From: Xestospongia bergquistia
Taxonomy: Eukaryota > Porifera > Demospongiae > Haplosclerida > Petrosiidae
Direction: 5' to 3'
DNA: 64,000 nucleotides
NCBI GenBank assembly: GCA_963965975.1
Contig: OZ014422.1
Location: forward strand, 744,001-808,000
In this document: positions 1 to 64,000 of the stretch, one piece after another
Layout: each line of letters opens with the position of its first letter
Position numbering within the stretch: the stretch's first letter is position 1
Notes under the pieces: model-generated
The model's database searches: none
What the model was told of the DNA's origin: nothing
Seen by the model: only the letters and a program-made list of their open reading frames with translations
Translations under genes and position numbers: made by a program

Positions 1-54
1 TTGATGCTATAAAATAGTGATTGTCCGTAAACAGATAACTGTTAACTTTCAACA

Positions 55-330
55 AACATCCTTATTACTTACATACATTATACTAACATTAGTACACACA
101 CATACATTATACTAACATTAGTACACATACATACATTATACATTAGTACACATACATACATTATACTAACATTAGTACACACACATACATTATACTAACA
201 TTAGTACACACACATACATTATACTAACATTAGTACATATACATACATTATACATTAGTACACATACATACATTATACTAACATTAGTACACATACATAC
301 ATTATACTAACAGTAGTACACACTATAAGT
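55..330. repeat. 29-30 base tandem repeat
   Basis: About nine imperfect copies of a unit reading roughly CATTATACTAACATTAGTAC plus a CACACATA spacer fill this stretch. If the receptor gene at 555-3210 continues to the left, the array lies in its intron. I see no coding sequence in 1-548. Confidence 0.85.
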
Positions 331-554
331 ACATTAACAAAGGATTCTATTCGCAATACACTGTATGCCACAAGTTAATCTACTCATAGATATTTACAAA
401 AAGGGATTACATAGAAACTTGACTGTTCCCAAACAATATCATATGATGTCACTCCTATATTATGTACATATGTCAAATGTGATGTGGGAAAAAGCTAAGC
501 TATAATTACACAGGAATCCTCTTAGAATTATTCAATGGCAATATCAATACTTAC

Positions 555-3210
555 ATTTGTAACTGGTATGTCTGTTTCTGTATTGTAGAACTGTTTGTCA
601 TATCCTTTAGACTTTGGTTTTAATGGAATAGTTTCTTCATAAAGTATTTCTTCTGTTTGTATTGTCTTAAGAGTAACATTAGGATTATCATAAGTGGATT
701 CTCTGCTAGCTCTTTCTGGTTGTATTGTCTCAATGTTAATAGTATTACCATTGGGAGTAGTTGTATTAGCATAGAATGTAGTCAATTTGTTATTAGTGAT
801 TTTAGCTTCATCATAAACAATTGATGGATTTTGTAGTGTCATTAATGTACTTGTGTTTTGGAAATGAGAATTATTAGCTAAGAAAACAAGAAAGGACATA
901 TATATATTGTGTGTGGACATTTTAAAATTGTTTAATTACCTTCATATACAGGGTTATTAAGACTAAGATTACCAGCTGTCTTCATTGGAATATTTGTACA
1001 ATAACTGGGATTGTCATGGCAATTGTTCTCATGAGAGAGAACAATGCTTTCTTTTCTTTTCTTAATCCTCTGATAAATTATGAGAGCAGTTACTAACAGT
1101 GCACTTAAGATTAACAGCAATATTATTACTGTAAAAACTACAATCAGTATCATCATCATATTAGTTTCTTCTTTGGTAGGAACAATTGTAGGACTAATGT
1201 TAATACTACTGTCAATAGATGTAGTCTGTGACAATGTTTTTGTAGTATCACTGAGGATAGTTAATGATGAATATTTGGTGTTGCTACCAGCTGTATTTGA
1301 TGACAAGGGTTTAACAATTGGAGTATTGGTTGGTACATATTGAAATGTGGTAGATACTTGTGACAATTTTTTCGAAGAAAAGGAAGATTGTATAAAAGAT
1401 AACACTGAAGATGTTTTAAGTGATGTTGTTGATAAAAATACTGAAGTTAGAGTAGGAGAGGCCAATTGTGTACTACTAATATTGGGTGGTGTACTTTTGA
1501 GTGAGTTAGTAGACATAATACTTTCTACATGAAAGTAAATATTTGATGTTAATTTGTCATTTATAGACAGAACATACAAAGAACATTAAAATTATCAGTA
1601 CATGCCTAATGGAGAATTAAGGTAAGATAATGACAGAAGAGTGGTAGTACTGATAAATGAACTCGACATCACAGAACTCAAAGGAGTGCTAATTGCATTT
1701 GTTACCATAGCTACAAAGTTATATGATTATTATTTAATATGTTAGCTTATGATATTACAAGCATATTTCTAGGGATTGTATGTACTGGTTTATATTACCT
1801 AATATGGAAGTCATTGAGGATGGTGATATCAACTGGTCAGTAGTTGTATGTTTATAATTAGTAATGATGACATCAGAACTAGTGGAAGGAAGTGATGTAG
1901 TACTGTCTATAACAACAATACTGGTCATCATAAACTGAGTACTGGTAACTTCATATATAGTAGTTGAGGTAATTACTGGGATTGGTGAAGTTGGTATAGC
2001 TAGAATCAAAACATCATTAAATCAATATATACTGTTCAAATGATATGGTACCTGATATTGATATCATGGGATAATCGTTTTTTGAGTTAATCAAAGAATT
2101 TTGATTATTATAATTTGGTGGTCCACTATTTACTTGATAATATATTTGTAGACGTTGACTATTTTGTTGGTTTATACCTATAAAATCACCTTGTTTTATT
2201 GATACTGATGAAGCTAAATTATAAGTGTATAAATAACTGTCACTTGTAGTAGTAGCATTAGTTGGTGATAGGAAAATATTGTTGACTTTCTCAAAGTTAT
2301 TTTCAGACATTTCTCTCCATATTTCAATCTCTGGCAGTGCAGTTCCTGAGTTTTGTTTAGCACCAACCACAAGACTAGTGATTATACCATTGCAGAGAAA
2401 ACGAAGGTTTCTAAACAAACGATGATCATTTGCAGTAAAAGTAACATCAGTAATAGATCTTGCTTTAGTATCAATATTAGAAGGAAAGCCCATAAAACAA
2501 TTAGAATTTGAATCTGGAGGAGTAGGCCCTATAGAAAATATCTCTCACTAATTATTCAATCTCTTTAAATCTTACTTTGTGGGTATATTAACAGTTGAAT
2601 GTTCTCCCGTTCAGTGACATCTTTTTTTTTATGAACACGACGACTATTTGGATGCTTTAACTTAAGTATATCCATTGCATTGTCATCATTATAATAATAA
2701 AATCTTACTCGGCTGACACCACTTCTTGGTTGTTTTATTCCCAATAAATACTCAGTTCCCATTCTCTTTTTTCTTCTTTTAGATGATATTGAAAATGTGT
2801 ATTCAAATACTCCATTAGTGACAAAATTACTGGGCTCAAGTTTAATTTCTTCACTCTTATGGAGGTCATAATGCATGCCCTTCTTTGTCCATATCATTAA
2901 ACTGGGATATTGATTTCTATTACCAACTCCAGTCCTTACATCAACCCCAAGAGATAGAGTAATACTGCCAGTACATTTAATCTTCATTTTGTCCATTATC
3001 CAAGTCCCTTCCTCTAACAATAATAAGCTAGATCCAGCTAGACAATCAGGATTGCAAATCTGTGATGATTTCTGTAACAGGTAACTTTCTTCCATAAATC
3101 CTTCAGTACAGTCATCACATAGCACTATAGCAGATATACAAATAGCTCCTTTAGTGTTTAATTTACTTACCTCTTGTCAACACACAGAGATACAATATTA
3201 AAAGAAACAT
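555..3210 (-). CDS. Receptor A: two-module transmembrane receptor with tyrosine-rich tail, kinase not seen (3' incomplete)
   Basis: Single-pass receptor read from seven exons: 3210-3171, 3124-2576, 2528-2052, 1999-1799, 1710-1606, 1524-940 and 877-555. Their lengths sum to a multiple of three. The start gives a short hydrophobic signal peptide (MFLLILYLCVLT). Two copies of the cluster's extracellular module follow (first with CTEGF and IKCTGSITLSL, second with GFPSN and FLCNGIITSLV). Then come a Ser/Thr-rich stalk, one membrane helix (MMMILIVVFTVIILLLIL), a basic stop (YQRIKKRK) and a tail with tyrosines in IVYDEA, STYDNP, ILYEET and KGYDKQFY. The last visible exon ends at a GTAAGT donor in phase 0, so the gene probably continues past the left edge. 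If that donor is not used, the protein stops nine codons later. Whether it has a kinase is therefore open. The intron after 1606 appears to be GC-AG. Confidence 0.75.
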
Positions 3211-3352
3211 ATTCAGAAAATGAATTAAGAGCTTTACTAGTTTAGTTTAAGCTTTTATTATAGTATGTGGTGATAGACTATTTATTATAAAATGATTTCC
3301 TTTGACAAAGGTCAAAGTACATTTATTGTCAATAAGATAGTTCACATTGCAA

Positions 3353-7459
<4,107 letters not shown>

Positions 7460-7677
7460 TTTGAGTTGTTTCTTAAAATATTATTCAAATTTGAGAGTAA
7501 CCTCTCTTTATATAGAATTCTTACAAAAGGATATTAAAGTAATTTAATAAGATATCAGATAACAGCAGCTCATAATACAATGTTAGTGGTGAATTTAAAA
7601 AATATTACATATTTATTTATAAAACATGTATATGATAGTTGAGTAATAGACTTGGTAAACACCAGTAAAATACCAAT

Positions 7678-10600
7678 TTATATTTTTATTGAATATCTTA
7701 CAAATGTCTGTTGGAGCTCTGAATACAAATCTTGACTAGCTGCTAATGGAGCACCAAGTACTGAAGCCTGTTCATGAACAGCTTTATCAACATCTCGCCA
7801 TGAGAGAATTGTTTGAGGATTATCTGACAATGATCGAAGAACATTTGCAAATGTTGGTCTACGACTGCTATCAGGATGCCTAAAGGGAGTGGTCATGTAA
7901 TTGGTATGTGTGGGTGTGAATCTGTGGAGTTAGCTTACCAACAGTGTATCATCAGTTGATAAATAGTTCTGGGACAGCCAGGAGGTGGGGGTAGACGATA
8001 ACCACTTTGTACTAAATCTAATGTCTAAAAACGAGAGGACTCCATATCACTCATAATAACAAAGGCAACATAATCATGTATATCATAAGATGGAGTAATA
8101 TTATATTATCATTACTTGTGGATTAGAAAATCCCTCAAATGGTTTATGTCCTACACTCCATATTTCATACATTAGTGCTGCAAAGCTCCACACATCACTA
8201 GCAGTAGAATAACGTTTGTATTGTAATGCCTAAACAAATGAGAATAGGTACTCAATCAGATAATAAGTTGTATTGCTGTTAACCTCAGGAGCCGTCCACT
8301 TCACTGGAATCTTTCCTCCATGAGAAACATAATAATTTTCATCTTCTAAATCACGTGACATTCCAAAGTCACCAATCTATGTTCATTTAAGAGTACAAAA
8401 AAAGATAGATTTAATATAAAATCATCTCTCTGTTATATCCTTACTTACCTTACAGATATTGTTCTCATCTAGAAATATATTTCTTGCTGCTAAATCACGA
8501 TGGACGAATGATTTCTTGGACAGATAGTTCATACCATTAGCTACCTGCTTACAAAACTCAAGAAATTGATTAGGAAGAGATGAGTCGACTGTGTCTCCAG
8601 ACCTGGAATAGTAATAAAGGAGAGTTAAATGAATGATGAACTAATAGATTACCTTGGTCGAATTGATTTCAAGTAATTATGAAGATCACCTCGTTGCATC
8701 AGTTCAATAATAATCATGACCTGAATGAAATTAATAAATAAACACGATTATCTCATCATAACAGCTGGTTGTGTAACAAGTTAACCACATTATCAGATAG
8801 GTAATACTATTACCTATGTAGGTTAGTGCTAAATTACAATCAAGTGTTAGTGTCAAGGGAATTCTTATATAAAATCAAATATGATCTTGCTTCTTCCCCC
8901 ACACAATGATGGTAGTATTTTGATAGGGGGTTAAATGATATTGAACAGATGGTATTGGAATGGAGGAGTGAAGGAATGAGGAAAACAAGGAATGGGAATG
9001 AGGATAAGAGATGGGAACAAGGAATGGGAATGAGGACATACAAAGAAGGGAAACACAGGAATACTCACAGGTTCTCCAACAGTGACCACTCCATATAATT
9101 GTACTACATTAGGATGACTGAATTGTCCCATAATGGCTGCTTCTTGAAGAAGCTTCACTTTTTCCTCCTCTGGTGAATTTGTAGTTACCATTTTAACTGC
9201 CATGCCCAATGGACCTTGTGAAGATTGCCACACCCCTTCACTGACAGTACCAAACTGTCCAGATCCCAGATGTTTAGTAATCCTAGAGGGAAATCCTCAT
9301 CATTAATTGTTATAATAAATTTATGAATATGCAGAAAACAGTAAACAAGAAACAAGTCTTAGTAAAAGGTAATGACATAATATTTACTATTGAGGTTGTA
9401 GTGAAGTCTATCAAGGAGAATTACAAATGATGTAATTTCATTAACTATTGTTAATTTGGTGAGGGGAACTTGTTATGTTTCAATATTTGGTTTGTTTACA
9501 AATTATTCAGACTTCACAACATTTTTTATTATACTGTATTTAGTAAACATTTGAGGCGTAAACATTGCTGCATGTAGTTGCATGTAAATTATTGAATTAT
9601 TAATTAATTTACACTTAAAATATAATACTAATAAACTCAAATTATTAAATTGTTACATGAAATATCACGTAAACATAATTACATAATAACTATGTGGAGG
9701 AGGAGGAAGGGTTAATTAAATAATACTAATTGATTTAAATTTTAAAAGAAATCATTTTTATTCTACAAGAGAACGAGGGAGAGAGAACCTTACTTTAATT
9801 TGTTACGTGGTATTTCCCGATATTTTCTTTTAGCCAATTGATCATAAAGCACATTAGCTTGAGCAGCTGGTCTCCAATAGATATCACTCTTCTCAAAAAA
9901 CATAATATTCTCGTATTTCTGTCGTTGAATCTGTTGTCATGGAAACACAATAAAATAAATTAGTAGGTACATGACACAGAGTTAGTCTAGTCACTGAGAT
10001 AACTCAAAATTTTGGTAATTATTCCAAACCTCAAAGTCTGTTTTTATCATATTATTAAAATTATGTAGTAGGGCATGTCCGTAATGATAACATTGTCAGA
10101 CACAACATGTCAACTTAATTCAATTATTAATAATTATCACTGATAATAATAGTACCATATCTAGTTAATTATAAAGGATATAACATGTGTAATAGTCATG
10201 CGTCTATTGAGAGCAAAATACATACAAACTATTGATAAAAGTATTGTATTGTTTAGTTAAATGTGAAAGATAAAACTTACCACTCCAAGTTGAGCATAAC
10301 TTCTGTCATCAAACATGGCTGACTCAGTATTTGATTTACCTACAACTTGTCTCTCTTCCTGTTTAGAGAGAAAGGAAAGGAGAGAGGGTCCAATAAAATG
10401 TTATCTATCAACACAAAATACATTTATTTTAAGGTATCACTTTACTACTATAGTCTATACATTGCATGAAGCCTTTCATTTTATGTAAAGGACACTATCA
10501 TTATTTCCATAACTAGTACAGTAACTAACATATCACACCCTCAAATCTAAGACATTAAAGTGTACTGATTGTTGACATAACTACAACACATATGGAGTGA

Positions 10601-13572
10601 ATCCTTACCTCAGTAGGTACAACACATATATCATTATCAAGAACACTATAATCATGAGCAGATGGAACAGGTTGAGTCTATTAAAATAACAACAACAAAA
10701 AAGAGAGTGTATGAATTATATTATAAAAACATGTTTACATTATCTTACTATCATCATTTATTTAAAGCTTATATTTATACACTGTAGGAACAGATTAAGA
10801 AATGCTCTTAAAATAACAACAACAAAGAAAGAATACTATGCTTATCATAATATATACTTACTTCTTCTAGTTATTATAATTAGAACTATAATTATAAACA
10901 AAGATTAAAATAAGAATAACATACATATCTAGTTTATTATATCTAGTGTATTATATCTAGTTTATTATATCTAGTGTATTATATCTAGTTTATTATATCT
11001 AGTGTATTATATCTAGTGTATTATATCAGGTGGACACATAATAACAACAAAAGAACATACCATGTCCTTATATAAGCTCATTATCTGCACAAAAATAACA
11101 TACTCTCAAAGCAACAACAACAAAGTAAGCATTAGTTAATAATTTAATCTACATAATAAACATTTATCATACCATTGTATCATCATTGTTCAGAGTATGT
11201 TGATTAGTAGAACTTTTAAGTGTATTGGTCCTTGATGACACAGGTTTTTCATAAGCTGCTGATGCATACGGTTCTATTTCATAAATCCCATTCTCTCCTA
11301 GGGGATATCTCGATTCATCCATTTCATAATGGTTGCTAGGTAACTCGGGAGCAGAAGCAGTGTTCCCCATTTCATAATGTCCTTCAATGTCATCAGATAC
11401 CAACTCATGATAGATACTAGTAAGGAGAGGGCCAGTGTTTTCTCCATTGTCTTGAGCCTGATCATAAATTGCTGTAGAACTTGATGTAACGTGTGCTTCA
11501 TCATAGAAAGCAGTAGGGCTATTTACAGGATCTTGATAGCCTGGGACATCATAATGATTGACAAAGTTATCACTGGTCATTGTAGAAGTTGTGCTCTCAA
11601 CACCATTTTCTGCAGCCTTTGAAATGACTCCTAAAAGAAAATAGATTTGAGTATGTGTCTCTAATTGTTTTAATCAAGTTTCATTCCCATGCTACTAGTC
11701 TCAATTCTATACTGCTAGTTTCATTCTTATGCATCCTTACAATTGGTATCCAACAGTTAAGAGGATAATTACAGGTTGTCAAATAACAGATATAAAGATA
11801 AAAAGATTGTTTAAAAACTAGTCATTAACACATCATTTTAACAAGTCTTTATGTTTCATTAATAAATTCTTTCACTATTTCTACAACAAACCACTAGTCA
11901 GTTTTCACCTTGTCAACACAACATTTGTCAACCCAACAAACAATTATAAAATAATGAGTCCATAATAGACACTTCTCTAAATAAAGGAAATTTAAAGTCA
12001 CATCCTGTGACAAAGTGAATTAGATATCTATCAAACCACAACAATTGATATCATACGTTTGATGGTATCCAGTATGAAAATCCTTAGAAATAGCAAAATT
12101 AATATAATTTAATAGCCTAACCCAAGAAATGTTCAATTACTATTAACTAAACCTCAATTCATTACCACATGGTACTAGTCATGTACATAATTAATATTAC
12201 TATATATGTCCCGTTGTTTATTTACCTAAATATGTAGGATTGTCCATAGGGTATGTATCTACTTGGCCATTAGTATGAACTGTAGGAGTGTAAGATCTCT
12301 CCTTATACCTTCTCTTCCCCAATGCAAACAACAATATTAGTATAAACACCAGTGCTATAATGATAATGATTAATAGTCCAGATACAACTGCTCCAGCTAG
12401 TGCTGCTGTTGAAAGAGAACTTCCTGTTGGTCCAATACCAGGTATTATAACAGATGAGGAGGGTGTTGTGGATTGTGGTGTGCCATCTGTTGTGGTTATA
12501 ACTGGTGGTGTGGATACAGGAACAGACTGAGATGTAGGAGGTTGGGTTTCGCTAGGTACTGAACTAACAATGAGAGTTGAAGTAGTAGTTGATCTAACTG
12601 ATGTGAGACTTGATGTGATAACACTTGATGTGGTAATACTGATAGACATAGACATGAGAGGTGTGGACGACATTGATGTGATGGGTTCACTAGTCATTGA
12701 TAAACTAAATGTCTCTGTTGTGCTAGATGTTATTGTTGAAGAGATATCTTCAGATGACACAGAGACAGATGGTGTATTAGCAATGGTTTTAGAAGATGAT
12801 GGAGAAGGTTCACTATCAGTAGTTGTAGTTGATGATATGACAACTATTGTTGATGTAGAGGATGATATAACTATAAAATTATATTAATAATTTATTATAA
12901 CTTGCAGAAATATAACTTACTAATTTCAACAGTAACAAGTGGAAAGTATTGACTCTTTCTGTCATTAACAAATATATCAGTTAACATAGTACTAGCAGTT
13001 ATTTCTAGTTCAAAATACTCAGGAGCATTTGAGCCTTGATCAATAAAATAAGGTAATAGTCTTGTACGTAGACTACCACTGTTAGGGATAATTCTCATTC
13101 CAAATATATCACCAGGTAATACTGTGATAGGTTGATTAGGAGTATATTGATATAATGAGGAATTTAGTGATGTCACTTCTCCTTCTACAGAACCAATATG
13201 ATTAACTCTGTTATAAAGTCCATTATCATCTCGTTTTCTCCATGTTTCCATTAATGGATATTCTAGTGTTTGTTGTCCTCCAGGTGTCTCTTCAAGGGCA
13301 GCAATTATAACTTTAGAAATTTCAGCTTCACAAGAAAAATTCATAGAAAAAAACAACAGCTGAAGACCAGCTCTTTCAGTAGCACCATCTATACTATCAT
13401 TTATGAATGATTGAGTAGGAAACCCTTCACTACATTGAGCTTGAACAGTAGCTATGGACAAATAATATAAAGTGTTGTCTATGTCAGTATCTCTTAAGTT
13501 AGACTACTAACCTGATGAACAATATAGTAAGTAGACAAGACATAGGTAGACAAAATGGAGTAGAGATGACAT
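7678..13572 (-). CDS. Receptor C: receptor tyrosine kinase with one ectodomain module and a dense tyrosine docking segment
   Basis: Complete receptor tyrosine kinase. Exon 13572-13512 encodes the signal peptide ([17 protein letters not shown]). Exon 13451-12921 is one ectodomain module ([23 protein letters not shown]). Exon 12870-12226 is a Ser/Thr stalk, the helix with [18 protein letters not shown] and a basic stop, ending NPTYLG. Exon 11630-11173 is packed with tyrosines (YDVP, FYDEA, IYDQA, SIYHEL, HYEM twice, IYEIEPY). Four smaller cytoplasmic exons near 11090-11067, 10680-10610, 10357-10283 and 9935-9790 follow; the first encodes only eight residues. Kinase exons run from about 9283 to 7678, with [26 protein letters not shown] and KWTAPE visible. 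The tail has ASVLGAPL and LYSELQ. The cytoplasmic introns are unusually long for this window (300-600 bases). Confidence 0.85.
9300..9780 (-). other. Intron of receptor C
   Basis: This stretch of about 480 bases lies between the last juxtamembrane exon and the first kinase exon of receptor C. It is AT-rich and I see no coding exon, RNA gene or clear repeat in it. Confidence 0.6.
10925..11030. repeat. 14-base tandem repeat in receptor C intron
   Basis: About seven copies of a 14-base unit, TATCTAGTTTATTA alternating with TATCTAGTGTATTA. It lies in the intron upstream of the exon encoding [11 protein letters not shown]. Confidence 0.85.
11640..12220 (-). other. Intron of receptor C between the membrane exon and the tyrosine-rich exon
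   Basis: About 590 bases without a convincing coding exon on either strand. No repeat array is evident. It is one of the longest introns in the cluster. Confidence 0.5.
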
Positions 13573-13786
13573 TATTCTAGTTCACTTAATATCACACACT
13601 CAGCATGTCGTCGAGTTTTATTGCTAGCAGAATCCTAACAAGTTCTTAATTAGTAATTATAATCAAATTCCAATGAATATCCTGCACCATTACTGACAAC
13701 TATAGTGTTATTGTTATTTTGCAGCTCTTAAACAGTAAACTAAATTAAAATATTAGATATCTAGTTATATGTTAAACTAAAATATA
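13573..13786. promoter_or_regulatory. Short gap between receptors D and C
   Basis: Only 214 bases separate the stop codon of kinase-less receptor D from the start codon of receptor C. There is no room for a kinase domain here, so receptor D ends as a kinase-less protein. The gap must also hold the 3' end of D and the promoter of C; no specific element was recognised. Confidence 0.5.
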
Positions 13787-15667
13787 TTACATATAGTCAT
13801 CATCATTAACTACTGGTAATTGTCCATATGTAATATTATCTTGTGTTGGTACTAGTTCAACTAATGTGACTTGATGTTCTTTATTTGATAATGTCATGTA
13901 CTCAGTATTATCATCATCAGTTTTAATGGAGGAGGTAATATAGGAAGGATTTACTGCAGTAAGTGGATCACTCTTCACTGCTATAGTCTGTAAAGAAATA
14001 GTTTTATATAACAATGATATCATAGAAGACTTACTGAATAAGTTGATGTACTATGTGTAAGAACATCATCATATTCCTCCTCATCATTATTGGAAGCTAT
14101 TTCAGTAGTAATATCATTTAGTATAAAGTACTATTAATAACTAACCATTATATTGTTTTTTATATCTTATTATAACTATTATTTATATACAAATACAGTA
14201 CTAACTATGATTAATATGACTAATATAATAGTTAGTACAAGTGCTAGTACTGTAAGAGGTAGACCAATGTATAGTACAAGAGTTAATGATATGTCATCAT
14301 TTACAATTGGAATTGTTGGAAGTGAAGATACAGTGACAGCCTCTATAAAATGTCCAATAGTTACATGAATAAATATTTTATGTTTTGACATTATACATAT
14401 TATAAAATTAGATGTTATTAGTTCTCTGTGAACCATACTGGAATCTTTTTGAGATTGGTAGAGTACTACTGATGGAGTGATACTGTTGTGGTTTCAAAAT
14501 TAATGTTAATTGTACTAATTGTTATTTTAGAAGTCATTTTAAATACTAGTTTACTGTCTGTTGTAAAAATTATAAATCAGAGTCTAAGATTAAGGAAAGT
14601 ATATAATTAAAAGTCCAAGAGTCATCACTAGTACTATTAGGCTTCTAAATCATGTAGTTCTCACTGGTTGAGGAATAAACCCAATTTAGAATATATCAAC
14701 AAAGCTATGACAATGCAAATTGAAAGTAACTAATAAAGCTTGGGAAATAACTTAGAAATATGGATCTAGTTTACTGCTCTGACCAATCAGATTAAGTTAT
14801 ACATACTTTAGTGATACTATTGTTATACCTGTGGTACTAGATGATGGTAATATTGATGTAGTAACAGTTGATGATATTGTTGGTATTATGGAACATGTAG
14901 AGACTTGTGCTTCAGTACAATAGTTTGGATTAGCCTGTTTTACAAGTACCAGACTATCCTCATATTGTTGTAATAGACTCTCACTAGCATCTTCTACAAC
15001 AGTCAACAATGACAAAACATGCTTAAATTAGTTCACTTACTAAATATCCAACCAATTAATGGATTTATTCCTTTCATGATCTTTGCATTACACAATGATA
15101 AGTCACAGTCTCGTTTTGTTACATTCTCCCAGTAATAAATGTCTACATCTCCTGTATCTTCATATAATAAATGTAACTGGTTTACTATATCTGGTCTAAT
15201 ATATACTCCAACTATATAACCAGCTCTTATGGGAAGCAATGCATCACTAAATTGAAGTGTAACATTTATTCTGTTATCATCTGCTTCATCTCCTTTGTAT
15301 GAGTTTCCATAGACAACATGATAGATATTGTTTTTGACAGAGTCTGGTTTAAACACTTGAAACTCAATGCTGTTATCAATGGTTGTATTACCAGTGATAT
15401 GAGCATACCATTGATCAATAGTTCCATCACAAGAGAAGGTCCATGAAGGAATAAGTAGTTGTATACCACCAGTAAATGTATCACCAGTGAAAGTGGCTTC
15501 ATTGTAAGAGGGAAGAGAACGGATACAACTGCTGGCATTAACTGTTAAATGAAAGACAGTTTATTAGCTAATAAGATATAATAGTAAAACTAACTTGACA
15601 AAAAGGTGACACACAATAGCAACATAGCAATTAATGGATTCATTATTGTCATGATCATCATCTTCAT
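13787..15667 (-). CDS. Receptor D: kinase-less receptor with ITIM/ITSM-like tail
   Basis: Single-pass receptor of the same family but without a kinase. The start exon (15667 to about 15595) gives a signal peptide (MNPLIAMLLLCVTFLS). One ectodomain module follows (about 15542-15048: WTFSCDGTIDQW, RAGYIVGVYI, PLIGWIF), then a Thr/Ser-rich stalk exon (about 15010-14805). The membrane helix exon (14342-14202: LVLYIGLPLTVLALVLTIIL) leads to a cytoplasmic tail in exons 14096-14035 and 13987-13787. The tail ends in a stop and holds EEYDDV, STYSTI, NPSYIT, TEYMTL and ITYGQL. ITYGQL and STYSTI fit the ITIM consensus (I/V/L/S)xYxx(L/I/V), and TEYMTL resembles an ITSM. Such motifs recruit SH2 phosphatases or adaptors in other animals; that role is inferred here. 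The stalk-to-helix splice is not fully resolved, and a Thr-rich candidate exon lies near 14485-14560. Confidence 0.7.
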
Positions 15668-15958
15668 TTCACATAGACTTTGATTCTACCACATCCTGGA
15701 TTCTAAAATTGCACTACAAATACAGAAGGGGGTTAATATAATTCTGGAGGTTGGACTGGACTCTGGTCTATCAACAAACAATATTGAGGTCACCCCCTAT
15801 GAGTTAATACACCCTAAGAGTTTTGATTGGATAATACAATTCTAGATTTTATGTATTAATGATCAAGGATAATACAGTCTACTTTTAATATATGCCTTTA
15901 AAGTTATATACATTTTATTGTCAGTTGTAAAATATAAAAATCACAGTAATAAAATAGA

Positions 15959-18827
15959 TTATACAGTTGATGAAATATATGCCATTTGTAAGTCTGAATA
16001 TAAGTTCTCAGATACACTTAAATCTACGCCTAAAAGAGAAGCTTGTGGGTGGACTGCTCGATCTTCATCAGACCATTGTAACAAATTCAATTCATCACCT
16101 GACAAAAGAGCCTCAAGTTCTTCAAATGAAGGTCGTCTAGAGGTCTCTGGATTCCTAGATAAGGATCACAGATTGTTTAAATATTTAATGTTAAATAGAC
16201 AATCATTAACATTAATATTTTGTCAATAGGAAATCACAACTAACCAACAAGTTATCATCATTTTATAAATCATTCTAGGACATCCAGGAGGAGGTGGAAG
16301 TCGGTATCCATCTTCAACCTGGCGAAGAGTCTAAGGAAGTAGAGATTCTCCTTTAAAAATACTTAATAGTTAAAAAGACCTGTTGATTTGTTTGTTGAGA
16401 AAATGGCTTCTTTCCTAGGCTCCATATTTCAAAAACCAATACTCCATAACTCCATACATCACTAGCTGAGGAGTATTTACGAAAAGAGAGAGCCTACAAA
16501 ATTTAATGTTAATAATTAAATGGAACATCTCAATGGGTACCTCCGGTGCTGTCCATTTTATTGGGATTTTGCCACCTTTTGAGATGTAATAATCTTCGTC
16601 CATTAAATCCCGAGCAAGACCAAAATCCCCAACCTATTATAATGATAAATTTATGTACTATAATTTTCCTAATATTAATTTGTTTAATGATGTTAGTATT
16701 CTATTGGCAATGTCTGTTTATGTAATGAAAGGTCCCAAATTATCTCTTAATAAGAAGAATATCACCAAAAATTAATGTATTAAATATTTATATTCTAAAA
16801 TTATAACTGTGCTGTTTATATAAATGTATTTTGATAAATTGAATTAACTGATTAACTAAATTTATTATTATAATCAACTTTAGTGAATATCAACTTATGA
16901 AAGAACACGTCAACACACAAAGGGTTAAAATATACATTATATATAATCACAGATGAACTCTGTGATAGTATTTATGTGATAAGTATTTTCCAAGAAAGTT
17001 AAGATGTAAACTTATCTAAAAAGGGTTAATTATCCAATAAAGAAGCCCAAACTAATCTTTGTAATGTGGTTTTTAATAGAGTCAATATTTCAACAACATA
17101 GTAATAGTAGTAGTATTAGTAATAATAGTAGTATTAGTAATAATAGTAGTATTAGTAATAATAGTAGTATTAGTAATAATAGTAGTATTAGTAATAGTAG
17201 TAGTATTAGTAATAGTAGTAGTATTAGTAATAGTAGTAGTATTAGTAATAATAGTAGTATTAGTAATAATAGTAGTATTAGTAATAATAGTAGTATTAGT
17301 AATAATAGTAGTATTAGTAATAGTAGTAGTATTAGTAATAATAGTAGTATTAGTAATAATAGTAGTATTAGTAATAATAGTAGTATTAGTAATAGTAGTA
17401 GTATTAATAATAATAGTAGTATTAGTAATAATAGTAGTATTAGTAATAATAGTAGTATTAGTAATAGTAGTAGTATTAGTAATAATAGTAGTATTAGTAA
17501 TAATAGTAGTATTAGTAATAGTAGTAGTATTAGTAATAGTAGTAGTATTAGTAATAATAGTAGTATTAGTAATAATAGTAGTATTAGTAATAATAGTAGT
17601 ATTAGTAATAATAGTAGTATTAGTAATAGTAGTAGTATTAATAATAGTAGTAGTATTAGTAATAATAGTAGTATTAATAATAATAGTAGTATTAGTAATA
17701 ATAGTAGTATTAATAATAATAGTAGTATTAGTAATAGTAGTAGTATTAGTAATAATAGTAGTATTAATAATAATAGTAGTATTAGTAATAGTAGTAGTAT
17801 TAGTAATAATAGTAGTATTAGTAATAGTAGTAGTATTAGTAATAATAGTAGTATTAGTAATAATAGTAGTATTAGTAATAATAGTAGTATTAGTAATAAT
17901 AGTAGTATTATTAATAATAGTAGTATTAATAATAATAGTAGTATTAGTAATAATAGTATTATTAGTAATAATAATAGACAGTTGGACTATAATATGACTT
18001 GTTTACTATATTTTGGACATAAACTGTGACATGGACAATGATAGTTGTAAAGATAATCAACTATATATCTAGTTACTTCACTAGCTATAACAATTATATT
18101 AAATTAATAATCATTAAAATATAACAGAATTTTAGTTATTAATGTTTATTTTAACAAAACTATAATAAACCAAACAAGTCTGATTTTATAATAAATAAAA
18201 ACTATTTGTTTACTAAAACAACACTAGTGTGTTAGGTTAACAGATGAATAGAGATTAAATTAATTAATTACCTTACATGTGAGATCTTCACTTAACAATA
18301 TATTCCTAGCAGCCAGATCTCTATGAATGAAACATTTCTTTGACAGGTACTTCATACCTGAGGCAATCTGACGACAAAAACCGAGTAGGAGAGGAGGTAC
18401 TGTAAGATCAACATTGTTATCTGAAGATCTATTAATAAAACAAATGACATATTGTTACTGTGTTTCATATTACTCAGGTATTAATTTTTGCAAATAATTC
18501 TTCAGATCTCCATTAGTCATAAGTTCTAACACTAACATAATCTATTAAATTTAATAAATTAAATTTTAAACATTATTTCTAGATACTCTCACTGGTTCTC
18601 CGACAGTCACCACTCCATATAACTTGACAATATTAGGATGATGAAACTGACCCATAATGGCTGCCTCTTGTAGGAACTTAATCTTATCAGTTATTGAAGA
18701 GTTTGCTTTCAATGTCTTTGCTGCAATTGGTTCTGAGAATGATGAAGTTTCCCATAGACCCCTTAGAACAACCCCAAAATTACCAGTTCCCAAGGGTTCA
18801 GCAAGACTAGGAAAAAATTAAACTTTA

Positions 18828-18882
<55 letters not shown>

Positions 18883-20004
18883 TAGAAATCATCTGTATTA
18901 ACCTAATTACATCTCTGTCAATTGATAGTACTGAAAGTGACTCAATTTGGGCATAAAGTGTTTGTTCATCAGTAGCTGGAGTCATGTAATGTGTACTTAG
19001 AGCTGAAGGAGACTAAGAGAACAACAATAAGTATTAACAATAATGACATTAAAATAGATAATTAGAATTAAACAAGTGATATTTAATACTTCCATGTGGT
19101 ATATTGAGATTGGACTTACCGTGGCACTTTTTGGTGAATGGACTGAGGAAATGTCATTTAGAGGAAGAGGTGAACTTGATGTACTACCATACTGAGGAAA
19201 TAAAAATGACATATATATTGTTGCTATGGTCATTGTTACCTTGACTACAGGTTCACTATAAGGTGAAGCAATTCGCAGTGGCTATAAATAAAAGTCATAT
19301 TTAATATAATGCAAAATAAATTTGTTAATCAATACAGTATTCCCAGTAATTAACATACTGATGATGGTATATCTGATTTGGATTTCCTATTCTCAGGAAC
19401 AATCTCTGCAGCGCTAGCATAAGAATAGTCCTAAATATAATAAAAAGATAATATAATTATTATATATTTATTAAACAATGAATATTAATAAATTGTCACA
19501 CATTGGTGAAGTTTCAATGCCACTCAAACTTATGATGTGTAGTCAGTTTAGTTTCAATGTGTGTATGTGTATAAATCAATGCCAAAAATTTATAAACACA
19601 CACATACATACAATGTCTACTATATTCCTATATTAACTGTACATACTACATTAACTTTACTACTATACAAACTGTACTACTATACAAACTGTTAACATGT
19701 CAATGTAGTATAAGTTAATGTGAGGACTAGATAGCCAATTGTGTTGAGTTATACAATGTAAGTTTTGATATCATTTTCACATGGTTATTCTCACATAAAA
19801 ACTTCGTTAGGCATCATTAATCTTACTATATCTATAATAATATATGTCGTTAATAAAGCAAGTAATAATGACATACTTTGTTGACTTTACTATAGTAATT
19901 ATTAAATAATGCTTACTCTTGGACGTTCATCATCTAAATATGCATTACCACTTCTAATTTGATCAGGAAGAACATACGAATATTCAACAGAGATAACTCT
20001 CTAG

Positions 20005-20053
<49 letters not shown>

Positions 20054-20678
20054 ATATAGTCATTCATTTATTTCATATTCCATACTCTATTATCATATGG
20101 AGGAGTAGAAACAGGTTGTGGTTGAGTTGACTCGGTTAATGGTATAGTTTCTCCAGCTATTACATCTACCAATGGCTCAGCACGTCCTACGACAGCAACT
20201 CCATTATCTCCTGAAGAAAGAGCATGAGAACACATCTGATAAATCCTCTCTGCCATCCAATTATTTATTCATTTATTTTTACCATTATAACCTGGGTTAG
20301 GTACATCTAATACTCTGAATTTTGGCATATTTTGGAGCAAAGTCATTTTTTTTCTTTTTCTATTGTGTTTAACACATATCAACACGCAACAACCACAGCA
20401 CAACAGAACTAAGCATATCAAGACCATGCTTCCAATTCCAATACCGATAGTAGCAGACAAAGAGAGAAGCTACATTGAAAAAGAATGTTATATATATACT
20501 TATAACATGAGGAGTTATGTAATCTTATAATGATAGTAATAACTTTTTTTATTTTTCTTTTGACTTAGAATAATCATTGCATGCTTTTAATAAAGATATA
20601 AATATAACTTACAGATGTAGAGGGTGAAATATCTCCAGATGGAGAGGGTGAAATATTTCCAGATCCACTCTCGTTCAT
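15959..20678 (-). CDS. Receptor E: membrane tyrosine kinase with almost no ectodomain
   Basis: Tyrosine kinase with a tiny extracellular part. The first coding exon (20678 to about 20622) encodes about 19 Ser/Pro/Gly-rich residues from MNESGSG; upstream frames are closed, so no signal peptide is missed. The next exon holds the helix ([20 protein letters not shown]), basic KHNRKRKKM and an exon end NPGYNG. Positive charge after the helix suggests an N-out topology. Six short cytoplasmic exons follow with motifs PPYDNR, VEYSYV, AYLDDE, DYSYAS, SPYSEP and TLYAQI. Kinase exons (18806 to 15959) show [25 protein letters not shown] and KWTAPE, so catalysis looks intact. The tail carries ASLLGVDL and LYSDLQ, then stops at 15959. 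The intron between the HRDLAARN and DFG exons is about 1.6 kb and contains an 18-base repeat array. The Cys-rich end of the helix could be palmitoylated (inference). Confidence 0.8.
17098..17985. repeat. 18-base tandem array in a kinase intron
   Basis: About 49 copies of an 18-base unit (AGTAATAATAGTAGTATT with AAT/AGT substitutions) in the receptor E intron between the HRDLAARN and DFG exons. All six-base steps are multiples of three, so one plus-strand frame stays open for 321 codons of Ser/Asn/Ile repeats. That frame is a by-product and is not annotated as a gene. Confidence 0.95.
18830..18881. repeat. (GA)n tract, (CT)n in sense of receptor E
   Basis: Pure dinucleotide run in the intron just upstream of the first kinase exon of receptor E (acceptor near 18807). 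In the transcript it reads CU and could extend the polypyrimidine tract. Confidence 0.95.
20009..20050. repeat. (GA)n tract, (CT)n in sense of receptor E
   Basis: Pure dinucleotide run ending about six bases before a minus-strand 3' splice site (CATTCTAG) of receptor E. It reads CU in the transcript. Confidence 0.95.
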
Positions 20679-21433
20679 GCTGTCAAACTGCTAAGAGAAA
20701 ATATTCAACATAAACATTATCTAGGGCTAGCTAGCTAGTTAACATCTGAACTAATATTATTCAATTAAAGTAACGTCATTCGTTATCTATACAATTTGTA
20801 TTAAAATAAATCTATTATAGTCCACTATTGAATTATAACTTAACTGGTCGTAAGTTACAAACATACCTTCCTCTAGATATCGTACTACACAGAGCCCATA
20901 AAAGACGAGAGAGTAAATTATACACTTTAGCCAATGTTGTTTTTATGAAACCCCCACACTATCCGCAACTATGTAACGTTATATGGCATCTTTATACAAT
21001 ATAAACTATAAATTTATATTAATTATTTCTATATAATATAATATTATGTGTACACTGTTCACAAAGAAAGTGAAAATTACAATAGTTGTCTAATTAGTAA
21101 TAAAAAGCATGAACCTGTGTATACACTACAACTACATGATGACTTTAATAGAAATAAGAACTGTCTATAGAACTTGTGGCAATAATAAGTTTGAGTGCAT
21201 GGAAACAAAACTAAGATAAATAAAACTATTGAGAGCATACAGTATGTACTGAATACTTATAAAATAAACTCAACTTGCTCTGTTATGTACAAATATTAGT
21301 ATACATAACAAGAAAGTGAGTACGAGAGAGAGAGAGAGCGAGATCGAGATCGAGTGAGTAGCAGCAAGGATAGACCTTTTCACAAAGTGACTATCGTTAC
21401 TAAGATTATAATACAAAAGAGAGGTGGGTGGAG
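20679..21433. promoter_or_regulatory. 5' region of receptor E and 3' end of the zinc-ribbon gene
   Basis: A probable non-coding first exon of receptor E ends at a GTATGT donor at about 20866 and is spliced to the exon carrying the start codon (acceptor TTAGCAG). The rest is AT-rich and probably holds the promoter and the 3' untranslated region of the next gene, including a short GA run near 21317. No further gene was seen. Confidence 0.5.
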
Positions 21434-21647
21434 CTATGATAATAAGGGAAGTAGCTGAGAGCTATCAACAAGTGAGTCTAACTCATGAAGTGATTGAGAC
21501 ATGACTCGACTAAGACGAACTATTTCAGCCATATGAGTGTGGTTTGATACTGTGAGGAAACTGATTTCATCAGTGAGAGTTTGACACAAATCACGGCCAC
21601 CAAGGAGGGTTTTTTGTAGTAAGTTAAGTTCCAGTGAAAGAGCTGAG

Positions 21648-21720
<73 letters not shown>

Positions 21721-23266
21721 GTGTAAATAGCTAACACAATAATATGCAGTTTACTATGAATTTCCTCTTCTGTTTCTTTGATTTGATTTTCAAATCCCTG
21801 TTGAGATTTGCCTAGAAGTGTCTCCATATCTGTTGGCTTAATAAGTTCAAGTAAGGTCTGCATACTGCTAGCTAACTCTGACACTAAATGAACACAACAC
21901 AATTCAGTCATCTGGGAGGAGGTACTGGCATGATATCAACTACCTTGACTAGCCTCATCTTCTGGAACTATTCCTGGAGAGTTAGTACTGCTAGTAAAAG
22001 CAGGATAAAATGTTCGATTGTGGTATACAGTGAGTTGCTGTGGAGATGTGCGCGATCTCTCTATACTCTGAGAAACAATAGATTAGTTATAAACTATATT
22101 AATTGAGATAATAACCACCTTGTATTGTGGATCACTGTTGTCACTACCGATATGCAGTGGTATTCCAAAATCATCCATTAACCGTTGTACGTCACGTAGT
22201 CTTATCAAACGACCAGGGGCACCTCTCATTGAGATAACACCAGCTGCTCTGAGAAGATTAGTTTGTTGACTTGTTGGAATCTGAGTCTCTATGAGCAGTT
22301 TCTTAATAACAGTAGAAAGATGACTACGATTGACCTAAAGGGTATTCATATTATTAACAAAATAAATCTAATGTATGTTAAGTACCTCAGGAAAGTATCG
22401 TCTCCATATCTCTAAGAGACACAAGAAATGGTCTCCATTCCAAGATCTTAACATTGATAGTGACTGACCATCACTACAATTGACTTCATGAAGTGTTGAT
22501 TCAAATCCTATTACAATAAAACAATACCAGATTATTATAAAGACAAAAGAATTGAAACCAATAAAATCATTGTATTATTACTCGTCATGTGGTGTGGTAG
22601 TCTTCTTACCATTCTCTTTGTCTTCTCCAATGAAGCTACTCACAAGAGGGACTCCACTGAAAGATGTTGTGGGAAGAGATGATGGCAATAATTGTGAGGA
22701 TACAGTTCCTCCAGTAGTTTGAGGAGATGAAGGACTCTGAAAGGAAAGAAAAAGAAAAAAATCTCTAAATAATAAAAGTAATCCCCATTACTAGAAGTAA
22801 ATTCATGTTAAATAAAGGTTTGATTATTTGAAGGCCTAACTAAACAACTGTCCTAATTAAAGGGTTTTCCTCTTTTATAGGGTTAGTATAAAGTATGATA
22901 TAATATTGGTATCTTTATAGACAGGTTTACATTATAAAGTGTCCTCATAGGACATACCAATGGAGTACTGTGGACACTAACAGTCTCCAAATGTTGATGG
23001 ACTTCTTCTGGTACTGGTTCCTCCAAGGCATCCATCAATGCAAAAAGATCTTCAGAAGAGATAAGCTTACAGATAGGAGACCTAAACAAGTGTCACTTGT
23101 GACTTACACAAATAATATTTTTCTTTACCTGTTTGGATGGAGACCAAGAGCTTGAAGTTTCTTTAAAAGACAAGTGTCTCCTTGTTCCAGAGGTAAATCA
23201 AGATTTTTAACCATTTCAAACACATCTGATTTGCTATGAAAACGTATCACTTTAACACATAGTTCC

Positions 23267-23312
<46 letters not shown>

Positions 23313-26300
23313 ATAGAGAGAATAGTAGTAGTACAGTGTCAAGAGTATATTGAGGTATCATTACTTGTAGACAAAACTTTGGTGTTCCATTAGAAGTAAT
23401 AAGTAGGGCCAGATCAGCATCATTCCATGGAATTTTACCATAATGATAACCTAATTGTTGTCATGACAACATAATATACATCATGACATTGTTACATACC
23501 AAGATGTCGCTCTTTATCACCTTTCTTTTTCTTTTCATGTTGAAACTCTTCTGGTGTCTCATTAAATGTATACTCAGGGCTATCTCCCTCAGCTGTGGTT
23601 CCATGAAGGTTCACAGTATGTCTAGGAGGTGAGGTTGTTGAGGAGACAGCAACATGAACACGACGACGCTTTTTAACACCAAATTTGAAATCAAATTTAG
23701 CAGAGCGTAATTCTGTACCCTCTATTTGATCTTTTGGGTCTATTAGAGAGGTACATTGAATCAATATGAATTTGAAATTCACTATGACATCATTATGACA
23801 ATAATTTATAATGACACCATTATTACAACATTTTATAATGACATCATCATGACATAATAATTGACTCACCAGTGACATCCTTGGGCAAGGCAGTAGGCGC
23901 TTTATCCAGTGGTTGGTTACATTTAAAACAAGATGCCATTCTTGCCAAATTAATATGTCCACATACAATACAAACACGACGACCAAAAGTGAACACACCA
24001 AACAATTTCCCACAATTTCTACACTTTTTTGCTTTACATAAAACCATGATACCACAATTAGGACATGGTTTCTTTCGACCTCCTCCACTGAGTTGCCTTA
24101 ATGAAAGAAGAGAGAGTAAATGTATAATATCAATATGACATGTTTTCTACATACTTGTGTGCTGAGTTGTCAGGTGATACTGATCTAGATCTCATAGATA
24201 AAAGGGGAGGTGGTTTCTTTTTGGTACGGCTAGATTTCTTCTCTGTATCAATTTTTATCTCTTCTTGCTGATCTGTTCTTTCGTCTTCTGAAATATGAGT
24301 TGAAGAATCTTTTTGTGTACGTTCTTGGTGAGAGAGAAACTTGTGATAAGTTCTGAGTAAGAGAGAGAGAGAGAGGAGGAAGCAACATGACAACACAGTC
24401 ATACAACAACTTACTGTTTGCGTGTTGTCTTCTTTTTAGACTGTGACTCCACAAAGTAACATTGTGGTACTTTATGATGAAGAATGTCAGGATTAGACAC
24501 AAATGACAAAGGATCTTCCTGACTTAAATCAACAACTATAAATATAAAACAAACAGGATACTTATTAATTATAATAAATATTAAAATTAATAAAACTATA
24601 TTAATAGAACTGTACTATTAGTGTAATAGTGACCTTTGCGTCCTTTAGTACTGAAAGTATTATCGACCAGCTGGTCCAATATGGGAGGCACTTCAATCTC
24701 ATGTGATTGACACAAATATTTAACTGACTCAGCATCAAGTAGACGACACATATGACAGGTGTCTGGTAAACCTCCCACGCGCTTCAAAACATGGATCTGT
24801 CAAGGATCATTAATAAAGTATTACCATAGAGACTTTCAATGAATATTTAAATGACAGTGTATAGAGTGTGTCGTAATTCTACTCACCCAGTGAAGTGGAG
24901 GACGATGTGTCTTCACTTTGAACTTGTAAGTAAAAGCGTGTACAGTACGAGGAGGATAACCACTGAATAATTTATTACGTAACTCATATATAGAAAAAGA
25001 TGGAGGTAAGTTTCCTGGATCATCTTCTCCTTCTATAAAAATGAAAACAATATTATATATTACATTGATATCATAATCGTCTCTTATTAAAATAAAATGA
25101 CTGTCTACTACCTTCAATACTAGTATTGTTATCTTGACTTTTTTGACTGCTATCAAAATCATCAGTTACCACCTGATCTTCTTTCTCAAGTTCGTTAACC
25201 ACGTCTGATAACTTGATCTTTCCTTTTGTTTTCTTTCTTTTTTTAGGTTTCATCTCTTTTACGTCTTCATTGTGTTCTTCTATGTCAGCGGAGTCCTCGT
25301 AGATCCTTTTACGACTACTTCTTAATATTCTAGTCTCTCCTGGAGCTGGCGTGGTCACATCTCTCTCTACACTCCCCTGAGTGGAACTGATTGGTGTAAC
25401 TATGGCAACGATATATTAGAGTTAAGATGGTGAATGAATTCAGTCTTACTTGGGGCAGTAGTTTCTGTGGGCATGGTCTGAGTGTGACTTGGTATAGGAA
25501 GAAGAAGGGTCATCCGATATTCTCCCCACTCCAGTTGATGAACAGTAAGATCTATAACAATAGGAGCACAATTTAAAAAAACAATTTTAAGATATAGTAC
25601 AATAATAATATAACATGTGGAAGCTTCTAGTAGATAAATGGAGTATTATAGTATATGATAGAATACTTTAGTGTATTTTGGACCTACACTTTATCATTTG
25701 GAAGGTTTAAGGATAAAATCATGTATTAAGTTTTCATGACAAATATGAGTAATTTAGTGATCTTTATAAAATGTTAATACCTTTCATTTTGATACTGTAG
25801 AGAATATTTTTTTGATGATGTCTTTCTCCTTCTATTAAATAAAAAATAAATAATTTATTATTATTATTATTAAATTATTATTAAATTGAAATTTGCTCTA
25901 ATTACAAAGTTTACATTTTATTATGTTACATCATCTGTCTCTAAAATATTTGACAGATAGTTCACATTTTATAAGTCAAAGAAGTTTTATCAAACTAACA
26001 TAATCAGCACTTACCATTATCATTATCATGACAAATTTTCTTATCCTTTTTGTTTTCTTGCAATAAATCTTCATCTTCAGTTTGCGAAGTACTCTCCAAA
26101 TCTTTCTCTTTTCTCTTTGACTTCTTTTTCTTTTTAATTTTGCTGTTATCCGAATGTTTATCATGTTTGTTATGACGTCCTTTCTCTCTCTCCTTTTCTC
26201 TTTCTTTCTTTTTCTTTTTCTTCTTCTTTTTAAGCACTGCATGGCTATCACCTCCTTCTATAGCCCCTTCTTCAGTTGCAAGAGATTTTGAAAGTGATAC

Positions 26301-28814
26301 CAGTTCTAGTTTCTGTTTTCGTTTAGAATGTTTTGAAGGGATTTTCCCTTCACTTAATCCACTAGTTTCCTCTTTCCCTGTTTTCTCAGAATTAATAACA
26401 GCTCTTTCATCTTCTTCTTCAGTATTTGTCAAAACAGGCTCATCTTCAGTACTTACCAAAGGCGGTATATCTTCTTCAGTATCTTCTTCAGTATTAAACA
26501 TTGTCTTCTCTTCTTCTTCAGTATTAGACATTGTCTTCTCTTCTTCTTCTTCAGTATTAGACATTGTCTTCTTCTCTTCATCTGTATTAAACATTGTCTT
26601 CTCTTCTTCAGTAGCCATAGTAGTCTCTTCATGATCTGGTATTATTGTTGGTTGATCTTCATCTTCTCCTTTCGTAAACTCACCATCTTTAACAACATGA
26701 TATAATTCATCAATAGATGCCATTGTCTTTGACTTTGAACAAGTGGATTTATTGCCCTCCTCAGTCTTTTCGTTCCTTAGTTTAACTGGATCTACTATCA
26801 CTGGTCTATGGGTAACAGACTGTGGAGGATAGTCATGTGATTGTTGATTGTTCTCGGTCAAGTGTGTCACTGGTATGAGAGGAGGAATAGAAGAAGGAGG
26901 ATTTGCGAATGAGGGTAGATGGTGAGGTGGGTGTGGTCTATGTGGCAAGAACATGTTATTTCCGAGTAGACTTTGATGAGACATAACAAGAGGAGATGAT
27001 GTCATTGGTGTTATAAGTGGAGGAGGTGGTGGAATACTGGATTGGGCATAAATGGGCGGGGCATAAGAAGACACATATCCACCACAGAAGAGAGTACCAC
27101 GAGAACGGTCAATTGAGCGAATAGAATTAATGGTGGGATCATGGGGTTTGGTAGTTGTGGGAACCAAAGGTGGCACTAGGGCAAGAGGAGGTGGTTCTGG
27201 GGTAGCAGATGATGCCCGAGTGTCAATGGGATAGCCAAGAGTGTTGCTAGCAGCTGTAGAAGCATAAAAAGGTGGAGCTGAGTGTCTGGACGATGATGCT
27301 TCATAAGATATAAGTTTGTGATGAGGTTGAAGTGGAGTTAAGGACACTTCAGATGAAAGAGAAGGAGGTGTGTCAGGTCTTTTATCAAAAGATTTCAAAG
27401 GGCTATTTGTGAGAGAAGGAGGTGTGATTGGTCTCTCTGAATGACTTAGTGTTGATGTAGTAGGTAAATCCTTGTTAGGTACCACCTCTGATTTCTTGGA
27501 TTTTCCTTTAGCTCCTTTGGGAACATTTTTACCTCGTTTAGTTTGCTTAGGTACAGTTTTACGTCCACTCTGAGGTGATATTTCAGGTGGTATCATAATA
27601 CGTGCTGATATCTTCTGTGCATATTCCAACAAAGGAGATGACACGTTATCGCTAGGTGGTTGGGGTGGTAAACTATACGAAAGTTGCAGGTGTTGTTGCT
27701 GAGTAACAGATGCAGTACTGTCTTCAGATGTACCGTTTTCTTCGTCAAAGTGAGCTCTTTTTGAAGATATAGCCTCGTCTGAGCCGAGCAATTTACGTTT
27801 TAAAAGTTTCTTTAATTCTAATTCTGTAGATGTCCCTTGTTTAGTAGGAATATTTAGGTCATCTGTAGCACTATGAACTGGTGTCATTTCCTCATTGTCT
27901 GTAGGTTGAGACGTAGCTGGACTAGATAAACTTCGCTGAAAAGAGACAGACGAACTATGCTCTTTTGAGTTTAGAGAACCATACCCAACAGCTGGCATTG
28001 ACGATGGTACCTCCTCTGTCTCCTTGCTTTCTCCTAGATTCATCATGGTGTTCAGAGGAGTGGTCATCGTTGTTTCAGATGTCAATGATGAATTTTTTTC
28101 AAAACAAGGTGTTCCATGATCCACTGATCTGTCTGTTCTCTCGACATCAAAAGGAAATTGACAATTTTCACAATGTGTCAATTTACTAGTTTTAGGAGTA
28201 CAGTTACATTTGGGACAAGGTTGCATTCGAAATCTCTGTGCAACAACACTGGAGAAAAATTGTCCACAAGTGTGACATTTCTTGGCTCTACTGACTGGAG
28301 CTTGTGTACCACAATTACTGCATATCTTCAATGGAGTCGGCACCTTCTTAGCTCCTCTACCAAATCCAATACTGTTCCCTTTCTTCCTTATCTTCCCTCT
28401 ATCTAACTGCTCCAACAACTTCTGTCCAACAGGTTGATATAGATCATCAGTTGATGGAGTATCTGGTAAAGAGCTGGTATTATTGAACAGCTTTTCTGTA
28501 GCACTGTCATCAAATCTCTTTCTTACTTCATCTGATTGATTTGTCAAACTTTTGTTTGATGACAATGGAGAAAAGCTATCTTCAATTGTATTCTCTAACA
28601 GCGAGGCACTAGTAGAACAACTGTCGCTTAAATCGTTGGTTACAGCCTCTGATATGCTCCTATTTTCATCTTCTGTTTTCTTTTTTCCACGTGATTTTCT
28701 CTTTTTAACAGGCATTTTATATGTATCTCCTTCCACTTCATTTTGAGGAGATGTACTGGACGTTGTTTTCGATTGTCTTCCTCCTTTACGAGGAGATGAA
28801 CGAACTCTGTGCAT
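21434..28814 (-). CDS. Large nuclear-type protein with zinc ribbons and possible SKI/DACH-like domains
   Basis: Unrecognised multi-exon gene. The first coding exon (28814-26016) starts MHRVRSSPRK after a 5' untranslated splice and encodes over 900 residues. They include a double zinc ribbon (CSNCG, CHTCG, CPKC, CENC), Pro/Ser-rich linkers, Glu/Thr repeats (KTMSNTEEEE type) and long Lys/Arg-rich tracts near the exon end. About a dozen further exons follow. One has a second zinc-ribbon pair near 24100-23875 (CPNCG, CRNCG, CIVCG, CFKC). Others near 24780-24630, 23250-23040 and 22440-22140 share a pattern of LxxLG/LRAAG followed by CKLIS or RLIRLRDV and L(M/D)D, which resembles SKI/DACH folds. 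The C terminus (LLGGRDLC to LLPLLS) looks helical and ends at 21434. A nuclear, DNA- or chromatin-linked role is inferred. The possibility that this is two genes cannot be excluded without transcripts. Confidence 0.6.
21652..21718. repeat. (GA)n tract, (CT)n in sense of the zinc-ribbon gene
   Basis: Pure run directly upstream of the last 3' splice site (CCCCTCAG in sense) of the zinc-ribbon gene. Confidence 0.95.
23272..23311. repeat. (GT)n(GA)n compound microsatellite in intron
   Basis: In the sense of the minus-strand zinc-ribbon gene it reads (CT)n(CA)n and runs into the likely acceptor CACAAG before the exon encoding ELCVKVIRF. Confidence 0.85.
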
Positions 28815-31058
28815 ATTTAAATCAATTAACCTACCAAAATAACAATACATTATAATAAATAAATAGATGACACATTTTAATAAACATTATAGTAGCCCAC
28901 TCAAGAGGTATTTTTAATAAGTTTTTAATTAAAATATAATTAACTATAGACCAGAGTAGTAATGTAATTAACAAACTATATATTAATTGTAGTAATGTTG
29001 TAATTTCATGATATATACTATAAAATTATTATATACTTTAAATGGCATTGATGACATAGGGCTTTTGTACTATGTACTATGTACAAAAGAAACAATGCAA
29101 TGAGATCATTATACTAGTATAATTAAAATATTTTAAAGTAAGTACCTTCCTTAAACAATGTCCTTCAAAACAGACTATAAAACAACCAATAAAAATGATT
29201 ATCGTTATATTAACATGAAAATGTGCGTGCTCAAACAATAGAACTTCCATTAAGATCAATGGCTAACAATTATATATTTAGAAAACAATGAAGATGAATT
29301 TAAGTAACATAGCATTATTATAAGTATGGAAGTATTTAACATCAAAGAGATCTGTTATAGAACTATTAGTACCTTTATGACCAACATTCAATTGACATAA
29401 TTATATTCATGAGTTCACATGACACTAGCATATGTGTTAACTGGGGAAGTAAACTTTGCCAGCTATGCACAAACAACACTACAGTACTTTAAACAATTTA
29501 AAATCAAATGAATGTTACTATATTATATCCTATATAAAATACTGATATACACCTAATTAGAGGAGGTCCAACGGAGAGAGGTCACTAAAATGAATGGTTA
29601 TATGATAAAACTAAAGACATCAATTATACACAAAGTGTTAAAACAGCTTATGAGACAGTGTTCTTCTTATATAAATAAAATAGAGTTCTCTCCTACAATA
29701 AACCCAAGTTCCAGTAAATATAACTTATTAATGGTTAATACTATTTCTTTTATAAGTGTGATTGTTCTAATGTACATACACACAAAGATGAACTTTAATA
29801 CTTATAGTAGGTAATCAAAGACGGACACAAAGATGAACTTGTTTTGTAAGAACATAACTAACTGTCAAGATCTATACAAATAGTTAGAAACGTCACTAGT
29901 TCGTGCGTGTTAAAGAAACTATATTATAACGAGTTATAGAACAAGCTTAGGACTTGCTCATTTCCTCTTCTAAAAGAATTAAAAATAACCTTTTAAACTG
30001 TCTGTGAATAGAATGACTGTAAATATAAGATATGAGAAAAGAGATTGTGATGGTTGACACAATTGTATTCAATAAAACCATATCCCTTTGTATTATCAGG
30101 CAGATGTAAAGAAAAGATCATATAAAGCATTTCTTATAAATGATAGAATCAAGTTTATAAGATACAGTAGTGAAATAATTAGGTTTAAAAGAGACTTAGA
30201 GTAACAGGGAACAAATAAAACTCACTATAAAAGTAATCAAATGAGCTCTTCTCTTTAAGATGCACACCCCAAACAGAATTGCAGTTTATTGAATAGTTCA
30301 GTGTTGCTTCGTCAAACAGCACTAAAACGAATGAATTCGATCCAACTAAAGGTAGGACTACGTCGATTAGATCCTAGTAGCACTATTTCAACAGAGAAGT
30401 AGTAGTCTTATAGTGAAGACGGACGACAAATGCACTACAAAGTCAGTGAACAACAGTACACCAATCTCCGTTTTTAATGCCACAGCCTTCTTGAGTGAGA
30501 TAACGATATTCATAGCCAAAGTCCCAATAAGCACGTGTTGATGGACCAATCAAATTGCAGCTTAGGTGGAACACCTTTATCAATGCCACACTGATGTCAA
30601 GACAGTTAATAATATATATGCATTTTCACTACATACAAAATATTTATTTAATTTCTCATAGATTCTAGAATCATTGTTTATAAACAGGAGTAGAGATATC
30701 ATCAAAGATTGGTGATTTGTATAAAGCCATTATAATACCTAGTACTATACTATATATAGTTATATCACATGGAATGAAATTATTTTACTACATAACTTAC
30801 ATATCATACATACATGCACATATAAATGTAATTTAACATACAAAATAAATACTACATTGTACATATATAATTATTGTATTAAGTGTAACACTTTCAAAGA
30901 ATGTTGTTAGCTAAATACATTACAATTAAGATCAACATAAAATATATAAAGTAAAATACACAACATTTAGAATATAAACACAAAAAATAGAGCAGATGGA
31001 TAAAGAGAGACTGGCTGATCAATCAACATATCACAATATAGAGAGAATTACTATTGTG
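28815..31058. other. Gene-poor gap
   Basis: About 2.2 kb between the zinc-ribbon gene and WDR45B, which share the minus strand. A 5' untranslated exon of the zinc-ribbon gene is implied by an acceptor (TTTTGGTAG) at about 28837, and its promoter is probably here. Short open frames (for example 29590-29814 plus) look random. A short stretch near 30240-30480 is less AT-rich than its surroundings and may be an untranslated exon or promoter. I recognise no RNA gene or mobile element. Confidence 0.5.
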
Positions 31059-33934
31059 TTAATCGTCTGTCATTTGTAAAAATTTTTCAAATTTTTCTCG
31101 GTGACACTCTCCTTTTGAATTAATAGAGTATTTATGGTAATTTCCATCAGCACATACAGCTAAACAAAAGGATACAATGGTCACATAAATACATGAATTC
31201 ATATGTACATGTACATGTATTAAAAAATAATATGGATGTCAAATCAAATTAAGACTGACAGTCAGGTCTAATTAAATTTTAAATTGATTGCTACTGTTTT
31301 TAGGAAGTGACCCAAGTAATCCTTATAACTAGATCATATCATGATTACATCATAATTACATCATTGTCTTATGACTCACCAATGATCGATCTCTTATCGC
31401 TACCAAATGCACAAATACAAGGTAGTCCCTCTGGTACATAAAACTTTGTAAAACTCCATCTAGAACTAAAGTATTTCGGTAATAAGCTACCAGCTTTTGC
31501 CATCCTAGAAAAATGGAAGATAGACAACTAATAAGCCCATATTAGTAATGTAACACACAGACACAGACACAGACACAGACACAGACACACAGACACACAC
31601 ACACTAGTAGCTGATATAAAAGTATATGATCTAAAAAGAGAATAGACTTTATGGAGACTTTATAGTAAGTGGCTGCTATATAGTGTTGTCTTCTTATTAC
31701 AGAGATATCATTGTATTAGTCAGGGACTTTGATATACAAACTATATACTATCAACATATTAGATAGTTTTCATGTTATATTGTTATTATAAAGACATTTA
31801 ACTAACATCAATAGTCTAGTAACCACACCAGCTATACTACTATTATTATAAGCAACTTAATGATAATACTCTGAAGAGCTTATTAATAACATAAGATGTG
31901 GTTTTGAACACATACAATCTGTTAACATTACTAACAACTTGCTGTCGTGACTACAAACAGACAACAATATATGAGTCATTTTACAGCATTGTTTATTAAC
32001 TATTTCAATAAGTTTATTAACTATTTCAATAGACAAGGTCAAGAAGAAGAGGTACAACTCTTTTATAGCCAGTATAGTTAGTAGGTAAGCCACAAGGCAA
32101 TATATATTAGTTGCAGTAATATCAGTTCTTGTTACAGTTGTAAATTGTTTCATACTTACTTTGATGGTTTGTTTTTGTCCATATCTTCACTAGAAAATAC
32201 ATGTACTGTACCATGATCACTGGAGACACAGAGAAGTGAAGAGTCCTGATTGAAAGTAATGCTAGAGAATACATGACAATAGTAAAATGGTATAAAGTAC
32301 ATTGACAATAGTTGTTTGTGAATGATGTCATAATTGTTTTGTTTACCAGTAGATGTGAGCATTAGCTGCTCCTCTTCTTAATTCTAATAACTGGTCATGC
32401 TTGTTAGTATCATAAACTCTAATTAATGTACCCTATAAAATAATGTAACAATAGTTAGCTCTATCAACCACAAACATTATTAATTATGTGGGTGGATAAA
32501 CATAACTGATCATCATCATCATCATCATCATCAAGTGATTATATTTGTCTCCATGTTGTTATACTTACCTTTTCTGATGCTGTAGCTAACCTAGTCCCAT
32601 GAATATTAAGAGCTAAGCAACTAATAGCTGCCTCATGAGCTGCAATATCCACAGGAGGACGATCCATTTTTGCTAGATCAATTATACTCACGTGACCCGT
32701 TTCTGCGCCAGGAAAAGCGAGAAGTGAGTTGTTGTTATTTGGAGAGAGAACACATAAGCCTCTCGGATTACATGGCGTCTGTATTCTGTTGACTTCTGCA
32801 GGATTCTTTGAGAAAGTGAATATACTTATTTTATCATCCAAAACAACTACTATTCTATTAAAGGAAAAGAGTTAGAATTTTAAAAAATCTGAGCACTTAA
32901 TGAGTAACATTGATGAACTAGTTATATCATGGAGATAGTATGTAAAAATGTTAGTTACTTGTCTCTTCTCAATTTCACTGCTCGTACATCTGATGCAAAA
33001 TCTAGTTCTGCTACTTGTTCTTTTTTAAGATCATCCCATATAACGACTAGAGAGGAGATAGATAGAGAGGACAAGTCATAGAGTCCATGGAGTATCATTT
33101 TTTTACCTTTTGTTGGAGGATATTTAGGTCTCGGGCCTCCACCCACTAGTGCTAAATAATTGCAACGAAACAACATTTCAACATGTCCAAATCCTCCATC
33201 ATCAAAGTCTGTAAGAGAGAGAATGAGTGAGTGATATCATGATTCAGTAAGCAGCTGTAAAACTATAACAAATCCACAATTTGATTAATAAATTAGTACT
33301 CTGTGTGCTTTGGAATTAAACAAATGAACTTATTATAGGGAATTACCACTTGTTATTTATTTTCTTTTACTTTGAACACAACAATTATAAACTATTATTA
33401 AAATATTTGAAAGATTAGGACTAATTGCGCAAACCTTGTCTTTCCTTTTCTTTTAAAGGATCACTGTTGTAAATTCTAAATCCATTTTCCATACCACAAG
33501 CAAAACAACCTGAACAAAAAACAAGATAAAAATAATTGTGTTGTTATATATAATTAATTAGTGACATCTTTAAAAGTCTAGGCCAGTAAAAGGATAGAAT
33601 ACTTCAATACAAAGGTACGAGGATCACTGCCTCATTTTAAGAAGTATATTAAGTTGCTAACACTACTATCTATATGTCTCGATTTGAGAGTGGAAGGTAT
33701 TATTTTTTTAATATTAGCAAATTACAATTTTAACACGAATGCAAGTACGAAATTCTTGTTGGTGAGAATAGATGTATCAAAAGTGAAAGAACATTTCTTT
33801 ATTTCAAAATGAGTAGATACTTCTAATCCAATATAGTGAATATAGTATTGCAGTCTACCTTGGTCTTGATTCCAGCTTGCAAACAGGAGACCATTGCTAC
33901 AATGAGATGTATCTTGAACTATAGCATTACTCAT
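31059..33934 (-). CDS. WDR45B: WD-repeat phosphoinositide-binding autophagy protein, WIPI3 type
   Basis: PROPPIN-family beta-propeller. The first exon starts [10 protein letters not shown] and continues into [17 protein letters not shown], which matches the family's first blade. Later exons give [69 protein letters not shown] and the key ELRRG motif, the family's PtdIns3P/PtdIns(3,5)P2-binding loop. The end is [25 protein letters not shown] and FLQMTDD before the stop. In animals these proteins bind phosphoinositides on forming autophagosomes and support lipid transfer by ATG2. The close match along the whole length supports WDR45B over WDR45, which I place second. At least eight short introns interrupt it. 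The start lies 269 bases from the divergent CENPV-like gene. Confidence 0.92.
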
Positions 33935-34932
<998 letters not shown>

Positions 34933-35049
34933 TAATAATTAACAATTTTTTACAAATAATTAACTTGTGAATCGATTTGATTTGTTAAGTCTTCACATTT
35001 AAAACCAGCAAAAAATTCAAAATTTGAAAAGTCTACCAAAAACACCTTG

Positions 35050-39824
<4,775 letters not shown>

Positions 39825-40022
39825 TTTCTTTCAAAGAAGCACGTTGAATGATGGGTGGGGTTGGACACACCCAACAACAGCAGTGATTAGAATTGGAATG
39901 ACTAAGCACTGAAGTGATCCTATACAGCAGTCAGGAGAACACGATCAGGTAATTTAAGTCTTAATATCCTCGCTATAGTGCCAACATCCCATTCTTTTCA
40001 TAATTTATAGATTTGATAGAAT
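39825..40022. promoter_or_regulatory. Divergent intergenic region between PDXDC1 and the HECT ligase gene
   Basis: The two start codons are 198 bases apart on opposite strands, so a shared or back-to-back promoter is expected. No specific element was recognised. Confidence 0.45.
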
Positions 40023-42426
40023 ATGTCTCTTTTGAGAGACTTGTCTGTGGATCTCCTCCCTGATAGCTGGTCAGAACTGCACCTTGCTAGCTATAAAAAT
40101 GATATCAATGCACTGATGTCTTTACTCCAAGAGAGCCCAGATAAAGTTGATGCTCTAGATGCAAACGGTCGCTCTCCCCTACAGATTGCTTTGGAGAATG
40201 GACATGCAGAAAGTGTATTATTGTTGCTGGAGAATGGAGCATCATTTAAATATATCTGTCTTAATGGTTTCAAGAGAGATGAGATTTTTGAGTCAAACCA
40301 GTTTTTTAAACTGGGTTTACAGGTATTGCATTCTTCTTATATTGAAATGAGTGATGCATTTCTCTCCAAGGCCATGTGTCACGCTGTAACTGAAAATAAT
40401 GTTGACCTATTGCAGCTTATATTGTCTAAAAATGCTCGCATTATTAACACACGCGATGTCATTGGGTTAGCTCCCATTCATTATGCTACAATTTATAATA
40501 GCATTGAGTGTGTCAGTGTCCTTTTAACAAACTCCGCTAAATCGGAAATAATCTCCAAGACCAACTTGGCCACTCCTTTGCATTTTGCTTGTCGTCATGG
40601 CAACATGGAAATAGCTGACTTGCTTGTTCAAGCTTCTGCAGATGTTACTAAGGCTCTATTACGTCAAGATAGTTGTGGTCAGACTCCTGTTCATTTGGCA
40701 CTATATAGCAAACATTGGTACTTAATATCTGGTCTATTATCTACGTACAGGGGGTTGTTCCAGTTGACAAAGATAGTTGACCAACATGGTCATTCTATTA
40801 GTGGCCTTCTCTTTTATTTGCGTTGCCAGATGCACTTCGTACCTCGTTTGTATCAGCTCTACATTCCTTGTCTTACAATAGAAGAGGCAACATGGCTGTT
40901 ACATGGTGGTATATCTGATCAAGATAGGGAGTTAGTAGAATTTGCACTCCAACAAGAAGCTGATCCTAATACATTTGATTTTGCACATCAAACTCCTCTA
41001 ATGCTAGCATCCAAGTTAGGCTCCTCATCAATTTGTAGTATCCTTTTGAAGAAAAGTACCACACCTGTTCAATGTGACTGGGGTGGTAGAACTGCTCTTC
41101 ATTACGCAGCACAAAATGGCCACCAAGATGTAGTTACTTTATTACTGGATCATCCATCGTTTCAAGTTGACATGGTCTCAGGTGATGGATCTACACCACT
41201 CGAGTTAGCACTGGAGAAAGGTCACATTAATGTTGTAAAAGTTTTCCTTGATGTTGCTAGAAGTAATAGAACTCACAGCTATGGAGGAGATTGGATGAAA
41301 TTACTCACGTTATCAGCTTTTGTTGTTCACAATATGTTTTATATAAAAGATATTCTCGCTTTGTTTTGTCCTTCAAACTGGGCTCAAATTATCAGTGATC
41401 CATCTTTAGCATTACCAAATAGTTCCTTCTCTCCTTTGACTCTTTCTAAAGATTCTTTGCAACTTAAAGTATATTGTCATTCTAAACCTTCGCCCACAGT
41501 GTTTCTCCAACGTCCTTCTAATGCTTTGAAACTTCTTGAAGACCATAACAAAACACTTAATGAAGAAAGGGAGTCAGAATTTAGCCCACTTTCTATTTTT
41601 AAACCTTGTCCAGTAGATGGTCGTATCAAAAAACGATTTAAAGGACATTTTTTCCGGCCTAAATCATCTCCTGGATATTATTATCCTGTACATGCTATGC
41701 TAAGAGCTCGCAATACAACAGGTTTAGTATTCCTGATCAAACAAGTCAAACGAGCTGGTAGTCTTGGTAATCTCCTTGCTTTAAAAGATTCTACTGGTGT
41801 ATCTGTGGCTACTCTATTAGCTGATGTGATGAATGAGAGAAAACTGACATTGGATAGCATCGTAGAGAAAGAATTAATGACTGCACTAATTAAGGAGTAT
41901 ACTCTTCCAGAGGGAATGTCATTCGGATGGGCATTGCTGCATTTATTAGCAGGTTAGAATGAATAGATAATGATGTCATAATGACTCATTGTTGTACTCT
42001 ATCTCCTTTAGTAAAACATTCAACTAAATGTGTTATAGATGATACACCTTTGAACAAATGGTAAGTGAGAGTGTATTATTATGATCTCACTTATTTATGT
42101 TGTGTTTCTTTCTCAAGGCCATCATGGTTTATTTCAAAGCGAATAATTCAAACACAATTGGAGTTTATTAATACTAATAGTAAGTGATTGTATTCCATTA
42201 GTAACTAACTGTGTTCTCTCTTTATTTTTAGATGATATTGACATCACTGACTTTGATGAAGCTCTGAAACTAACTAGTGTGATAATGAAGAAGTATGGCA
42301 ATAAATATGTAACTATCATTGTATATCCTCTGTCTCTCTCTCTCTGTCTCTCTCTCTCTGTCTCTCTCTCTGTCTCTCTCTCTGTCTCTCTGTCTCTCTC
42401 TCTGTCTCTCTCTCTCTCTGTCTCTG

Positions 42427-42504
<78 letters not shown>

Positions 42505-45500
42505 CCTCTCTCTCTCTCTCTCTAGTGAATCTATTAAAGTTTTTGAGACCATCCTTCCTTACTCTTCACTTATTTTCACTGCTACTGTCAATGGTGTTAG
42601 TATTAAATTCCTTCAACAATTACTCACTGATGGAGAACTTGTGTATTCTCCAACTCAAAATAACAGATACTCCTCATTTTTACGGTCGTTTAATTGTGTC
42701 AGAGGCTTTGAAAGGTAAAAAAAAGGGTCAACTCCTGTATTATTATTATCGTTCTTGCTTAATTATTTCATATTTAGATTTGAAGTTACTGAAGCTCTCA
42801 TTCGTGGCTACTATCAACACGCTAATGAAATATTACGCTATGTTGATCTGAAGATCTTTCTTGGATCTAAATTCTCTTGTCCTTTAAATTTAGCCAGTAC
42901 TCCCAGTGACTACTCGAGTGATGAAGAGCCCAATAGTTATCCTAGTGATGGTCTTACTGGTTCTGCTTCCTTTGAAAAGAAGACTTCGTTTTTCTCAGAA
43001 CTTATGCGTGCCCTTCATCATCTTGTTGCTAATGGTGACTTTGATGTAGCTAAAGAAATCATTGAACAAATACCTAAGGAGTATCTTGGTGATTTTCTTA
43101 TATCAAGTCATGGATTGAGATGTCTTACTCTCTGTATCTGTACTAAGAATGGTTCAGATCTTGGCCAATATTTACTTGACAAGTACCTCCAGTGTTTTGC
43201 AGCTGCTATTGGAAGTGTTTGTATTAAACAAAACAATGCCAGAACTCCTTTTAAAGAAAGTAGTGTTGATATGTCTAAGCTTCTTTTAAAACAAAGCATG
43301 TTAGAAAAATTTGCTGTAATCATTGGCTTGTTCAATAAGTGTACTTGGTATTGTCACACCTTTGACCTTATCTCTGACCTTGTGACCTTTTGTTTACATG
43401 TTCGTGTGGGTGGGTTCATATTACACGAACTTTGTGGGCATGGTTATACAACTCTTGTACAGCTGGTAGTGAGCAAACAAGGGAGAGAGGTCATTACATC
43501 TAAAGACAACCAGGGACGTACTCCTACATATTATGCAGTTGCTGGTGGTCATATTGAAGTAGTTGAGTATCTTCTTGAATGTGGTATCTCCCTTGATCCA
43601 AGTGAGTATGGTTGTTCTCATCCTTTTCTTGGTGTATTGTCTTATTTTAAATATACCACTCTGCGTTATTGTAAAAAGGCATTTAGAGTGCCTATATTCA
43701 AAGAGTTAAAATTTGATGTTTCCCCCCAGACCTGCAGTTATAGTAGAGTATTTGAAGACTTGGCGCAATCAAAGAAACTGGTCAATCTAGTTTTACCTCC
43801 TCTGGATGTGTTTGACCAGTTAGCTTCGCCAGAGGAGTACTTTGAACATCTTCTCTATATTTATGATCTGCGTCCATTTGAAAACTTTATTAATGAGGCT
43901 TACTTGTCAAAAATATTTTCACGTTTGCCATATATAGCAGACGAAAGAAACAAATTTGATGACAAAGTTAAATATGTACAGGAAACATACACAGATCGCC
44001 TGCTAATTAATGCATTTGCTTATAATGCGCACATTTCACCTGAACTTTGTCAAATATTGCTATCTACATTAGCTTCATATATTCCTACTTATTATCCACT
44101 CAAAGCAGCTAGACTTGGTTATTGGAATGTTGTTAAGGTTGGTTTGCCTTTAAAAGAGCCTTATTTATTACCAAATGAGATAGATGCCTGTCAATGGATG
44201 GAAATTTTTTCTTTAGCTATTCGTCAAAATGAGAAGGATATTGCTAGACATATTTTGCATGAGTTAAAGAAGAAAAAGAATAATTTAGACAAGTCTGTGT
44301 ATTTTAAGTTAGTTAATGAAACAAGTAAAAGTCCCCATAACCTTGACCTGCTGGAAGAGATAATGCAGCTTCCTTTAGAGGATGAAGAAGTTTTAAAAGG
44401 GTTATTAACAGCTGCTAAGCATGGAAACAGTGAAGGATTACAGCTGCTCTCTAATTTTAGACCTACTGTTTGGAGGGAAAACATCACAGCTGTTCTATCT
44501 AGAGCAGCTAGCTCAGACAAACAAGATATAGTTGATTATCTTTATGATCGAATGTTTGATCATGTCGTGCACCCTTGGTTTGGACGTGGTAACACTTTAG
44601 CTTTCTGGGTCATTGTACTAGAATCAGCTGTTAAACATGGACTATCTCAGTTATCTCTTTATGCCGTGGGTAACCTCTCATACTCTGATAGCAACTCTTT
44701 ATCCTCCTGGAATGGATTTCCCCAAATTGTTGATTCTTGTTGTTGGTGGGGATTGACTGATGTGCTCGAAAGTCTCTCTATTGAGAATTCTGAAATGTAT
44801 TTTAAAGATCTTGGTTGGGGTGTTACTCCATTTGAAAGTGCTGTTTCAAATGGGCAATTTTCAAAGCTGTCTGAATTGTCAAGTTTCCCAAAATTGATGT
44901 CCTCAATTTCTTATGAAGAACTTAGTTTGAAGTTATATCCTTCTTATCTGAGAAATGATCAATTGGAGTTGACCTTTCAAGTTCTCTCTACAGGTTGGTG
45001 GAAAGAAGCTATGTATATTGCTGAGACAACTGATCAGACAGAATTATCAGTCAATATTCATGTCTTTGATAAAGACAATGCTATATACACATTTGTGACT
45101 GCTTTAAAGATAAATTGTCAAGTTGTTGTTCAGGCATTCTTGAATCAATGGGGAGGACAAGCTGGTGCTTTAGTTCACATACTTAATGAAACTTTTGATA
45201 TGAATGTAATTGAATGTGCTGTTCAAAGTCGTAATATAATTTTAGTGGAAGTTGTTTTACGAGCTTTGTTTGAGAGTAATTTAGCTGACAATGCTGTTAC
45301 ACTCTCTGTTCTAAAAGAAGCTTTAGTCCAAAATAACCTTGAGATTCTGCAGTATCTAAGACGGTTTGTTAATGTCAAATCAATTTGTGAAGAAGTCCAT
45401 TCATTATTAGGGACAATCTTACATATATTAGCAATATACTGCAAGTCACGTGAAGCTAGAGACCTCATTTTATCAATGATAATTGACTACTTGCCAATCT

Positions 45501-48500
45501 TGTTGGAGACGAGAGACAAGTTTGATTTGTTACCATTACAATGTGCCATTTACAATGGTAACTATTTGTTGGTTTCAAAACTAATGGTCTACATTAAAGA
45601 GCATCTTGATGTTCCTTTACAAAATGATGAATTAAAACAAGAACTTGAGATAGCAAGGGGATGGTTTCATGCGTTGATGATACACAATGAGAGAGTGAAA
45701 TCCAAGGAGGGTAGTGGTTTAACAAAGTTGGAATCAACGTCTGTCAGTCTTAGAGAATCTGGCTCTCTAAAGACATTTTACAATGCTATAAAAAACACTC
45801 GTCCTGATATTGCTCGTATTATTCTAGAGGCATCATGTGGTGTGTATCCTGTTGGAGTAGCTGTATGTGAACATGAGAATGAATCTTCTGAGCCTGAGTA
45901 TGAGTCTGTATTAATTCCTACAATGCCACTCATGACTTTTCAAGATATAGGAAACTGGATGATGTCAGATTCAGTTGTGAAATGGGTTAAAAATGGACAA
46001 CAAGAGCAAGTGGTTCGTATCTTTCAATATATCCAGTCAAGTCGTCTTCATTTAGCTGGTGCAGACTACTCTCATCTCTTCAATGTTGCTTGCTCATGTT
46101 CAGCTCTGAAGGTTATTGAATATGTTCTTACCTCTTTATCTACAGGTATTACTGAGTCAACTGTTATCTCTGGCTTTGTAAATGCTCTGGTACTAGGACA
46201 ATTAGAAGTGGCTGCTTATCTTGTAATTAACTCTGGTCTGGCTTTGAGTCTGCTTGAACAAGCAGCTATAGATCTACCATTGTCTAAGTTGAATGATCTC
46301 CTGTTTTTTGGAAGACCTGAGGAGATAGTTTTTGCTCTTTGTTCTCCTCCAGATATAGGGTCTAGGATAGCTTTTGCTCAAATTTGGTTGATGCATCCTT
46401 GGGGTCAGTATCAGAACCAGTTGTTTGAAAACAAATTGAACAAATGTCGTCAGTTAATGGAGAATTGGAGATTCAAATTGTATTCTGATAACGATGGCTC
46501 AACTACTCATCTCTACATAGATTACCAGTCATTTAATTGCATTAACGAGAGGGATGGCGGTTATTGTCCTCTTTATCACCTCGTAACAATAGTAGCCTCT
46601 TGTGTCACTCATCTCTATCCCTTTTCATACTCTCCACCCAGCCATAACTTTAATGAGCTTCTACAAAACTCATCCATACAACAACTCACCATTAAATGTG
46701 TATTAGAACCAATTCCACCACAAGCTAAGATTGACGGTTACTACTGTGACATAATATTGTCATACAACCCTCAAACTGGTATACTCAAATGGCCTGAACC
46801 TCAAACTATGCCACCTCAAGATTCACCTCACATTATAGTGTATACTCCTTTATATAGCATTGATCCAGCTCTTTTTGTATTAAATAGTGCTAACTACCAT
46901 ATCAAATTGGCAAAGTTGGGTTATCCAGTGAAGATATATTTAGATGCTATCACTGATTGTGTGGCTACTCAGGGGACCGAGTGGTCAGCATCTTTGTCAT
47001 TGGTTCTTTTACAGTGCATAAATGATGTACTTAGTACACTACAGCTTGCCTCTGTTCCAGCCTCACTCTATTGTGAATTTAATGTACTTCCAAATGATTT
47101 CAAAGAGTATTATCGCTACTTTGCAAACCTGTTTGTGGTACCAGTTGAACTTGTTACGGAAGCTTGTATTGTTTTTGATGTAAGCATGAGTGAAGGTGTA
47201 GTGTCAATACTACATGATAATACACTTAATATTAATATACATTTAGATATTGTTGAAGATACCAAGATGGACCTGAAAATCCTTCCGCCAACTCATCAAG
47301 CCATCACACGTAGTATTGCCACAGAACTTCTTGGACTGGAATACAATATTCTCCAATATCACATAAAAACTTACATAGAACATTGCACAAATGTTTTACC
47401 ATTTCTACAACCATCTTCTCTCTCTATTAATTTTGAAGATGGAGTTACGCAATCATTGGACAATATTACAACAGATAACTCATACATGTATTTAGTGAAG
47501 CTCCATCCACTATTGGAAAGATTTTTGGCCTATTTCTTTAATGCATTGTCATCTTTTGAAACTGCTCTACCAAGTAGTTCATTGAGAACATCAGGTTTTA
47601 ATGTAACTTTATCACGCACATTACCATCAAGTATCTCTAAAGAACTAAAAATTGGCATTGAGGATCTTCCAAAACATCAGATGCATTTAGCTTTGAAAAA
47701 ACTACTGAACAAATTTGTATCCAAATCACCTGTTTTATCAACAGCTGTAAAAGATATCATTGTACCATCAACTAGCTCCATTGTTCTTGAAGACAATCGT
47801 ATGTTATTTTACTCAGAACCAAACCTAAGTACATCAGCTCAAGTTAAACTGTGTGGCATACGTGGAAATTTAGTTCGTCATGTGACACTTCATGTAGACA
47901 CATCAACTGAACAGATATCGGCAAAATTTCCTCTCCATGTTAGAAATAGTCCCTTAAAAAATATCAGAGCAGAACACAAACAGTTACAGTACAAAAAATG
48001 TAGTGAGAAGGATGTTCCTATAATTACACTATCTATTGATGATGATATTACTTGTATTGTGTCTCATCCTAATGGTGGCTGTACCGGGAGAGCTAAAGTC
48101 TTTCTACCACACTATACTTCTGTCAGACAGACCATAGCACCTTTTAAACAAAGAAACAAACTTGATCTTTCTACTGCTATTGCTCAAGATTATCCTGTTC
48201 ATTATATAAGTATTGTAAGAGAGGGCAGTAGTCAAAAATTGCATATAATAACTGCAAGTTATACTGGGGATAACCCTGTTCAAATTGTACTAATTGCTAA
48301 GAAACCGATTAAAAAGAGTCCCGAGATGACCAGGTGTCAATCATTAGGTCAGGGCGTGTACAGAGTTAGTTTCAGATCAAAAATTGCAATGGATTGTAAT
48401 ATATTATGTACATGTAGTTACTGTCAGTGTGTCTTATCTGTACATTGGCCAGAATGGAGCTCAATTTGGCCACAGCCTTGTATCTTTAGTCCTGGTACTC

Positions 48501-51500
48501 TTAATCCATGTTTCTCCTTTGTTGGTTTTAAACTATCCAGTAAAACTAACGAATCCATTCCACCTATTGAAGCTGGTTGCAATTTGAAAGTTTACTTGTT
48601 TGTACGAGATCGTTATAGTAATCCAGCTGTAATCCATCGTTCTAATCTCCCTACTATATTATTAAAATTTAATGGCTCCACAGTACCAGAGTCTAATTTT
48701 CCATGTAATGTTGTCTTTGTTAAGGAAGGAGTACTTAAGATTGAGTCCAATCCTCTAACAGTCAAAGGTCAATATGATATTGCTGTCAAAATTGACTCAC
48801 AATACCATGTTATATCTTCATTTAAAGTTAAAAGTTTAAGACCATCTCCTCAGCATAGCGTTATCAATACCCATACTGGTGATGGAGGTATGTTTATTAC
48901 TGTTACTCCAATGATACAACAGTCTTTGTTTGTATTCTTGAAGGACCGGTTTGGTAACCCATGTGATGCTCATAAATATATACAACACATGAGTGCCATA
49001 CTGATAGACAATGCTAGCGGCAGACAAAGATCATGTCACATAGACCAACATCAACAGGAAGATAAAGTAACCATACATTTTACTGTCTATTGGTATAACT
49101 CCAGTGTTATAAAAATATCGATATTTGGAGATGAAATTTCTGGCTCTCCTGTACTTTTGAAAATTGATAACACAAAAATAAGTTTCAAAGAACGTTATAA
49201 TATTCTTAGACGTATTTTGTCTCAGAAATATGGCAGTAGATATGCTCCAACTTTGACTATTGATAGAAATAACATCCTGGAGAGTGCTATCAATGTGTTA
49301 TCTTCTGAATATTTCAAGATGATAATTCGAATTCGGTTTAGTAACGAACCTGGCATTGATGATGGAGGCGTGTCAAGGTTAGATGAATGAGTGGATAGAT
49401 GGATGGATGGACAAATGTACAGATAGATGAATGGATGGATGGATGGACAAATGTACAGACAGATGAATGGATGGATGGATGGACAAATGTACAGACAGAT
49501 GAATAGATGGATGGATGGATGGATGGATGGATGAATGGATGGGGAAATGGATGAGAGATATTACATTTTAATTCTAATCCATAGAGAATTCTTTCATCTT
49601 TTATCACAAGAGTTAGTCAATCCACAATATGCTTTATTCCAATATATTCCATCATCTGGATTATACAAACCAAACTCTAATTCAGCCATTAATCCTAACC
49701 ATCTCTTTTACTTTGAATTCTTTGGAAAAATACTAGCGAAATCAATATGTGAAGGTACATATATGTCACTAGTATATTAACCTATTACCACACCCCTTTA
49801 CAAATAGGTCGTGTTCTACAAATTAGATTTACTCCTGCTGTTTATAAGTTCCTCCTCTCAATGCCTGCTACTATGGAGGATTTAAAAATGGAAGATATTG
49901 ACCTTTATAAGTAAATAAATGAGTACCTACTAATATTACTTTTTAACATAATATAATGTTATATACAGCAATGATAAAACCAATAGGCCTAATAGATATC
50001 ATGTTCATATATTATAGCTTAACTATAGATCATAGGATTATATAAGTTAGTTGGTGTTTATATTATATAAGTTAGTTGATGTTTATATTATATAAGTTAG
50101 TTGATGTTTATATTATATAAGTTAGTTGGTGTTTATATTATATAAGTTAGTTGATGTTTATATTATATAAGTTAGTTGATGTTTATATTATATAAGTTAG
50201 TTGATGTTTATATTATATAAGTTAGTTGATGTTTATATTATATAAGTTAGTTGGTGTTTATATTATATAAGTTAGTTGATGTTTATATTATATAAGTTAG
50301 TTGATGTTATATAAGTTAGTTGATGTTTATATTATATAAGTTAGTTGATGTTTATATTATATAAGTTAGTTGATGTTTATATTATATAAGTTAGTTGATG
50401 TTTATATTATATAAGTTAGTTGATGTTTATATTATATAAGTTAGTTGATGTTTATATTATATAAGTTAGTTGATGTTTATATTATATAAGTTAGTTGATG
50501 TTTATATTATATAAGTTAGTTGATGTTTATATTATATAAGTTAGTTGATGTTAATATTATATAAGTTAGTTGATGTTTATATTATATAAGTTAGTTGGTG
50601 TTTATATTATATAAGTTAGTTGATGTTTATATTATATAAGTTAGTTGATGTTTATATTATATAAGTTAGTTGATGTTAATATTATATAAGTTAGTTGATG
50701 TTTATATTATATAAGTTAGTTGATGTTTATATTATATAAGTTAGTTGATGTTTATATTATATAAGTTAGTTGATGTTTATATTATATAAGTTAGTTGATG
50801 TTTATATTATATAAGTTAGTTGATGTTTATATTATATAAGTTAGTTGATGTTTATATTATATAAGTTAGTTGATGTTTATATTATATAAGTTAGTTGATG
50901 TTAATATTATATAAGTTAGTTGGTGTTTATATTATATAAGTTAGTTGATGTTTATATTATATAAGTTAGTTGATGTTTATATTATATAAGTTAGTTGATG
51001 TTTATATTATATAAGTTAGTTGATGTTAATATTATATAAGTTAGTTGATGTTTATATTATATAAGTTAGTTGATGTTAATATTATATAAGTTAGTTGATG
51101 TTTATATTATATAAGTTAGTTGATGTTAATATTATATAAGTTAGTTGATGTTTATATTATATAAGTTAGTTGATGTTTATATTATATAAGTTAGTTGATG
51201 TTTATATTATATAAGTTAGTTGATGTTTATATTATATAAGTTAGTTGGTGTTTATATTATATAAGTTAGTTGATGTTTATATTATATAAGTTAGTTGGTG
51301 TTTATATTATATAAGTTAGTTGATGTTTATATTATATAAGTTAGTTGATGTTAATATTATATAAGTTAGTTGATGTTTATATTATATAAGTTAGTTGATG
51401 TTTATATTATATAAGTTAGTTGATGTTTATATTATATAAGTTAGTTGATGTTTATATTATATAAGTTAGTTGATGTTTATATTATATAAGTTAGTTGATG

Positions 51501-53142
51501 TTTATATTATATAAGTTAGTTGATGTTTATATTATATAAGTTAGTTGATGTTTATATTATATAAGTTAGTTGATGTTTATATTATATAAGTTAGTTGATG
51601 TTTATATTATATAAGTTAGTTGATGTTTATATTATATAAGTTAGTTGATGTTAATATTATATAAGTTAGTTGATGTTTATATTATATAAGTTAGTTGGTG
51701 TTTATATTATATAAGTTAGTTGATGTTTATATTATATAAGTTAGTTGATGTTAATATTATATAAGTTAGTTGATGTTTATATTATATAAGTTAGTTGATG
51801 TTAATATTATATAAGTTAGTTGATGTTTATATTATATAAGTTAGTTGATGTTTATATTATATAAGTTAGTTGATGTTTATATTATATAAGTTAGTTGATG
51901 TTTATATTATATAAGTTAGTTGATGTTTATATTATATAAGTTAGTTGATGTTTATATTATATAAGTTAGTTGATGTTTATATTATATAAGTTAGTTGATG
52001 TTTATATTATATAAGTTAGTTGATGTTTATATTATATAAGTTAGTTGATGTTTATATTATATAAGTTAGTTGATGTTTATATTATATAAGTTAGTTGATG
52101 TTTATATTATATAAGTTAGTTGATGTTTATATTATATAAGTTAGTTGATGTTTATATTATATAAGTTAGTTGATGTTTATATTATATAAGTTAGTTGATG
52201 TTTATATTATATAAGTTAGTTGATGTTTATATTATATAAGTTAGTTGATGTTTATATTATATAAGTTAGTTGATGTTTATATTATATAAGTTAGTTGGTG
52301 TTAATTTAAAGTTTTATGTTCTTTTTGTCAGTGGTCTTCAACATGTTCTGAAATGTACAACTGAAGAGGATCTTAAGGAGTTGACTGCTCATTTCACAGC
52401 AGAATTGGAGAGATTTGGTTCTGTTGTTTCAGTTGAGTTAATACAAGGAGGTAGTGATAAGGAAGTGACTCTTGAGAATAGAGAAAAATATGTCCAAAGT
52501 TTGGCACAATATTATATGATTGGTATGTAAGAAATAAATATTGTCTTTATCAATTCTCTCTTTTTCTCTCTCCAGGATGTATTCAGAAGCAATTAGATGC
52601 ACTATTTAATGGATTTTCCTCTCTCATTGGTCATACTGTTTTGAAAAGTTTGATTTTCTCAGATAAAGAACTAGAGCTTGTATTGGGAGGAGAACATATT
52701 GTATCTATAGCAATGCTTCGTTCTAAGACTATATATGAAGGTGGTTACAATCAACATTCAGAAGTTATAAAATGGTTGTGGAATATATTAGAGAAATTCA
52801 GTCCAGTATGTTCCATCACATTAACTCTATATGTTTGTCCATTTTCTCATCTATCACACCTACTTGTCCATCCGTCCATCTAGCAATCTATTTATTCATC
52901 CATTTTTCCATTAATAGGAGGAGCTCAGTGCTCTGTTGCAATTCTCAACTGGAGCGCCAAATGTTTCTATCCATCGTCAATGGTATTTCAAAATATCGAA
53001 ATCTTCCAAGGACCCTTCTCACTTGCCTTTGGCTACGACCTGTTCCTCTATTCTTCATTTACCTCAGTACTCTTCACAAGAGGAACTGGAAGAAAAATTA
53101 AAACTTGCATTATCATTGGGTACAGGTTTTCATCAATCTTAA
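40023..53142 (+). CDS. Giant ankyrin-filamin-HECT ubiquitin ligase
   Basis: E3 ubiquitin ligase of about 3,269 residues. Eleven exons (40023-41952, 42012-42060, 42118-42179, 42232-42292, 42526-42714, 42778-49377, 49585-49754, 49808-49910, 52332-52522, 52576-52805, 52918-53142) sum exactly to 3,270 codons, which supports the model. The N terminus has ankyrin repeats ([35 protein letters not shown]), with one or two more in the large exon ([17 protein letters not shown]). A long helical-repeat-like middle has no family I recognise. Two filamin-type Ig repeats follow ([25 protein letters not shown]), then a HECT domain from about 49190 with [11 protein letters not shown] and the catalytic cysteine in [12 protein letters not shown]. 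Filamin plus HECT recalls AREL1, but the size and ankyrin part differ. Substrates are unknown. The catalytic domain is split by a 2.4 kb repeat-filled intron. Confidence 0.9.
42330..42525 (+). repeat. (CT)n-rich tract before a 3' splice site
   Basis: About 195 bases of CT with scattered GT steps, running straight into the acceptor TCTAG of HECT-gene exon 5. It acts as, or replaces, the polypyrimidine tract. Open frames of Ser/Leu or Glu/Arg repeats across it are artefacts. Confidence 0.95.
49385..49550. repeat. GATG-rich tandem repeat in HECT-gene intron
   Basis: About three copies of a roughly 48-base unit built from GATGGATGGATGGACAAATG and ACAGA(T/C)AGATGAAT, plus a simple GGAT run. It fills most of the intron 49378-49584. 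Confidence 0.9.
50040..52302. repeat. 25-base minisatellite, about 90 copies
   Basis: A nearly perfect array of the unit GATGTTTATATTATATAAG plus TTAGTT (25 bases). Variants are GGTG for GATG and TTAAT for TTTAT, and one shortened unit lies near 50302. It occupies almost all of the 2,421-base intron 49911-52331, which splits the HECT domain. Other introns in this gene are mostly 50-230 bases. Confidence 0.97.
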
Positions 53143-53762
53143 AATTAACACACACTATTATATAATATAGTTTGTCTCTTCATAATTTTTAACCCTGTCG
53201 CTAATTTTGTCCGTAGTATGAAATATCTATTATTGTGATATCAAATTTTTAATATTGATAATGTTTTAATTTAAAGTATATTCCTTTGAATTGCAAATGG
53301 TCAACAGATTATTAAACTCTTATTACTTACTCTGGAGGGAGACTTGTGTGAAAGTGTTTTTTGTTGACATTTTGATAACTCCTTTTAAAGCAACTCCTTG
53401 ATTTTAAAATAAACGTTTGAGTTTTTGATAGTGTTCAGAAATGTTGCAAAATTCTGTATTAATTGTGTTGTGATGACTTTAATTATTTGATAACAACTCC
53501 TAAAATTGTAAAAAGTAATTAAATAGATTTAATATTGACAACTTTAATCTGTTCTTCATGTGCATGTACTATACTCATTTTCAAATATAATGGTAACACT
53601 AAAATTACACTGGTCAGGACGAAATAACTACTTTATCAACCCATTTTCGAACAGTTTCTTCTCATTAATATTCATATTAATAGGCGGAGATTCTTACTTG
53701 GGAAGGGAGGTGACCATGGGTGTGTCTTCCTAGTCCAGTATGCAGTATCTTTGTTTAGAGTT
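53143..53762 (+). other. Gap between HECT ligase and SLC39A11 genes
   Basis: About 620 bases, AT-rich, probably the 3' untranslated region of the HECT gene and promoter of the next. Just before the next start codon a short upstream frame (MGVSS) begins at about 53715. No gene or RNA was recognised. Confidence 0.5.
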
Positions 53763-55384
53763 ATGCAGCTATCTGAAGTGGATCAAGCGGTATGGCAGGC
53801 TCTAATGGGGACACTGTTTACTTGGGGAATGACAGCTGCTGGAGCAGGTCTTGTATTTGTTTTAGAAGGAGGACAAGTAATTTATTGTAGTATTAATATT
53901 CATTATTTTAAGAAACTTTTTCTGTAGAGAAAAATATTGGATGCGAGTTTGGGATTTGCTGCCGGAGTAAGAGTTTATAATATTAATAATTTTAGTCTCT
54001 AATCCTTCAATCGTAATCACCTGCTACTTTGTCAATTCTTGGCACTATAGGTGATGATGGCAGCCTCTTTCTGGTCTCTCCTACAACCTGCTATCGAGTT
54101 AGTGGAAGAAACACATGGAGCCTGGGCATTTCTACCAGCTGCAATAGGTTTTGTACTAGGTGGGGGATTTGTATATCTTGCTGATGTGACCATGCCATTA
54201 CTGGTAAATACTCTATGTCAGATACATCTCTGTGCTGCATAAATTTTGTTAGTATAATGTAAATTTCCTAGTTTTTTAATGTAATTAACAAGTAATTATT
54301 AATTACATCAGGATATTATAACACAACACACCTAGTCTAGCCCTTCCTTTTAAAATGATATAGTAATTCAATTTGCTGAGAGAAGAGACATTTTATAACA
54401 ATTACTAAAATGAAGTATTAACATGTACTCTCTTACTCTAGGGAATATCTGGAGATGTAATGGAGTCCATTACTCAATTGGAGAAAGGTACACCTCATGA
54501 GAATACAGACATCTTCGTTGCACCACGTGAGGAGGCTTGGTCAGAGGTTTTTGAAAGTGTAAGACAAAGACGAGGACAGCAAACAAGTGGAACAACTGAC
54601 CAGATTCAACAAGATAAGAACCAGAATGAGGAACAGCGACTGAGAGATCAAAGTTGGAAAAGAATACTGCTACTTATTATAGCAATCACTGTACATAATA
54701 TACCAGGTAAAAAATGGTCTTTGTGTACAACTTTTAGCTCTCGATTTCTCTCTCTTTCCCTAGAGGGTCTAGCTGTTGGTGTTGGTTTTGGAGCTGTGGG
54801 AAAATCCCCTTCAGCTTCTTATGAAAATGCTTGGTATAGTATTTTTCTTGTCTAACAAGTAGTTTAAGAATACAACTTAGGAACCTTGCACTTGCTATAG
54901 GAATACAGAACTTTCCTGAGGGTTTAGCAGTCAGTTTGCCGTTAAAGGCAGCTGGTATGAGCACACTAAAAAGTTTTTGGTGAGTTTACGACTGTTTCTT
55001 GTTAAAGATATCAATTCAGATTGTCATGACAACCATTATCCATCCATCCAGGTATGGTCAATTGAGTGGAATGGTTGAACCATTAGCAGCTGTGTTTGGT
55101 GCATTAGCTATTAAAGTTAAGTAGTTATAGAACATTGTGTGTATTAACAGGCCATTTCTAGATAGCTGAGCCCCTCCTACCCTACGCTCTTGCATTTGCA
55201 GCTGGAGCAATGATATATGTTGTAGTTGATGACATCATTCCAGAAGCGCACACAAGGTGGGTGTGGCTATTGATAGGTTGTTATAAAATATTTATACAAA
55301 TTTAGTGGAAATGGTCGTCTATCAACGTTTGGAGTGATGGTTGGGTTTCTTGCAATGATGTCTTTAGATGTTGGTCTAGGATGA
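53763..55384 (+). CDS. SLC39A11: Zinc transporter ZIP11
   Basis: ZIP-family metal importer. Exons include 53763-53876, 53928-53966, one starting at 54051, and several more to 55384. The sequence starts [20 protein letters not shown] and shows the ZIP11 features [86 protein letters not shown] and [14 protein letters not shown] and NFPEG lie in the metal-binding helices. The hydrophilic loop between helices 3 and 4 (54460-54660) is acidic and Gln-rich. It ends [12 protein letters not shown]11 members sit mainly in Golgi or nuclear membranes in mammals; location here is inferred. The gene converges on ketohexokinase, with 100 bases between stops. Confidence 0.93.
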
Positions 55385-55484
55385 AACCACACCTACCAAT
55401 TATTTATTTGGAATACAAACAACTGTGTATTATAAATTTCATTCGGCATAATTATTATATTTTAATAATTTAATGTACAAAAAA

Positions 55485-56762
55485 TTATGTATTTTTCAAT
55501 GCCCATTCTCGTAGTCCATCAAACCCCTCCATTCCACACTTAGCACCTGCCACACGACAACCAAATTTAATGGCCTCTCCTATATTGGATCCTAACATCA
55601 GTTTATGTATAACAGCTGCATTAAATGTATCACCAGCTCCTAATGTATCCACCAGACCCTCGGCAGGGGGGAAGGAAGAGGAAGTAAATAACTATATACC
55701 AAATTATAATAATGTTGAGTATATAAAATATTAGAGAATTACTTGGCCTGTACTATCAATTGCAGCTGCTCCTTTCTCTCCCCAAGCACACACAATAATA
55801 GAACTGAAATATATAAATAAAAATGTCATATTGGAGTTTCCATGGCAACTTACTTGGGATTAGTTTTCTTTTTGAACTCAAGACATGTCTCTGTAGGACT
55901 GTTGTATCCATGGAAACCAGCATAGTCTTTACTAAGAAGGAGGACATCAGCCAGTGATGCTAGAGGATCTAATTCTGATTTCTTTTTTTCAAGTTCAACA
56001 CTGATAGTAATCTGGTCATAAAAGAGGTTACTATTATAGTCTCTGATTATAGAGATCATACCAGCTACCTCGACAGGGTTCCTTCCCTACTGACGAGAGA
56101 AAAAAGAGACCATGAACAATGGATAGATGGACTAGTAAAATGGATACATGCATGTGTTAATGGCAATAAAAGAGAGAGTTTCACAGCAATTTTAACCCTT
56201 TAGTACATCAATCATATCATACACTTACTTCAAAATGTATCCATGTGTATTGTGACAGATCAATATATGATTTAAATTCACTCGCTTTTAATTCTGGTAA
56301 GTTTCTATGGAAACAAACGTTAAAAATTTACAAAATTCAATATGACCACACCCATTGATGTACCTGTAATGAACTATTGTACGAGAACCATTTGTTGTAT
56401 TCAAGAGGACAAAGGATGTAGGGAGTTTGTAGGCAGGATACATGACACAATGGGTGTGGTCTATTCCCAGCTGCTCCAACTCAGAAATCACAAAACTAGA
56501 AGATATTTGTACAAAAAGTTGTCATTAATTTTATTAAATCTTACTCAGTCTCCATTCCACATCCAAGGGTTCCAAACAAGTGACATTTCTCTCTACCCAA
56601 CAGACGCAGAACTGATAAAGTATTTGCTGCATTACCTCCTTTGGACCATTTCTGTGCACTTGCTCTAATATCTTCATCTTCTTGTGGATAATGATCACAA
56701 TAGTTGATGATATCCAGACATGCTAATCCGACACACAGAACCCCTCTGCTCTGGAGTGCCAT
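55485..56762 (-). CDS. KHK: Ketohexokinase (fructokinase), PfkB family
   Basis: Phosphorylates fructose to fructose 1-phosphate at the entry of fructolysis. The start [18 protein letters not shown] and the following [10 protein letters not shown] and KGGNAANTL match the family's sugar-binding region. Further exons give [10 protein letters not shown]-like text, [29 protein letters not shown] and ICAWGEKGA. The last has the PfkB signature [13 protein letters not shown] with the catalytic aspartate in GAGD, then [11 protein letters not shown] and GFDGL near the end. The protein matches animal KHK along the full length. A small gap of uncertain splicing lies at about 55680-55750. Its start faces the small plus-strand gene at 56982. 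Confidence 0.93.
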
Positions 56763-56981
56763 TAGCTGGAGAAGGTTATTTTGTTTAATACTGGTCCACG
56801 CATGCGCAAGCTATATAGATATATACGTGGAATAAAATTATAGCCATGCTGTTTTACATAGTAATTACAGCCTCACCAACACAGCTAGCAATTGCTATGT
56901 TAGTGGTGTCCTCCAGTGTCTGATGAATCACTCTATTTTTTTAGAATTTCTGTAACCAACCAGCAAACATACATGTTGTGA

Positions 56982-57443
56982 ATGTACAAAGTCAGGTATA
57001 ATATTATAAAGTTAAAAAAATTCAAATTAATGCAAACAGGAGTATGTTTACTGAAGGTATTACTAAACTTATACAGGATGTACACATTGTACAGGTATAG
57101 CAGTGGTACAATAACACTTTCGTCAGAATCTCTTGTTCAAACTCTATCAAATAAAAGAGAAAAATACAATAAATATCAGAGCTTATTATTGAAAACAGAT
57201 ACGCATGAATCATCTGTTCCTGATAGATACCAAGATGCTCATGAGTATTATGTTCAACTAGTCAATAATTTAACTGAATTACTTGATGCAAGGTAAGGTC
57301 TTGTATCACATTTTAAAGTGTTTATTATTGACTATAGGACAAAACAACTAGTAGAACATTCCACAAATTTGATAAGTTGTACAGTATATACAAAATATAC
57401 AATTGGTATTATAATTATAAAACTAACAAAGAAAATATCATAA
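56982..57443 (+). CDS. Small protein of unknown function
   Basis: Two exons (56982-57292 and 57338-57443) join in frame across a standard GTAAGG...ATAG intron to give 138 residues; a second possible start is at 57030. The middle is charged and predicted helical (LSNKREKYNKYQSLLL, HEYYVQLVNNLTELLDAR). The end is short and hydrophobic (IGIIIIKL), possibly a tail anchor. I do not recognise the family. It is divergent from KHK. It could be the last exons of a gene whose start I misplaced, or a decayed gene. Confidence 0.45.
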
Positions 57444-57973
57444 AAATTATTATTATTAGCACAAATTTTATCAGATAATTTTTAAAATTAAACTCGTTTG
57501 ACTTGTTTATTAGTTTTTAAAAAATAAATTTAGATTTATCTTGTTCATTAAGTTCTGTGTAGACAGAGTCAGACAAACAGTGTTGATAGTCTTGATGTAC
57601 CTTACATGTATTATTCCAAAACTAAATGCAATACTTGATAACTACATTTGACAATTATGTAATACTGAGTGTGACACTAAATAGTATAGTTATAGTTGTC
57701 TGCTTGTATCAAAATATTTGTTTTAATTTCATATTACTAATGTAAAGTATCATTGTCTCTTTTTATGTTACAACAAATAAAAATCCTTACCTAAACACTA
57801 TCAATCCTAACTTCTGCTTACATAAGAGAATACAATAAAAAAAGAAGGGGTTAAATTTAAAATTTGGATAACCTTCTCTAAATTAATAGCTGTCTTTGCT
57901 TGAGGTAGCCATTTTTAGATAGGACCCTCTGCTGAAATTTTGACAAGATCTCAGACCCTACTTTTTATAGATA
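57444..57973 (+). other. Gap before ALG6
   Basis: About 530 bases of AT-rich sequence with no convincing coding exon. It presumably contains the 3' end of the small gene and the promoter of ALG6. Confidence 0.5.
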
Positions 57974-60240
57974 ATGTCCAGCTCGAATTTTCTAGCTTAC
58001 CTACCAAAACTTCGTTCTAAAGAGCAGATATTTGGAGTGGGAGTATGTCTATGTAGCATGGCCATTTTGTTGAGACTGGCAATTGGACTTCATCCTTACT
58101 CAGGTAACTTTGTTGAAATGGTGGGCGTGGCACACACACTGCTAAATGATGAATATATTACACTTAATTGCCAGGTGCTGGTGTCCCTCCATTACATGGA
58201 GATTATGAAGCTCAAAGACATTGGATGGAAATAACCTATCATCTTAAACCCTCACAATGGTTGGTCGTATAATTATTACATACATATACATGATACATGT
58301 ACATGTATGTGCTGTGTTATTTTAATTATCGTTCCTTCAACTTTGGTTACATATTTATACAGGTATGTTAATAGTTCTGATAATGATCTATCGTATTGGG
58401 GTCTGGATTATCCTCCACTTACTGCCTATCACAGCTGGCTATGTGGTGCTGTGTAAGTAACATATTGTTATCCTTCACTATGTGTCCATTATATCTATAA
58501 TATGTCCATTTCTAGAGCCAACTGGATTAAACCAGAATGGGTAGCACTATATAATTCCAGAGGATATGAGAGTTACCATCATAAATTGTTTATGAGAGCT
58601 ACAGGTACATAATGTATTATCATGTTTTATTTTAAATATACTTTTAATAGTGCTGTTGGCAGATGTTACTATTTATTTTCCCGCTATTTTCGCATTTATT
58701 TATATTATATATCGAGGTCTCTCTCCTGGAGACAAAGTTAGTCTTGTGATTGTCATGTGACACAAACTCAACAGTCATGTGATCTTTTCTATAGCTCTGT
58801 ATGGTTTTTCTTCTACTCATATCTCCAAGTTTAATTCTAATCGATCACGGCCATTTTCAATACAACTCTATTAGTTTGGGGCTAGCTATTTGGGCAGTTA
58901 TTGCTGCTCTTACAAGACATAATTTATCATGTTGTGTGCTGTTCTCTTTAGCACTTAATTATAAACAGATGGAACTCTATCATGCCTTCCCTTTCTTTTG
59001 TTTTCTATTGGGGAGAGCTCTACAACAAGATAAATGGTACTTGGTTTGATCTATTTATTCATTTGTCTCTTTATCCTTTTTAGGTGGTGGTCAGTAACAA
59101 AATATGGTACATGTGTAATATCAACATTCCTAATATGGTAATAAAATTTTAACTTTGACTTTAAAGGTTACATTGCATTTTTTTAGTTGGTTCCCATTTT
59201 TAACAAGTCCTCAATTAATTCAACAGGTATTACATAGGTTGTTCCCATTCTCTAGAGGATTATATGAAGTAATATCATTATGTTCATAACCCTATAACCA
59301 TCTGTCTGTCTGTCTGTCTGTCTGTCAGGATAAAGTAGCTAATGTGTGGTGTTCTCTCTCTGTTTTGGTTAAATTGAGAGCTATCTTTCCTCAACCTGTT
59401 TTGGTTCAGATCAGGTTTGTTACTTCTTCACTACTTATTTGTTAAGTTCCTGTATTACATTAAGTTTTTGGACCACATTTATCACCATCTTACCATCAGC
59501 TGTTAACTTGCTACGTAATCCAACTACTTACGGCTTTCTTCATGCTCTGGTAAGCAGTCGTCAACAGATTATAACACCTTTACCAGTAACATCTCTAGGT
59601 TAACTCTGCATTATGTTTCTTTCTCTTTTCATTTCAAGTACATGAAAAATCAATTTTATTAGCAGTCATGTAAGATATTAGTACTGTAGTATCATGTCAT
59701 CTTCAACTCTCTCTAGACCAGTCAGTCTGTTGTCTGTTATTCATCCTTTCATGTGTACTTGGTTTGCGCTAGTATCAACATTCAGGTCAGTAGTCTCAGT
59801 ACGATAATATGGGTACTTCCAATATACTTAATACAGTATGTATCCTCTCCTGGTAAAGGATGGGCTAGCTTGTCCCACGTGGTCCCTGTGTCTCCTCTTT
59901 TACATGTGTAGTCACCACTTATTACCATATCTCCATTACAAGACTGATCAACAATCAAAATGGACTAAAATTGTTGTAAGTAAAGCATTATAACTTGACT
60001 GCTGTACTCACCTCCTTCTTCTAGTTTTATCTTTCAATTATTACTTTTTTGTCACTCTGTGTGCTCTCTCATGTCCTGACTCCACCCAAGAGATTACCAG
60101 ACATTTTCCCAGTTCTCATTTCCGGCGTGTCTTGTCTTCATTTCTTAGGATTTCTTGGATGGTTCACATACCAACAGTTCTATACACAGGTTTTGACATA
60201 TCAGAATGTTAGTAAATTTGTAATAGGAAAATCTCAATAA
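57974..60240 (+). CDS. ALG6: Dolichyl-P-Glc:Man9GlcNAc2-PP-dolichol glucosyltransferase
   Basis: Adds the first glucose to the lipid-linked oligosaccharide in the ER lumen during N-glycan precursor assembly. The start exon is 57974-58103 ([15 protein letters not shown]). Family hallmarks are [73 protein letters not shown] and [14 protein letters not shown]. The acidic loop DYEAQRHW is the typical catalytic-side motif. Repeated hydrophobic segments give a polytopic membrane protein. [12 protein letters not shown] and GDYEAQRHW separate it from ALG8. Around a dozen short introns interrupt it, one containing a (TCTG)n run at 59302-59329. It ends 58 bases from the convergent RPF1 gene. Confidence 0.92.
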
Positions 60241-60298
60241 AATTCATAGAATAAAATAATAATTGACTAATTCATTATAATATTTAACAATAAACTGT

Positions 60299-61530
60299 TT
60301 ATATGTGAAATCGACGTCGACTGGTATCCATTTTCTTGCGCTGGCATGGAAAAAACAGATCACACTAATAATTACTGATAAAATAGTAACAATATCTTAC
60401 ATTGTGTATCCACATGTAATTGCCAAATTTTGTGTCAAATGTTCCTTTTTGTAAACTTCGAAGTTTTAATGTAAATCTTGGGCCTAGTTCTTGAAGGCCT
60501 ACCTTCTCTGAGTTACGAAAAATGTATCTGTGTGGAGAAAATCCAGATCACATGACTAGTCACACGATTTATTTAGGTCTACCTATGATGTCTGAAGAAA
60601 ATAAAATCACGTTGATTATGAAAGGTTACAACGCGTCGACCTTTAAACTCTGGATCTTGTGGAAACAAAGCAGCAAACATTCTTGCTACAGAGTGACCCA
60701 GTCGAGTAGAAAACCTATTTAGAATAACCTCAGGTTTGTGACTTGTGGGGCGGCCATGACCTCTTATTTCACGCCCTCTTTTGTAGTTAGTTAGTTTGAA
60801 ATAAGCTGTTGGTCCTTCAGGTAAATGTATTAACCACATACCATCTGAAGAGAGAAGCATCCATATCTCCTTTAACAATAGCAAGGATCTACATACTTGG
60901 AATCTTGAAGTGTTCCTCAATGACAATAAGAGTTGTATACTGCCTTTCTATAGCTTCAGGAATAATATTTTTAATCTTTGTCCCTTGTCTCCATCTCATT
61001 TCAGCATTAGGTATGCAATTAGCTAGTTCTGTCATTAAGAGATTTGTTCTCTAAAAGAAACTACTTCATCAATATTTGTTAGTATATGAATGTTCATATA
61101 CCAAGTGAGCCCTAGTAAATGAAGTGATAAGGATCTTGGGTGTGGTTTTCCTCTGGAAGTAATCAGCTAATTCATCTGTTCTTTCATCTTGTAAAACCTC
61201 AGCATCATCAGGAAGGACAATAGTCTCCTCTGGATCACGAGTGTTCTCAAGAGTACGAGGAACTGGTTTAGGGGGAGCCTATTAGACACGTAGGTAAAAG
61301 AATCATTATCAATTATTTACTTTATCTCCTAATGTTTCTCTCTCCTTTGTTCTTTGCTTTTTTCTTTCTCTTTTCTCTTTCATTCTCACAAGACGCTCTT
61401 TTCGATACAGTGCCTGTCTCAGCACTTTATTTCTCACTACTGACACACTATTCAAGCGTCTTTCCAGTAGTTTGGAGGACACAACGACTGCTTTGCTCTT
61501 TCCCATAGTGTTCTTCCAACAAAGTTCCAC
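60299..61530 (-). CDS. RPF1: Ribosome production factor 1, Brix domain
   Basis: Nucleolar factor for 60S subunit assembly. A basic N terminus ([17 protein letters not shown]) leads to [16 protein letters not shown], then [13 protein letters not shown] opens the Brix domain. [55 protein letters not shown] and [19 protein letters not shown] match the family throughout. The end has [20 protein letters not shown] and [10 protein letters not shown]. The start is either at 61530 (MELCWKNT) or at 61506 (MGKSKAVV); both are in frame. It faces RCHY1 across 66 to 90 bases, so the two probably share a promoter. Confidence 0.93.
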
Positions 61531-61596
61531 GTGGTTAAGGGTGTGGTCAAAGCAAATACTTGCAATCTTTCCGTATACTGGCGTATACTATTTATA
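61531..61596. promoter_or_regulatory. Very short divergent promoter interval
   Basis: Start codons of RPF1 (minus) and RCHY1 (plus) are separated by 66 bases, or 90 if RPF1 starts at 61506. Promoter elements and both 5' untranslated regions must fit or overlap here. Confidence 0.5.
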
Positions 61597-63562
61597 ATGG
61601 CTGAGAAAGCTACAGAGACTGTGGATAGTGGATCGTTCCTCAATGGAGAACAGTCCGAAACTTTCAGAAGTCTTTGCAACCATTACACACGAGCTTGTTC
61701 TTTTGTAGTAAGTGGATCATAGAAATAGTTTAAAGTTTATTATGTAAGCCACACCCCTCTTTCTCTCTCCATTAATTTAGGCTCCTTGTTGTGACAAGGT
61801 GTATCCTTGTAGATTATGTCACAATGAGAAAGAATCACATGAAATTGATCGCTTTGCTTTGAAAGAGATTATATGTCGGAAATGCAACCATCGTCAACCA
61901 GTAAGCTAATATGTATATTATGTAAATAGATCACCACTTTAATTCTCTTTTAATAAAGGTGGCCAAAACATGTGACAAATGTTTGATCAATTTTGCTCGT
62001 TATTTCTGTCCCATTTGTCATCTCTATGATGACGCAGAGAAAGGACAATATCACTGCCAAAAATGTGGTATATGTAGGTGGGTGTGGCTATCCAGTTATT
62101 TCAAATGTTCATGGCCATAATCATAGGATTGGAGGCCGAGATAACTTCTTTCATTGTGACACTTGTGGACTCTGTCTACAACTTTCTATTCGAGAGACAC
62201 ACAAATGTGTCGTGGAGGCATCGAGATCAAATTGTCCTGTTTGTATGGAGGTAACAAGAGAAGGTATTGCTAAGAGATGCCAAGTTTGTTTCAATTATTT
62301 AGGACTTGCACAGTTCAAGGAATGCAGCACATGTGCCAAAATGTGGTCATTTATTACATCAGTAAGTATTATTGATTTTGATCTTATGACTTCCTTCTTT
62401 TTATAAGAACCTGTTTCAGAGATATGATTGAAAATGGGTAAGTCAATTGGAAATAATTTGGTTGTTGTTCATTATGTTCAAACCTTCCACAAATGAGCTA
62501 GTAATATTATTATATTTTGTTTATTGTGTTGTTCTTTTAATGTAGTTTGTATCAGTGTCCACAGTGTCAAACAAGTTTAGTTGATATGACATCACACTGG
62601 CAGAGTTTAGACACTGAGAGACAGCAATGGCTATTACCTTACCAATTAAGAGACTTCTATGTCAAGGTATTTAGTTATAAACTTTGTATCATTGTTTTAT
62701 TTAAAGTGTGTTCTTTTGTTGTCATAGATACAATGTAGAGACTGCAGAAAAGTATGTGTCATTAACAAGTATGAATGTAATATTTAGATGCATTTTCTAG
62801 GAGAGTGAAACTACATTTCATTTTATTGGTCTTAAATGTCCAGATTGTAATTCCTATAATACAGTTCGTACTGGGAATGAAACTCTTCCATTAGAAGATG
62901 TCGATCCATTGTTATTACAAAACACAACCTTTCCTTCTGAAAACGATGATGATGAACTAGAACACGAACAAGAAGTCAATGATTTCTTGAATTTATGTCC
63001 TCTACCACTTAACCAAATTCCCAGTACTGATTCTGATGATGAATACGAGAGTATGTCGTCTCCTTGTATTTCAGATGATGAAGAACTTGACTTTTTAATG
63101 TATCCACCTCCTCTCTTAGGAGGTAATCCTCTGCCTCCATGGTTATCTGGTGGTGTTGACATCAACGAACATATTCAACACATGATCCACACAATTCCTC
63201 TTCATTTCAACTTACATGGTGACGACAATAACGAAGAGGATGAAGGCGGAGTCCATATTCAAATAGAGGACTTTCTTCCTCCTTTTCCAAGCTTAGGTAA
63301 TCCACTTCTTGGTCATCTATATCAAGATGCTAATATTGAAGAAGAACAGAATGGACCTCCTAACTTGGACTTACCTCAAATATGGGAGGTCACTGAGAAT
63401 GGAGATGATGAGGAGCCTGGAGGGGCGGAGTCAGATGAATGGGAAACTTCCAGTGAGGAAGAAGTTATCGGTGGGAATGAGGAAGATCTTGGTAAAGAAG
63501 AATGTTGTCTGTCAGACGAGAAAGAATCTAATCCATTAGGAGATGTGGCACCTGCTCATTAA
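61597..63562 (+). CDS. RCHY1: CHY/RING ubiquitin ligase Pirh2 with acidic C-terminal extension
   Basis: RING E3 ligase of the Pirh2 family. The CHY zinc finger is visible from CNHYTRACSF through CCDKVYPCRLCHNEKESHEI to IICRKCNHRQP. The CTCHY part has [37 protein letters not shown] and HKCVV. The RING finger begins NCPVCMEDLHSS, continues KCGHLLHQTCFRDMIENG and ends YQCPQCQTSLVD. A final zinc ribbon (CRDCRKES, LKCPDCNSYNT) matches the vertebrate C terminus. Animal Pirh2 normally stops near here (about 260 residues). This gene continues in one exon for about 230 more residues rich in Asp, Glu and Pro (62870-63562). In vertebrates Pirh2 ubiquitinates p53 and others; sponge targets are unknown. 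Confidence 0.9.
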
Positions 63563-63760
63563 GTTTTCTCGAACTATAAATTAATTCTACATGTATAGCG
63601 TCTCATTAAAATGTTGACATCATCTAATAATTATTCTTTATAGTATAACGTGACTTATCAACAATAGTAGTGATATTTGTCAATATCAAGAGAACATTAC
63701 ATGTTGATATAAATACAATTAGATGATATCAAAGGGTTGTCTAGATGGAAGACTATAAAC

Positions 63761-64000
63761 AGCTATAGTTGGGTTGATGTAGTCAGATTGGTGCATTATG
63801 AGATGTGACAGCTATAGTTGGGTTGATGTAGTCAGATTGGTGCATTATGAGATGTGACAGCTATAGTTGGGTTGATGTAGTCAGATTGGTGCATTATGAG
63901 ATGTGACAGCTATAGTTGGGTTGATGTAGTCAGATTGGTGCATTATGAGATGTGACAGCTATAGTTGGGTTGATGTAGTCAGATTGGTGCATTATGAGAT
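63761..64000. repeat. 49-base tandem repeat, runs off the right edge
   Basis: Almost five perfect copies of a 49-base unit starting AGCTATAGTTGGGTTGATGT and ending GAGATGTGAC. It starts about 200 bases after the RCHY1 stop codon. Confidence 0.95.

Follow-up and report, generated by a model that had tools for sequence, protein, structure and literature searches.

Kinase-less genes with an ITIM/ITSM-like tail share ectodomains with receptor tyrosine kinases in the sponge Xestospongia bergquistia

What does a receptor without a kinase do in the middle of a cluster of receptor tyrosine kinase genes? The question is raised by one gene in the window, the stretch of 64,000 nucleotides that we analyzed (C12:744001-808000; positions without a contig name are those of the window). 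The initial annotation described a signal peptide, one ectodomain module of the neighboring kinases, a single membrane helix and a tail bearing three motifs that resemble those of inhibitory immune receptors, and it suggested that the protein may be a phosphorylation substrate and brake for the kinases beside it. We examined the gene and its relatives across the 146 Mb assembly, which comprises 21 contigs.

The gene lies on the minus strand, from a start ATG at 15667 to a stop TAA at 13789-13787, and was modeled with six exons, GT-AG introns and compatible phases (Table 1). The parts named in the initial annotation are all present in this model, whose product of about 390 residues has a signal peptide, one ectodomain module, a stalk, a single membrane helix and a tyrosine-bearing tail with STYSTI (which spans the intron 5/6 joint), TEYMTL and ITYGQL, and also NPSY. 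The tail had been put at about 87 residues, which is the length of the open frame holding exon 6, intron included; exons 5 and 6 together encode 98 residues. The ectodomain, of a type that we call E1, is a beta jelly roll by structure prediction (pLDDT 77).

Table 1. Coordinates of the kinase-less gene, its frame break and the adjoining receptor kinase genes in the window
Feature	Position	Strand	Remarks
Next gene: receptor kinase with ectodomain E2	7681..13572 (end approximate)	-	Kinase exon matches 9296-9066, 8604-8446, 8376-8281, 8223-8113
Exon 6: NPSY, TEYMTL, ITYGQL, then stop	13787..13987	-	
Exon 5: tail, first part (EEEYDDVL, STYS)	14035..14130	-	
8-base insertion (GTATATAA), exact place ambiguous	14183..14190	-	Absent from 12 other aligned cassettes; family frame shifted to stop
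Exon 4: membrane helix, in tail-reaching model	14206..14342	-	Donor GTTAGT at 14205
Intron 3, contains mosaic joint	14343..14828	-	blastn of gene against C12:623k and C12:605k
Exon 3: stalk, Ser/Thr-rich end	14829..14993	-	Homologous to stalk of kinase at C12:624k
Exon 2: ectodomain module E1	15041..15541	-	84% identity to C12:623k kinase, 90% to C12:591k
Exon 1: start codon and signal peptide (MKMMIMTIMNPLIAMLLLCVTFLS)	15595..15667	-	Donor GTTAGT at 15594
Upstream receptor kinase gene, 3' part (kinase exons)	15959..18817	-	

The claim that no kinase is hidden in the gene held. A tblastn search with five kinase exon queries (E up to 0.01) found no kinase exon inside it, and the ATG of the next gene stands at 13572-13570, only 214 bases on. 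The closest kinase exons found by tblastn were at 16377-18814 upstream and at 8113-9296 downstream. A Pfam scan of the protein returned no family above cut-off; with no cytoplasmic kinase exon either, the gene was not classed as a receptor tyrosine kinase. Between the kinase exons of the upstream gene, positions 17100-17980 hold a long repeat with units of about 18 bases (like AGTAGTATTAGTAATAAT).

Comparison by blastn showed that the gene is a mosaic. At the DNA level, positions 15589-14787 matched a complete receptor kinase gene at C12:623-630k with 87.5% identity; this main match stopped at 14787, and three short pieces of 70-78% identity extended it to 14484. From the other side, positions 14380-13786 were 86.4% identical to a kinase-less cassette at C12:605k (blastn) and positions 14334-13766 were 89.1% identical to a cassette at C12:504k, so that the front and back matches meet within intron 3. 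The copy at C12:605k is also mosaic: its front matches the next kinase gene of the window over 950 bp at 90.8% identity, and its back is the cassette. Three ectodomain types, E1, E2 and E3, each occur on a kinase and on the shared tail. Identity between kinase and kinase-less members was 84% for E1, 78-90% for E2 (the next gene of the window against five kinase-less genes at C12:600-611k) and 80-88% for E3 (kinase-less copies at C12:503-506k against the kinase at C12:723-718k); the E3 copies at C12:498-501k were only 55-56% identical to the proven kinase. The genes thus have the anatomy of paired receptors: they are clustered, and highly similar ectodomains stand on differing signaling parts.

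The loss of the kinase is not peculiar to the window. When the whole genome was searched with the membrane-plus-tail part, the last tail exon turned up at 18 sites, most of which belong to tandem arrays that lack kinase exons. Five sites lie at C12:494-504k, another five at C12:601-611k and a further five at C12:685-700k; the rest are the window copy and two sites on contig C4. Adjacent tail copies are 2.2-4.1 kb apart. Exon 6 of the other copies shares 79-92% identity with that of the window copy, C12:604084 (53%) being the one exception. Neither two whole arrays (13.4 and 22.8 kb) nor the examined pieces of the other tail arrays yielded a kinase exon in the same five-query tblastn. Being kinase-less is therefore the usual state of the tail family and not a local loss. 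At C12:685k, 689k and 695k and at C4:5337k, a membrane and/or juxtamembrane part of the kinase type precedes the tail exon, which occupies the place expected for a kinase. In the E3 arrays, a second, degenerate tail-like exon (SNPLIVIITFYIISSIKTTDYMTLSNKEYQVTLI), either a relic or an alternative last exon, lies about 215 bases past the tail stop at C12:499206-499105 and at 11 similar places.

Next to be considered is how far the tail is an ITIM/ITSM-like one. Counted among young paralogues in one genome, I-x-Y-x-Q-[LV] (I[T/A]Y[E/G/K]Q[L/V]) was present in 18/18 tail copies, T-x-Y-x-x-[LIV] in 15 and NPSY in 16, and the STYS/STYSTI tyrosine was present in 5 copies and replaced by His in the other 13. 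The initial description is thus sustained in part: the family mostly keeps two core motifs, TEYMTL and I[T/A]Y[E/G]QL, 24 residues apart, and the third is seldom there. Tail tyrosines that vary freely among orthologues had been named as grounds for rejecting the idea, and among these paralogues the STYSTI tyrosine does vary in this way while those of the other two motifs do not. STYSTI and ITYGQL fit [SIVL]xYxx[ILV]; TEYMTL, which the ITSM letters of PD-1 resemble, fits only a loosened form of the ITSM pattern TxYxx[VI]. In shufflings of the window tail, at least three matches of [SIVLT]xYxx[ILV] had a P value of 0.0097 and at least two strict matches of [SIVL]xYxx[ILV] a P value of 0.045; for a family-like tail, two loose motifs were expected by chance with a P value of 0.078. 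Compared with a juxtamembrane control of 7 hand-picked stretches from 4 kinases of the cluster, motif tyrosines were enriched in the window tail (3/6 versus 1/39, Fisher P value = 0.005), and the two-motif core gave 2/7 versus 1/39 (Fisher P value = 0.056). Statistical support for the two-motif core is thus weak (P values of 0.056 to 0.078).

None of the 18 tail exons contained an internal stop, and all their length differences were multiples of three. The tail pN/pS was 2.6 (95% interval, 1.1-10.3; 17 copies, with 604084 left out). This value above 1 indicates no purifying selection at the protein level, and the likeness of such young copies is therefore no proof of function. For the window ectodomain, pN/pS was 1.00 against the kinase counterpart and 0.55 against C12:591k, which indicates that it too is under little constraint.

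The window copy itself carries a frame break beside the membrane helix. In intact cassettes, the membrane exon continues into a basic stop-transfer segment (RYRKQYN or a variant), followed in most by a 49-base intron. This family splice gave an open tail in 9 of the 11 script-anchored cassettes, and two more were judged open by eye, so that 11/13 membrane cassettes are open. Applied to the window copy, it reads VSTVFVYK and terminates; another cassette, the one at C12:699851, is also out of frame. Because the 8-base insertion breaks the frame of the family splice, the joint between exons 4 and 5 is uncertain and the tail of the window copy can be reached only by another splice. That would need a non-family donor, of which GTTAGT at 14205 looks best and several others look weaker, joined mostly to the acceptor before 14130, and the basic stop-transfer segment would be omitted. 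Such a tail-reaching splice is possible, and provided that it is used, the window copy has the architecture of an ITIM/ITSM receptor. The copy may be a weakened, failing or dying member of its family.

Candidate readers of a phosphorylated tail are encoded in the same genome. Searches with SH2 and phosphatase profiles, combined with inspection of the DNA, identified nine loci of the SH2-SH2-phosphatase (SHP) type; humans have two SHP-type genes. Seven loci are single open frames (C7:8318k and C3:916k, 1265k, 1268k, 1273k, 1275k and 1282k), and the remaining ones are an interrupted frame at C3:1271-1273k and an intron-bearing gene at C6:199k; a phosphatase-only piece is additional to these nine. 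All seven single frames have the order SH2-SH2-PTP and pass the Pfam thresholds for both domains; they also have the two SH2 arginines, as well as the Cys and Arg of the P-loop. The P-loop reads HCS[AS]GIGRTG in six of them and QCSNGIGRTG in one, and WPD is found in five and WPE in two. The C7 protein matched PTPN11 entries over the whole core (E value = 1.1e-196). The intronless state of the copies suggests retrocopying and tandem duplication. By eye, ten clustered SH2-kinase open frames with a Src-like arrangement were also counted at C6:1621-1697k (1.62-1.70 Mb), and one more at 7.99 Mb.

What the locus presents is a mosaic anatomy, three ectodomain types on kinases and on the tail, no kinase exon and two mostly conserved motifs. 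We tentatively favor the explanation that the kinase-less family members are phosphatase-recruiting partners of the receptor kinases with the same ectodomain. In a tandem family made by joining a receptor kinase front (signal, ectodomain and stalk) to a shared membrane-plus-tail cassette, the kinase-less receptor would meet the same ligand as its kinase counterpart and enter the clusters that the latter forms. There its tail would be phosphorylated, by the kinase counterpart or by a Src-type kinase, and the two spaced phosphotyrosines of TEYMTL and I[T/A]Y[E/G]QL could dock an SHP-type phosphatase, which would tune the kinase signal, most likely down. The sign could also be positive, as SHP2-type enzymes promote kinase signaling too. 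The window copy would join this scheme only via a donor other than the family's. The inhibitory role first proposed for it therefore has a mixed standing: the absence of a kinase, the ectodomain in common with a kinase, the two motifs that the family mostly keeps and the presence of SHP-type genes agree with it, and the unconserved STYSTI, the tail pN/pS above 1, the fit of the same residues to sorting signals and the disturbed frame of the copy itself lend it no support.

A somewhat less probable explanation is that of a decoy or dominant-negative receptor, which would bind the shared ligand or dimerize with the kinase and block it by lacking a kinase of its own, with NPSY and YxxPhi signals for endocytosis and turnover instead of for the docking of a phosphatase. 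By sequence the tail does carry endocytic sorting motifs, as YMTL, Y[E/G]QL and YDDV are of the YxxPhi form and NPSY is of the NPxY form; the same residues thus fit both ITIM use and sorting use. NPxY also occurs in the juxtamembrane parts of three of the four neighboring kinases examined, and the rest of the tail evolves freely, both of which suit a sorting role. AP2 binding is not known to need the residue at position -2 of the motif. The -2 residues are nevertheless kept (T in 17/18 and I in 18/18 copies), which argues against sorting alone, although young copies share most of their residues anyway.

We consider it unlikely that these genes are non-functional by-products, that is, chimaeras and truncated copies left by unequal exchange in a fast-changing kinase cluster, with the window copy decaying and the ITIM likeness due to chance. 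Such an origin would suit the 8-base insertion, the out-of-frame membrane cassette at C12:699851, the pN/pS of the tail and the four copies whose tail exon follows a kinase-type membrane and/or juxtamembrane part, but it fits poorly with the open frames of 11/13 membrane cassettes and all 18 tail exons, with length differences in multiples of three and with the recurrence of the same arrangement in three ectodomain types. Read-through, by which some transcripts would splice the ectodomain to the kinase of the next gene and the kinase-less form would be one isoform, appears very improbable. The two genes do stand head to tail, 214 bases apart, but the next gene is provided with a start, a signal exon and an ectodomain of its own, and two whole arrays of 13-23 kb lack any kinase exon.

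Receptors that come in activating and inhibitory pairs are known from Ig- and lectin-type vertebrate families and from a few invertebrate allorecognition loci. The vertebrate ones (KIR, LILR, PIR and SIRP) are described as clustered families with very similar ectodomains and opposite cytoplasmic parts (PMC3533184), and the sponge genes resemble that description in combining similar ectodomains with differing cytoplasmic parts in clustered genes. They differ in that a complete receptor tyrosine kinase takes the part of the presumed activating partner, in place of an adaptor-coupled short-tail receptor, and in that the fold of the ectodomain is a predicted jelly roll instead of one of the Ig or C-type lectin kind. 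Among invertebrates, the nearest parallels that we found are the fester co-receptors (FcoR) of Botryllus and the alr proteins of Hydractinia, which are ITIM-bearing receptors of clustered recognition loci; as described in PMC12065747, FcoR belongs to the Ig superfamily and is paired with fester family members and not with same-ectodomain kinases. The partner thus appears to differ in both parallels, and the fold does so for FcoR. In the account of PD-1 in PMC7078208, an ITIM (Y223) and an ITSM (Y248) lie 25 residues apart, close to the spacing of 24 in the tail family; the motif order is reversed in the sponge tail, whose ITSM-like motif has L at +3. The likeness is one of motifs and spacing. 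EphA10 and EphB6, described as kinase-dead receptor tyrosine kinases (PMC6993872), are likewise RTK-like receptors without catalytic function; in the sponge, a separate shared tail cassette replaces the kinase, and it does so for three ectodomain types.

A more far-reaching and doubtful idea is that of a home-grown paired-receptor system, in which the activating partner would be a receptor tyrosine kinase and the inhibitory partner would carry the ectodomain of that kinase on a tail that recruits phosphatases. The system would be renewed by repeated swapping of fronts and backs within the cluster, would be matched by the expanded SHP-type set and would have its use in the recognition of cells or of self and non-self. 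If true, such a pair of kinase and anti-kinase with one ectodomain in common would mean that an early-branching animal had solved the problem of paired receptors separately. These candidate recognition receptors are directly testable, as the genes, tails and putative phosphatase readers are all located by coordinate. A tail of another kind also occurs on one of the three ectodomain types: at C12:591627-593695, the E1 ectodomain stands, without a kinase exon, on an unrelated tyrosine-rich tail (YDNV, YNNM and YNEV), and this gene is followed at 594k and 596k by two further single-pass genes without a kinase exon.
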